From Gigantopelta aegis (taxonomy: Eukaryota; Mollusca; Gastropoda; Neomphalida; Peltospiridae), in assembly GCF_016097555.1 (NCBI RefSeq), contig NC_054703.1:9742285-9806284 (forward strand): a stretch of 64,000 nt of DNA. Reading direction: 5' to 3'. The position numbers and the translations under genes are program-made. Shown piece by piece: positions 1-64,000 of this stretch. The first letter of the stretch is position 1. The number at the start of each line of letters is the position of its first letter. The notes under the pieces were generated by a model that saw nothing but the letters and a program-made list of their open reading frames with translations, had not been told where the DNA came from and did not search any database.

Positions 1-115
1 CACTCAGGGTTTGAAGTCGGTATCTGGATTAAAAATCCCATGCCTCGACTGGGATCCGAACCCAGTACCTACCAGCCTGTAGACCGATGGCCTACCACGA
101 CGCCACCGACGCCAG
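1..115 (-). repeat. SINE head, family 2 (tRNA-like), minus strand
   Basis: Reverse complement reads as a tRNA-like head with a B-box-like GGTTCGGATCCC segment. The same segment recurs at 29036-29142. It abuts a Tc1 transposase remnant, so it is probably an insertion into it. Confidence 0.7.
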
Positions 116-300
116 TTTAATCTGGCTAAATGCTGGCGTGGATTGTCCTGCTGAAATGGTGTGATGATTTCGTCACTGTAATGCTGAGCATTCAGGTTCC
201 CATGAAAATGAGGAGTCCCTACCCCCGCCCCCGTTGTCATGAATTCCTTCCCACACTATGACGCTAACACCACCACCGCATCGGTCACGTTCAATACACG
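116..300 (-). pseudogene. Tc1/mariner transposase fragment
   Basis: On the minus strand the frames read a degraded form of the Tc1 middle region: a Cys-Gly-Gly-Gly patch near 290-270 corresponding to the GGGSVMVW motif, followed by GNLNAQHYSDEI and a QQDN-like motif. These are standard landmarks between the second Asp and the Asn-Ala-Arg-Pro segment of Tc1-like DDE transposases. Frames shift and the remainder is missing, so this is a dead scrap. It differs in sequence from the two longer Tc1 copies in the window. Confidence 0.6.
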
Positions 301-695
301 AGGCGACGTTGTACCACTGTCGATGTCCAAATGTTCTCAGGAACGTTACACCTAATATTCAATGGTTTGACAGTTATGCATTTCAGTGTCTGAATTCACT
401 TTGAATTCACTCGGTTTTCTGTTATTTAAGCACATTAACCAAATTGCTAAACATTATTTAATTTTATAATTTAGAAATTATACCTATACCCATATGGTAC
501 ACAATAAACGGTTGCATAATGTCGTATTTTCCCCACGTTATCTTTATTGCTTGGAACATAAGAATACCTTAAAAACTGTTATTGTACACGACTGACGTCA
601 CGAATCGTTATAGCAACTTCACGCTTGCGACAGCCGCGGATTCTGAAATTGACTTCGATCCACGTCACTGTATTTGACATCGCTGGATGTTATTA
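301..695. other. no recognisable feature
   Basis: A+T-rich sequence with no convincing ORF, repeat or motif. Confidence 0.5.
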
Positions 696-1511
696 AAGGG
701 ACACACCCTAGTTACGGCTAGTTGTTAACCATTACGGCGTTGTTTTTCGCTATTAAACCCATTTTTTCACAAATAAAATTGCACTTTACTTACCGTTTAT
801 TATTTAGAATATACATTTCCATTCACCTGAAGTGGGTTTTTTGGTAATCCTGGTAATCCTGGTGTTTGTAATACCACAAACTGCATTTTTCGTATTTCTG
901 AAAAACGGACGCACGTTTGAGAAAAAACCATTGAGCAGACAAGGTCTAATCTATTTTTAGACGGGATATTTCCATTTCAATGTCACAGACGTTGGTATAC
1001 CACGTGACCATTATCATTTTGATTCGGTTTGTTTTCTCGTGCACAGTTCGCGCAATCAACATCCGATTTGTTGTTCATTTTTTTCACAGTTCGTGAACAT
1101 TTTCAGTAACAATAAAGTTCAGACAAGTAAGTATCTCAATACAAAACGTTACAAACCCTTAAAACCAATAATTTGGCTAAGTCCTACGATATCTGGAGAG
1201 GGGATACAACCAGGACAGAACAGTTGGAACATGTCCAGGAGAGGGGAAAAGAACGCACCCCAAGTCTGAGAAATTTGTCGTGACGTAGGCATTGTTGTGC
1301 TTCGAGCGACATCTACCGGTGACATCAGAATACAAACTTTCAAAATTATTTCAAGCAAATGGGACATGGGGATTCCCATGGTATTTATCGATATAAAACC
1401 TGCTTTTTCACTCCATTTGATAAAAAACGTGATCTAAGTGTGTTACGGGTTTGTAGATTAACCAAATTATAATTTATTTTCGCTGGATGGAACTAGGGTG
1501 TGCGGCTTTAA
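696..1511. repeat. MITE family 2 copy (CCCTAG/CTAGGG termini) with internal extra segment
   Basis: Starts AAAGGGACACACCCTAG and ends with an ACTAGGGTGTG-like inverse terminus. The interior shares 'CATCCTGGTGTTTGTAAT' and 'AAAACGCACG'-type segments with copies at 11873-12620 and 63338-63717. This copy is about twice as long as the others because of roughly 400 bp of unrelated sequence around 1000-1400. Confidence 0.6.
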
Positions 1512-1813
1512 ACGGACATTTCAGAGTTTGCTGCATTGTAAGATGTTTCCGACTAATACAATATTTCCACGATTAAACTTACATATTAAATATATTTTCT
1601 TGTTTAGAATATCAGTGTATGTATATACAATGCGTTTCTAGTCGTCTTAATGTTTGTAAGAAGCCCAAACTTGATTTTGTCTTCAAATGATTTCGTACGT
1701 ACGAAAAAAAAGAGGAAATAAAATTAAATTTAACCCAGTACAAATATTAGAACGATCAGAAACACGTTTAATATACAGCCACTAATATTTTATGCATAAA
1801 AAATATATAACTG
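1512..1813. repeat. palindromic MITE family 1, truncated copy
   Basis: Begins with GAGTTTGCTGCATTGTAAGA, runs through the CGTACGTACG centre and into the mirror half (AGAACGATCAGAAACACG), then is lost before the right terminus. Full copies lie at 32224-32612 and 62098-62494. Confidence 0.75.
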
Positions 1814-2214
1814 TGACGGGCCAAACAATCTGCAAAAAATATTGCAGCCGGAAATAGTGAAACTGGGATAGCACACACGATTAAGTTGTCCATGTTTGTT
1901 TGTTTTTTTGTTGTTGTTTTTTTCAGCCAGAGACATTCTTACTAGATGACAATATTATTGATACAGTAATCCCACACAGAAGCTGGGATGGGCTCTGGCG
2001 TTGCTGGGGAATGAGGACTCGGCAAAGGAAACCGGTTCCACTGACGAGAAATTGCATCATATATTTCAATCATGTTCCCACTAACATTATCTGCTTTTAT
2101 AAGAATGTTGTACTGCAGTGTTAACGAGACTAAACGTCTAACTAATCGCCTTACAAACTATTGCCGGAGTATCTATATGAAACAAAACCTTGTTTTGCTT
2201 TAGCTGAGATCACC

Positions 2215-2470
2215 AGCGTAGTTTTTAAGCCATCGGACTACAGGCTGGTAGGTACAGGGTTTGCAGCCCGATACCGGCTCCAACCCAGAGCTAGTTCTTA
2301 ACGACTCAATGGGTAGGAGTAAGGCCACTACACGTTCTTCTCTCTCCTAACAACAAACAACTAACCTACTGTCCTGGACAGACAGCCCAGAACGTTGAGG
2401 TGTGTGCCCAGGACAGCGTGTTTGAACCTTAATTAGATATAAGCACGAAAAATAAGTTGAAATGAAATAA
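2215..2470 (+). repeat. SINE family 3 (tRNA-like head)
   Basis: Has the head 'AGGCTGGTAGGTACAGGGTT' followed by the family body (cccactgtcctggacag, ggatataagcacg). Further copies lie at 7415, 13601, 30674 and 49690. Confidence 0.75.
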
Positions 2471-2663
2471 GATCAGCAAAGTGTTAAAACAACGACCATT
2501 GGGAATAATTCCCAAAAGGTGATATCTGTGGTAGCGTTGATTAGGCGCCTACAAAAGGATCTGCCTGGAGATACGACTTCACAGGCAAAATATAAACGGC
2601 CCAACAATGACTGTAGCAGTCTTGGAGTAACTGTTTTCTTTCCAAGTATCGGCGCGGGGGGGA

Positions 2664-2985
2664 TGTTGGAGACGTAGCCCAGTGGTAAAGCACTCGCTTA
2701 ATGCTTGGTCGGTTGGGATTGATCCCCGTCGATGGGTCCATTGGGCTATTTCTCGCTCCAGCCAGTGCACCACGACTGGTACATCAACTGCCGTGGTATG
2801 TGCTATCCTGTCTATGGGATGGTGCACATAAATGACCCCTTACTGCTAATCGAAAAGAGTAGCCCATGAATTGGCGACAGCAGGTTTCCTCTTTCAATAT
2901 CTGGGTGGTCCTTAACCATATGTCCGACGTCATATAACCGTAAATAAAATGTGTTGAATGCGTCGTTAAATAATGTCCTTACTTC
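2664..2985 (+). repeat. SINE family 1, near full length
   Basis: Starts with a tRNA-like A box (GACGTAGCCCAGTGGTAAAG) and B-box-like GGGATTGATCCCCG. The body contains 'gccgtggtatgtgctatcctg' and 'gtagcccatgaa', and the 3' end reads 'gtgcgtcgttaaata'. This is the commonest SINE of the window. Confidence 0.85.
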
Positions 2986-3393
2986 CAAGTATCAGCTTTG
3001 CATTTTCTTTGAAAAACCTTCGAGTTTATCTAACACGGCGATCTCAATCGTGTCAAAATCAACTGCCGGGAAGGACAGAACTGAAGTTGGACCCTCTGTT
3101 TTGTCTTCAGCGAGGGGGGCCCCGATATTTTTGTAATAAAATGTGAAGGTCTGAAGAAGGTTATAACAATAATTTGACGCTATTCGACCATCAAACAAGA
3201 AATCATCCAAGCAATGTAGGACATTTTTTATCAATTAGTTCTCTCTGAAATAAGCCAATTGCTACATGTGGAAAACATTTCAAACACCAGACAACTAACA
3301 GAATCCCCCATGGGAATATTTTTTGTCAAAGTAATACTTCCCCTCAAATTTTAATCCTAGCAATTCGAAATTGGCGATACCTTTCAATTTTAT

Positions 3394-3985
3394 TAAAGGG
3401 ATATTCCTGAGTTTGCTGCGCTTTTTACGATGTCATCGACTGAAAGAGAGACTTTCTAACGATTGTATGTACATATTAAATATATTTTTCTCATAAAATA
3501 TTAGTGGCTGTATATTAAACGTGTTTCTGGTCGTTCTAATATTTGACTAGGTTAACTTTCATTTTAGTTCCTAAAATATATATTTTCATACGTACGACGT
3601 TATTTGAAGACAAAATCCAGTTTGGGCCTCTATTAAGACGATCAGAAACACCACGTTGAATATACAGACACTGATATTCTAAACAAGAAAATGTATTGAA
3701 CATGTAAGTTTAAAGGGACATTCCTGAGTCTGCTGCATTGTAAGATGTTTCCGAAAAATAAAATATTTCTACGATTAAACTTACATATTAAATATATTTT
3801 CTTGTTTAGAATATCAGTGTCTGTCGGTCTCTTACTAATATTAAGACGACCAGAAACACATTGAATATACAGACACTGATATTATTAACAAGGAAATATA
3901 TTTGATATGTAAATTTAATCGTAAACTATTTTATTAGTCGGATATATCTTACAATGCAGCAAACTCAGGAATGTCTCTTTAATAG
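3394..3985. repeat. two palindromic MITE family 1 copies, one nested or joined
   Basis: Two left termini (GACATTCCTGAGT type) occur at about 3400 and 3715, but only one right terminus (GCAAACTCAGGAATGTC) at about 3957-3985. The first copy loses its right end exactly where the second begins. Confidence 0.75.
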
Positions 3986-4228
3986 CCGTTGCACGACTCC
4001 GATATGAGGACATCTGGCTGATACCATTGTTAGCAGTAAAAGAGCTCGCCTCATGTTTTATTCCCGTCAGCACCTACATTGCCCTCTTTTCACAGTCATG
4101 AAGAATTTGAATAACTTAAGACGAAACTGTGCGTCATACGTAACCCAATCAGTTGACTTACTAGTTGCAAAACGGACATCTTTGCAATATTTCAAAGGTT
4201 CTTGCGACTTATTTGAAAACATTTGTAT

Positions 4229-4229
<1 letters not shown>

Positions 4230-4287
<58 letters not shown>
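4230..4287. repeat. (AT)n microsatellite
   Basis: Uninterrupted AT dinucleotides. The apparent Ile-Tyr ORFs crossing it are artefacts. Confidence 0.95.
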
Positions 4288-4292
<5 letters not shown>

Positions 4293-5231
4293 CGTTGTCG
4301 AAGGGTGAATGTTTTGAATGGGTTTGTTGTGAGAGTTGATAATTGCGAGATGGCCTTCATTAAACACTATTTTGCCCTTTGAAGTTGTGCTATCAAACTC
4401 CGTTGCAGGCTTGAGAAGCATGGGCATTTCGATATACTCTCCTCTCCAAATTTTCTCCTTTAATTGTAGTGGAACAATGGCCTCCTACTATCAAAACTAC
4501 TCACCTCTAGTACAGCAATGGTATCATTTACAACACGAGGAGACGAAGACGTCGGTGTGGATTCATAACGTTTATGAAGTTTATTGTTAACCCATTGCTA
4601 CTATCTGAAAATATATTCCAAAACAAATTCGGCAGTATTATGCAAATCATAAGAAAAACAAAACAAATAAAACAATATACACCATGTAGCTTAAAAATTA
4701 GTATAAACAAAAGAATAGCAGAATATTATCAATACACAAACCAAATTTCCAAACACGTCTATCTGACACAAGCTACAGATACAGCGAGGAAGTGACGTAT
4801 TTCTAAATAACTAATTTCATTGTGTTACGCTGTACCACATACAATTAATTATTTTATGCTATACAATACAACGGATCCTAAAGCAAAATATATCTCAATA
4901 AAATACATCATAAAACTTCATTAAATACAATTATCGTGTATGATTATTATATAACAATTAAAACATATATTTTCCAAATTACCATACCCAAATAAATAAA
5001 ATGATATCCCATATAATAAAAAGTTGACTGTCAAACATAATTGCACATTTTGGAAACAACCTAATTCCGCTTGCACTACACTTTTAGACATTTATTTCAT
5101 CTAGCTCTTCTATCATACAAAGCAAATTTTCAATTTTCTTTTACGATGTTAACATCAATCGGCAATGCGAACCCACCTAAGTCAAAAGAACCACTAATAT
5201 ACTTCACCAAAGACTATTGTTCATTATGATG

Positions 5232-5454
5232 CAGGGGCGTAGCGTGATCTGGACCTGGGGTGGGGGGTGAGGGGGTCGAATATGAACCAAGTGGACCTTT
5301 TTCTATTTTGTTTTTGCACCACCAGAAACTCCATATGTATAAACCTGTATGTTTTAGTTCTGAAAGTGGACCATTTGCTTCAGCGGAGGGGGTGGGGGTG
5401 GGGTGGGGTTCGTCCGAACCCCCCCCCCCCCGAATCCCCCAGCCTACGCCCCTG
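5232..5454. mobile_element. 223-bp non-autonomous TIR element with poly(C) tract
   Basis: Begins CAGGGGCGTAGCGT and ends AGCCTACGCCCCTG, giving an 11-bp terminal inverted repeat (CAGGGGCGTAG). It is flanked by a 5-bp direct repeat TGATG (5227-5231 and 5455-5459). The interior is G-rich with an 11-base C run. Similar design to 50174-50373. Confidence 0.7.
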
Positions 5455-5894
5455 TGATGGAACAAGCAGCTTATTTGATTGGTTTCTTTGTGGTTACGGG
5501 TAGAGATTTATCAAAGTGAACAATCTCTGAACGACTTGTTCTGTGGTTGGCTCTTACGTCGCTGGACAATTTAAGTGGACTTCCATAAAACAGCAGCTTT
5601 CCCAATTGGTTCTACTGCGTCTTGTGTTCTATTAAATATCGAACACAGATCGCAATCGCGTGTTACTGTTCAAACACGCATGGGCTTCATCGATTTAACG
5701 CCACGGTCTATCAGACTGTTAATACTCTGGAGAAAAGCAGTTGGAACATGGTGCGTGGAACATAATTGGGTATTTTGGTTAAGTTTACTGTTATCTGCGG
5801 TCATGGACCGAGGATTCGTGTTTTAATTCAGGTTTAGACTGCTTACAGGTATGTGTCAATTGTGTGGCGTTTACTTTATTCTTATAAAAAAAAA

Positions 5895-5975
5895 ATATGT
5901 GAAAATCACCAAATGTGTTGACATCCAATAATTAATAAATCAATGTGCTCTAGTGGTGTCGTTAAACAAAAGAAA
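5895..5975 (+). repeat. SINE family 2 tail
   Basis: Contains the characteristic 3' end 'aatgtgctctagtggtgtcg' + 'ttaaacaaa'. The same tail ends at 24505, 57505, 62765 and the window end. Confidence 0.65.
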
Positions 5976-6714
5976 TTAATTTTATTCCTAAAAGGCACTT
6001 CGCCGACATAATTAAATGCTTAATTTTTCAAACACAAAAAAAAAAAAAACTCCTGAAGGTATTTACTGTCATGTGGGTGTGTGTGCTCAGGTGTATATGT
6101 AGATACAGCAATGGTAGTCGAAGTACCTGAACTCCCATTAAAACAAATGTACATGACTGACCCATAGGTTATGAAGACCTTAACAGGCATATCAGAGAAA
6201 TACCAGTATTACAAAAATAGACGGTCTGAGGAAGGAAACATCAACATGACTGGGAGTGTAACTGTATGACGTAATGACATATAATGTTCTGAAAATCAGT
6301 ATTGGGGGGAATCCTGTATATTGGGTGTGGGTGTCTTCAAGGCACCGGTGTGCGAATTTCAAATCCATCGGACATGCTGATTTTCAAAACCATTGGCAGC
6401 CACCAGTATTTATGACTATATTTTATTCATAGCCTACTGTAGTTGGAAGCTTTAAATATTTGTGATATCTGTAATTATGATCCAGTTTTCACATATTTAT
6501 TTTTAATTCATTACTAAATAAACGCTGTTTTTTAAATGACATAATTACCCGAACATTTATTTTATTGCATTATTATTAAAAATTTTTTACAACAAACACT
6601 CACATTTATCACTAATGGCAGGATTTTTGGTGCTAATGTCTCTATCAAAAGTTGGCTGCACCTCGAACTTTGACCCAGCCGGAAGGTATATAGTTTAGTG
6701 CTACCTAAACTATT

Positions 6715-7370
6715 TAACAGACAGAAGTACAGAAAATGGTATGGATAATAATGATGAAGTAAATATTTACTAGGGGAAACAACGCAGGGACATAAGTAAT
6801 TGAAGTATATACATTCTCTTTATTATATACACTCTTTATTATATTGACAATTTGTGTTAGATTTTGTATTGAATATTTCGTCATTTTCCATACAATAATA
6901 TTAAAAACAAATTCCCCTTTTAATTATATATGTATTATATTTGCATGTTTGTAATCTCTATGAACTGTATGCTTATGGCAAATAAAGTATGTAATAGGAA
7001 CTTAGTTCATACTGTTTAAACAAATGTTGACTGTGAACGATTTAATAGACAGAAGTTCGGAAAATGGCAATGCTAAATGATGATGGTGTAAATATTTACT
7101 ACGGGAAACCACGCTGAGATATGGTAATATGTAAGTGGAGGATATACACTCTTTATTATATTCATAATTATTGTTAGGTTTTCCATACATTGTAAATTGT
7201 TTTTCCCTTTTAATGATATATCTATTGTATTTTAACGTTTGCGATGCCCATGAGAACTGTATGTTTACGGCTAATAAAATATGTTAATCGAGATTGTGTA
7301 AACAAGTGTAGACTGTGAACGATTTAATAGACAGAAGTATGGAAACTGGTGTGGATAATGATGATGATGT
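6715..7370. repeat. ~300-bp imperfect tandem repeat, two units plus
   Basis: The segment starting 'agacagaagt' recurs at about 6718, 7047 and 7331. Each is followed by 'aatgatgat', 'aatatttacta', an 'actctttattata' block and a 'ttaatgatatat' block in the same order. No ORF is conserved between units. Confidence 0.65.
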
Positions 7371-7414
7371 TGATGATTCGTGTTTTGATGACAGAAGTGA
7401 TGAATAGAAACATA

Positions 7415-7600
7415 ACATGCCTCGGTGGTGTCGTGAAGACTGGTAGACACAGGGTTCGCAGCCCGGTACAGGCTCCCACCCAGAGCGAGTGTTAACGATT
7501 CAATGGGTAGGTGTACGACAACTGCACACCCTTTTTTTCTAAGTCTCACTAACCACTAACAACTAACAACTAACAACTAACCCACTGTTCTGGACAGATG
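7415..7600 (+). repeat. SINE family 3, partial
   Basis: Has the head 'CCTCGGTGGTGTCGTG' and body 'acagggttcgcagcccggta'. The 3' half is lost after 'actgttctggacag'. Confidence 0.7.
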
Positions 7601-7650
7601 GTAAAATGTATATTATGGTATGGAGAAATGGCTGTTTTTGTATTTTGAAT

Positions 7651-8668
7651 TAAAGTAGTGTCGGAAATAGAATAAAACAGATTTCCGTCGATTATTTCTT
7701 TCATATTAAACAGGCAAGTAAACTTATTGAAAATATCGATTTAATGATACTCTACCTAATTTAGCATTAACTTGTTTGGGTTCTCATCGATGTACAAGGT
7801 GGTGTTTACTCTTAAAATTAATAGAAAGATGTCAGTAAACAGATGAATTGTGTACTTTATTGAAACAGACTATAAAACATTTTGATCAATATACATGTCA
7901 ATTTGATTTACCCTTAAACATACTTTTAATTTAAAACAGCAAGTTAAATGAGTATTTTGAATTGCAGCATAAATTATTAACTATGATCATCATATTTAGT
8001 GATCATAATTAAATATAAATACATTAGAAAGTTACACAATCGTGCAGCCACTTAAAGGTGATATATCATAGTTATATGTGACCATTTGTTTGTGATAAGG
8101 ATTCTCCAATAAAAATTTATTTTCTACAAGTAGATACAATTATTTTGTTAGAATCATTTATGGGCATATAGGTTAAGGTGTAGTCTTTAAATTTTAAAGC
8201 CATTATTTGCAATAGCTGTCATTGTGCAACTTGGAGAAAGCGCCTTTAATACATAGCAACTTTAATATCGGTAAAATAGATCACACACTCAGAATGGTTT
8301 TTGACAGTTTTGCTCAAAAGTTACTTAGAAATGTCTACGAATATTTTTTTTTGGAGAGGGATGGGGTAGACCGTCATCAGAGACGGTCCCTCGCATTTTT
8401 CAACAGCAATTAATTTGACACATGTCGATCAACATTGGTTATAGTCTGTTCCAATAAAGTGCACAAATCACCTGTTTACTAACACCTTTCTTTTAATTTC
8501 AAGAGTAATCACCACCTTGTACATCCACGAGAGCCCAACCAAGTAAATGCTAAATTAGGTAGAGTATCATTAAATAAATATTTACAAAATATGTACTTGC
8601 CAGTTTAATTTGAAAGACATAATCGACGAAAATAATTTCTATTCTATTTCCGACATTACTATAGTAAA
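7651..8668. mobile_element. ~1-kb element with ~190-bp inverted arms
   Basis: The left arm (about 7651-7845) matches the reverse complement of the right arm (about 8468-8668) over nearly its whole length. Shared landmarks are 'tgtcggaaatagaat', 'cgtcgattat', 'aatgatactctacctaattt' and 'gtacaaggtggtg'. The ~620-bp core has no convincing transposase, so this is a foldback-type or long-TIR non-autonomous DNA element. It lies about 90 bp upstream of the GPCR pseudogene start at 8759. Confidence 0.7.
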
Positions 8669-8880
8669 TGCTATTGTAATATGTTGTGGAGAGCTTGTAT
8701 CTTTAGAAATACATATTTTGGTTTATAGATCATACTCTGGGACAGCTACATCTGAAGAATGTCAACACCGTCACCATTTACGTCAAACCAGACATCCAAA
8801 TTTACCGAGAATGTTAAAGATTTCGACTATGTTAGCGATGGAGACTATGTTGTTAACGGAAAAACATTTTTACGACGGTG

Positions 8881-10095
8881 TGTCACAAGTCAAATGAGTA
8901 TATTATTTATAAGGTATATTTGTTTTTTAATGAGCTACACTGCCACTGTGTTTTGGTATTTATTTATAATATGACATTAGGACAGTGACAATGAGTAATG
9001 AACAATATTAGCTTGGATAATGATTACAGTTGGTGAATGTGGAAGACGGTCGTGAAGTGTGATGTAGTGCATGCATTGTGAGCTTGGGATGTGAGTAGTT
9101 TTGATGAATAAAAGCAGTGTACTCGGATGGGTTGGTCACTCTGACAATAATGTTTGGAAGTGTGTTTTAAGCTGGTACAAGAGCGTGAGTAGATGAATCT
9201 ATTTATTTTGAATGTTAAATAATTCATTATAGATGTTATAATTAATGTGGATTTGTGGAATTTTATATATTTACCCTGTGTAAATAAAGAAATTAACCCA
9301 AGTAGAAACTGAATTGGAGAAAGTTTTACATATAGATGAAAGGAATGTATTAGTTGGACACGTAAGCATTTGAAACCTATGAATGTAAAATATATATGCA
9401 TATAGAAGGTTAATATGCAGATGATATGAATGTGTGATGTTTAAATCTTTTATTGTAGTTTTAATCCACATGGGATAGGAGATGTAGTCGGGTTTCTCCT
9501 CTGTCTCAGCGAAGCACTCTTAGTATTGTAAGAGGAACTGTTGTGGATTGCTGGTTGGAACGGGACAAATGGTGTCTATAAGAAGTACTTAGTATCGTAA
9601 GAAGAAATGATGTGCTTGCTGGTTGGAACGGGACAAATCAGTACTGGATGACGGTAGTTGACTCAACGGTTGGAGAAACTCATCCAACATGGTGATGGGT
9701 GGTGGTGTGTGCATCCAATAGATGGGGGTGCCTGGTAATGAGGAACATTGGATTGGTTTATGTGGTTCTATTTGGAGAAATCTGTGAACATTTAGTTTAA
9801 ACTTTGTGTTCTTTATTGAACTGTAGAAACAGGAATAGTACATGCACAATGGAAACGAACTATATTGTAGGGTATAACAGTACATTTTTTATTGTTATTT
9901 GATATATATATATATATATATATATGTGTAAATAGTGTGTTGAAATGATTGGAATGCAATGAATGGTGGGATGAAAGATGGTGTGAAAGGGTATCGTATG
10001 GTTATGTGCATATATATTTAATATTGTTTACTTTCATTAAATTTATTGTTTCAACATTGTGTCTTGTTGTTCATCCTAGTTACGAGTACGTGACA
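8881..10095 (-). mobile_element. LTR-like insertion A (probable solo LTR), 1215 bp
   Basis: Begins TGTCACAAGT and ends ACGTGACA, i.e. TG...CA termini with inverse ends. It is flanked by the 5-bp direct repeat CGGTG (8876-8880 and 10096-10100). No reverse transcriptase, integrase or gag is inside, which fits a solo LTR of a Ty3/gypsy-like element. The minus strand is strikingly G-poor, like insertion B on its plus strand, and its last bases (TTGACTTGTGACA) equal those of B, so A is annotated in the opposite orientation to B. A short 'gctggttggaacgggacaaat'-type motif is repeated near 9555 and 9620. A non-autonomous TIR transposon with 5-bp duplications is the alternative. Confidence 0.7.
9901..9925. 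repeat. (AT)n microsatellite inside insertion A
   Basis: About 12 AT repeats. Confidence 0.9.
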
Positions 10096-11159
10096 CGGTG
10101 ACATCAACACAATTTATAATAATTCGACTCTAGGCGATTGGCCATATTTCGATTTTCACGGCTATAGTCACTGGACCATTATTCTGTCTATAGCCACAAT
10201 AAGTACCATTGGCAACATCCTGCAGTTCATAATGATGAGCGATTCCAAGCTGTCTTCCCTCTCCTACAGCGTGTACCTGAAATTCCTTGCTGTTTCTGAC
10301 ACCTTGGTCCTCATCTCGAATCTGTTGACGGAAACCGAAAAGCAGTTTCGTTTCCCGATGGTTGCTGACATCAACAACACTTTCTGTAAAATGTTCGTCA
10401 CCTACCAGTTATGCACAATGTTGTTATCACCATGGTTGGTTATAGGACTTAGTCTCGACAGATTCGTATGCGTCTGTTTTCCGCTGACACGGCGAAGATT
10501 TTGTACTAGGAAGACAAGCATTGCCGTCTGTTCGTGCATGGTTGCTGCAACCATTTTGCTAGTTCTACCCAGTTTCATTCTAACGAATAATGGCTGCTGT
10601 AATCAGTTAGATGAACTTGTCTACTACTTGCTGCAACTTCGTCTGATGATATCGGCCATGCTACCCTGCGTTGTAATCCTCCTCCTCAACATCGTTATGA
10701 TCGTTCGCATCAAACGTAGCAACGAGTTTCGAAACACGTTCATAAGGAACAGAGCAAATTCTTCGAACGACAGTTCAACACGCCCGTTGGTGTTAGTCTC
10801 GGTGTTGGCCTCTGTAACCTTGTTGCCGGTAACGACTTCAGAAACTATATCTCTGTCGCTGTATTATCTGCGATACTAAGCGGCATATTGTGGCCAGTGT
10901 TCCACATAATCTACTCGCTAAATTTCGGTCAGAAATGTTTCATCTTGATGGCAAGTTCACAGAACTATCGACAGATTATGAAGAGAAAAATAGGATGTGT
11001 CTGTGTGAAGAGAAGTCAAACAGGTGATAACCCACCACCACCACCACCACCACCACCACCACCTGCCGTTGGTTCCACAGTCAGTACGGATTCAGTTACA
11101 TTATCAGTGGTTACCTTTAACGCCACATGTTCAGGAATACCAGTTCCATAGTTATAATC

Positions 11160-11623
11160 ATTAAAGGGTGTCCTACCAAAAGTCAGACGTCCAATAAAAC
11201 AGACGCCTTAAAACAACACAATGACCTGCCTTTTACCTTGAATAATACTTGTAGTATACAGTGTAATAGTCTGATACAACTAAATACAGAACACAAAACG
11301 TAATTATTTAAAATTAGATTTAGTTATACATTTAAAAAATGCCCAACGGCATTCAATAACTGAATGGGTGTTTTCTAGCTAGTGTTTAAAGGTATGACCA
11401 ATGGAATACAAGACATTGGCCGTTAGAGACATAATAATCATTGATATAAAAACAATGTCTACCTGAAGTGAAGTGAAATGAATTTAATGGAGATATTGCA
11501 GTGGAAAAGCCACCGAGTTTATCTCTAAAAAACATGCACCTCAAAAAGCACAGTATCTTTGCATGTATTGATTCCATTTAACAGATTACCATTAAGCTCT
11601 CGCTATTGCTTGTTTGGAATCAG

Positions 11624-11626
<3 letters not shown>
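11160..11626. other. no recognisable feature
   Basis: A+T-rich sequence 3' of the receptor pseudogene, with no supported gene or repeat. Confidence 0.5.

Positions 11627-11699
<73 letters not shown>
11627..11699. repeat. (AT)n microsatellite
   Basis: About 36 AT repeats. Confidence 0.95.
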
Positions 11700-11704
<5 letters not shown>

Positions 11705-11872
11705 ATTATTGATTAACACTGCTGACCAACTGCTGGGGGTAGCTTGCTTGACAGACAGGAGCAGTATCACCAGGGGTGAACAGCATACATTACATAACCC
11801 AATAAAGAGATTTGTATATCAAATGGCATGTCTGTGTTATGAGACGTCTGACGTTTGGGAGGTAACTAATTA

Positions 11873-12620
11873 AAGTGACAGACCCTACTTTTTAAACACT
11901 ACGGCATATTTTGTGTTTTCACTATTGGAACCTGTTTTGACAATTGAAGTAAGACATGCGTCTACATTATATTGTTTTGACTATCAGTTTCAGTACGTTC
12001 GAAGTGCCTCTGGTCATCCTGGTGTTTGTAATGCGACACAATACGGTTTTCATAATTCTAAAAACGCACGTATGTCTGAGAAGTAACCGTTATGGAGAAG
12101 AGTTCTAATTTATTTTTAGAGATTGTTTCCCAGCGTCAGACTCTTGTTTTTCTCTACTATAACATTATCCAGATGTGTTACATGTGTGTAGAAATAACCA
12201 AACTTTCACAGCTTCAAACTAGAGTCTGCGGCTATAAAGGGACAGACCCTAGATGTTAAACACTACAGCATAGTGTTCACTATTAGAGTCGTTTATGATA
12301 TCTGAAATCAAACATTACGTATATTATATTCTTTACATTATCCATTCCCGTACAACCAAAATATTTTTGGCCATCCTGGTGTTTCTAATACCAACAAAAA
12401 ACTTGTTTCATGTTTTTGTGTTTTTCTAAAACGCACATACGTCTGCGAAGTAGCGGTTGATTGATTTGAGTTCTAGTCTATTGTTAATGATATTTCCCGT
12501 TTTAACGTCACAGACTCTTCTTTCACTCTATTGTTACTGTATCCATATGAGTTTCAGGTTCGTAAATTAACACAATTTAGTGTCCATTTGTTACTGGTTA
12601 AAATTAGGGTCAGCGCCTTT
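11873..12620. repeat. two MITE family 2 copies head to tail
   Basis: Copy 1 (about 11873-12235) and copy 2 (about 12236-12620) each start with GACAGACCCTA and end with an inverse terminus (CTAGAGTCTG, TTAGGGTCAG). Both carry 'catcctggtgttt' and 'cgcac.ta.gtctg' blocks. They abut with only 'AAAGG' between them. Confidence 0.7.
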
Positions 12621-12828
12621 AACTTTATCACATATTTACGGGAATGTTAAATGAATAGCAGAAGTCGTAAGTTGGCTTGTAGACTGTGTTTTCCTTTCCA
12701 ACATGAAACATTATTTACAAATAGTTTTAACATACATATATCTGTTGGTACATAATTGCAATGGTTTATACTCCTTCGGTGTTACGCTGTGGCTAAGAAT
12801 AAAACCAATGTTCATTTCAACTTATGTC

Positions 12829-13070
12829 CGTGCTTATATCCAATTAAGTTTCAGGAACGCTATCCTGAGTACACCTCAGCTGTCTGGGCTGCCCAGATTA
12901 GTTATTAGTTGGTTAGTGAGAGAGAAGTAGCGGTTGATTTGAGATTTAGTCTATTGTTAATGACATTTCCCTTTTGACGTCACCTACCCGTTGAGCCCTT
13001 AATATCTCACTCTGGGTAAGAACCGGGCTGCGAACCCTGTACCTACCAGCTTGTAGTCACAGAAGCCGGA
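12829..13070 (-). repeat. SINE family 3 mixed with MITE family 2 piece
   Basis: 12829-12928 is the family 3 body on the minus strand. 12928-12980 repeats an internal MITE family 2 segment (gcggttgatt, tagtctattgttaatga) that also occurs at about 12451-12490. 12985-13070 is again family 3 head sequence. The mixture suggests a rearrangement or gene-conversion patch. Confidence 0.55.
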
Positions 13071-13168
13071 TATTAAAATCCAGTTTTTTTGTTGGTGTAA
13101 TTTAGTTCGACGCTAATTGGTCTGATTGCTAGCGCCTAATTAACTAAAGACTACGTTATTGCATAAAA

Positions 13169-13433
13169 GACAGGTTAGAGAATGACAATTAATTGAATCG
13201 TACAGAGCTAAATATATAAATGACAGGTTAGAGAATGACAATTAATTGAATCGTACAGAGCAAAATATATAAATGGCAGGTTAGAGAATGACAATTAATT
13301 GAATCGTACAGAGCTAAATATATAAATGGCAGGTTAGAGAATGACAATTAATTGAATCGTACAGAGCTAAATATATAAATGACAGGTTAGAGAATGACAA
13401 TTAATTGAATCGTACAGAGCTAAATATATAAAT
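13169..13433. repeat. 53-bp minisatellite, 5 units
   Basis: Unit starts GACAGGTTAGAGAATGACAA. Starts at 13169 and 13222 define the 53-bp period. Units differ by single bases only, so the array is young. Confidence 0.9.
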
Positions 13434-13600
13434 TGCATTTGAATAAAGTTGTAAATGTTGTACTGTGACCATACGTACGAAAATACACTGTACTCATTTG
13501 AATAGTGAAGAACGTTACAATTTGAATAGTGAAGAACGTTACGCTTATTGTTGTGTTCAACGGTCACTGACATTAAAGCCTATTGTTTGTTTCCAGTAGA

Positions 13601-13811
13601 CCGGCCTCGGTGGTGTCGTGGTTCAGCTATCGGACATAAGGCTGGTAGGTAGGGGGTTCGCAGCCCGTTATCGGCTCCCACCAATCACGAGTTTTAAGGA
13701 CCCAGTGGGTAGATGTATGACCACTGCACCCTCATCTATATCACTAACCACTAACACCCTGTCGTGAGGCGTGTGCCCATGACAGCGTGCTTGAATCTTA
13801 ATTGGATATAA
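13601..13811 (+). repeat. SINE family 3
   Basis: Head 'CCGGCCTCGGTGGTGTCGTG' through 'aattggatataagg', directly abutting a minus-strand family 1 SINE. Confidence 0.75.
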
Positions 13812-14080
13812 GGAAATGTTTTATTTAACGACGCACTCATCACATTTTATTTACGGATATATGGCGTCGGACATATGGATAAGGACCACACAGATATTGA
13901 GAGAGAGAACCCGCTGTCGCCACTTCATGGGCTATTCTTTTCGATTAGCAGCAAGGAATCTTTTATGCACCATCCCACAAACAGGATAATACATACCACG
14001 GCCTTTGTTACACCAGTCGTGGGGCACTGGCTGGAACGAGAAACAGCTCAATGGGCCCACCTACGGGGATCTGTGAAACC
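13812..14080 (-). repeat. SINE family 1, head truncated
   Basis: Starts at the tail (gttttatttaacgacgcact) and runs to 'gggcccacctacggggatc' but lacks the tRNA-like A box. Confidence 0.8.
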
Positions 14081-14115
14081 AGTATTATCCGGCCACCCAA
14101 GGGAGTAAATATTAT

Positions 14116-14282
14116 GGCCTTCTAAGACATGTGGCTGCTTCATACAGGTCAGTTTGTTCTATATTAGACGATTTAGGAGTACAATAAGGTGGCCATTAGG
14201 ACAAGTGGCTGCTTCATACAGGTCAGTTTATTCTATATCAGACGATTTGGGAGTACAATAAGGTCGCCATTTAGGACAAATG
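14116..14282. repeat. ~77-bp direct duplication
   Basis: The block 'gtggctgcttcatacaggtc' to 'gagtacaataaggt' occurs twice in tandem, with a partial third start (ggacaaatgactg). Confidence 0.8.
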
Positions 14283-14965
14283 ACTGTTCAGCAGAGGTTT
14301 GACTGTTATCTCTCTGGGTTGTGCTCGGCAGGGAATCCCTTACCAACTATTCAACCGTTACAACTCGGCACCGTTGCCCATCGCCAGACCTTTACTTCTA
14401 AGGTGCGCGAGTGCGATCGCGCTCGTACATCGCACCTAATTTCAATCTGGCGAGTGTGAAAAATAACGCACGTTGCACTTAACAAAGATCGCACGTAAAA
14501 TAATTGTGTATACCTATTGATTGCCACTATATACTTCTTTAAAGATCCATTTAATAATACCAGAAGAAAAAAAAATAGTGACGTGAACAATAGCGTCCAT
14601 GCAAGCTTTTAATATATGTCTGGTACTTATCTGTGCTATACAAATCGGAAAACACTGATTTAATATACATCTTCGAAGACGTACCAATCCGATCAAAACT
14701 CTTTTGCTTATTTAATGTATTATTAATTCGAAACAGTCCACATGCGTAAGGTAATAGGTGACTCATACAATGGATAACCTGAGTAACGATGTCGTTAAAT
14801 GCATACGATGACTGCAATGAAGATGTGTAGTAGCTTCTTTTTTTTTTTTGCTTTTTTTTTTTTTAAATAAAATGTATTGACCCCAGAAAACAAATATAGT
14901 AGTGCCAGGGTTGGGGCCCTGGTATCGCTACTTTACAATCATATAATATGTTAAACATTGTGCAT

Positions 14966-15175
<210 letters not shown>

Positions 15176-15470
15176 CATTAATCAAACAGTAATAATGGAC
15201 ATAGATACATGTAAACCATAGTCATAGTTTTATGGGGTTAACAGAGAAGCTAGAAATAATAGAAATAAAGAGAAGGAAGGAGATAAAGAGAGAAGATTGA
15301 AAGATTGAAGGAAAGGACAAATTAAATTAATTTAAAGGATAAATTGCAATAGAAAATAGTACATGTATCATTATTATTATTATCATCACCACTACCGTCA
15401 TTACCATTACCATTACTACTACTGTATTATTATTTCACATTTATAGGGATAATGTATAAGTTATAATTTA
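15176..15470. other. no recognisable gene
   Basis: A-rich stretch with GAAGGA-like purine runs and a short imperfect ATT/ACC trinucleotide tract at 15370-15430. It may be the 3' untranslated end of the minus-strand LINE that follows. Confidence 0.4.
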
Positions 15471-16093
15471 AATTAAAATCAAAACAGAATAGCCAAAGAA
15501 GATAGAAAAACAAGAAGAAAAAAGAGGGCTTGGTAGGGTAAGAAACGTGTTGTGTATGGAAGAGAAGAAAAAACATTGAAAGAAGGCAGTATTGTAAAAA
15601 AAACAATTAAGAAGGTTTGCTTTGGACGAAATCTATTTACAGATAAGCTAAATTTCTGCTTTTTTTTCTGTTGGTAAAAAGTGTTATTGTTAAGTTTCAT
15701 TCAATAAAAAGGTCAAGCCAAGGATTCCATTTTTTATGGAAAGTTTCATAGCTACAATTTTTTAAAAGAATATTTTTTTCGATAGCAAATTTAGTGTTTA
15801 ACATAATTTTAACGCTATTTAGATATATTTTCATACTGTAGATACAATACTTGATATTTATAGTTGAAATTTATTTCGTGTCCTGTTTTACATAAAATCC
15901 ATGATTTTACTTCTTTCCATAAATTATGAACTTTGTCACACTTACAAAATAAATGTATTAGTATTTCTGGATAATTGCTACAAAAGCTAGAAGCATTAGA
16001 ATCAATACAATGAATCATATGCAAGAATTTGTTAGTCGCCAGGATTCTGTGCAGAATTCTATATTGAAACCATGCTAAGGATGTATCTTTCAC
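15471..16093 (-). pseudogene. LINE 3' end: C-terminal zinc-knuckle domain (zf-RVT type)
   Basis: Residues 1-75 of the minus-strand frame starting at 16093 read LAWFQYRILHRILATNKFL, then CSNYPE, HLFCKCDKV and LWKEV. This is the Cys-rich domain typical of the C-terminus of L1/Tx1-like LINE polymerases (zf-RVT). Everything 5' of it is missing, as expected of a 5'-truncated insertion, and the A+T-rich 3' flank to about 15471 may be its tail. It is not the same family as the LINE at 42.3-47.1 kb. Confidence 0.65.
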
Positions 16094-16099
16094 GCCATG

Positions 16100-16690
16100 G
16101 AAAGGGAGAGTAGAGACTATAGAAATGCATGCTCAGTTGTATCGTGAGTTATATCTTGTCATAAGGCGAGCGTGGCCGTTTTGTTACACTCAAATGGACC
16201 AAACTTGGGCCCTATATAGATTTGACTGGGATTTTGTATGAGTTAAATGGGAAAGTGTTTGGTGTTAGTATTACAAACTGTTTAACTGTAAGTGGTAAAC
16301 TTTATTATGTAAACTTTACCCCGACTTATTTTGGTAAAACAATATTCAAAAATTAGACAGTCACCGCTACGCTATTTCGTATAAACAGGAAACAGTATTT
16401 TTTCACATTTTACCGTGAAGTTGTATACTCATTTTTCCAAAAAATATAATATCATGTTTTTCAGTGTAGACAATACCAAACGTCTGGCATCATTTTAATT
16501 TTTCCGACTTAAGTCAGATAGGAAAAAGTTAAGTCTGGTCCCGTGCTTATAAACCTTAAAGTCCAGACTTTAAAGGCATACTGTCACGGATTTAAGGACC
16601 TTATTTCTTTTAAAAATGGATAATAAATGAAAATTACATTAATTTTTAAAACCCAACTCTAAACACCAAATTTACCATGAAGTGAAAATG
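16100..16690. other. no gene; small repeat scraps
   Basis: Contains 'aagtccagactttaa' and 'gtgcttataaac' motifs near 16530-16580 that recur, rearranged, at 21950-22070. They probably belong to another small repeat. Confidence 0.4.
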
Positions 16691-16693
16691 CGT

Positions 16694-17687
16694 TCAGTAT
16701 TGTATAAATCCCCCTCTGTTTGCGAGACAAGCACGAATTCGACGTGGCATACTCCTTATCAATAATCCAAGGTCGGCTTGGTTCAGGTTATTCCACTCAT
16801 CCTGCAGAGCAATGCCGGTTCATGGCGAGTGGTCGGCGGCTGCTGACGTTGACGTAAGCGTCTACCAAGCATGTCTAAGAAATGCTCAATAGGGGAAAGG
16901 CCAGGACTGAGTGCTGGCCATTGTAAAGTGGTGATGTTTTGTGCCTAGGGGTAGTTGGTAACAATTCTGGCTATGTGTGTCCTGGCGTTGTCATCTTGAA
17001 AGCGAAAACGACGGCCATGGCGACGTGCAAATGGTACAACGTGTGCTGCCAAGATGTTGTCACGGTAGAACAATGTGCAAAGCTGTTCGTCCCGTAACTG
17101 TGATGCCACCCCAAACCATAACGGACCCACCTCCAAAACGGTCATGCTGTCTAACGTTTACATCATGGAATCGTTCATTACGTCGATGCCACACTCTGCT
17201 GCGTCTGTGATGGAAGTCCAATGTGAACTTGGATTCATCAGACAATATAACATTACTCCATCGCCGATTGTCCCAAAGCTGCTGCTCCTGACACCAACGA
17301 CGTCTTTCAGTAATGTGACGGTCGGTCAAACGTGGAATGACACGAGGGCGCCGTGCATGCAAATGTCACCTGTGTAGCCGATTTCTAATTGTCTGACCAC
17401 TCACTCTCACCTGTAGCTGTGTGAAGCTGGTCTCTGATCTGAGTGGCACTTTGAGCACTGTTTCGTAAGGCTGACATACGGATGAAACGGTCCTCTTGAG
17501 CTGTTGTCGCCCTTGGTCGAACTGAGCGACGTCTGTCGTCCACATTATGTGTCTGACGGTATCGTGCCCATAAGCTGCTTCTCACCGATTGTCACCCGTT
17601 CAACGTTCGTGCCACAGCGGCCTGTCTCGTGCCAATCTATAATATGCCAATGACACGTGAACGCTCGTCGTGTGACAGTCGACGCAT
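16694..17687 (-). pseudogene. Tc1/mariner transposase, frameshifted
   Basis: From the Met at 17687 (MRRLSHDER) to a TGA at 16694-16696 the frames together cover a whole Tc1-like DDE transposase of about 330 codons. Landmarks: the RSSLWARYRQTHNVDDR DNA-binding linker, RRRWCQEQQLW, the first catalytic block (SDESKF), RFGGGSVMVWGG, the second Asp block (FQDDNARTH) and a C-terminal NRGGFIQY-like end. The reading frame changes at about 17590, 17380 and 17060, and the region of the third acidic residue is degraded. It is a dead copy of a different lineage from the intact one at 55.5 kb. Confidence 0.8.
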
Positions 17688-18249
17688 GTCACGAGTGTGT
17701 AATTGCAATACAGAACAATACAATCTAAAGTTTGAGTCCAAAAGAGTATCAATGAAATGGCTAGGAATTTCCTGTTCACTTTAATGCATATCTCGCAGTG
17801 AACCCCTATGACGTTCATATGGACCACGTGCAAAACGCCTGCACGTGATTGTTCTGTTTTTGCTTTTTTTATGACAGGTATTGAATAGTCTAACGTGGTT
17901 CATACTTCTTTTCAGCTTACGCAATCGCATTCTCCAGAATTATAAACGGAAATGGAATATCCACTTCTTTTTTGTGGATAGTATATATTAATTTTTAACA
18001 TTTACTTCATAAAATGCCATCAATGTGATTATGGGATTTTTTTATGGAAACATAGCAAACAATGATGGCAATGGACTGTCTATATCGATTGAATGATGTA
18101 ACATCCTCGTCAACATTTTTTCCCTTGATAACACTCTTGTTAACAGAGCGATCAACGTATGTGTCATTTCCTTTCAAGATATTGTAGCAAATAAGTTTAA
18201 AAGAATAATTATCATCAGCGATATCATGGAAAGCTTATTTGACTTGGCG

Positions 18250-18640
18250 AATGTGTTAATGATTTGACCACGAAATGAACTGTTCGGGAATCGCTGTAAT
18301 TGCGCAACACACGTCGATAGCAATACGACCGACTGCCACCATAGACTCGTTCATGCAGTGACCTATAATCATGTGGTTCACAGCACATACCAAATATCTT
18401 AGGGCAATTATTACTTGAAAAAGTGGAGGAAGAGACACATATGTAGAAGTCGAACGATGCAACGGTACCAATAACAGAGAAGTGATGTACACTATTGTTT
18501 ACCGGTAAAAAAAAAACCCTGAATCTTCGAAACACGTTTTCTGGTGACATCTCTTCTAATGGGTTCAAACGATCTTTAAAAACCATAAAAGGCCTTGAAA
18601 CTCTCTCGTAGACGCCGGCGTCGTCTGATGTCAGCCATTT
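18250..18640 (-). pseudogene. PIF/Harbinger (HARBI1-like) transposase remnant
   Basis: Two minus-strand frames carry successive parts of a HARBI1-type N-terminal region. The first (about 18600-18500) is VFKDRLNPLEEMSPE + FRRFRVF, matching the 'RDRxNPLxxxxxxExxxRFR' block. The second (about 18420-18250) is PPLFQVIIALRYLVCAVN + NESMVAVGRIAIDV + IPEQFISW, matching the helix-turn-helix-like LRYLA...VSKSTV...EFIxWP block. A frame change lies near 18490. The DDE catalytic part is absent. Confidence 0.6.
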
Positions 18641-19480
18641 CAGATGATGCATTGTGAGGTAAATTGTTTCAGACTTTACGTTAAAATCTAGTGGGGTACT
18701 ACACTTTAAATTTAAAGTTACACTTTCAATCCTTGGCTTTTGAAAAACTATGGCGATCGAAAAATCGCACATCTCAAAAGGCTTAGGCAAGTAAAAAATT
18801 ACACACATGAAAATGCTAAGGTGAGTGAAAACCAAACATTTTTAATTTATGAAGTAATTAGTACATGTAAATGTAGAGACATATGTTGCAAAAATAAACC
18901 AACTAATTTTATGTTGTTTGATTCATTAGTGTAGCCTTGACTTCTGTTCCCTTTGAGGAATGGAGTTATTAAAAAATGTCACGAGGTATGCCATAGAAAT
19001 ATAATTATGACATACACTGATGCAGACATATAATGTGATACACACAAGTATAGATACCTTTTGAGTGTCAGGTGGTTTGATTAACGTGCAGCTAAACATG
19101 TGTAGGTATCGACTTCTCTCTGATTCCATTATTAATTACATAGAACATGATTAAGACAGCTGAGATGAACAAAAGCCCACTGGCTTTGAGGAGGTCTGTT
19201 TAATTAGAAGAATACGACCCAAGCATCTCAGGTGTGCACTGCCGACTGAACTAGATCCATCTAACACTAAAACAAATAACTCGTTTAACGTAGGCCTACA
19301 GTTGGTTAAACTGATAGTGTTGGTTGGGGCATTGCTATTCACGTGGCATTTTTAATTCAACAATTACGCAACTAGTCTCGCTCCCTCATCAGTTTGTAAC
19401 ACGTAATTTGACCTACCACTTCCAACTACGAACGGCTACGACATATATGTCGTCACCGTTTCGTTATTTTTCTAGAACGG
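18640..19480. other. no recognisable gene
   Basis: A+T-rich; short ORFs here have no recognisable domain. Confidence 0.45.
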
Positions 19481-19489
19481 TCCCAATGT

Positions 19490-19575
19490 TATTGATAAAA
19501 AAATACACAAACTCAGACAAAATCATAATTTTAGACACCATCAGAAATGCGTAACAAGTTGTCAAGTAGACCAGC
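19490..19575. repeat. ~85-bp segment duplicated inside insertion B
   Basis: Contains 'ttttagacaccatcag' and 'ttgtcaagtagacca', repeated in the same order at about 21592-21633, within the last 85 bp of LTR-like insertion B. It may be the end of another, older copy of the same family. Confidence 0.6.
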
Positions 19576-20175
19576 GTGTGCGTGCAGCCAGAGTTCCGAG
19601 AGTAAAACATAATCTGACCCCCATAGCTCTGATTGGTCAATATGCCACAGAGTACTGTGCATCAAATCATGTTCCAGTCACATGGTCTGTGATCTTCTAA
19701 CAAACGTATTGAAACAAACAAAAATGAAATAGTCGGCTATGATCATTGATTACTGTTACTATATTGTGTACATATATACATACATAAATAACAAATGCAA
19801 TTCATTAACCTCTGGTTGATATACAACTATTTAAATGAAGTTTTATTTGATTTTTGTTAAAGATAAAGCAAAAGAAAAATAATAGACGTAAAAACAATAC
19901 AGTTTTGTAAACGAGACCTAGGCCTATTCCTACATACCTATTATAATTTAGTTTCCTTATTTTTATTATTCCGTCTACTTTTGAACTGTCTTTGTCTGTA
20001 TTTCATTTATAAAAACAAACAAAAAAACCCAACTAGAACGTTACACGCTTGTCATTTTCGGGACCTCACGTAAGTTCTGTAGGCTAACAGTTATGTAAGC
20101 TAACAGTTCATTTGTGTAGACTACAGAAGCCGCTATTTAATTCAATTCCTTTTTTCATAACTATATGAACAGTAT

Positions 20176-21672
20176 TGTCACAAGTGATTGAATAACTAAA
20201 AGAAACAACACTAATCCAAATAAATTATATTACATTTATTTACAGCACACAAATAACAATCACATTCATTCTCCACTCCTACTTACTAACCCTAATTATA
20301 TCCCTCTCACATACCACTAATCACCAGCACTCCCTCAACACTCACACTTCTCATATATAATAAACATACATTATCACCACTTTACACATAATTTCATATA
20401 AAAATATCACGTATCACAACACACAAAATAATATACTAAAACCACACAGTTCAATATAAAATGTTTCAGTTCATACCACAATCCTTATGATTCACTTCCT
20501 CGTGATCAACTTTTATATACATATTTTGTTCTAACTAAATTATGTACTAACATTAGTTAGCACCCTCCATTACAAATCAGCTCTAAATACTACAGCCATA
20601 TTTACACAATATGTTTCTGCTGCACAATAACAATACACTTGTTATTCACCGAGATGCTGCACGATAACAATATACTTGTTATTCACCACCACAACATCAT
20701 GGCTAATAAGTAGCCCACATGTGGAACTTCAATCTCCACTTCAGCTGTACCCAACTTCCATGAATTAACATCAACGTCAGTTTCCTCGTCCCTTCTTCAC
20801 ATAATTCCGCAGCCCAATCACCTGGTCAAACTCTAACATTGCCCCTCGCTGCTCATCCCGTTGTTGGTCTCAACAGATACCACACAAGCTGCTGTAAACA
20901 ATATACACTCCATTACTATCATGCAAAACCTCAATATTAAATACCCTTCATACATCAATCATTTTCATCATTTCACACATGTCCACATTATACAGGTTTC
21001 ACAACGTATACGTTAATAACACGTACAACTTACTTCATGTGCATAATTCAATTCACATTATACATTTAATAAACACATAAATACATATAGCAAACAATTT
21101 CATTACTTTACACAATGTCCGCATTTCACAAGTTACACTGAGCATTTGCTAAATATATATACATTTAATATAGCAAACTAAATACAGACCAAAATAACAT
21201 TCAAATGTCACACCTCTGTAACACAATACATGTGTAAAATATTTAATTTGCTTACGGTTAAACAATAACCCGAACTTCCTCAAAGTCTCTTACACTTCTG
21301 CCAAGTCTTTCCCAAACTGAATGTTCAATGATTCTCTCTCAGCGATTAATGACAAATCATCCACTCAATAGCCCAGTTCCACACTATATTCACCCAGTCA
21401 GCTTATCACTCATCTATCACTCACCCATACCACAAGCTACAATAATACAAATTGCTACCTTGCTAATTAAAGACAGCTTCACGTGTGAGATACAAGCTAT
21501 GACTCATACTTCATGCTTCTCTCATTCGTATAAATTAAAATACCGTATAAATGATAAAAAATGTTATAAAAATATATAAAGGTAATCCACATATTTTAGA
21601 CACCATCAGAATTTTGTCAAGTAGACCACAAGTGTACAATTATTAAAATCAGATTACCCTTGACTTGTGACA
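20176..21672 (+). mobile_element. LTR-like insertion B (probable solo LTR), 1497 bp
   Basis: Begins TGTCACAAGT and ends ACTTGTGACA, a perfect 10-bp terminal inverted repeat with TG...CA ends. It is flanked by the 5-bp direct repeat AGTAT (20171-20175 and 21673-21677). The plus strand is G-poor and CA-rich throughout. No retroviral ORFs. Shares the terminal sequence TTGACTTGTGACA with insertion A (reverse orientation) and is the larger of the two. Excising it restores a duplicated flanking unit (see 21678-21830). Solo LTR is favoured; a TIR transposon is the alternative. Confidence 0.7.
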
Positions 21673-21677
21673 AGTAT

Positions 21678-21830
21678 ACATGATTCCTTAGTCTTATCAG
21701 ACGTTGTCACCCATTACCGTACAAAGGTGTACTGTTTTGAAGCCGAATACTAACTATATGAACAGTATAAATGAGTTAGTCTTATCAGACGTTGTCACCC
21801 ATTACCGTACAAAGGTGTACTGTTTTGAAT
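21678..21830. repeat. tandem duplication interrupted by insertion B
   Basis: The unit 'aactatatgaacagtat' ... 'ttagtcttatcagacgttgt' ... 'aaaggtgtactgttttgaa' occurs once as 20159-20175 plus 21678-21740, split by insertion B, and once intact at 21753-21830. The insertion therefore landed within the first of two adjacent copies. Confidence 0.75.
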
Positions 21831-21849
21831 GAATAATAAATGAAATAGG

Positions 21850-22075
21850 CAAAGGAATTTTGATCGGATTGGTACGTCTTGGAAGATGTCTGTTAAACCA
21901 GTGTTTTCCGATTTGTATAGCACCTTAAAGGACAAGGTCTGCACTTTAGTTAAAGTCTGAAGTAGAGACTTTAAGAGTTTTATAAGCACCACTTTCTTGA
22001 TATAGTCTAGACTTTAGTTAAAGTCTTGTCTGGACTTTGAAATGTTTATAAGCACGGCGCCAGGTCCCTTACCAC
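21850..22075. repeat. interspersed repeat shared with 14637-14703 (inverted)
   Basis: 21855-21925 matches the reverse complement of 14637-14703 (gatcggattggtacgtctt; ccgatttgtatagc). It is followed by 'ctttagttaaagtc' inverted-repeat motifs and 'tataagcacg', seen again near 16540. Confidence 0.6.
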
Positions 22076-22079
22076 AAAA

Positions 22080-23520
22080 TGTCTAAAATTAAAAACATTT
22101 TGCTAATTGATATACATCATTTTGGGTTTTTTTCATCAGTGAAAAGTCAGTTTTCTCTAATACCAAATATAAGGGTCCAGAGACTGAAATTGCCGAACAA
22201 GTAAATAGTAAATAGAATGGAGTTCGCGACTATTCGTTACGTTTTACTGGGTACGCCAAAAGTTAGTTCTATTTAAAAATGTGCTATGGCAAATGAATTC
22301 GGCAGTAAATATTAAAAACAAATAGTGTTATATACGGTAAAGGACCAACTATTTAAGTAAATAAAATTTGTTTTATTTCTTTTCGGTTACACATGTTTAC
22401 GTTACTGATTTGTTTTTGTTTTCTTGGGTGCGCAACTATTGATTACTTCAGGATACAGAAATTGTTGTAGATACGATATTAATTCATTTTAAGTTTAGTT
22501 TTTAAATATTACGGCAGCAATATCTACTAAAATGGTACACTTAATGCAGTCGGGTCTATGCACTTGCACGTCACACACGCGCGCGCGCGCACACACCCCC
22601 CCCCCCCTCTCTCTCATCACCCCCCACCCCCCACGAGTGGATTGAAGTGTATCAGTGGATGGCCACGTGACCTACCTGACCTTTTGCCCAGTGCATGTCG
22701 ACAAATCGAAAGTAGCAACGCCTGCTGGATGTATTTTGTTTATTATGTAGTTATATGTCTTGTCATATTAACAAATAGCATTGCACTACTTTCATAGTTT
22801 ACACGTTAATGAAGCAGTAAATTATTAATTATAACATATACATTTTATAACTGTCACATTAAAATATTTAAAGATACAATCTCCTCAAATATGTATCATT
22901 TTCATTATCAAAATCTATGTGAAAAATTCAAACATGTAAATCTACCGTTTATTACGCTCTAAAGAGTAGATTACAACAGTGAAAATAAAATTTGTGTAAC
23001 TTCAAAACTTCTAGACTTACACTTATTCTCGGGTTTTAAAGATGAAAAAAATGCCTGAAAAGGGACGTACTTAACATAAAAAAAACAACAATTCCCCCGG
23101 AAGCTAGCAGCGGATTAATTCAATATATTTTACACGTTTATGTAGATATACAGTAGGAATTGAATCTAAAATTTCAAGAGTTTTCACTTGTAAATTTCAT
23201 AGAAACTGACATACAGTACGAAATTCGCGATACAGACCAATACACAACAATTTAATACAATCAATTCCCCTGGTGGGCCCAACTAACTACCACATTTCAG
23301 CTATATATGCATAGAACATTTTTCACAAAATTACAAAACAAACGTCTGAAGACGTTTTTTGATGATAAAAAAAATTCACATAATTCGCGATATTTGCCAG
23401 TACACATAACCAATATACACACTTTGTTAATACGCCACCACCCCCTTCCCATTCCGATGCACCAAACTACCCCAAAACTTTTAGGTAAATCTGCCAAGAA
23501 CATTTTTTTTCTCTCAGAAA
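22080..23520. other. no recognisable gene
   Basis: A+T-rich sequence with a short (CG/CA) and poly(C) tract at 22575-22640. No supported coding region. Confidence 0.45.
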
Positions 23521-23526
23521 AATGAC

Positions 23527-23527
<1 letters not shown>

Positions 23528-23562
<35 letters not shown>

Positions 23563-23711
23563 GTAATAATAATCCTACCAAAAACAATAGGTTCCCAAAC
23601 CTTGGCTTGGGAACCTGATAATAATCCCACCAAAAACAATAGGTTCCCCAACCTTGGCTTGGGAACCTAATAAAAATCCCACCAAAAACAATAGGTTTCC
23701 CAGTGGAAAAC

Positions 23712-23755
<44 letters not shown>

Positions 23756-23758
23756 CAA
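23528..23758. repeat. (ATA)n tracts flanking three hairpin-bearing repeat units
   Basis: Two (AAT)n microsatellites (23528-23572 and 23711-23755) bracket three ~60-bp repeats. Each starts 'cccaccaaaaacaatagg' and the first two contain the inverted repeat TTCCCAA...TTGGGAA around CCTTGGC. The third stops after its left arm. Confidence 0.8.
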
Positions 23759-23779
23759 TTCAATCTTTAGAAATAGTTT

Positions 23780-23870
23780 ATTAACTCTTTCACCACGACA
23801 GGCCGGTATACCGGCTAGCGATATCCAGTGCCTCTCTGCACGACAGGCCGGTTTAGCGGCTTGTAACACC
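23780..23870. repeat. direct repeat GACAGGCCGGT
   Basis: 'cacgacaggccggtataccggct' is followed 50 bp later by 'cacgacaggccggtttagcggct'-type sequence. Family unknown. Confidence 0.5.
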
Positions 23871-24069
23871 TGTTCATATTTGGCGCCGAGTAACGCGTCA
23901 ATATTATAATTAGACAAAATCTCGCGCGACCATAGCTGCCATGTGACACATCATTTCAATAATATCAACACAAGCGAAATGCTAACAATTAGGGTTTTGT
24001 AGCAGAATTAGTCTTAGGACACGTTTGGCAGCCATTTTTGATAAATTTTGTCACGCTGCATGGTTCTCG

Positions 24070-24109
<40 letters not shown>

Positions 24110-24290
24110 ATGAAAACAAAAATGTCTGAATGAAAATCTCAATCACACCAAAAGCAAGTAGCAGATAGATTTAGTCATATACTTGAGTTTACGTGCAAAA
24201 CTAGGTTTACATTTTTGTATTTATGTTGTTGTTTTTTGTGTTTTTTTGACGATTATCGATTATCGTAGTTCATAGTTCATCGTTTTTTAT

Positions 24291-24360
24291 TCCGGAACAC
24301 AAACAACATGCAGAGCTCTCGTCTGGAGTAGGCGCCGGTGATACTTTAGAGGAAGAAGTG
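24291..24360 (-). pseudogene. duplicated 3' scrap of the neighbouring GPCR gene
   Basis: Seventy bases match the 3' coding end of the GPCR at 24617-24686 with about ten differences (shared runs: GGCGCCGGTGAT, TAGAGGAAGAAGT, GAACACAAACA). This encodes the end of TM7 and the cytoplasmic tail. The match stops at 24360, next to a SINE. It indicates a former tandem copy of the receptor gene, now almost entirely lost. Confidence 0.75.
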
Positions 24361-24363
24361 TAA

Positions 24364-24505
24364 AATATGCCTTGCTGCTAATTGAACAAAATGTAGCGGG
24401 TTTCCTCTGATGACTACGTGTTAGAATTACCAACTGTTTGACATCCAATAGCCGATGATAAATTAATCAATGTGCTCTAGTGGTGCCGTTAAACTTATTT
24501 CTTCT
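24364..24505 (+). repeat. SINE family 2, 3' part
   Basis: 'cttgctgctaattgaac' to 'tgtgctctagtggtgccgtt', followed by a TTC tract. Confidence 0.75.
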
Positions 24506-24603
24506 TCTTCTTCTTCTTCTGGTGTCATTAAACAAAACAAACGTTTGTTTCAGGTCGTGGGGATTCGGAACGATTATTCATTATGAATAATATTTCATTC
24601 CGA

Positions 24604-25665
24604 TTATCGTCTTTTGTTCCAGAACACAAACAGCGTGCACAGCTCGCGTCTAAAGTAGGCGCCGGTGATGCTGTAGAGGAAGAAGTTGACGCAGTAGTTC
24701 ATGTAGAAGATGACGCGGGTCACGAGCAGGGCGTCATGCAGACCCGTGATGTTGTGTACGACATGCGAGGTGGAGACCGTCTCCGACAGCAGGAATAGCT
24801 TGATCCAGACGCAGAAGAAAGGAAGGTTGAGCATGACGAACACGAAGGAGACGACGAGAGGGATGATGGTGAACTCCAGACGGATGACGCTGTCCACGCT
24901 GACGGAGCTGCGCTGAGAACGGCGATGGACGCGATAGCGCTGGCAGAGCTTGCGGATGATCATCGTGTTCAGCACGGAGATGATGACGATGGGCACGAGG
25001 GTGATGAACACGGCGAAGATGTTGTCGAGCACGAACGACAGGAACCTGAAGTCCGGGTCGAACGTGCAGCGAGAGATCCTCGTCGGACCCACATGGTAGA
25101 CCCCACTGATGATCGGCTTGTAGACCATCAGACACAGACCGATCACCGCGATGCTTCCTATCGCCTTTTGCGCCGACCGGCTCCCGCACAGGTCCTTCCG
25201 CCGCAACGGGTGGCACACTCCGATGTATCTCTCGACGGTGAACGTGACGACGAACCAGGCGGAGAGGAACCGGCTGATGTAAGACAGGTACAGGGACAGC
25301 TGACAGATGCCGCGAGTCTCCAGGAAGTGCGGCAGAAATCCCTCCGATATGGACGGCATCCCTCGTCGCAGCCACTCCAGTACGACGTAGAACAGCAGAG
25401 CGAAAATGTCCGACAGCGACAGGGCGGCGAGGTAGATACTGGCCGACAGCTTCCTCATGTTTCGAGTCATGAACACCCGCAGGGAGAGCAGGTTGCCCGT
25501 CAGACCTATGACGAGGATGAATGGGGTGAAGTATGCGTAGAACTCCTGACAGAGGCTCACACCAGTCGAGTTCGCCTTTGTCTCACAGTTGCTCGCGTTG
25601 TGTTCGGTGAAGTTGATCTCGAGCACCGCCATCATCATCCCATCCTCTTGACATAGTCCTTCCAT
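24604..25665 (-). CDS. rhodopsin-family GPCR, FMRFamide/TRH-receptor-like
   Basis: Intact 353-residue seven-helix receptor, expected in the plasma membrane and coupling to G proteins. The extracellular N-terminus has N-glycosylation sites (NFT, NAS, NST). TM1 is at about 44-66 with the GN motif (57-58) and TM2 at about 77-95 with LSLSD (Asp86). Cys121 and Cys200 can form the conserved TM3-ECL2 disulfide. ERY (145-147) replaces DRY at the end of TM3. TM7 at about 315-335 carries NFFLY in place of NPxxY. This pattern resembles invertebrate FMRFamide- and TRH-receptor-like receptors; the ligand cannot be read. The ORF is G+C-rich compared with its surroundings and has no introns. The start at 25665 lies just 3' of a plausible splice acceptor (minus strand, ATTTTCAG ending at 25681), implying an intron in the 5' UTR. 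The start-codon segment is repeated in the array upstream (25666-27160). Confidence 0.88.
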   Translation of the reverse strand: MEGLCQEDGMMMAVLEINFTEHNASNCETKANSTGVSLCQEFYAYFTPFILVIGLTGNLLSLRVFMTRNMRKLSASIYLAALSLSDIFALLFYVVLEWLRRGMPSISEGFLPHFLETRGICQLSLYLSYISRFLSAWFVVTFTVERYIGVCHPLRRKDLCGSRSAQKAIGSIAVIGLCLMVYKPIISGVYHVGPTRISRCTFDPDFRFLSFVLDNIFAVFITLVPIVIISVLNTMIIRKLCQRYRVHRRSQRSSVSVDSVIRLEFTIIPLVVSFVFVMLNLPFFCVWIKLFLLSETVSTSHVVHNITGLHDALLVTRVIFYMNYCVNFFLYSITGAYFRRELCTLFVFWNKRR

Positions 25666-27160
25666 CTAGCTGCGGTAGTCCTGAAAATATGTAATAATAA
25701 GAGATTGTTATACCACCATCATCATCCCATCATTTTGATACAGTCCTTCCGCCTAGTTGTGGTAGTCCTGAAACTATGTAACAATTAGAGATTGTTATAC
25801 CACCATCATCATCCCATCATTTTGATAGTCCTTCCGCCTAGTTGTGGTAGTCCTGAAACTATGTAACAATTAGAGATTGTTATACCGCCATCGTCATCCC
25901 ATCATTTTGATACATTCCTTCCGCCTAGTTGTGGTAGTCCTAAAACTATGTAACAATTAGAGATTGTTATATCACCATCGTCATCCCATCATTTTGATAC
26001 AGTCCTTCCGCCTAGTTGTGGTAGTCCTGAAACTATGTAACAATTGGAGATTGTTATATCACCATCGTCATCCCATCATTTTGATACAGTCCTTCCGCCT
26101 AGTTGTGGTAGTCCTAAAACTATGTAACAATTAGAGATTAGTATAACATCATCATCCCATCATTTTGATACAGTCCTTCCACCTAGTTGTGGTAGTCCTA
26201 AAACTATGTAACAATTAGAGATTGTTATATCACCATCGTCATACCATCATTTTGATACAGTCCTTCCGCCTAGTTGTGGTAGTCCTAAAACTATGTAACA
26301 ATTAGAGATTGTTATATCACCATCGTCATCCCATCCTCTTGACATAGTCCTTCCATCTAGACGTGTTAGTCCTGAAACATGTAACAATTAGAGATTAGTA
26401 TAACATCATCATTCCATCATTTTGATACAGTCCTTCCGCCTAGTTGTGGTAGTCCTAAAACTATGTAACAATTAGAGATTGTTATACCACCATCGTCATC
26501 CCATCATTTTGATACAGTCCTTCCGCCTAGTTGTGGTAGTCCTAAAACTATGTAACAATTAGAGATTGTTATACCACCATCGTCATCCCATCATTTTGAT
26601 GCAGTCCTTTCATCTAGATGTGATAGTCCTAAAACTATGTAATAATTAGAGATTGTTATACCACCATCATCATCCCATCATTTTGATACAGTCCTTCCGC
26701 CTAGTTGTGGTAGTCCTAAAACTATGTAACAATTAGAGATTGTTATACCACCATCGTCATCCCATCATTTTGATGCAGTCCTTTCATCTAGATGTGATAG
26801 TTCTAAAACTATGTAATAATTAGAGATTGTTATACAACCATCATCATCCCATCCTCTTGACAGAGTCCTTCCATCTAGACGTGTTAGTCCTGAAACTATG
26901 TAATAGTTAGAGATTGTGATACAACCATCATCATCCCTTGTTTTAATTCATGCCTTCCATCTAGAAGTGGTCGTCCTGAAAATGTATAATAATTATAGAT
27001 TATTATACCACCACCATCATCCCATCCTTTTGACACATGCCTTCCATCTGGAAGTGGTAGTCCTGAAATATGTAACAATTAGAGATTGTTATACCACCAT
27101 CATCATCCCATCATTTTGATACAGTCCTTCCATGTAGAAGCGATAGTCCTGAAAATATGT
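25666..27160. repeat. 87-bp minisatellite derived from the GPCR 5' end, ~17 units
   Basis: Units of about 87 bp (ccaccatcgtcatcccatc ... gattgttata) run from the GPCR start codon outwards. On the minus strand several units reproduce the gene's own beginning. The unit at about 26326-26355 contains ATGGAAGGACTATGTCAAGA exactly as in the gene, and the one near 26870 nearly so. Most others have GCGGAAGG in place of ATGGAAGG. Each unit also contains a TTTCAG or TTTTAG next to GACTA, i.e. a candidate splice acceptor. Confidence 0.85.
25681..25695 (-). promoter_or_regulatory. putative splice acceptor upstream of the GPCR start
   Basis: On the minus strand the sequence reads ...CATATTTTCAG then GACTACCGCAGCTAG and the ATG. 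The pyrimidine-rich tract followed by AG fits a 3' splice site 15 bases before the start codon. No transcript data available. Confidence 0.45.
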
Positions 27161-27221
27161 AAAAACAAGAGATTGTTACTGATACTGATTAATGCCACAA
27201 CCCGAAGTTAAGCGTGTGATG

Positions 27222-27745
27222 CTTTCATTGCTGTCTGATAGCAATATCATACTCTTGGTCAACACTGCAGTTCATTGTTGTCTGATAGCAATATGATACT
27301 CTTGGTCAACACTGCAGTTCATTGTTGTCTGATAGCAATATGATACTCTTGGTCAACCCTGCAGTTCATTGCTGTCTGATAGCAACATGATACTCATGGT
27401 CAACACTGCAGTTCATTGTTTTCTGATAGCAACATGATACTCTTGGTCAACACTGCAGTTCATTGCTGTCTGATAGCAAATGATACTCTTGGTCAACACT
27501 GCAGTTCATTGCTGTCTGATAGCAACATGATACTCATGGTCAACACTGCAGTTCATTGTTGTCTGATAGCAACATGATACTCTTGGTCAACACTGCAGTT
27601 CATTGCTGTCTGATAGCAATATGATACTCTTGGTCTACACTGCAGTTCATTGCTGTCTGATAGCAATATGATACTCTTGGTCAACACTGCAGTTCATTGC
27701 AGTCTGATAGCAATATGATATTCTTGGACAACACTGCAGTTCATT
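27222..27745. repeat. 47-bp minisatellite, ~11 units
   Basis: Unit GTTCATTGCTGTCTGATAGC + AATATGATACTCTTGGTCAA + CACTGCA. Variants alternate GCTG/GTTG and TATG/CATG. Unrelated in sequence to the 47-bp array at 57.8 kb. Confidence 0.9.
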
Positions 27746-27749
27746 GTTA

Positions 27750-28420
27750 ACACGTTTTCTGTAAGTCCCACTGTTTTTATTTACATCTAATGAGAAATCG
27801 TCTTGTAAATAATCGACAACGCTTCGAGATTTTTCAAACAGTTTAACTTATTGCCTATTGCCATGCAAATTAAGAATAGAACATATCAGCATTATTAAAT
27901 TACTTATGAACTTAGTAGTCAGATAACGCACTGACTCATGTATGATTTTAAATTAATAATTAATTGTTATAATACTACACGAAATGCATGTTTGTTTGGG
28001 TGTTTTGGTTTTTTTTGTTGTTGTGTTTTTGTTGTTTTTTGTTGGTTGGGTTCTTGTAGCCGGTAATTTTCATAAAGGAAATAATTCAACAGGACCAGGT
28101 CTATACTATTCAGATGGCAGTAGACGTAGCGTTAAGGTATCCTGCACCTTCATATACCTACAATAATATTTAACTGTCAAACTCACGTCAAAGTTGAGTC
28201 AGTATGTATCATCATTTCCTTTATTATTACAAAACACTGAATAACCAGTCGCTATAGAAGAAACTATTTAGGGGATGGATATTTATTATCTATTTACCAA
28301 AGAAATACCGTTTATCGATTAAAATAATGTTCACAGACGGGGAGGGGGTGGGGGAATAATATAAACAATGCATAGAATAATACAATGTGTAATTTACAAA
28401 TTCAAATTTGTTTTGTTTTG
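27750..28420. other. no recognisable gene
   Basis: A+T-rich, with a TTG-rich stretch at 28000-28045. No supported ORF. Confidence 0.45.
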
Positions 28421-28424
28421 TTTA

Positions 28425-28640
28425 CCGACACCACTAGAGCAGATGCATTTATTAATCATCGGCTATTGAATGTGAAACGTGGTAATTTTTGGCATAAAGT
28501 CTTAGAGAGGAAATCCGCTACATGTTTCCATTAGTAGCAAGACATACTTTATATGCACCGTCCCACAGACAAGAAAACACATACCGCGGCCTTTGGTAAA
28601 CCAGTCGTGGTGCATTAGCTAGAGCGAGATATCGCCTAAT
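28425..28640 (-). repeat. SINE family 2/1 body
   Basis: Reverse complement of 'cgacaccactagagca' (tail) through 'gcaccgtcccacagacaaga' and 'ccagtcgtggtgca'. Diverged, without a head. Confidence 0.65.
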
Positions 28641-28700
28641 GAGATGGTAATCGTATAGTAATTGAATACCAAACCATTTATGTTACTAGCGCAACGAGAG

Positions 28701-28790
<90 letters not shown>
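28701..28790. repeat. (TA)n followed by (GA)n
   Basis: About 16 TA and about 27 GA repeats back to back. Confidence 0.95.
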
Positions 28791-28795
<5 letters not shown>

Positions 28796-28828
28796 CAGAA
28801 AGCGAGAGGCAGAGAAAGAAAGAAAGAA

Positions 28829-29142
28829 AGAAGTGTTTTATTTAACGACGCACTCAACACATTTTATTTACGGTTATATGGCGTCAGACATATGGTTAAG
28901 GACCACACAGATTTTGAGAGGAAACCCACAGGCAGGATAGCACAAACCATGGCCTTTCTTGAACCAGTTATGGATCACTGGTCGGTGCAAGTGGTTTACA
29001 CCTACCCACTGAGCCTTGCGGAGCACTCACTCAGGGTTTGGAGTCGGTATCTGGATTTAAAATCCCATGCCTCGACTGGGATCCGAACCCAGTACCTACC
29101 AGCCTGTAGACCGATGTCCTGCCACGACGCCACCGAGGCCGG
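28829..29142 (-). repeat. chimeric SINE: family 1 tail joined to family 2 head
   Basis: 28829-28925 is the family 1 tail (ttatttaacgacgcactcaa). From about 28926 onwards it is the body and tRNA-like head of family 2 (actgggatccgaacccagta; ccaccgaggccggt). The switch lies near 'gaggaaaccc', a segment both families share. Confidence 0.7.
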
Positions 29143-29185
29143 TCAGAGAGGCAGAGAGGCAGACATATAGAGACACACAAAAAGA

Positions 29186-29730
<545 letters not shown>

Positions 29731-29734
29731 CCCA

Positions 29735-30228
29735 CAATGAGATGCAAACAGACAGATATACACCAAAAAGTGAGGTAGACAGCTTTCAATGTAAAGTTGT
29801 TTTTTTTTTCTGAAATGTTTTCAATGTAAAGTTGTTTTTGAAATGTTTTTGTTTGATGACTATGAATGCATACGTCAATTGTGTTTTATTAAATGTGAAA
29901 ATACGTAGTGATTTACATCTAATTATCAAATGTGGAAAGTACATGTATGTGATCTGACAAATATCACATAGTTTGATTACAGTGGATATGTATACATATA
30001 GAGAGGGGGGGGGGGGGACAGAGGCAGGGAGTGAGTGAGAAAGATACATATATACATACATGCAATACAATATGCATACATATGCATACACACATACATT
30101 ATTATACACATACATACATACATACTATACAGACATTATTTTATTATATGGATGGAAAAACAGGTGGAGAGAATGAGAGGCGGACACAAACTAACAATAG
30201 TTATGTTACTGAACAACGACTCGATATT
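29735..30228. other. no gene; duplicated 25-bp motif
   Basis: 'ttttcaatgtaaagttgttttt' occurs at about 29786 and 29817. A poly(G) run is at 30005-30017 and CATA repeats at 30050-30125. Confidence 0.6.
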
Positions 30229-30230
30229 TA

Positions 30231-30302
<72 letters not shown>
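30229..30302. repeat. (AT)n microsatellite
   Basis: About 33 AT repeats. The flank 'aaatgtttacctgactgaac' (30301-30321) partly recurs at 30407. Confidence 0.95.
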
Positions 30303-30305
<3 letters not shown>

Positions 30306-30673
30306 GTTTACCTGACTGAACAACGACTTAATAAACAGATAACACGAAACGATCGAAAAATATGAAAGTGTACCTGAATAATAACTGGTGAGACAATAAT
30401 ATATATAAATGTTTACCTGATTGAAAAACGTCTCGACACCGAAAACTATTCCACCATTGATTTGCGGTGATCTAAATTGAAAATCTCCATCTGTATATCA
30501 GTATTACCTAGCGATCGTCGATGCATCCAGAAAATCATTCGGCTTGCGAATGCTTATACGTTAAAAGACCGCAAAGGAAGCGACACCTGGCTAATGGAAA
30601 AGTAGTACTGTGACGTCACTGGATACCGTTAGCGCAGGTGGTGGTGCAAATCTAGAGATACTAGTATCAGTCA

Positions 30674-30932
30674 CCGGCCTCGGTGGCGCAGTCGTTAAGC
30701 CGTCGGACTATAGGCTGGTAGGTACAGGGTTCGCAGCCCAGTACCATCGCTAAACCAGAGCGAGTTGTTAAAGGCTCAATCAGTAGGTGTGAGGCCACTA
30801 CACCATCTTCTCTCTCACTAATCAACTAACCCACTGTCCTGGATAGCCAGCCCATATACCTGAGGTGTGTGCCCAGGACAACATGCTTGAACCTTCATTG
30901 GATATAAGCACGGAAATTCAGTTGAAATAAAA
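30674..30932 (+). repeat. SINE family 3, full length
   Basis: 'ccggcctcggtggcgcagtc' through 'ttggatataagcacg' and the A-rich end. Confidence 0.8.
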
Positions 30933-30969
30933 AAAGTATCAGTCATGAAATCTGTTTTCCAGATGCCAA

Positions 30970-31030
30970 AAGCGGGACGTTGTCCAGTGGTAAAGCGCTC
31001 GCTTGATACGAGGCCGGTTTCCACCCCGAA
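30970..31030 (+). repeat. SINE family 1 head only
   Basis: 'gcgggacgttgtccagtggt' with the A-box region, lost after the B-box position. Confidence 0.65.
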
Positions 31031-31154
31031 ACTATACCTTATCATTATTTCTATCCATATTATGTATTCTTTGAATATTTTAAGATTTCCTCATCAAGTC
31101 TTATGATTGCAATCATATATACTATAGACTATTACAAAAATACAATGTGGGACA

Positions 31155-31266
31155 CGCACGCACACACAGACACACACGCACGCACACCCACACCCACACT
31201 CGCGCGCACAAACACAGATACACACACACGCACACAAACATACATGCGAGCGCTCGCTCGCACACA

Positions 31267-31317
<51 letters not shown>
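31155..31317. repeat. (CA)n / (CT)n microsatellite
   Basis: Imperfect CA repeats to about 31267, then about 23 CT repeats. Confidence 0.9.
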
Positions 31318-31320
<3 letters not shown>

Positions 31321-31525
31321 GGAAGTCGTTATACGTTTGTAAGAACAGGCGGTTCATAAATCGATTCACTCCGACTGTTTCTTCCGCTATACATCTTTGT
31401 CCCAAATCGTCAATGCACAATATTGCAAAATAACATGAGCCAAATCTAGCGCACTGAGGACTGTCTGTTTAAGGACACGCCAACAAATATACACAACACG
31501 TGCGTCAATGCAGATTTCTTTCTCA

Positions 31526-31612
31526 GGGGCAGGACGTAGCCCAGTGGTAAAGCACTTGCTTGGTGCGCGGTCTGTCTGGGATTGATCCCCGTCAGTGGCC
31601 CATTGAGATCAA
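31526..31612 (+). repeat. SINE family 1 head only
   Basis: 'ggacgtagcccagtggtaaa' through 'attgatccccgtcagtggcc'. Confidence 0.75.
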
Positions 31613-31659
31613 TTCCCTACATTCCACAAGTAAAATTCATCTCAAAATCATTAATGTGC

Positions 31660-31660
<1 letters not shown>

Positions 31661-31711
<51 letters not shown>

Positions 31712-31757
31712 TGAATGAATGCATGAATGTTTAACGACACCCCAGCACAAAAATACA
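31661..31757. repeat. (AT)n-(GT)n microsatellite and SINE-tail scrap
   Basis: AT then GT repeats to 31708, followed on the minus strand by a tail resembling that at 47570-47625 (gtttaacgacaccccagcac) with its ATTC-type extension. Confidence 0.75.
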
Positions 31758-31833
31758 CATCGGGTGTCACAAATGGTAAGTATATGAAAACATTATTTAT
31801 ATATATGTATGTAAAACGGCAGTGTAAGGAGCT

Positions 31834-31857
31834 GGGGGGGGGGGGGGGGGGGGGGGA
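31834..31857. repeat. poly(G) tract
   Basis: About 24 consecutive G. Confidence 0.95.
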
Positions 31858-32221
31858 GTACAACACAATATACAAAATCAAGTTAAGTATATGTCAAAAT
31901 TGTGTATAGAAGTCAAAGTGTTTTAAAAACTTTACAATTAATTCTGGATGAAATTTAAAAGATTCCAGAACATTTCTGTTGCCAAATATACCATTTCTCG
32001 TCACACTTCACCAACATGTGGCGCACAGTCAGTGTACACTGACAATGTTCACACTGAGGAGGATGGTCCTTCTTTAAAATAAATGAATGCGTCAAATATA
32101 TATGGGCGATGTGGGCACGGGACAAGGCTACTTCATCCTTCCTGCACCGCCTGTAGGATGATTGCCACTCTCCAGGACTGGCAACCGCACCGTCCCAATA
32201 ATATTGCCAAGTCGAAAGGAT

Positions 32222-32612
32222 ATAAAGGGACATTCCTGAGTTTGCTGCAATTTTTAAGATGTTATCGACTAACAGAGACTTTTTAACGATTGTAATTACA
32301 TATCAAATTTATGTTTATGCATAACATATTAGTGGCTGTATATTAAACGTGTTTCTCATCGTTCTAATATTTCTATTGGGTTAAATTTCATTTTATTTCC
32401 TAAAATATTATATTTTCGAACGTACGAAATTATTTGAAGACAAAATCCAGTTTGAGCTTCTTACAAATATTAAAACGACCAGAAACACACTGAATATACA
32501 GACACTGATATTATAAACAAGAAAATATATTTAATATGTAAGTTTAATCATAGAAATATTGTATTAGTTAGAAACACCTTACAATGCATCAAACTCAGGA
32601 ATGTCCCTTTAA
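32222..32612. repeat. palindromic MITE family 1, full length, inside LINE RNase H
   Basis: Runs from AAAGGGACATTCCTGAGTTT to ACTCAGGAATGTCCCTTTAA. The left half is an approximate reverse complement of the right half with the centre near 32424 (CGTACG). It splits the LINE's RNase H from its C-terminal domain. Confidence 0.85.
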
Positions 32613-32826
32613 TATGAAATTTAAAAGCACTGTACTGTAGAGCTTGGAGACACGAAAGTGAGACTGTGAAAATAATATATTTGGATGCACATGAATCCTT
32701 AATGTGTTCCAGGGCTTTAATGATTGCCTAGGTTTCAGCAGTAAACATCGATGCTGCATCGAGCAATCTCATGGAAATTATTGCGTCTGATGGAAAAACT
32801 GTAGCACAAACCACATACTTTCCATC

Positions 32827-32828
<2 letters not shown>

Positions 32829-32905
<77 letters not shown>
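32829..32905. repeat. (AT)n microsatellite
   Basis: About 38 AT repeats, at the junction between LINE and partial MITE. Confidence 0.95.
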
Positions 32906-32908
<3 letters not shown>

Positions 32909-33212
32909 TCTTGTTTAGAATATCAGTGTCTGTGTATTTAATGTGTTTCTGGTCGTCTTAATATTTGTAAGAAGCTCAAACTGGATTTTGTTTTTAATTA
33001 ATTTCGTACGTACGAAAAAATTATATTTTAGGACATGAAATAAAATTCAACCGAGTACAAATATTAGGACGATCAGAAACACGTTTAGAATACAGCCATT
33101 TATTTTATGCAGAAAAACATATATTTGATATGTAATTACAATCGTTAAAAAGCCTCTGTTAGTCGATAACTTATTTAAAAGTGCAGCAAACTCGGAAATG
33201 TCCCTTTAAGCT
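32906..33212. repeat. palindromic MITE family 1, left end lost
   Basis: Begins inside the left half (TTCTTGTTTAGAATATCAGT) and continues to GCAGCAAACTCGG + AATGTCCCTTTAA. Confidence 0.85.
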
Positions 33213-33524
33213 TGACGTGGTAAACAAATGTGTACTTTTATCGTGAAACATGCATCACTTGACTCTATAGGCGAACTCGCCGGATGTCACTCTGTACCAC
33301 CGTGTTGTCTTGGCATCACTTTATTGATTATCTTCAGACAGTGTTAGTCATCATATGTATAGGTATTCACGGTATATGAAATGTACCCCGACATTTTCAT
33401 TTCAGAAGAAACAAATATTTGCTGGCATTTTGCGTAACTCTTCACCATTTCAACATTTGATCTTTATAATAACAATATTTAAATAAATGCAGTCAACACA
33501 AGTAGTTTAAGTAGCCTGCAGTTA

Positions 33525-33525
33525 G

Positions 33526-33559
<34 letters not shown>

Positions 33560-33560
33560 T
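33525..33560. repeat. (CA)n microsatellite
   Basis: About 16 CA repeats. Confidence 0.9.
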
Positions 33561-34389
33561 GTTGGTACGTTTAGGTCCATGGGGAATACTTATTATAAGT
33601 ATCATTACTGATAGGAAGACTATTAATAGTTAATTCGTTTACATAATTTATTCATGTGCAGGCCACAAGAGTCGCCCATGACAAAGTTTATTTCTCAATT
33701 GTGATAAGGGAGGGACTCCTAGCTCTGCTTTTATAGTTTTATTAGGTGTTGGTACATAAGCTTTGGAAGTCATTTTAAAAACTTAACTTTAAACAACATC
33801 CAATAATTATTAAATGTAGCAGAGCTAACAACAGCAGGCTCCGTATTGTAATTTAGAAACAATAAACGCATTATATATCATAATGCTTTTTTTTCTGTCC
33901 GCAGACCGAATTCTGCCTGACAAAAGTCTAAACAAGTTAATATAAGAGCCCCTTTGAGCTACTATATTATCTATATGATTTTTAAACGTAAGTGTCTGGT
34001 CAAAGATCATCCCTAAAAATCTTACTTCATTTACTTGCATTAATGGTTTATTACTAAAAGTTAAGTTAAGCTTGTAAGTAGAACCTCTAGGTTTATGCTT
34101 GAAAAAAATACTTATGTTTGTGCTTGTGAAATGTTTATATCACAAGATTCGGACCATGTTTCTAATTTGTCCAAATCAGATTGGATAGCTTTTTGAGTAA
34201 GTTACTAGTAATACCTGTTCGCCAAACTGCTGTGCCATCTGTGTCATAGTCCGATACTAAATTAGTACTTTTGTATTTTAAATTATCAGTCATAGTTTCT
34301 GCCAAATCATTAATAAAGATACTAAATAAAGTAGAGACTATAACTGATCCCTGTGGTATTCCATTCTCCAATTTTGTACGGGGTGAACA

Positions 34390-34407
34390 CCCCCCCCCCC
34401 CCCCCCC

Positions 34408-34440
<33 letters not shown>

Positions 34441-34500
34441 AACAACAAAAAAACAAAAAACAACAAAAACACAACAACACAAAACCACAAAAAAAAAAAC
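34390..34500. repeat. poly(C)-poly(A) tract inside the LINE RT
   Basis: About 18 C, about 31 A, then CAACAA-rich sequence, replacing part of the RT domain just before the IPQGS motif. Confidence 0.9.
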
Positions 34501-35145
34501 AACAAAACCCAACAACATTAACATCTACATTTGTTCTTTAAATGTTCTGTTAGGAATACATTTTATAATATTGTTTTCCTTGAATGTGTTTGATCCTCGA
34601 CCAGACTTTCTTACTATTACTATCCTGTGACAGAGTAGAACAGATCTTCCTAAGGTGTTTCTATTTGTCTTGTTTTGTTTTGTTGGGGTTTTTTTTTTTT
34701 TTTGGGGGGGGGGGGGGGGGTGGTATTAAAACTGCTTGAGTTATAGCATAATAAAATGCTATTTTTAAATGGTTTAATGCTTTTTTATGGCTTTATTTTT
34801 TTTTTCATCAAGGTTCTGTCTTTACTACGTTTTTAATAAGGATATCTATTTCATTAGACCACCAGTGGTCTGCTTCCTGGTACCAATGGTTGAGATAGGT
34901 ATAGCTGTATCTGCAATGTTGATTATACAATTTATTAAAACATTATATTTATCTCTATTTATAGATTTAATATTCTTTACATTAATTTGTTTACACAAAT
35001 TATAAAATAATTGTCATATGGATTTACTATAATTCCATTTTTTATGTTTAGGTAGCTCTTTCCATTCCCCATTTTGGTCATATTGAATTAAAATTGGAAG
35101 GTGATCACTTCCTTGATTATTCAGGACTTCCCATTCACAATGTGG

Positions 35146-35482
35146 AAGGAAGGAAAGAAATGTTTTATTTAACGATGCACTCGACACATGTTATTTACGG
35201 TTATATGGCGTCAGACATATGGTTAAGGACCATATAGAATGATGTTGAAAGAGGAAACCCGCTGTCGCCACTTCATGGGCTACTCTTGTCGATTAGCTGC
35301 AAGGGATCTTGTTATGCACCATCCCACACAGGATAGCACATACCACGGCCATTGTTACACCAGTTGTGGAGCACTGACTAGACCTAAAAATAGCCAAATG
35401 GGTCCAACGACGTGGAACAATCCTAAACCAACCGTGCATCAAGCGAACGCTATACCACTGGGCTACGTCCCGCCCTCACAAT
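35146..35482 (-). repeat. SINE family 1, full length, inserted in LINE endonuclease
   Basis: Tail 'ttttatttaacgatgcactc' to head 'ccactgggctacgtcccgcc'. LINE sequence resumes on both sides. Confidence 0.85.
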
Positions 35483-35859
35483 TTGGAGCTACATGATTGG
35501 AGGCTAGTGTGAGATCTAAACATCTACTTAAAATAAAATGTGTGGTACAGTCATTTAAACAGACTATATTACATGTATCCCGAATTCTGCATGCGCCTTG
35601 TTCACACGTTGTATCTGAGCCCCAGCGGATATTTCTACTATTAAAGTCACCAACTATAATAGGGTTTTTTTCATTATTATTAATTAGTTTATTAAAATGA
35701 TTATCAGTTATATATTTTTGTTTACCTCGTGGGTGTATATAAATGTTGTATAAGTTAGTTTTATCATTTTCTCCATGAATAGTTATCCCATCTAAAATTA
35801 GTGCTTGAATAAATCACTGAATAGCCTTTTATTATTGTACTGAAGTAGTATAAATGACT

Positions 35860-36315
35860 GTACAGCGTCCGTGACCTTGACCTTGGTGCACTTAGTAGGT
35901 GTCTGGCCTTGGTGTGAGTCATAGTGGTGTGGTCTACTAGGGTGAACGCTCGCCCGTGTCCCTGACCGACTTAGGTTGGTACTGATGTCCTTGGACTGGC
36001 CATGACCGATTTGTTTAGCATTCACCGACTTAGAAGGCAGTGACTGGTATACCTGGGCAGGTGTGCGACCTTGGTGTAAGTCATAGCCTTGACGTACTTG
36101 GTGTGTGACTCATCACCTAGCCTTGACCTATCTAGAGGGTAGTGAGTGGCATAACTGGTGCAGGTAAGCAGCCGTGACTCATATTTTACCATTGGCATAC
36201 TTGGGCCTGTACTGACGTCCTTAGGCTGGCCTTGGCCAGGTTCTGACGTCCTTGGACCGTCCCCCGACTACTGTCCTTGGCCTACTTACGACTGGCCCCT
36301 TGACCTATGTAGGCT
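35860..36315. repeat. degenerate CCTTGAC/CTTGG-rich repeat region upstream of the viral-like genes
   Basis: Short motifs recur irregularly: 'ccttggtgtaagtcatag' / 'ccttggtgtgagtcatag', 'gacgtccttgg' / 'gacgtccttagg', 'ggtagtgagtggcata' / 'ggcagtgactggtata'. The G+C content is clearly above that of the flanks. It ends just before a TATA box. It could be an old minisatellite or a control region of the viral-like block. Confidence 0.6.
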
Positions 36316-36325
36316 CGTATTTGGA

Positions 36326-36335
36326 TATAAAAAGG
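36326..36335 (+). promoter_or_regulatory. TATA box of the BIR gene
   Basis: TATAAAAAGG about 95 bp before the ATG at 36430. The spacing suits a short 5' UTR. Confidence 0.6.
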
Positions 36336-36429
36336 GGTGTTTTGTTAGTAGCGTCATACGCTTGCCGAACGTTCTGTGAACGAGATCTATTTTTGCTTTG
36401 GAGTTTGAAGATATTCTGGTACGAAGAAA

Positions 36430-37005
36430 ATGACATCGGAATATTCGAGAAGTGTTAGTAGCAGCAGCAGTAGCGACGAGGACGACGTCTTGGTCTGCAA
36501 ATGTTCAGAAAGACATACAATCAAATGTAAAAGAGTGACTACCAAACAAGATGAGAAGAAGAAGAGTATTCATTATACGGATCAAACGGATGCTACACGT
36601 GAAATTGGGGTTGGAACTGAAGATGGCGAACTCGTGGACTCCAACCCCAATTTCACGTGTAGCATCCGTTTGATCTGTATCACAGATCAGACGGATGCTG
36701 CCTGTGAAACAGATGCTGCCTGTGAAGAAGATTGCTATTCAAGACGTTACGTGTTCTGTCATCGTCCCGAAATGAGACATTTCTATGCCCGGATGCTGAC
36801 GTATGCTCGGTGGCCCATACAATTACATCAAAAACCAAAAGAACTTGCCAAGGCCGGTTTCTACTACACGGGAGACCACGATGCCATCACATGTTACTGT
36901 TGCGGACTTCGCGTCTACCGATGGAAGAAGACAGACGACCCAGTGATGGAACATTACAGACTCCCTCCAAGATGTCCTTATGTGAACAACATGTTCAGAC
37001 ATTAA
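36430..37005 (+). CDS. BIR-domain (IAP-like) protein of a viral or Polinton-like block
   Basis: 191 residues. The N-terminus is Ser- and Asp/Glu-rich (SSSSSSDEDD, about 9-19), followed by a low-complexity linker with repeated TDQTDA / DAACE units (about 50-100). A BIR domain occupies about 117-188. Its zinc ligands fit the family spacing CX2CX16HX6C exactly: Cys155, Cys158, His175, Cys182, with GFYYTG and DDP landmarks. BIR proteins in IAPs, baculoviruses and other large DNA viruses bind caspases or other proteins and often block apoptosis. Here that role is only inferred, and there is no RING domain. The gene has its own TATA box and an AATAAA at 37049. The linker DNA forms a 41-bp inverted repeat. 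No introns, unlike most host IAP genes. A host-derived retrocopy is the main alternative. Confidence 0.8.
   Translation: MTSEYSRSVSSSSSSDEDDVLVCKCSERHTIKCKRVTTKQDEKKKSIHYTDQTDATREIGVGTEDGELVDSNPNFTCSIRLICITDQTDAACETDAACEEDCYSRRYVFCHRPEMRHFYARMLTYARWPIQLHQKPKELAKAGFYYTGDHDAITCYCCGLRVYRWKKTDDPVMEHYRLPPRCPYVNNMFRH
36575..36680. repeat. 41-bp inverted repeat within the BIR ORF
   Basis: The left arm 36575-36615 pairs with the right arm 36640-36680 with one mismatch (36579 region against 36676), with a 24-base loop. It codes for linker residues 49-84, so the peptide repeats are a by-product. A shorter direct repeat (GATGCTGCCTGTGAA) follows at about 36692-36725. Confidence 0.9.
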
Positions 37006-37048
37006 TTTTTTTAGACACTAGTGTGCTATGTTTTCATGTTGTATGTTG

Positions 37049-37054
37049 TGAATA
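37049..37054 (+). terminator. poly(A) signal of the BIR gene
   Basis: AATAAA 44 bp after the stop codon. Confidence 0.6.
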
Positions 37055-37283
37055 AAACCGTGAATAACAGGTTTTGCTTCCTTATTTATGTCCTGCGTCC
37101 ATGAGTGTGTCTCTGGACGTGTCCCTATGGTAGTGACACTGTTAAAGGGTAAAGGGTAATATTTTGGTAACGATGTTTTTTGGGAGCTCGCACGATGAGA
37201 TTTGTGCTTGGGAGGAGGGGCACTGGCCATACGTATCACACACATTCAAACATTCCTGTACCATATCTTTATGCGTCATAAGG

Positions 37284-37291
37284 TATATAAG
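37284..37291 (+). promoter_or_regulatory. TATA box of the 'YVPD' gene
   Basis: TATATAAG 54 bp before the ATG at 37345. Confidence 0.6.
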
Positions 37292-37344
37292 AAAAATAGT
37301 TTTGGAAAACTCGTAATTTGAGGTAGAACCTTCAGAGGAGCAAC

Positions 37345-37680
37345 ATGTCAGACCAGTACAAGTTATATGTACCCGACGTGGATAAGTGGACCCGTTTCTA
37401 TAAACTGCAGGCACAAGGTAAACTTCAATCTCACTTCGAAATTCAACGTGGTGGGGAAAGTCAGATCATGTACAGTGTGGATCGATGTCTAGAACTCTAC
37501 GATCCCACGTGGGAAAAAGAAAAAGAGGAACAGAACAAGCCCTCGACACCCCAAGTCGTCATGGTCTCCCCAACACAACAGGTGGTAGAGCAAGCCAAAG
37601 CCGATCTGAAACGGAAACAACAACAACAACAACAAAGTGGTACGGGTTGGAAAGCCCCGAAACTGCAGAAGCATTTCTAA
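37345..37680 (+). CDS. short conserved-looking protein of the viral-like block ('YVPD' protein)
   Basis: 111 residues starting MSDQYKLYVPDVDKWTRFYK. The middle is charged, followed by a region VSPTQQVVEQAKADLKRK that can form a helix, a run of six Gln, and a basic end. No catalytic motif and no membrane segment. I recall short Polinton/adintovirus ORFs with a similar YVPD-x-x-KW opening, but this is low-confidence memory. It is bracketed by its own TATA box (37284) and an AATAAA at 37680 overlapping the TAA stop, so it is a compact transcription unit. The ORF is intact. Function unknown; a structural or DNA-associated virion protein is possible but not shown. Confidence 0.6.
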   Translation: MSDQYKLYVPDVDKWTRFYKLQAQGKLQSHFEIQRGGESQIMYSVDRCLELYDPTWEKEKEEQNKPSTPQVVMVSPTQQVVEQAKADLKRKQQQQQQSGTGWKAPKLQKHF

Positions 37681-37685
37681 ATAAA
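37680..37685 (+). terminator. poly(A) signal overlapping the stop codon
   Basis: AATAAA whose first base is the last base of the TAA stop, only 1 bp ahead of the next TATA box. Confidence 0.55.
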
Positions 37686-37686
37686 C

Positions 37687-37695
37687 TATAAAAGG
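37687..37695 (+). promoter_or_regulatory. TATA box of the ATPase gene
   Basis: TATAAAAGG 42 bp before the ATG at 37737. Confidence 0.6.
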
Positions 37696-37736
37696 AACTA
37701 TGTGGGTCAGATATCGTCATTTTATTTAGAGTCGTC

Positions 37737-38397
37737 ATGCAGAGCACATGTTCAGAATGTGGTTTCACATTCTCGAGGAGAGACATTTTCAGACAAAAAC
37801 ATGCTAAACGTCTACCACCACCACCACCACCACATCAACCACCACCACCACCACAGCAGCAGCCACCACCACCACCACCACCACCACCACAAACACCACC
37901 ACCACCACAGCAGGTTCCACCACCACCACCACCACAGCAGCAGCAGCATCCCCTAAGATTGCTACATCCCTTCACCATGATCGTGTCGGGACCCACGTCG
38001 TGTGGAAAGACATTTTTGGTATACAAATTGTTGAGGGATGGTAAAATCCAGCCGCCTCCCCAGAGTCAGAAATCTCATCGTGTTGAACGACCTGATGTGT
38101 ATGGCTAATAAAGACCCAAGGATCACCGACCTGTTCACAGAAGGAAGTCATCACAGAAACTTGTCCGTCATCGCTATCAACCAGAACCTGTATCACAGCA
38201 TGGACCCGACACAGAGAAGAAACTGCCACTATCTAGCGCTGTTCAACAACCCCATCGACAAGCAGCAAGTTCTGACTTTGGCACGGCAGATGAATCCGGA
38301 AAACACTAGTCATTTCATGCATCAGTTTGAGGAAGCTACCCACAGGCCCTACGGACATCTCTTGGTGGACTTGAAACCGACCACGCCCGAACATTGA
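37737..38397 (+). pseudogene. A32/FtsK-like packaging ATPase (Polinton/adintovirus type), internally deleted
   Basis: The first part (37737-38108 frame) has a CxxC zinc-finger-like start (CSEC ... KH, residues 5-22), a ~40-residue poly-Pro/Gln tract, then LHPFTMIVSGPTSCGKT with the Walker A box at 85-92. The second part lies in another frame (in-frame Met at 38038, to 38397). It has RNLIVLNDLM, a Walker B with Asn where Polinton ATPases usually have Asp, then LFTEGSHHRNLSV, INQNLYH (sensor), LFNNP, LARQMNP and PYGHLLVDLKP. This order is the signature of the genome-packaging ATPase of Polintons/Mavericks and related viruses, which pumps DNA into the capsid. Roughly 40 residues expected between the two parts are missing and the frame shifts there, within about 38050-38070. 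It is therefore non-functional as it stands. Confidence 0.82.
37815..37950 (+). repeat. (CCA)n / (CAG)n trinucleotide tract inside the ATPase gene
   Basis: About 40 near-perfect CCA codons with CAG interruptions, coding for proline and glutamine between the zinc finger and Walker A. Confidence 0.9.
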
Positions 38398-38439
38398 CGT
38401 CTTCGGCCTAATGGTTTAGAGACGGGGCCGTCCGAATGG

Positions 38440-38447
38440 TATAAAAG
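38440..38447 (+). promoter_or_regulatory. TATA box of the zinc-finger gene
   Basis: TATAAAAG 25 bp before an ATG at 38465 and 78 bp before the in-frame ATG at 38518. Confidence 0.55.
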
Positions 38448-38464
38448 CACGAGTGTAACGGCGA

Positions 38465-39090
38465 ATGTCTCAGAAGACGTGCAACCACCGTCGAAGAAAG
38501 AGCTCTACCTGCAAATTATGCAAAGGGACGCATTCAAGAGAAAACTACCAGGCATACCCGCCTACAAAAGTGACGACGAAGAAGATGATGAGGTAGAACC
38601 CTATCTGAAAAAAGTCAAGAGGATGCAGTCTTGCGATACGTGTGGTCTGGTCTTTAAAGACGGAAGCGACTTGCAGCGACACGTGAAAACGTGCGAAGAG
38701 GGAAATGGAGAGCTGTCGCCCGACCTGGAAAACGAAGGCATTCGTCGCATGGTGGAACGTGAATTCGACATCAACCATGACTATCTCCAAAGCAAGAGGA
38801 AACGCTACGAAGAAAAAAACATGTCCCAAGATGCCATTGAAAGAAACATGAAGACATTGCAATAGAAGTTATTTAAAGACACGTACTCTCGCTTTCTGAC
38901 ATGTATGCATTACTTTGACAAAGGTCCCAACACCAGGAAAATTTTACAGTTTGTGAATCCAGACAAAAATGTGAGACCACGGATTCGTTCTAAATTAAAT
39001 CAGTATCGTTCATGGATTGGCGAATATTTGGATGAACAAAACGACGACGATACCGACGATGAGGAGGACGACAGTGATGAAGAGAAATGA
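38465..39090 (+). pseudogene. zinc-finger protein with acidic tail, disrupted
   Basis: The main frame runs 38518-38865, or from 38479 without an ATG. It encodes a charged N-terminal region, a CDTC ... RHVKTC finger (CX2CX12HX3C), and a Glu/Arg/Lys-rich helical region ending MKTLQ. After a TAG at 38863-38865 the same frame stays open to 39090. That part encodes RFLTCMHYFDKGPNTRKIL and a very acidic end (DDDTDDEEDDSDEE), so the stop looks like a nonsense change within one gene. The nearest ATG to the TATA box (38465) is in another frame, so the 5' end is probably damaged as well. Similar CxxC...H fingers occur in accessory ORFs of Polinton-like elements. An AATAAA at 39197 follows. Confidence 0.65.
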
Positions 39091-39196
39091 ACACTCATAT
39101 TATTCACATGTCGCCCTTAAGGCCTCTCGATGTAACCCAGTGTGTATCCATTTCATGTGTAGTTGTCTCTAGAGAGACCAGTAATTGTAATTTAGA

Positions 39197-39202
39197 AATA
39201 AA
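39197..39202 (+). terminator. poly(A) signal after the viral-like block
   Basis: AATAAA in an A-rich stretch 107 bp after the last stop codon. Confidence 0.5.
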
Positions 39203-39269
39203 AAAAATAAAAACCAAACCATTGCGTTTGTTTTTTGTGTTTTTTTTACTCTATGACTAGATTTGTGAT

Positions 39270-39420
39270 TGGATATTTCTACCGCTACATTATAGTAGCA
39301 AGAGCTGTGTACAAGACAGAACATACCACGATCTTTGATATACCAGACATAGTACACTAGTTGGCTATAGCGTAATGGGCCACCGACGGGGATCGATCCT
39401 AGATCGACCACTGTATTTAC
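39270..39420 (-). repeat. SINE family 1, diverged body and head
   Basis: 'catagtacactagttggcta' and 'ccgacggggatcgatccta' correspond to the family body and B box. It marks the return to ordinary repeat-rich DNA after the viral-like block. Confidence 0.65.
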
Positions 39421-39563
39421 CCATTTGGTAATTAAAAAGCCTTTAAAAAGGCTTGTACTCTAGGGAAATACTTGTGTTTAAAATGCAGCTAAAAGCTCAT
39501 AGGTTAGGTTGGAGGGTTGAGTTGCAGTCACGCGTTCTTTCTTCAAAGCAATGGGCTGGGGAT

Positions 39564-39570
<7 letters not shown>

Positions 39571-39620
<50 letters not shown>
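39571..39620. repeat. (CA)n microsatellite followed by CCTTTCTT repeats
   Basis: About 25 CA repeats, then three copies of 'attcctttcttctccttaac'-type units to 39700. Confidence 0.9.
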
Positions 39621-39621
<1 letters not shown>

Positions 39622-39719
39622 CCTTTCTTCCCTTAACAAACATTCCTTTCTTCTCCTTGACAAATATTCCTTTCTTCTCCTTAACGCATATGCCTTTCTT
39701 ATTAAAGGAGAGGACAATT

Positions 39720-40370
39720 AAGGCATTTGGCCTGGTATGCATATTCAACGATATATAATGCACATTATTGTTAATATCAACACGTATAATCGTATAGTTA
39801 ATTAATAAAACGGTTAAATGTGACGACTATTATATATACATTGCAATGTTCTGTAATAATACACATCCCAGTAAGCCAGCAATAAGTATATCTAGCACTA
39901 TATATATTATTTTTCAATACAAAATAAAATACCATTGTCAAAGTGGCTACACAACAAGACGAAACAATTAACAATGTTTTGCCCATGCGTTAACCTACGC
40001 ACTGAAATGATACACGGAGTGTTTTTAATTGGTCTATGCTGTTAGTTTCTTCTACCTGTGATTCCTGAATGGCAGGTGTGTACTTGACTGGTAACCAGAC
40101 GAGCCAATTAATTGACGCTGTCTAGACACAAAAATACATACCGGTATTGTGGAATATTACCTGCCGCCTCTAAAATTACGCGTTTTGCATTTGCTAAAGT
40201 GTCAGTATGTGTTGCTGGTCCAGGTATGCATCTTTCCAACACATAAGGCTCTTGTTTGAGTTGACCCTACCTTTAACAAACATTCCTTTCTTCGAGACAA
40301 ATGTGTCTTTCTTTCCCTATGACTAAAACAAAATACTAAAACTAAATATTTGTATTCAATTAATCTTTAT
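39720..40370. other. no recognisable gene
   Basis: A+T-rich; 'aacaaacattcctttcttc' near 40278 repeats part of 39636-39656. Confidence 0.45.
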
Positions 40371-40375
40371 TTTAC

Positions 40376-41870
40376 GAGGAAGGAAATGTTTTATTTACTC
40401 AACACATTTTGTTTACGGTTATACGGACATATGGTTAAGGACCACTGTGACGGAACATGCTCTTAATTTTGTTTTCGCCTGTGGCGATATTAATTGTTTT
40501 AGAAGGCCGTGTGCAGTTCCAAATGCACTTAGCCAGATGGGCAAGTTGTTACGTAATACTTCTGCGCGACGGTCCTCGAGCTGTACTTTCTAATACACAT
40601 CCAGCCAGGTACGGAGGCCATGTGGCGAGTAGTTACGTAATACCTCCGCGAGTGCGGTTTTTACAACCGTGATTTGGCGACGATGGCGACAGACAGTCTG
40701 ACGATCAGAGAAAAATATACCGACTCTGGGAGAGGTGGAATATCAGATGATAGGTGAGGTACCGCGTTGTACCCCCAGGCGATATTCGCTGTCTCTGAGA
40801 GTTTGAATAAATAGCTAGGGTTTAGAGATATCGAGGAGAACCATAGGAAGGTATCCCGGGGGAACGTTGTCCGTTTGGACTTTGGTAAATATATTATTTC
40901 TGCTCTGTTGTATAACCTTGATGTGATTGATGTGACTTTTAAATATTTTAATACTGTATTATACCAATATTCTTTAGACAGTGTCTTCGGTCATCTGACG
41001 AAGTAAATCGTAGACTTATTGTTCTAACATTATACGAGTATTTGGTAATATAAAGCTTAGCCAGTCATCCTAGAGGACCTAGGTAAACTGTAGGTTATTG
41101 TCTTTATTGTGATAGGTACCAGTATTAATTCTGTGTTACAAGGTTACTGAATGAGTAGTTAGGGTTAATTAAAAATTAACCAGTTAGGAATAGTGTTGTA
41201 ATTCCTTTATTAATTAAGTTCCCCTGGAAGCGTTTCTCTATTATCGCACGTGTGTGTTAGCGTTTCTCAATTATCACACGTGTGGGTGTTGTGTCACGGT
41301 GAAGTGATTAGCATATTGTGTAAACTAGACACCTAGAGATTAACTAATTAAGTGATCAGTTCTGGGTTGTTATTATTGTTGTTATTAATTAACTACTGCG
41401 GCAGTACATTTGTCAGCGTAGGTTAATACAGATTCCAAAGTGTATTGTGTTTTCTAGTGAACTAAACGTGCTATAATAATATATACTTTATATAAGATCT
41501 TATCTCTGATCATACCTAGACGAGCCAAAGCGGTTTTGAACTGCCCGTTACAGAGATATCTAATAGATATACAGTTAGGAGAGATATTTGGACAATCGTG
41601 TTTTATTCAGTTACGGGTATTATAGAATCCCCGTGACAACCACACATATATTGATTGAGGAAACCCGCTGTCGCCACTTTATGGGCTACTTTTTTTTTAT
41701 TAGCAGTAAGGGATCCTACACTATCCCACAGACAGGATAGTACATACCACGGTCGTTGTCCATTTGTGGAGCACTGGCTGGATATAGCCCAATGGGCGAA
41801 CCGACGGGGATCGATCCCAGACCAACCGCACATCAAGGGAACACTGAGCTACGTCACGTCCCCACGGTTA
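40376..41870 (-). repeat. SINE family 1 split by LTR-like insertion C
   Basis: The SINE tail is at 40376-40445 (up to 'ggttaaggaccac') and the rest at 41639-41870 (from 'accacacatatattga' to 'cgtcccc'). The two parts join perfectly at the duplicated ACCAC. Confidence 0.85.
40446..41638. mobile_element. LTR-like insertion C (solo LTR), 1193 bp
   Basis: Begins TGTGACGGAACATG and ends TCCCCGTGACA (TG...CA, with inverse termini TGTSACGG). It is flanked by the 5-bp duplication ACCAC (40441-40445 and 41639-41643). No internal coding domain, so it fits a solo LTR of a Ty3/gypsy-like retrotransposon. It contains a duplicated 'gcacgtgtg' + 'gcgtttctcaattatc' segment (41230-41285). Sequence unrelated to A and B except for the terminal hexanucleotide. 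Confidence 0.8.
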
Positions 41871-41906
41871 TTAGAGGATGCTTGTATTGGGTTCTGCTTG
41901 AACATA

Positions 41907-41907
41907 A

Positions 41908-41962
<55 letters not shown>

Positions 41963-41979
41963 AATAAAAACAAACAAAA

Positions 41980-42034
<55 letters not shown>

Positions 42035-42066
42035 AATAAAAACAAATAAATAAATAAATAAATAAA
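41907..42066. repeat. (AAAT)n microsatellite
   Basis: Roughly 35 AAAT/TAAA units with two 'acaaa' interruptions. Confidence 0.95.
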
Positions 42067-42163
42067 CTAATTAAAAAAATTATAATAGAAAAAAAAATAC
42101 CCTACCACATAAAATACGAACGACGAACCTTTCACGCTTAAGTCGACTACGCTAACGACTGAG

Positions 42164-42221
42164 CATTTTATTAGTCGAAAACATCTTATAATGGAGCAAA
42201 CTCAGGAATGTCCCTTTAAGA
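42164..42221. repeat. palindromic MITE family 1, right end only
   Basis: 'ttattagtcgaaaacatctt' to GCAAACTCAGGAATGTCC + CTTTAA. Confidence 0.8.
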
Positions 42222-42362
42222 GTCCTATCAACAACAAACTGGTGAGTTCACAGACAATCTTTTCTAACATGAACTATAACTTCCAGATACAAATAAACTA
42301 CCTGGTATAATATAAAAGAAGCGTTTGTAGCGAACTGTGAGAACTACTCACTAGAAAGAAAC

Positions 42363-43218
42363 ATGGCGACAAGCGATGAACTGTCTACAGTTCTCCATAA
42401 CACACGAGAGGTGATATATGGAAGTAGCGCCAAGATTGAGACACTACCACTAGATCTGTTGATAGATTTAATGTCAAAAATGAACACCAGACTTTCTAAC
42501 ATTGAAACGTATGCGAAAAAAATTGAAGATGTTGAAACGTATGCTAAAAAAATTGAAGATGTCCAGTCGTCTATCTTGTCACTTGCTAACAAAGTTTATT
42601 CGTTGGAAGCTGACGTTAAGAACGTTATCACCGATAAACGAAACATGGAATCCAATTTCCAAGGTCTGAGTAATTTGTACGATTGTGTGAAGGAAACAGG
42701 TGACAAAAATAAAGCGGAAATAGAAGCGATAAAGCGGACAATTAAAAACAACTGGTAATGACAACGCGGAATACAAAAAAGAAATAGAGTCGCTGAAAAA
42801 GGGACAATTATGAAATGAGAGATTTGATAACCGATCTACAATGCCGATCTATGAAATGTAACCTCATCTTCACCGGTCTTGCCGAAAAAAACCCTAAACG
42901 AAATTACAGAGTACGTAATAAGAGAATTTCTTGGAAATGAACTTGGCTTGGATTACGATTTTGAGTTTGGTAAATGGAGTACATCGTTTTGGCAAAAGAC
43001 GACTTGGTTCATCTCGCCCCATTGTTGCTCGCTTTCTGTACCACAAGGATATCGTACTGATAAAGTCGAAACGCGTACCAGCTCAAGGGAAAAACCTTAC
43101 GGTATCAGTGAGCAGTTTCCCCGGCGATCGAGGAACGCCGTAAGAAACTGTATCCCATAGCCAAACGCCTGAGACAAGTGGACACAGGACGAAACTGTTA
43201 CGGGACAAGTTATTTGTA
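42363..43218 (+). pseudogene. L1-type LINE ORF1 (coiled coil + RRM-like region), frameshifted
   Basis: The first 131 codons (42363-42758) are highly charged and heptad-like, predicting a coiled coil. They contain a 10-residue tandem duplication (ETYAKKIEDV, twice), caused by a 30-bp DNA duplication at 42504-42563. After frame changes at about 42757 and 42880, further frames carry CRSMKCNLIFTGL and HRFGKRRLG + RPIVARF, matching the RRM/C-terminal domain of L1 ORF1 proteins. Those proteins trimerise and bind LINE RNA. It precedes ORF2 by about 300 bp. Confidence 0.7.
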
Positions 43219-43359
43219 GATGGGAAACCTTACGAGGAGGCAAATTACACCGATTATCGGTCGTTCCCGAGATGTAGTACAAAAACAAGCCAAGCCAACA
43301 GCGACCAAGTCCTACACACGCGAGGGATACCAGACCGGCACAGAAACGACCGCGCGTTT

Positions 43360-43485
43360 GTTCATCGCCAACGGTAACAACCGACCCCCCCTCACCTATC
43401 TGGCGCAGACCCCCATCACTTATCTGGCGCAGACCCCCCTCACGTATTCGCCGCAGACCCCAATCACCCATCCGCCGCAAACGGA
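43360..43485 (+). repeat. short tandem repeat between LINE ORFs
   Basis: Four ~24-bp units (cagacccccctcacctatctg type) code for repeated TYLAQTP-like peptides. Confidence 0.7.
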
Positions 43486-43524
43486 GCGATGTTGGCTACA
43501 TAGGACGGGCTGGAGGGTGAACAT

Positions 43525-46500
43525 GTGATCAAAATTATGACATGGAATGTTCAAAGGAGACTAGCTTTTAAACTTTGCGACAGCGAATTTGTTAATATTA
43601 TTTCAGGATGTGATTTGCTCTTTTTAAATGAATGTTGGATTGATAACACTGATGATCTCAATGTAAACGAATTTATCTTAGCCGCCCGCATAGTACGATC
43701 GAAGTGTAAGGGTGGTGGCTGTGTTTTGTATTACAAAAATTGGTTACATAAATATATATCTATTGTCAAGATATGTGCCGATACATACTGCTGGGTTAAA
43801 CTTGACAAATCCCTGTTTGTAAATAAATTTTCACGTATTTATATTTATGTGTGTACATACCTCCTGAAAATAATGTGTTTTTATGTTAATATGACTGTGA
43901 CATTTTGATTATGATATACAATGACATTTTGAACTTTCAAACCCAGGGCGAGGTATTGTGTATAGGTGACTTTAACGCGCGCACTGGAGCGGAACCGGAT
44001 TATATCCCACTGGATCGGCTTGATGATCAAGTGTTGCGTAACATCGGTGAACTGTTTGAATATGTCTCTGACGAGTGTTCAACGCCAAGAGTGTCTCAAG
44101 ACAAAACTGTGTATAAACTTGGGTCGTAACTTGTTACGCTTGTGTAAAAGCTACTGGTATCCGTATTTTGAATGGCAGATCACCTGGTGATAATATTGGT
44201 CGTTTTACTTTTTATCATAGAAATGGATCAAGCTGTATTTGACTACGCTATATGCTCCAACGACATACTTCATATCGTTAGCGACTTTACAGTGTGCGAT
44301 TTTAATATGTTTTCTGACCACGCGCCCTGTTTGATCGAGGTTGTTTGCTCATTGAAATTTTTTAACAAAGTTGTAGTTAATAAAGGTAATCCTTTATATA
44401 TGACTTTAAACTATCTGGAATGAGGAATGCAAGGTTGATATTTTAAACAGTTTAAGCGGAAAAAGTCCGAACAATTACAGATTCTCTTTCAAAATATTTG
44501 TCCCACCAAAGAAAGTATTGATAAATCAGTTACTGATTTAACTCATCTGATAAATGACTCGACCAAACAATACTGTTCCCACACTGTTAAATGTAAAAAC
44601 TGTTGGAGGTCATTGTCTAAAATCAGTCCGTGACAAACCATGGTTTGATGATAAGTGCCGTGAGTTATATTCGCAGTTACAAGGAGGCTCTATGTTTGTT
44701 TTAACAAGCATTCTTCATTCGAGAACAGGTATAATTTAGCTGTAAAAAAGAAAACATATAAACAGCATATAGGTAAAGCAAAACGAATGTATTTATATCA
44801 GGAAGGTAACCTGTTGCATTATTTGAAAAACATAACCCAAAGCAATTCTTCAAGCGTTTTAAGAACAAACGTAAGCAAGTTAATACGTCATTAACAATCA
44901 ACGATTTTTTTATACATTTTAAAAATTTAACAAACAACCGATCATGTTGAACAGGTTAATATTACCCAAATGATAGATGAATTTGACGATACCTCAGTTA
45001 ATACCCATAATGAAAGTGTTTTGAAGAATTGGATAAAATAATAACACCTGCTGAGATTGAACATGTTATTTCAAATCTTAAACGAGACAAAACCCCTGGC
45101 CATGATCTTCTGTTAACTGAATATTTCATAGAATTTAAAGACATTTTATTACCCGTTTTAAGCAAGCTATTCAATAGCATTATTGATTGTGGTTATTTCC
45201 CCAATTCTTGGTCAAACGGGATCATCCTACCCTTATACAAAAAGAACGACCCTAACGATGTAGGCAACTATAGAGGTATAACTTTATTAAGTGTTATATC
45301 CAAAATATTTACTTCTCTTATTAACAATAGACTTCTACAATGGAGCAGTAATCACAATATTATATCTGATGCCCAGTTCGGATTTAAGCCTGGCTATGGA
45401 ACTTGTGATGCAATTTTTTCCATACATAGTCTGCTATCATCCACTTTAGCGCATAAAAAACGTTTATATTGTTGTTTCATTGATTACAAAAAGGCCTTTG
45501 ATAGTATTAATAGAAATAGTCTTTGGTATAAACTAATCGGATACGGTGTCACAGGAAAAACTATTAACTATAATTAGATCAATGTATAATGATGTTAAAT
45601 CATGTGTTAAACACCACGGGTCCTTCTCTGATTCTTTTTCAACTAGTGTGGGTTTAATGCAGGGAGACGCACTATCGCCTATGCTCTTTTCTCTTTTTGT
45701 CAACGATATTGAACTTGACCTGTTAAACCACTGCAATAACTCTTACGAATTGAAATATTTGAACTTATTATTGCTAATGTATGCTGATGACACAGTTATT
45801 TTTTCAGAAAGTATAGAAGGCTTGCAAGAAATGTTAAATTGTCTAAATATATATTGTTATAAGTGGAATTTATGTATTAATACCGATAAGACCAAGGTTC
45901 TTATATTTCGTAACGGAGGTATTATACGAGATAATGAAAAGTGGTATCTAGGGGATAACGAATTGGAAATAGTAAATGAATTCAATTATCTGGGATTGGT
46001 ATTAAAATTCAATGGAAAGTTTGTTGAGACACAAAAATGCATTGCTAATCAAGGTCGCAAAGCTTTATTTGGTTTGCTGAGAAAATTAATGATTGTAACC
46101 TTAATGTAGAAACTAAAGTTATATTTGTTTGATACTTATGTTAGCAGCATATTAAGCTATGCTGCGAGATTTGGGGATACCATAGCGCTACAGATATTGA
46201 AAAGGTACACATCGATTTCTGCAAAAGAATACTTGGTGTAAGTAAAAAATGTACTAATATGATGGTATTCGCAGAACTTGGTCGCTTTCTTAACCACTTC
46301 TCGAAAATTCAGAATTATTAAATATTGGCTGAAAATATTAAATACTAACAACGTATTTTAAAGAGCTGCTACGATTATTATTAGATGATATCAATCTTTT
46401 CCTAGATTTAATTGGGCAAATTCTGTGAAAAATATTCTACTAGAAGTAGGCCTTCCTCACATATGGGATAGCCAACAGGTCGAAAATAAAAATTCTTTCT

Positions 46501-46962
46501 TATTCAATTAAACAACGTTTAGAGGATCACTTCATCCAGGATTGTAACAGAATAATTGATTCGTCATCTAAAGGATTCTTATATCAACATCTAAATCCTA
46601 CTCATAATGTCAAGAACTATCTAAAAAAACGCCTTGAATTGTTACAGCAAACTGATTACCAAAATTACGATTATCTGACCATGCCTTTGTATTGAAGTCG
46701 GGAGACGCCAAAATACCCCAAAGAGAAAACAGATTATGTACACTATGTGATATGAAAACAATCAAGACGAATTCCATTTTATTCTGAGTTGCCTTTTTAC
46801 CATGATCTAAGAATAAATTACATAAAGAAATACTTCTACGTCAGACCTTCCGTGTTTAAGTTAATCAAACTATTGAACTCGGAAAATATAAAAACTTTAA
46901 ACAATCTTGGAAAATATTTATACAAGGCTTTTCTAAGAAGGGAAATGTTCATTAAAAATTAA
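43525..46962 (+). pseudogene. L1-type LINE ORF2: EEP endonuclease, RT, C-terminal domain (broken)
   Basis: Frames in order. Endonuclease: IMTWNVQRRL at 43534, LLFLNECW, GDFNARTG at about 43967, and the SDHAPC motif at about 44315. Linker: KPWFDDKCREL at about 44635. RT: DKTPGHDLLLTEYF at about 45085, NYRGITLLSVISKIF, QFGFKPGYGT, IDYKKAFDSI, then after a frame change near 45550 GLMQGDALSPMLFSLFVND and MYADDTVIF (catalytic YADD at about 45780). C-terminus: YYVRPS-like motif and a stop at 46960-46962. At least six frame changes or stops. The 3' UTR probably ends near 47130 (ggataataaagattta). Full length with respect to domains, but inactive. Confidence 0.8.
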
Positions 46963-47130
46963 TATATTATGTTTACCCTCCTATTGACATTTTATATACT
47001 CTATTCATGTAATTTTGATTGTTAAATATCACACTATGTATATATGCACAACTGTTACTATGATAATAATATTGATGTTTATGTCGCGCCTATAGCCAGG
47101 ATGGCTTTGGATAATAAAGATTTAATGATT

Positions 47131-47555
47131 TCTGAAGGGTTAATCGTTTCCAGGCTACAGTATGGACCCCGCGCCTTTAGTACCAGCTTAACCGACTTGA
47201 CATAATCTATAAGACACTAAGGATAATGTCTAACGATTCCCCGGGCACCCCATCTGACAGCCTGTATGTCGAATTAAATACAAACCCCCCCCCCCCCCCC
47301 CCTTTAGAATACGGCGTACAAAACAGTCCATAAAACATTGGCGTAAAATTAAACATTTATTACCAAAACATCCCATATGCCTAATGAAACCAAATAATTG
47401 ATAATACGTTAAATGATCTAAATTCTTCTATTAGTTTTACTCACAAAATGGCTATTAATTTGGAACTGTTGGATCTGAACCTAGAAACTAACCCGACCCC
47501 CTCGGAGCCTGCCTGGAATATTAAACATATTAACATCTCTTTAGTATATTTTTTT
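47131..47555. other. no recognisable gene; poly(C) tract at 47287-47302
   Basis: No supported ORF. Confidence 0.5.
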
Positions 47556-47564
47556 CAGTTTGAC

Positions 47565-47630
47565 ACCCAATAGCCGATGTAGTTTTCGTGCTGGGGTGTC
47601 GTTAAGCATTCATTCATTCATTCATTCATT
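47565..47630 (+). repeat. SINE tail with (ATTC)n extension
   Basis: 'tgacacccaatagccgatgt' to 'gtcgttaagc', then six ATTC units. Mirror-related to 31709-31757. Confidence 0.7.
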
Positions 47631-47639
47631 CGCTTTAAT

Positions 47640-48115
47640 TTTAATGCAGGAAACCCTAAAAAGTGAGTTTCGCCCTTTAAATCATAATATTTAAAACAGC
47701 TTTAAATGACTATTATCATGATTTTATTCAAATTTACAATGATGACTCCAAAGACATATTTGGACAAAACCGTCATGACATTTCGTGTTATCCCGGAATT
47801 GCCCGATCAGCCATTTAGTTGTAGAGGTCGCTTAACTAACAATCTCTCAGTTTTTACCTCTGAATTATCTAGATAGCTTAAATCGATTATAACAAAAATA
47901 CACTAATCTAACGTCCTGTCTAAATTTCTCATTCTATCAGATTCACTCAGCTCACTGCGAGCTCTACATAACTTGAAATCTCAACAGTTCACACTCAGTT
48001 AAACAAATTATTAATCTCGCTAATTTTATTACAAATAAAGGTCACTTACCGTAATTTCGCGTGTATAGCCAGCATCATGCATTATTATCTGTATTTTAAC
48101 TACACAATCTAAACT
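47640..48115. other. no recognisable gene
   Basis: A+T-rich sequence without features. Confidence 0.5.
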
Positions 48116-48129
48116 TAAGTTGTATTCTA

Positions 48130-48410
48130 AAGCTGTATCCTAACTGGACGCGAGCGATCGAGCGATTGTTTTAAATCATTGAATCCAATTGCCACATCCT
48201 AACCGCACGCGTGCGACGGGACAGATTTATATGTCGCACCGTACGCGTGCGGTTAGGATACGGTGATGGAAATCAATGATTACATCTTAACCGGACGCGA
48301 GCGATGCGAGCGATTATTTTAGACAGATAATTATGTCTTGTCGCACGCCTTCGGTTAGGATGCGGCAATTGAAATCAACGATTTCTAAAATAATCGCTCG
48401 CATCGCTCAA
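48130..48410. repeat. complex of nested inverted repeats (GCGAGCGATGCGAGCGATT type)
   Basis: A perfect 25-bp inverted repeat lies at 48299-48323 and 48384-48408. Shorter related arms (cctaaccgcacgcgtgcg, cgtacgcgtgcggttagg) occur at about 48207-48260, and another variant (gacgcgagcgatcgagcgatt) at 48147-48167. G+C-rich arms stand out from A+T-rich flanks. A related motif set occurs at 14400-14480. Confidence 0.75.
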
Positions 48411-48645
48411 GTTTCTCGCGGCCATTGAAGACACAACTTTACGAATAATTGGTTCTTGGACTGAACTGGACTAGTGATTAACGTGCACATTCAGAGCAAG
48501 CTGTTGTAGCGCACACCTATCTTGGGCACAGGGACCGGTTCTCTGTCTAAGACAGGAAATGTGTGGGGAGGGTGGGTAAGGGACCGCCTGCACTGGTAGG
48601 TGCAAGAGAGCACCAGCAGCCCGACCGTGGTCGGTAGCAGGCGGG

Positions 48646-48669
48646 GAGGGGGGGGGGGGGGGGGGGGGG
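48646..48669. repeat. poly(G) tract
   Basis: About 22 G with one A. Confidence 0.9.
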
Positions 48670-48839
48670 TGATGCTATGGAATTTGGAATGTCCAAAGAG
48701 AAAGGGTGCGTGTTTTTGATGTGCCGTCTGAGTTGTATATAGCCATGACGGTTGTCATTCGTATAGGTGACGCATCATGTAATACATACGAATTCTCGCT
48801 GGAGATCTTTTGTGGACACCTCGGGTTATCAGAAAAGAG

Positions 48840-49063
48840 GTTCCAGCCAGTGCACCACGACTGGTATATCAAAGGCCGTGGTATGTGCTATCCTGTATGT
48901 GGGATGGTACATATAAAAGATCCCTTGCTGCTAATCGAAAAGAGTAGCCCATGAAAGTGACGACAACGGGTTTTGTCTCTCAATATCTGTGTTGTCCTTA
49001 AAAATATGTCCGACGCCATATAACCGTAAATAAAATGTGTTGAGTGCGTCGTTAAATAAAACA
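48840..49063 (+). repeat. SINE family 1, head missing
   Basis: Starts 'ccagccagtgcaccacgact' and ends 'gtgcgtcgttaaataaaaca'. Confidence 0.85.
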
Positions 49064-49087
49064 GAAAAAAAATCCTATACCAACTAC

Positions 49088-49226
49088 AACAACAGCTTTT
49101 AACCGTCCTTCTTCATAATCATATCATATCCCTTCCTATCATTTCTTGCCTTTTAACCGTCCTTCTTCATAATCATATCATACCCCTTCCTATCATGTCT
49201 TGCCTCTTAACTGTCCTTCTTCATAA
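49088..49226. repeat. ~67-bp minisatellite, 2 units plus
   Basis: 'ttaaccgtccttcttcataa' ... 'ccttcctatcat' occurs at about 49098, 49152 and 49208. Confidence 0.85.
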
Positions 49227-49384
49227 TCATCTTAAATGTTTACGTGTCTCCATAACTGCTGGTATGGATAACTTGGGGACGGGCGGGATGTGGGAGGGAC
49301 GCCGTGACAGGGGGCGTAGGGTGCGGTAGGGTGTGTGCGATTTCGACCGATAGGGTGCCTGGTAGGTTGGCCTCCCACCACCAT

Positions 49385-49613
49385 CCCCCGCCACTGGTAT
49401 ATCAGAGGCCGTGGTATGTGTTATCCTGTCTGTGGGATGGTGCATATAAAAGATCCCTAGCTGCTAATCGAAAATAGTAGCCCATGAAGTGGCGACAGCG
49501 GGTTTCCTCTCTCAATATCTGTGCGGTCCTTAACCATATGTCCGACGCCATATAACCGTAAATAAAATGTGTTCAGTGCGTCGTTAAAAACCCATTTCCT
49601 TCCTTCCTTGTCT
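49385..49613 (+). repeat. SINE family 1, head missing
   Basis: 'ccactggtatatcagaggcc' to 'gtgcgtcgttaaaaacccat', ending in TTCC repeats. Confidence 0.85.
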
Positions 49614-49689
49614 TGTTAAATAAAACATTTATTTATGTTTAAAATATCCTTCCATCCCAGGTCGGCCAGCCATGAATGGCACAAGTACA

Positions 49690-49907
49690 GGCTGGATCTC
49701 TTCATTTCAAGTTGCTTCCGTGCTAATATCCCATTAAGGTTCAAGCACGCTGTCCTGGGTACACACCTCAGATACTGGGCTGTCTGTCCAGAACAGTGGG
49801 TTAGTTGTTAGTGGTTAGTGAGAGAGAAAAAGGTGTAGTAGTCTTACGCCTTCCCATTGTGTCGTTAAAACTCGCTCTGGGTGGGAGCCGGTACCGGGCT
49901 GCGAAGA
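49690..49907 (-). repeat. SINE family 3
   Basis: Reverse complement of the family body and head (ctgggtacacacctcagata; gtgggagccggtaccgggct). Confidence 0.8.
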
Positions 49908-50085
49908 ACAAAATGTTTTGTTATTTTACGAATAAGATAAATAGATTTAATGTTCAAAACGGAGGAAATATACAAAATAATGAAGTGTGTTTTTATAACG
50001 GAAATCAATTAGAAGTCGTTAGTGAGTTTAATTATCTCCATTTATTATTTTCCTATAACCACAAAAACAAATATGTAGATCAAGG
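49908..50085 (+). pseudogene. LINE RT fragment, same family as 42.3-47.1 kb
   Basis: The frame reads NGGNIQNNE + NQLEVVSEFNYLHLL, which parallels NGGIIRDNE + NELEIVNEFNYLGLV in the ORF2 remnant (about 45915-46000). A short scrap joined directly to a SINE. Confidence 0.7.
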
Positions 50086-50173
50086 TCCGACAACAGTTTA
50101 TTCTATTTTATTTATTTTGTTGCAACATTAGGTATATATAATAAGAATTATTTGAATGTTAAAAATACGTTAT

Positions 50174-50310
50174 CAGGCCCGTAGCCTGGATTGTGAGAGA
50201 GTTGGGGGTCGTTTAGGCTTATGGTGAGGCACGAAGTGCTCAGGGGGGTCCGGGGGCATATAACAAAAAGAACATCACCTGTAGGCGGGGTCGACCGACA
50301 CCCCAAAACG

Positions 50311-50346
<36 letters not shown>

Positions 50347-50373
50347 ACACACACACCATTTGATACGGGCCTG
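50174..50373. mobile_element. 200-bp non-autonomous TIR element with poly(C) tract
   Basis: Begins CAGGCCCGTA and ends TACGGGCCTG (10-bp perfect inverted repeat), with 5-bp flanking repeats GTTAT (50169-50173 and 50374-50378). The interior has a C run of about 36 followed by CA repeats. Same design as 5232-5454. Confidence 0.75.
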
Positions 50374-50379
50374 GTTATC

Positions 50380-51050
50380 TGTATTCGATGTATGTAATGG
50401 GGAGTAAATATTTGCGTAATTAGTGTATTTTAATATTTACTGTTTGCTGTTTTAATATTTTATTTCATTTTTTTTGAGTCAAAATATTCTGTTTGGAATA
50501 TAGTACTTTATTGCGACAATGCCCTTGCTTGTTACCGGCGTGATAGTCAATTTTATCCTCATAATGTCCATGTTATAAACCCATTTGATATTTACCACTA
50601 TTAACTCGGTTAATGATGTTTTGATGTCAATGGGTCATTTGTTTACAGTCAATAAGACTTGTATACCTGAGCGTAACGTTTTTATGAGATTTAGTTAAAG
50701 TATGTGACGTCATATTACTGGTGAGGCGACATCAGAACTTAGATATACTAAATATCGATTTAAAATGTTGTTTTGGAAGTGTTATATGACAAACAGAATT
50801 CGCTACTCGAAAAGTATTCATTAACGTAGACTCTGTTGATATTTTCCATATTAAAACACGCTGGTGACGAATCCTTTATATATGTATCACGTCTAGAGTA
50901 CACTGCTGTCTTTACAATTATTCGTATATAATAATTATACCCGGTTATGTATTATTGCTATAAATATATACCATAATTAATTATTATATAAATTAATCTG
51001 TTAATAGTACAATGCTGCTGTCTGTAAGCCAACGTTTGGTGATCGGAGAT
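50380..51050. other. no recognisable gene
   Basis: A+T-rich, with a TTCTG pentamer run at 51055-51078. Confidence 0.5.
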
Positions 51051-51129
51051 GTGTTCTGTTCTGTTCTGTTCTGTTCTGCTAAACACAAATAGGAACACAA
51101 ACTGTAGTAGTAGATCCCGTGAATAGGTC

Positions 51130-51830
51130 CTGCTGCTCAGACATCTTACGACACTAAGAGTTACCTGTTACCTGTCTTGGACAGAACTCCCACTCAGACA
51201 TCTTACCACACTAAGAGTTACCTGTTACCTGTCTTGGACATAACTCCCGCTCAGACATCTTACCACACTAAGAGTTACCTGTTACCTGTCTTGGACAAAA
51301 CTCCCGCTCAGACATCTTACGACACTAAGAGTTAACTGTTACCTGTCTTTGACAGAACTCCCGCTCAGACATCTTACGAAACTAAGAGTTAACTGTTACC
51401 TGTCTTGGACAGAACTCCCGCTCAGACATCTTACGACACTAAGAGTTAACTGATACCTGTCTTGCACAGAAATCCCGCTCACACATCTTACGAAACTAAG
51501 AGTTACCTGTTACCTGTCTTGGACAGAACTTCTGCTCAGACATCTTACGACACTAAGAGTTAACCGTTACCTGTCTTGGACAGAACTCCTGCTCAGACAT
51601 CTTACGACACTAAGAGTTGCCTGTTACCTGTCTTGGACAGAACTCCTGCTCAGACATCTTACGACACTAAGAGTTGCCTGCTACCTGTCTTGGACAGAAC
51701 TCCTGCTCAGACATCTTACGACACTAAGAGTTACCTGTTACCTGTCTTGGACAGAACTCCTGCTCAGACATCTTACGAAACTAAGAGTTGCCTGTTACCT
51801 GTCTTGGACAGAACTCCTGCGAAGTCAGAT
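51130..51830. repeat. 57-bp minisatellite, ~12 units
   Basis: Unit 'gctcagacatcttacgacac' + 'taagagttacctgttacctg' + 'tcttggacagaactccc'. The period is a multiple of three, so later units stay open in one frame (19-residue repeat DRTPAQTSYDTKSCLLPVL). Third-position and length changes in the earlier units give no sign of protein selection. Confidence 0.9.
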
Positions 51831-51925
51831 GTTGTGTCCACGAGAGGCATGCTTGAACAGTTTTCTGGTGGAAGCATATACGTACGACACGGGGGAGGGG
51901 TCAGGCAACGGCTTATAAACAAAAT

Positions 51926-51952
51926 CCCCCCCCCCCCCCCCCCCCCCCCCCC
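51926..51952. repeat. poly(C) tract
   Basis: About 26 C. Confidence 0.95.
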
Positions 51953-52274
51953 GCGCGCCCAGTGCTGGAGCAAATCCTCAAATTCAGGCAAAAACGAATT
52001 AAGATATTCGGGGAAAATGTGCAAATTTGAGGCCTTTGACCAAGTATTACCATCATTTTATCCTCAAAATGAGTTGTAATCCATGCAAAAATAGGTAGTG
52101 ATTAGTTTGCAACCCTATATAGCTGTTTGGTAGTAATGCTAATATGAAAACAAAAGTTATCCAGATGCGGGCATTTTCGTTTAATTCGGGCAAAAAGCAA
52201 CCTAGCACCCTACAAAAAATAGGAGCCCGTACGTCTATGTGTGGAAACATGCCAGAATTTACCTTCATCACAGT

Positions 52275-52345
52275 TACGGAGTCTCGGTGGTGCAATGGAT
52301 ATATTATGGCGCTGTAGACTGGTATGGATGGCCTGTGTTCGAATT
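52275..52345 (+). repeat. tRNA-like SINE head, fourth type
   Basis: 'gtctcggtggtgcaatggat' resembles an A box and 'gtgttcgaattcgac' a B box. The rest of the element is not recognised. Confidence 0.45.
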
Positions 52346-52504
52346 CGACTTTGCGACTTGGATTTTTTTTCAGGGTATCGGTTCCAACAATTGGTGCTAT
52401 CTATTTTAAGGTCTAAAGTGCAGTGGAATAAAAATACTTTTTTTTTTTTTTTTCTCTCAAATTAGAAAAATCTAAACGAGAATCAAATTAATTTAAAGAA
52501 CTTA

Positions 52505-52862
52505 AGGGCACATTTCTAAGTTTGCTGCAATGATTAAGATGTTATCGACTAACAGAGACTTTGTAACAAGTGTAATTGCATATCAATATATTAAACATGT
52601 TTCAGGTCGTTCTGATATTTGTACTAGATTAAATTCCATTTTATTTCCTTTTTTTTTTTTTTTTTTCATACGTTGTAAATTATTTGAAGACAAAATCCAG
52701 TTTGGGCTTCTCTCAAATATTAAGACGAGCAGAAATGCATTCACTATACAGACACTGATATTCTAAACAAGAACATATATTTAATATGTAAGTTTAATCG
52801 CAGACATATTTTATTAGTCGGAAACATCTTACAATGGGGCAAACTCAGGAATGTCCCTTTAA
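52505..52862. repeat. palindromic MITE family 1, full length with poly(T) gap
   Basis: Both termini present (GGGCACATTTCTAAGTTTGC and GCAAACTCAGGAATGTCC). About 60 bp around the left-half centre is replaced by a T run (52648-52666). Confidence 0.8.
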
Positions 52863-52879
52863 TACAATTAATTGATTAT

Positions 52880-54960
52880 CTAAGAAAACAGAAGACATAC
52901 TAGCATGTGCACACGACTTCCATTTCAAATTATATACCAAAGAAGAGATAGATGTTGTTAAAAAGGAGAAATTAAAATTTAATTTCGAATAAAATAACTG
53001 AATTTGAAAGTGAAAAACGTGATAATGATATATCGAGTGACGGATTAACAAATGCATTGAAAGGTATGAATAGGAATAAATCATCAGGTATGGATGGCCT
53101 TACTGCTTGGTTTTATTTTCTAAAGTTGTTATGTCAATTCAAAATGTAGAACATTTATCACGTGATATGAAAAAAGGGATTATCAGTGGGGTTTTTGTAT
53201 AAGAAAAAAAAGAAGATAAAACTAATCTTAAACATTTTAGGCCAGTAAGTCTTTTACATGTTAATTATATAGAGGATACTCCTCGAGTGTCTGGTGATAT
53301 TATAATTTATCAGTACTTGTTGACAAAAGTATGAAACCCGAGGTTTGCCGAGTGCTGACAAATTATCATATTACGAGACACCAGGGGGTATTCGTTTTAT
53401 CATCCATTATTATCATTCTTTTCATTTGCGACAATTGTAAACAATGTCAGTAATGTGTGTTAAATGTCACTATATTTATGGCAGCGGTAGACTCGTTAAT
53501 GATAGGTTTAGCGCTGAAACACACAGAGACGTAACAAAAGAAGCGATAACTCCTAGAAGAATATCGCAGGATATATCGCAAATTATAATACCAGCGATAT
53601 TTCCTACAAAAGCCTTGGATGATAAAACATTATATCCCAAGTGCTAGCAAATCGGTTAAAATTCGTTACATCATCTATTATGTCTCCCGAACAAACGTGT
53701 TGTGATCAGTGTAGATGTATAGCTGATAACATTATGTCAGTGTGTGATGTTATTGATTTGTAGGTGTTAATAACCAGGAATGTTTTTTGGTTAAAATATA
53801 TCAAAAGATGGCATTTGAGAGGTGAAAGGCAGATATTTCCGATTTCGATTCTGCTATATGTAATTGTTGCTGAACCTTTAAATAACTTGTTAAAATGTCA
53901 ACATTATTAAAGGAATAAATATAAACAATACATTTAATTCTTTATTATTTCAACATGGTGATGGTACTACTATCACTGTTCAAGATGCTCAGTCTGTTGA
54001 GGTAATTTTCACACAATCAATTCTTGTTGTCTTGAATTGGAATCCAAAAACTGAACAAACAAGTTAATACATTGATTAATATTTGGAAACAAAGAAACTT
54101 TAATTTAAATGGAAAGGCGACAGTGTGGAATACCGTATTAACTTCTAGATTATGGTATACAATTAGCGTAATTCATGTTCCTAGCTGGGTTGGACATGAA
54201 ATTAAGAAGTTGTTTTGTACATTTATATGGGATGATAAAATACCTATAATAAAATATTCTACTATTATTGGGAATAAAAGATCAGGTGGGCTTACTATTC
54301 AAGATAGCTAATAAAAGATCATTCATTTTCGTATTACATTATTAAACAAATATTTTAATAATGATTTCAGTTCTGTTTGAAAACACACAATGTCAGAATC
54401 TATTGGTAAATGTATGAATATGAACTTATCTTTTAATATCTTTAATATGTTTTTTTATGAACCCGCTTTAGCTATTATTAACCCTTTTTATGCTGATGTT
54501 TTGGTTTTTTTTTAGTATGGGATAATATTTCAAAGCGTGAACGTTTTTTTTCGTTAGATGTAGATCTAACAATCAGCCAATATTTCGTAATCCATCTATT
54601 AATTACAAAAATAAATTATTATGCTTTAATACTGTTATTGAACGTGTTATTATAATTGTAGATCATATAGCATATGACGTTGGACTGTTCACTGTTAAAT
54701 TAATATATTCTATATTCATTTCACAAAATTTTAAAGTACCATATTGTTTAGAAAAATTACATGATTTGGGTTTAGTTATGAATTGGAAGCCAGTTTTAAA
54801 ATATATACATTACTATGATAACACTTCGGAATTTGTTGACTTGGATCTTAAGATTGCTCATAACATTATTTTGACATATTTTAAATTATTTAAATATGGG
54901 AAGGTATCATCTAGCAATGTAATGTTTGTTTTAAAGACAAATATATGTGTCATTTAGTGT
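52880..54960 (+). pseudogene. second L1-type LINE remnant (RT to C-terminus)
   Basis: Successive frames give ITEFESEKR ... GLTNALKGMNRNKSSGMDGLT (53000-53110), NLKHFRPVSLLHVNY (about 53225-53270), a degraded YADD region reading QHGDGTTITVQD (about 53950), GKATVWNTVLTSRLWYTI + PSWVGHEIK (54110-54210), GGLTIQDS (about 54290) and KIAHNIILTYFKLFKYGKVSSS (54850-54915). The order matches the RT and C-terminal part of an L1 polymerase. Unrelated sequence with a hairpin (53268-53398) is embedded between RT motifs. Very A+T-rich and inactive. Confidence 0.7.
53268..53398. repeat. imperfect ~45-bp inverted repeat inside the LINE remnant
   Basis: 'atactcctcgagtgtctggt' ... 'ataatttatcagtacttg' pairs with 'cgagtgctgacaaattat' ... 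'acgagacaccagggggtat'. About 40 bases (containing 'aaacccgaggttt') form the loop. Possibly the end of another mobile element. Confidence 0.7.
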
Positions 54961-55219
54961 TCTATTGCGATGAACTTTATGATTTAATTTCTATTTTTTC
55001 AAGAAATGTGTTTATATGTTTATGGATACTGGCTTTTCTGTAGAATTGTTAAACAAAATGTGTTATTTCAAAATACAAAACTGCTAAAATGAATTCATCA
55101 ATGATTTACTCTCAATATTTAGAATATCAGTTTTCCCGAGGCGTTTAATAGCGGAATCAAGGGATGTAAATATTAATATTGTAAAGTTTGTAATCATTAT
55201 ATGCGTCAGTACTTCTTAA

Positions 55220-56721
55220 TATACTCTTCAAAAAAAGAAACGCAAAAGGGTACAAATGGGTTATAACTCCGATTTTATGTTTCCTACCGGTTCATGCTTT
55301 GTGAATATAAGGTCATTGCATGTCCCAAACACATTCCCACGGTTACATTCGATAAAACGCAGCTACTGTACATTAAAGTTCCAAAATGTGAATATTCGCA
55401 AAAACGCAGCCACGTGCAAACCATGTCACCACTGCACGTGCGTTGTCTGCACGTGCAACATGAACACCGACAGTATAAAAGTGCAGGGTGTTCGCTTGCC
55501 TGGCCTCTGTATCTGGCCGACAGTTGACAATCCAGGACATGCCACGTCTCAGTGAACCGCAGAGAAACAATGCCATCGGCCGACTAGACGCAGGCGAATT
55601 CAGAACGGCCGTTGCCAGGGCATTCCATGTGTCCCCAAGCACCATCTCCAGACTGTGGGACCGTTACCAGCAACATGGATCAACACGTGACCTCCCTAGA
55701 TCTGGTCGACCACGGGTCACTACCCCCGGGCAGGACCGCTACATCCGGGTACGCCACCTTCGGGAACGATTGACTACTGCCACCTCCACAGCCGCAGCAA
55801 TACCAGGTTTGCGCAGGATATCCGACCAGACCGTACGGAACCACCTACGTGAGGTAGGAATTCGTGCCAGACGTCCAGTTCGAGGTGTCATCTTAACACC
55901 ACAACACCGTCGACTCCGACTGCAGTGGTGCCAGATTCATCGACAATGGCCTCAACTGCGATGGAGACAGGTGTGGTTCAGTGACGAGTCCCGATTTCTG
56001 CTCCGACGTCATGATGGAAGATGTCGCGTGTATAGGCGTCGTGGTGAACGTTATGCGGCAAACTGCGTGCAGGAAGTGGACAGATTCGGCGGGGGTAGTG
56101 TCATGGTGTGGGCAGCCATCTCACACACTGGCAGAACTGACCTGGTCCACGTGCAGGGCAACCTGAATGCACAGGGCTACATTGACCAGATCCTCCGGCC
56201 ACACATCGTTCCAGTTATGGCCAACGCCAACGCAGTGTTCCAACATGACAACGCCAGGCCTCACACAGCACGTCTCACAACGGCTTTCCTACAGAACAAC
56301 AACATTAATGTCCTTCCTTGGCCATCGATATCACCGGATTTGAACCCAATTGACCATCTATGGGACGAGTTGGATCGACGCCTCCGACAGCGACAACCAC
56401 AGCCCCAGACCCTGCCCGAGCTGGCAGCAGCCTTGCAGGCCGAGTGGGCCACCATCCCCCGGGACGTCATCCGTACTCTGGTTGCTTCAATGGGCAGGCG
56501 GTGCCAGGCAGTTGTCAACGCACGCGGAGGCCACACCCGGTATTGACTCCAGATGACCTTGACCTTGGTGGTGTGTCCTATCACTTACTCACAATGGACT
56601 AGAGTGAATTGTGAACAATCCTGCAACATTTGGTAATTATCGGACTCACCATTCAATAATTAAATCAATTCTCCAAATGTTACGACAATGTGGTTTTGCG
56701 TTTCTTCTTTTGAAGAGTATA
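55220..56721 (+). mobile_element. full-length Tc1/mariner element
   Basis: 28-bp terminal inverted repeats at 55220-55247 and 56694-56721 differ at one position (core TACTCTTCAAAA and GAAACGCAAAA), with TA at both outer ends as expected for a TA target duplication. About 1.5 kb long, with a single intact transposase gene and nothing else. Inserted in or next to the LINE remnant that ends near 55.1 kb. Confidence 0.9.
55539..56546 (+). CDS. Tc1/mariner transposase (DD34E), intact
   Basis: 335 residues from the preferred Met (MPRLSEPQRNNAIGRLDAGE); an upstream in-frame ATG at 55488 would add 17 residues lacking family similarity. The N-terminal paired-like helix-turn-helix region has FHVSPSTISRLWDRY and GRPRVTTPGQD. 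The catalytic domain has WFSDESRF (first Asp), RFGGGSVMVWAAIS, FQHDNARPHTA (second Asp) and SPDLNPIDHLWDELDR (third acidic residue, Glu), the Tc1 DD34E pattern. It catalyses cut-and-paste transposition by binding the terminal repeats of the element. No stop or frameshift, and G+C-rich relative to flanks, so this is a recent and possibly active copy. Confidence 0.92.
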   Translation: MPRLSEPQRNNAIGRLDAGEFRTAVARAFHVSPSTISRLWDRYQQHGSTRDLPRSGRPRVTTPGQDRYIRVRHLRERLTTATSTAAAIPGLRRISDQTVRNHLREVGIRARRPVRGVILTPQHRRLRLQWCQIHRQWPQLRWRQVWFSDESRFLLRRHDGRCRVYRRRGERYAANCVQEVDRFGGGSVMVWAAISHTGRTDLVHVQGNLNAQGYIDQILRPHIVPVMANANAVFQHDNARPHTARLTTAFLQNNNINVLPWPSISPDLNPIDHLWDELDRRLRQRQPQPQTLPELAAALQAEWATIPRDVIRTLVASMGRRCQAVVNARGGHTRY

Positions 56722-56873
56722 TTTTAAAATCATGTGTGTAGAAACCGACCGATGAGTGCACATGACATGGATCGACACACCATCGATAGAGATGAGTAAA
56801 TTAAATCTACAGTTGTAATATAATAAAAACATTTCGCACGATGCCAAAGAAGTATTCACTTGGCGGAGAGTAA

Positions 56874-56901
56874 TGGGGGGGGGGGGGGGGGGGGGGGGGG
56901 T
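56874..56901. repeat. poly(G) tract
   Basis: About 26 G. Confidence 0.95.
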
Positions 56902-56904
56902 GAG

Positions 56905-57290
56905 GGTTTGAGAAGCAAATCTCCCCATAGCATCCCAACATAATGACGTAGTTCTTTATGAAACTGTAAATTACTAATACACACGTTTTACAATTTGTAA
57001 CACAAATCATATTGTCGTCTAGTCTAAATATGTTTATTAGATACGCAAAACATTTTAATATATGCAACTAAAATAAACTATTACTTTATTCTACAAAACT
57101 CCAGAAAAATAAAATACTAAATAAAATGCACAATCATTTTAATAATACTACTGCTGCTAATAATTAAACTGACCTCAGCAATAAAACAAAATGATATGAA
57201 CAAGGATAACAAAGTGCTAAAGTGCTATACATCTACAAATCCTATTAAAATGGCCACGACAATATAGCTCGTCGGATATGTATTCATTTG
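56905..57290. other. no recognisable gene
   Basis: A+T-rich, no features. Confidence 0.5.
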
Positions 57291-57297
57291 ACATTCA

Positions 57298-57376
57298 ACA
57301 TAACATAGCATAGCATAGCATAGCATAGCATAGCATAGCATAGCATAACATAACATAACATAACATAACATAACAT
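57298..57376. repeat. pentanucleotide microsatellite (GCATA)n / (ACATA)n
   Basis: About 16 pentamer units in two blocks. Confidence 0.95.
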
Positions 57377-57384
57377 AATATATA

Positions 57385-57508
57385 TTATAAAAAGATCCCT
57401 TGCTGCTAATAGGAAAATGTAGCGGCATTCCAAATGTTTGACATCCAATAGCCGATGATTAATTAACATATGTGCTCTAGCGGCGTAGTTAAACAAAACA
57501 AGCGTTTT
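57385..57508 (+). repeat. SINE family 2 3' part
   Basis: 'aaaagatcccttgctgctaa' to 'gcggcgtagttaaacaaaac'. Confidence 0.8.
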
Positions 57509-57824
57509 AACCATGCAGAGTACATCGTGCTTTATCCTCTTGCAAGAGGAAAATATAAAAGGTGGTGTCCCCATCTGGCTATGCCAAACTTCTGCTAGTG
57601 GTCGGTTCATGAAATAATGATTCCTGCAATTGTCATATGCCTGAAATTGGGATTAAAGTAAGAAAATCAAATTATGTTGTAGTTCATTTTACTGAGATGT
57701 TTTATTGCTCTTACTTTTCAGGAAAATCGGGACTACGACACTAAAAAAATGCAGATCGCAGACGTCAGTTCATTTGTAGCTGAGAAAATGATCATAACCG
57801 ACCAACTGTCCGTCTAGCTCTCGA

Positions 57825-59810
57825 ATGGCAGAGAACGATCATAACCATCCTAATGTCCGTCTAGATCTCGAACAGCAGATAACATTCATAACCGTCCAAA
57901 TGTCTGTCTAGCACTCAACGGCAGAAAGCGATCATAACCGTCTAAATGTCTGTCTAGCTCTCGAACGGCAGAGAGCGATCATAACCGTCAAAACGTCCGT
58001 CTAGCTCTCAAACGGCAAAGAGCGATCATAACCGTTCAAATGTCCGTCTAGCTCTTCAAAGACAGAGAATGATCATAACCGTACAAACGTCCGTCTAGCT
58101 CTCCAACGGCAGACAGCGATGAAAACCGTCCAAATGTCCGTCTAGCTCTTCAAAGACAGAGAACAATCATAACCGTGCAAATTTCAGTCTAGCTCTTCAA
58201 AGACAGAGAACAATCATAGCCGTGCAAATTTCAGTCTAGTTCTCGAACGGCAGAGAGCGATCATAACCGTGCACATTTCAGTCTAGCTCTTGAACGGCAG
58301 AGATATATAGCCATCCCAATGTCCGTCTAGCTCTCGAACGGCAGAGAGCGATCATAACCGTCCAAATATCCGTCTAGCTCTTCAAAGACAGAGAGCTATC
58401 ATAACCGTACAAATGTCCGTCTAGCTCTCGAATGGCAGACAGCGACGACAACCGTCCAAATTTCAGTCTAGCTCTGTCACGGCGGAGAGATATAGCCATG
58501 CAAATGTCAGTTTAGCGTTCAAACGGCAGATAGCGATCATAACCGTCCAAATGTCCGTCTAGCTCTCGAATACCAGAGAGCGATCATAACAGTCCAAATG
58601 TCCGTCTCGCTCTCGAACGGAAGAGCGCGATCATAACAGTCCAACTATCTGTCTAGCTCTCGAACGGCAGAGAGCGACCATAACTGTCCAAACGTCCGTC
58701 TAGCTCTAGAACGAACGGCAGAGAGCGGTCATAACTGCCCAAATGTCCGTCTCGCTCTCGAACGGCAGAGAGCGATCATAACCGTCCAAATGTCAGTCTA
58801 GCTCTCGAACGGCAGAGATCGATCATAACCGTCCCAATGGCTGTCTAGCTCTCGAACGGCAGAGAGTGATCATAACCGTCCAAATGTTCGTCTAGCTCTC
58901 GAAAGGCAGAGGACGATCATAACCGTCCAAATGTCCGTCTAACTATCGAACGGCAGAGAGTAATCAATACCGCCCAAATGTCCGTTTAGCTCTCGAACGG
59001 CAGAGAGCGATCATAACCATCCAACTATCTGTCTAGCTCTCGAATGGCAAAGAGCGACCACAACCGTTCAAACGTCCGTCTAGCTCTAGAACGAACGGCA
59101 GAGAGCGATCATAACCGTCCAATCGTCCGTCTAGCTCTCGAGCGGCAGAGAGCGATCATAAACTCCAAACGTCCGTCTAGCTCTCGAACGGCAGGGAGCA
59201 ATCATAACCGTCCAAACGCCTGTCTAGCTCTCGAACGGCAGATCGATCATAACCGTCCAAACGTCGTCTAGCTCTCGAACGGCAGAGTGCGATCATAATT
59301 GTTCAATTGTCCGTCTAGCTCTCGAACGGCAGAGAGCGATCATAACTGTCCAAATATCCCCCTAACTCTCGAACGGCAGAGAGTGGTCGCAACAGCTTAA
59401 ATGTCAGTCTAGCTCTCAAACGGCAGACAGCGATCATAACCGTCCCAATGTCTGTCTAGCTCTTGAACGGCACACAGCGATCATAACCGACCACACGTCC
59501 GTCTAGCTCTCGAACGGCAGACAGCGATCATAACCGCCCCAATGTCTGTTTAGCTCTCGAACGGCAGAGAGCGATCATAACCGTCCAAATGTCTGTCTCG
59601 CTTTCGAACGGCAGAGAGCGATCATAACCGGCCAAACGTCTGTCTAGCTCTCAAACGGCAGACAGCGATCATAACCGTCCAAATATCCGTCTAACTCTCG
59701 AACGGCAGAAAGTGATCAATACCGCCCAAGTGTCTATCTAGCTCTCGAACGGCAGGGAGCGATCATAACCGTCCAAATGTCCTCACAGCCCTCGAACGGC
59801 AGCGTGTTCG
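57825..59810. repeat. 47-bp minisatellite, ~42 units
   Basis: Unit 'cgaacggcagagagcgatca' + 'taaccgtccaaatgtccgtc' + 'tagctct'. Units vary by scattered substitutions and a few 4-6-bp indels (e.g. 'agaacgaacggc' at 58709 and 59089). A variant block 'cttcaaagacagagaa' is confined mainly to 58050-58400, indicating local amplification. No spacer/repeat alternation. It ends 200 bp from the 3' end of the GPCR gene. Confidence 0.95.
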
Positions 59811-60007
59811 TTCTCACCGCTCGGTCACCAGGTAATCAAGAAACAAATATGGCAGGCTAATTAATTGTAGTCAGGAGAATGCACTATCAGACTTCAATTC
59901 AAAGGTAATATAACTTCTTTTTTTCTTTTCTTTTTTTTAAATTAGCGTTTACACATATTTTAATTTCCTATTGGATTATTCCCTAACAATAATACCAATT
60001 ACTATGA

Positions 60008-61168
60008 CTAGGGAACTGGCATTTCTGAACGTGCGGTATTAGAAATAACTATTGCCATTGAAACAGCATCCGTAGTTTCTGCGGATCCAACAGATTGTAG
60101 AGCTGGTAAATTATGGCGTGTTCGTTCCACCTTCTCAGAAAAGCATACAAGTTTTCTCTTCATAATATGGCGATAGTTTTGTGAACTTGCCATCAAGATG
60201 AAAAAGTTCTGTCCGAAATTTAGCAAGTAGAATATGTGGAACGCTGGCCACAACCCGAAGCCTAGGAACACAGCTGTTGTGTCTGCTTCCAGAAAGAAGG
60301 GTAGCTGAGAGATCGATTCTGAAACCGAGACGGGTAGCAAGGTCACGAAGGCCAGTACCGAGATTAACACCAGGGGGCGTGTTGAATTTTCTTTTGTAGA
60401 CTCTTTTCTGTGCCTTGTGAAAGTGTTCCGAAACTCGTTGCTGCGTTTGATGCGAGAGATTATGCCGATGTTCAGGAGGAGTATGATAACACAGGGTAGC
60501 AGTGATGACATTATCAGACGCAGAAACATGGAATAATGGAGTAACAGACCGGGCGGTCTACATCCGTAATTCCCCAACTCCATGAGACCCAAACTGGGTA
60601 AACATAGCAGGATGCTTCCACCAATCATACATGAACAGACGACAATAGATTTTTTCTTCGTACAAAATCTTCCCCGTGTCAGCGGAAAACAGACGCATAC
60701 GAATCTGTCGAGAGTAAGTCCTACCATTAGCCATGGCGACAGCAACATTGTGAAGACCTCGTAGCTGATGACAATTTTACAGAGGACGTTGTTGATGTCA
60801 GGAACTTTCGTCAGTTTAAAATAGTACTCAGTTTGTTGAGCTATAGCGTCGCTTAGGACGAGACTGTCAGACACAGAAAGGAATTTCAGGTACACGCTGT
60901 AGGAGAGGGGAGATAAGGGGGAGTCGCTCATCATTATGAACTGCAGGATGTTGCCAATGGTGCCTATTATGGCTATAACCAGAACTGTGGACCAGTGGCC
61001 ATAGCCATGTAAATCAAAATCTAGCCCGCCGTCTAGGAACGATTGATTATCATCATATATTATGAATTCTCCATCAGAATAGTTTCTGTTACCAACAATG
61101 CCGAGATCATCAATTGACACGGTAAAGTTGGATGTTTGGTTTGGTGAAAATTGTGACGGTGTTGACAT
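60008..61168 (-). CDS. rhodopsin-family GPCR, orphan lineage-specific type
   Basis: Intact 386-residue seven-helix receptor. The Asn-rich extracellular N-terminus has glycosylation sites (NQT, NFT, NYS, NQS). TM1 is at about 60-80 with GTIGN (69-73) and TM2 at about 93-110 with VSDSLVL (Asp101). Cys130 and Cys203 probably form a disulfide. LDRF (153-156) replaces DRY. TM5 lies at 213-238, TM6 at 265-285 and TM7 at 303-325 with LNFGQNFFILMA where NPxxY would be. The tail is about 60 residues, with MKRK and several Ser/Thr. Plasma-membrane signalling is expected; the ligand is not readable. Altered DRY and NPxxY suggest a divergent, mollusc-expanded group (peptide or chemosensory receptor). A splice acceptor (TTTTGCAG) lies just upstream of the ATG on the minus strand, near 61200. 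The paralogue at 8759-11151 is broken. Confidence 0.88.
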   Translation of the reverse strand: MSTPSQFSPNQTSNFTVSIDDLGIVGNRNYSDGEFIIYDDNQSFLDGGLDFDLHGYGHWSTVLVIAIIGTIGNILQFIMMSDSPLSPLSYSVYLKFLSVSDSLVLSDAIAQQTEYYFKLTKVPDINNVLCKIVISYEVFTMLLSPWLMVGLTLDRFVCVCFPLTRGRFCTKKKSIVVCSCMIGGSILLCLPSLGLMELGNYGCRPPGLLLHYSMFLRLIMSSLLPCVIILLLNIGIISRIKRSNEFRNTFTRHRKESTKENSTRPLVLISVLAFVTLLPVSVSESISQLPFFLEADTTAVFLGFGLWPAFHIFYLLNFGQNFFILMASSQNYRHIMKRKLVCFSEKVERTRHNLPALQSVGSAETTDAVSMAIVISNTARSEMPVP

Positions 61169-61265
61169 GTTTCAGATATGGCGTCCTCGGCGTATCACCT
61201 GCAAAATAAGGTAGTAAAGGTAAATAACGCAAACATACAAAGGTGCTCACAGTTTTAATAAACTC

Positions 61266-61522
61266 ACAAGAAAGAAGGAAATGTTTTATTTAAAGACGCA
61301 CTAAACACATTTTATTTACGGTTATATGCCGTCGGACATATGGCTACGGTCCACACAGATATTGAGAGAGGACACCCATTGTCGCCACTTCATGGGATGC
61401 TCCTTTCGATTAGCAGCAAGGGATCTTTTATATGCACCATCCCAAAGACAGGATAACACATACTACAGCTTTTGATATACCACTCGTGGTGCAATGGCTG
61501 GAGCGAGAAATAGCCCAATGTA
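61266..61522 (-). repeat. SINE family 1, head missing
   Basis: Tail 'gttttatttaaagacgcact' to 'gagcgagaaatagcccaatg'. The same flanking phrase 'ataaactcacaa' occurs on both sides (61257-61269 and 61522-61536), probably the SINE's target duplication. Confidence 0.85.
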
Positions 61523-61539
61523 ATAAACTCACAAAGTAA

Positions 61540-62095
61540 CGTCACCACAGTATAATATCATTGGAATATGTACAGCTGTGACGGCATGCAATCATGAATC
61601 ACTGACAAAACAGTGATTACATCAGGTGTACTCGAATGGTGAGCACATCGTGCCCCACAGGTGTCACCTATCATGAGTACTGTCACCACAGCTCTCAAGT
61701 CCGTCACTTCATCTAAAACGTTGAAAAAATAAATGTGCAAGAGTTTCACCAAAGAGATGAACAGATTGCATCAGCCATCAAGTTGCTCAGTGATACATGG
61801 TAGTTAGCAGATATAGTCTCCAAATGTCTACCATACAACTTTGAATGCCCTCATGAGTCCCCGATGGCGTTCCGTGGAATCTGCATAATAATGAGCATGG
61901 CCTCAGATATCTTAGACATTGTGATATATAGACACCAACTGTTTCACATTTTACAGTGTTGTCAGTACCTCCCGTACCTTAATTTACCTTCGAGTTATTC
62001 AACTCGATTTAGTGCAAGGTCAAATGACTCGTGAAATATATGTATGCGCTATCTTTGTGCTAGGAGTAGAGTTGTTCATAAACCTGTTTTGTTTA
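61540..62095. other. no recognisable gene
   Basis: Upstream region of the GPCR on the opposite strand; no supported ORF. Confidence 0.45.
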
Positions 62096-62097
62096 TG

Positions 62098-62494
62098 CTA
62101 AAGGGACATTCCTGAGTTTGCTGCATTGTAAGATGTTTCTGAGTAGTAAAATATTTATATGATTAAACTTACATATTAAATATGTTTTCTTGTTTAGAAT
62201 ATCGGTGTCTGTATATTCAATGTGTTTCTGGTCGTCTTAATATTTGCAAGAAGCCTAAACTGGATTTTTTTTTTCTTCAAGTAATTTAGTACGTATGAAA
62301 TTTTTTTATTTTAGGAAGTAAACTAAATTTTAACCTAGTACAAATATTAGAACGATAAGAAACAAGTTTAATATACAACCACTAATATTGTATGCAGAAA
62401 AATATATTTGATATGTAATTGCAATTGTTAAAAAGTCTCTGTTAATCGATAACATCTTTAAAATTGCAGCAAACTCGGGAATGTCCCTTTAATA
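62098..62494. repeat. palindromic MITE family 1, full length
   Basis: TAAAGGGACATTCCTGAGTT to CTCGGGAATGTCCCTTTAA with the centre near 62292 (ACGTATG). Confidence 0.88.
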
Positions 62495-62499
62495 TTTTG

Positions 62500-62765
62500 G
62501 GCGGGATATTGCCCAGTAGTAAAGCACTCGCCTGTTGAGCGATCGATCTAGGATCGACCCCCAATTCTGCGCCTTTGCGCCGTAGCATGTGCTATCCTGT
62601 CTGTGGGCTAGTGCATACAAAAGATTCCTTACTACTAATTGCAAACATGTAGCGAGTATCCTACGTAATACTACATTTCAAAATTACCAAATGTTTGACA
62701 TCCAATAGCCCATGATTAATAAACCAATGTGCTCAAGTGGTGTCGTTAAACAAAACAAACATTAA
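62500..62765 (+). repeat. SINE: family 1 head with family 2 tail
   Basis: Head 'gggcgggatattgcccagta', tail 'gtgctcaagtggtgtcgtta'. Reciprocal in composition to the chimera at 28829-29142. Confidence 0.75.
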
Positions 62766-62769
62766 CTTT

Positions 62770-63335
62770 TAAATGTTAATATTTATTTTGTTTGTGTTAA
62801 TATTGGCCCATCCTGATTATACAACTCAGCAAACAAATTATTAAAACAAAAGTTAGAGATTCTATTTTTTTTAAAACGTAATTGGATGTTGTTTTTTGGC
62901 CTTTTTCAATCTTTGTTTTTGATCTAATGAAGTTTCCGTTGCATCAAATACATCTTATGATTAGATTTATGCGTGTGTCAAAACGTTGTCAAGAAATGTA
63001 TCAATTATCTTAAGAACTTCGATTTTGTTCACTAATAGGGCGAGTCCGCCTTATATCACACCCTTAAAACGATTCTAAATTACTGTACCGAAGTGTTTAC
63101 GAGTATCGGGGCATTCACTGAACAGGTTTTACCACACATTTACAATTAATGATTCTGTGTATTTGATGCATCGATGTTTTTGTGGGTTTTGTTTTTAATT
63201 AATGGAATTGGCCAAAAGTCTACATCGATGCGAACTTGTAGTTCGCGCTTTAGGTCACCCGCTATGACGCAGAATGAAGATCTTGAATACACGTTCATAC
63301 TGTTATTCTTTCTCTTACCGGTCTCGTTGTTACAG
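62770..63335. other. no recognisable gene
   Basis: A+T-rich, no supported features. Confidence 0.5.
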
Positions 63336-63337
63336 TG

Positions 63338-63717
63338 ATTAAAGGGACAAACCCTAGTTTTTAAACATTGAATTTTTTTTTTTTACTATAAGATCTGTTT
63401 TTGATAACTGAAATCATACTTTACTTGGATTTTATTGTTTATATTATCCATTTCCGTACATTCGGAATGTTTTGGTCATCCTGGCGCTTTTAATATCACA
63501 GAATGCATTTTTCATATTTTGAAAAACGCACGTGCGTCTGAGCGGTAACATGTGTGGAGTCGAGGTTTTGTCTATTTGTTTTAGAGTATTTCACCATTTC
63601 AAAGTCATAGACTCATTTTCCACTCATTTGAAACTGTCCAAATGTGTTTCAGGTTTGTAGATTAACTAAACGTAATGTTAATTGTCACTGGTTGAAACTA
63701 GGGTCTGTCCCCTTAAG
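63338..63717. repeat. MITE family 2, full length
   Basis: TTAAAGGGACAAACCCTAG to AACTAGGGTCTGTCCCCTTAA; 5-bp-imperfect terminal inverted repeats of about 17 bp. Confidence 0.85.
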
Positions 63718-63924
63718 CCATCTAAGTGAAGACAGATGGGTATTGGGTTAGCATCCTGGAGCCTATTTCACTAAACATCGTAAATTTACGTTTACGTGTA
63801 AAACTTACACCTGTCGTCCGTCTACGTCTACGTGTACGTTTACTCCATTTCACGAAGCCGGTCGTAGAAATACTACTAACTTACTTTATACGTAACTCTA
63901 CGTCTGTTTTCTTGTGCAACTCAT

Positions 63925-64000
63925 TTATCAGAAATTGGACATCTAAAGCCGACTATTAATAAACAATGTGCTGTAGAACGGTCGTTAAACATAACAAACT
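63925..64000 (+). repeat. SINE family 2 tail at window end
   Basis: 'aataaacaatgtgctgtaga' and 'gtcgttaaacataacaaa'. The window ends at or just after it. Confidence 0.6.

What the first reader, a model, noticed from the sequence alone, without database searches (positions are those of the whole stretch)
36320..39205. Compact viral/Polinton-like gene block with a BIR protein in an animal genome
Four adjacent same-strand genes are each short and intronless, and each is preceded by its own TATA box (36326, 37284, 37687, 38440). Three poly(A) signals separate or follow them, one overlapping a stop codon and lying 1 bp before the next TATA box (37680-37695). One gene is clearly a Polinton/adintovirus-type packaging ATPase, one has a textbook BIR zinc motif, and two encode CxxC...H fingers. 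This layout is typical of DNA viruses and foreign to the surrounding SINE/LINE landscape. A virus-like element carrying an IAP-like gene next to the packaging module would be a good candidate for an undescribed lineage.
Basis: partly seen in the sequence, partly recalled or inferred. Interest (0 to 1): 0.87.

Follow-up and report, generated by a model that had tools for sequence, protein, structure and literature searches.

The report
Polinton offshoot carrying an apoptosis gene
The genome of the deep-sea vent snail Gigantopelta aegis carries at least 150 copies of a virus-derived block with an apoptosis-inhibitor-type (BIR) gene and a DNA-packaging motor gene; in the copies read end to end it is a short mobile element without a recognisable polymerase, integrase or capsid gene, so it likely spreads with the help of full-length relatives.

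Summary
The block is real and virus-derived, but it is not a four-gene virus fragment. The window lies in the Gigantopelta aegis genome and holds one decayed copy of a high-copy element (150 matches scored; 1,000-1,300 first-look candidates). Two uninterrupted copies are 6.9 kb long, with 1.5-1.7 kb terminal inverted repeats. All four end-resolved copies begin AGTAGT, the commonest end motif of vertebrate Mavericks, and have 6-bp target duplications (perfect in 3 of 4). The element has three genes: a BIR protein, a 111-aa protein, and one protein of zinc finger, polyproline, packaging ATPase and second zinc finger. No polymerase, integrase or capsid gene was recognised inside the end-resolved copies; protein-primed polymerase genes in long open frames occur elsewhere in the genome. 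Best reading: a non-autonomous Maverick/Polinton derivative, likely mobilised in trans, that kept a packaging motor and carries a BIR gene. Evidence for selection is moderate for the ATPase and weak for the BIR. Public annotation names several of its BIR genes as host IAPs. The helper's identity, and any packaging, are untested.

The parts
35844..36127 (.). Left end (AGTAGT at 35844) and outer part of the left terminal inverted repeat; most of the inner arm is missing in this copy
   Evidence: matches the outer arm of other copies, then the match jumps to 36250.
36250..36429 (+). Upstream region of the BIR gene with the TATA box at 36326
   Evidence: aligned in other copies from 36250; TATA box kept in 17 of 18 aligned copies.
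36430..37005 (+). BIR gene, 191 aa, open; single BIR domain at residues 121-185, no RING domain found
   Evidence: PF00653, 3.2e-21; 150 copies listed, 74-96% identical where full length.
36575..36680 (.). Inverted duplication of 41 nt inside the BIR frame, private to this copy
   Evidence: 98% complementary, 24 nt apart; absent in 19 of 19 and 11 of 11 other copies tested.
37051..37056 (+). AATAAA after the BIR gene
   Evidence: kept in 26 of 26 aligned copies.
37345..37680 (+). 111-aa gene of unknown function, with the TATA box at 37284
   Evidence: 6 homologs at E<=1; found in 27 of 28 copies; TATA box kept in 27 of 27.
37737..38108 (+). ATPase gene, first piece: zinc finger, Pro/Gln-rich stretch, Walker A; TATA box at 37687
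   Evidence: PF02456 0.0068, below cut-off; TATA box kept in 26 of 26.
38038..38397 (+). ATPase gene, second piece: rest of the packaging ATPase domain, in another frame after a loss of about 120 bp; ends at a stop private to this copy
38398..39090 (+).
   Evidence: same open frame as the ATPase in 27 of 28 copies.
39533..39705 (.). Inner part of the right terminal inverted repeat
   Evidence: matches both arms of other copies.
39706..40272 (.). Insertion of about 0.57 kb into the element
   Evidence: absent in the seven copies compared (L002-L008).
40273..40445 (.). Right inverted repeat, continued
   Evidence: 97-98% identical to other copies.
41639..42164 (.). Right inverted repeat, last recognisable part; the outer right end was not found in the window

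Best explanation
The window holds one decayed copy of a Maverick/Polinton-derived element, 6.9 kb when uninterrupted, with AGTAGT ends, long terminal inverted repeats, 6-bp target duplications and three genes (BIR protein, 111-aa protein, zinc finger-packaging ATPase-zinc finger) but no recognised polymerase, integrase or capsid gene, and it is therefore likely replicated and inserted in trans by full-length Polintons of the same snail genome. Shown: ends, repeats, duplications, gene content and order, copy number, and the damage to the window copy. Inferred: supply of polymerase and integrase in trans. Inferred and less certain: the ATPase would pull the element's own DNA into capsids made by a helper, its zinc fingers would recognise that DNA, and the BIR protein would delay death of the cell while this happens.
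For: Ends and target duplications: AGTAGT on both arms of 4 of 4 end-resolved copies; 6-bp duplications perfect in 3 of 4, 5 of 6 bases in the fourth; (AGT)2//(ACT)2 is the commonest end motif of vertebrate Mavericks (PMC8097293, section 7 read). Gene content: in the end-resolved copies the frames of 120 aa or more that were scanned with Pfam gave BIR and zinc-finger matches with weak ATPase-type ones, nested reverse transcriptase and DDE transposase, or nothing. Co-linearity: BIR in 26, 111-aa gene in 27, ATPase in 28 of 28 copies; 111-aa gene downstream of 12 of 12 BIR loci, the window's own included; 59 of 150 listed ATPase hits have a listed BIR hit 0.73-2.65 kb upstream on the same strand, 0 downstream, 0 on the other strand. 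Possible helpers: 124 PF03175 matches from 91 scored of 211 candidates, many in frames of 1,000-1,614 aa, 0 of 14 control genomes. Selection: ATPase dN/dS 0.45 pooled, 0.35 among the most diverged pairs; 111-aa gene 0.39; shared ATPase changes favour codon position 3 (27/22/45, p=0.009), single-copy ones do not (42/39/45).
Against: No polymerase-bearing element with the same terminal repeats was shown: that search did not complete, nor was the one for the protease family. Four of 86 polymerase rows have a listed family copy within 20 kb where 0.77 would be expected; one lies 4.3 kb downstream of a BIR copy, so a longer, polymerase-bearing relative is not excluded. Neutral simulations for single pairs spread widely (ATPase mean 0.76, sd 0.25, minimum 0.28); the direct contrast of shared against single-copy changes is not significant (Fisher p=0.074 ATPase, 0.075 BIR, 0.59 for the 111-aa gene). 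BIR dN/dS is 0.68 pooled with no downward trend against a neutral 0.92. All 28 copies come from the upper half of a score-sorted list. Nothing shows packaging.
Confidence: 0.62

Rival explanations
1. The short element is an ordinary deletion derivative: a full Polinton with a BIR accessory gene lost its other genes, the ends stayed usable by a helper, and the three genes are passive cargo without a role in spread.
For: Non-autonomous elements generally need only their ends. BIR dN/dS is close to the neutral simulation (0.68 against 0.92) and without a trend; contrasts of shared and single-copy changes are not significant.
Against: ATPase and 111-aa dN/dS of 0.45 and 0.39 and the excess of position-3 changes among shared ATPase sites; only 6 of 150 listed ATPase matches hold a stop in the 112-residue stretch (a score-sorted list).
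Confidence: 0.25
2. The three-gene block is one module of a longer, complete virus-like element, and the copies that I could read end to end happen to be short forms.
For: One polymerase match lies 4.3 kb downstream of a BIR copy, on the same strand, where the known element breaks off in the polyproline stretch; polymerase matches within 20 kb of listed copies are 4 against 0.77 expected.
Against: 82 of 86 polymerase rows have no listed copy within 20 kb (the copy lists are capped at 150 each). Four of four end-resolved copies have the block between the two ends with no recognised core gene except the ATPase.
Confidence: 0.1
3. The BIR ORF is a host IAP gene, or a retrocopy of one, that lies beside viral remains by chance.
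For: Mollusc IAP families are expanded, and many intronless hard clam IAPs are put down to retroposition (PMC7831173, passages). Public annotation names several relatives as host IAPs.
Against: BIR lies in fixed order with the other genes in 26 of 28 copies and inside the same terminal repeats; P0135, an annotated G. aegis 'putative inhibitor of apoptosis', holds pieces of the BIR, 111-aa and second-finger genes in that order.
Confidence: 0.03

Closest known systems
Maverick/Polinton elements (polintoviruses)
   Same: AGTAGT ends, terminal inverted repeats, 6-bp target duplications, packaging ATPase of the same family.
   Different: 6.9 kb against 12.7-24.6 kb for intact vertebrate Mavericks; no recognised polymerase, integrase or capsid gene; ATPase fused to zinc fingers at both ends; BIR gene.
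Non-autonomous DNA transposons
   Same: Terminal inverted repeats, high copy number, no recognised integrase or transposase of their own.
   Different: Keeps a viral packaging ATPase and two other genes in open frames in many copies.
Satellite viruses and phage satellites that use helper capsids (recalled, no call)
   Same: Would depend on a helper while bringing a packaging function of its own.
   Different: No particle, helper or packaging shown; integrated animal element.
IAP/BIR proteins (NAIP, cIAP, XIAP)
   Same: BIR zinc motif; 82 distinct PDB chain sequences match at E<=0.001.
   Different: Single BIR, no RING domain found, acidic repetitive N-terminus, encoded by a mobile element.
ATPase relatives P0005, P0031, P0062 (no species name given)
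   Same: ATPase followed by a C2H2-like motif (pattern search).
   Different: 66-72% identical to the window's ATPase piece; their neighbours were not seen.

Membership tests
Maverick/Polinton | (AGT)2//(ACT)2 end motif | tested here: met
   Both arms of 4 of 4 end-resolved copies; motif from PMC8097293 section 7.
Maverick/Polinton | 6-bp target-site duplication | tested here: met
Perfect in 3 of 4 copies, 5 of 6 bases in the fourth.
Maverick/Polinton | Terminal inverted repeats | tested here: met
   Arms found in 6 of 8 copies, and a 280-bp inverted match in a seventh.
Maverick/Polinton | Genome-packaging ATPase | tested here: met
   28 of 28 copies.
Maverick/Polinton | Protein-primed DNA polymerase B in the element | tested here: not met
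   No such frame in the end-resolved copies; no listed PF03175 match lies in them.
Maverick/Polinton | Retroviral-type integrase in the element | tested here: not met
   No Pfam match among the scanned frames of the end-resolved copies.
Maverick/Polinton | Capsid proteins and protease in the element | tested here: inconclusive
   No frame left over in the two uninterrupted copies that is likely to be one, but capsid proteins are poorly covered by Pfam and PF00770 did not complete.
IAP | BIR domain with its zinc ligands | tested here: met
   (PF00653, 3.2e-21) and the sequence.
IAP | Inhibits apoptosis or caspases | not testable with these tools
   Needs an assay.
Satellite virus | Packaged into helper particles | not testable with these tools
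   Needs particle-protected DNA from the animal.

The most novel reading that the evidence does not exclude
A self-packaging satellite of Polintons in an animal genome: an element without polymerase, integrase or capsid that brings its own zinc-finger-fused packaging motor to steer helper capsids to its own DNA, and its own BIR protein to keep the cell alive while it is packaged, and which has outnumbered its helpers (over 1,000 first-look candidates against 211 for the polymerase).
Probability: 0.35. Interest if true: 0.88.

Novelty: new variant of a known kind. Interest (0 to 1): 0.74.

Why it matters
If right, a packaging motor can be the gene that a Polinton derivative keeps after losing polymerase and capsid. 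Reported Polintons without a capsid gene often lack protease and ATPase as well (nine such elements, PMC4028283, passage), so this would be the reverse case; it would point to packaging as something selected in these elements and make the question whether animal Polintons form particles testable. It also warns that some expanded IAP families reported in molluscs may be mobile-element genes. Six BIR proteins annotated in G. aegis, some named XIAP-like or BIRC-like, are 53-63% identical to the window's BIR protein; IAP appears beside mobile elements in a figure legend of the G. aegis genome paper (PMC7895826, passage); and 42 intronless BIR-only genes in hard clam were put down to retroposition (PMC7831173, passage). 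Whether the clam genes lie in such elements was not tested.

Tried and rejected
Four separate genes: rejected, genes 3 and 4 share one open frame in 27 of 28 copies. Relatives in IMG/VR: five scans (ATPase piece, BIR, three alignments) gave none. Fold of the 111-aa protein: model of moderate confidence (pLDDT 66.5), no BFVD match at E<=0.001. Fold of the BIR protein: unusable model (pLDDT 36.6). PHROGs: only one match below 0.01, to the acidic 61-aa tail (0.0054), not taken as meaningful. P0102, a relative with the shorter ATPase form, as a query for a canonical ATPase gene in the own genome: 150 listed hits in open frames of 195-732 aa, so no separate canonical gene was picked out. The direct repeats at 35151 and 40377, first taken as possible ends, belong to sequence that matches many places in the window; the left end is at 35844.
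Full report
Where the window lies. It is G000:C5:9742285-9806284 of a 1.149-Gb assembly. The lengths of contigs C4, C12, C7 and C14 equal those of contigs that carry annotated Gigantopelta aegis proteins, so the animal is the deep-sea vent snail G. aegis.

The observation. The BIR frame (36430-37005) and the 111-aa frame (37345-37680) are open. The ATPase is in pieces: 37737-38108 holds a zinc finger, a Pro/Gln-rich stretch and Walker A; 38038-38397 holds the rest of the domain in another frame; 38398-38865 and the same frame on to 39090 hold a second zinc finger and an acidic tail. Against seven other copies about 120 bp is missing near 38060, and the stops at 38395 and 38863 occur in none of 28 copies.

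Copies in the genome. The piece 38038-38394 gave 150 scored matches out of 1,159 first-look candidates, up to 97% identical after the window itself; the BIR protein gave 150 listed matches out of 1,014 candidates. Only the best candidates are scored, so the true copy number is between these figures or unknown above them. BIR was found in 26, the 111-aa gene in 27, the ATPase in 28; ATPase and second finger share one open frame (441-732 aa from stop to stop) in 27. From the other side, 12 of 12 BIR loci, the window's own included, have the 111-aa gene downstream. By coordinates alone, 59 of 150 listed ATPase hits have a listed BIR hit 0.73-2.65 kb upstream on the same strand; none has one downstream or on the other strand. 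In a tree of 116 ATPase rows (29 of this family, 87 of the 120 listed homologs after length and gap filters) the window and the 28 copies form one clade, support 0.85.

Anatomy. Among the eight long copies inverted arms were found in 6, and a 280-bp inverted match in a seventh. In the three best ones the arms align over 1.5-1.7 kb at 97-98% identity. Four copies have both ends resolved. Two are uninterrupted, 6,900 and 6,933 bp; two are 9,297 and 10,340 bp and contain nested insertions, one with a DDE_Tnp_4 transposase and one with a LINE reverse transcriptase. All four begin AGTAGT on both arms. The 6-bp target duplication is perfect in three (TGTGTT, TATATG, CACAGG) and agrees in 5 of 6 bases in the fourth. 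Vertebrate Mavericks most often have (AGT)2//(ACT)2 ends, measure 12.7-24.6 kb and have repeats of 46-1,447 bp (PMC8097293, section 7 read). Frames of 120 aa or more in the end-resolved copies were scanned with Pfam: besides BIR, the zinc fingers, weak ATPase-type matches and the nested elements, 11 frames gave nothing at E<=0.01. One is an antisense frame of 155-304 aa over the BIR/111-aa gap, seen in seven copies; it may be chance.

The window copy starts at 35844, has lost most of its left arm (the match jumps from 36127 to 36250), carries a 0.57-kb insertion (39706-40272), and its right arm is recognisable to 42164. Its BIR frame carries a private 41-nt inverted duplication, absent in 19 and 11 other copies tested.

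Signals. The TATA boxes before BIR, the 111-aa gene and the ATPase are kept in 17 of 18, 27 of 27 and 26 of 26 aligned copies; the AATAAA after BIR in 26 of 26. The fourth TATA box is kept in 27 of 28 but lies in the coding frame of the fused ATPase, so its conservation says nothing about a promoter. The AATAAA over the 111-aa stop is kept in 3 of 26, the last one in 15 of 28.

Selection. Nei-Gojobori dN/dS among 23 ATPase copies is 0.45 pooled, and 0.63, 0.71, 0.51 and 0.35 by rising divergence; among 15 copies of the 111-aa gene 0.39; among 19 BIR copies 0.68 without a downward trend. Neutral simulations with the same transition bias gave means of 0.76, 0.84 and 0.92, with standard deviations of 0.25, 0.38 and 0.23 for single pairs and a minimum of 0.28 for the ATPase. 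ATPase changes shared by two or more copies favour codon position 3 (27/22/45, p=0.009) while single-copy changes do not (42/39/45, p=0.81); the direct contrast of the two is not significant (Fisher p=0.074). For the BIR domain the figures are 5/5/13 (p=0.06) against 19/18/18 (Fisher p=0.075), for the 111-aa gene 6/2/10 (p=0.07) against 13/15/25 (p=0.10; Fisher p=0.59). Relatedness was not modelled and only open frames were used. This supports selection on the ATPase while the element spread; for the 111-aa gene the ratio is low; for the BIR the case is weak.

Helper. The genome holds protein-primed polymerase genes: 124 PF03175 matches from 91 scored of 211 candidates, many in frames of 1,000-1,614 aa; 0 of 14 control genomes rang. 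Of these, 82 have no listed family copy within 20 kb; 4 do, where 0.77 would be expected. One lies 4.3 kb downstream of the BIR copy at C13:20091773, whose element breaks off in the polyproline stretch. It may be a nested insertion or a longer relative; I could not fetch it. Whether any polymerase element shares the terminal repeats was not tested, because that search did not complete.

Mechanism. Supply of polymerase and integrase in trans is the simplest account of a high-copy element with Maverick ends and target duplications but none of those enzymes. The preserved ATPase asks for more: nine Polintons without a capsid gene were reported also to lack protease and ATPase (PMC4028283, passage), yet here the ATPase is what remains. 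I therefore favour a satellite-like life in which the motor, with zinc fingers at both ends, would favour the element's own DNA during packaging by helper proteins, and the BIR protein would delay cell death. These last steps are inference.

Annotation. Of the nine homologs of the BIR protein, seven carry names, all G. aegis. Several are named as host IAPs; one, named piezo-type channel component 2-like, starts with a BIR piece. P0135, 'putative inhibitor of apoptosis', holds pieces of the BIR, 111-aa and second-finger genes in order.

In print. Nine searches of the held library were made. The search that set Polinton, Maverick and adintovirus terms against IAP terms found 16 papers with three or more terms; the 12 listed have no IAP term. 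No paper holds both Gigantopelta and Maverick. I saw titles, abstract starts and term counts, passages of seven papers and one section in full. The paper that proposed adintoviruses was not held, so a BIR gene in such an element may be described there.

Noticed in passing
window 36575-36680: Near-perfect 41-nt inverted duplication inside the BIR frame that keeps the frame open; it looks like a fold-back template switch and is private to this copy.
   Followed up: yes
G000:C13:20091773-20096701 (L047): A BIR/111-aa copy breaks off in the polyproline stretch and a protein-primed polymerase match starts 4.3 kb downstream of the BIR start on the same strand; nested insertion or longer relative.
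   Followed up: partly
L009:8494-9006 (- strand) and matching places in other copies: Antisense open frame of 155-304 aa over the BIR/111-aa gap in seven of eight long copies, no Pfam match in the three scanned.
   Followed up: partly
P0129 and P0135 (annotated G. aegis proteins): Gene models that fuse element pieces: a BIR piece with a piezo-type channel, and BIR, 111-aa and second-finger pieces in one protein.
   Followed up: partly
P0005, P0031, P0062 (no species name): ATPase relatives with a C2H2-like motif after the ATPase domain, so the fusion may be wider than this element.
   Followed up: partly
window 55479-56546: 355-aa open frame that by eye looks like a Tc1/mariner transposase; no search run.
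   Followed up: no
window 24604-25665 (-) and 60008-61171 (-); 10094-11151 (+): Long open frames that by eye look like rhodopsin-type GPCRs; the first two are intact-looking, the third is split. No search run.
   Followed up: no
window 35147-35448 and several other places: A dispersed repeat that matches many places in the window and also lies inside the element's inverted repeats.
   Followed up: partly
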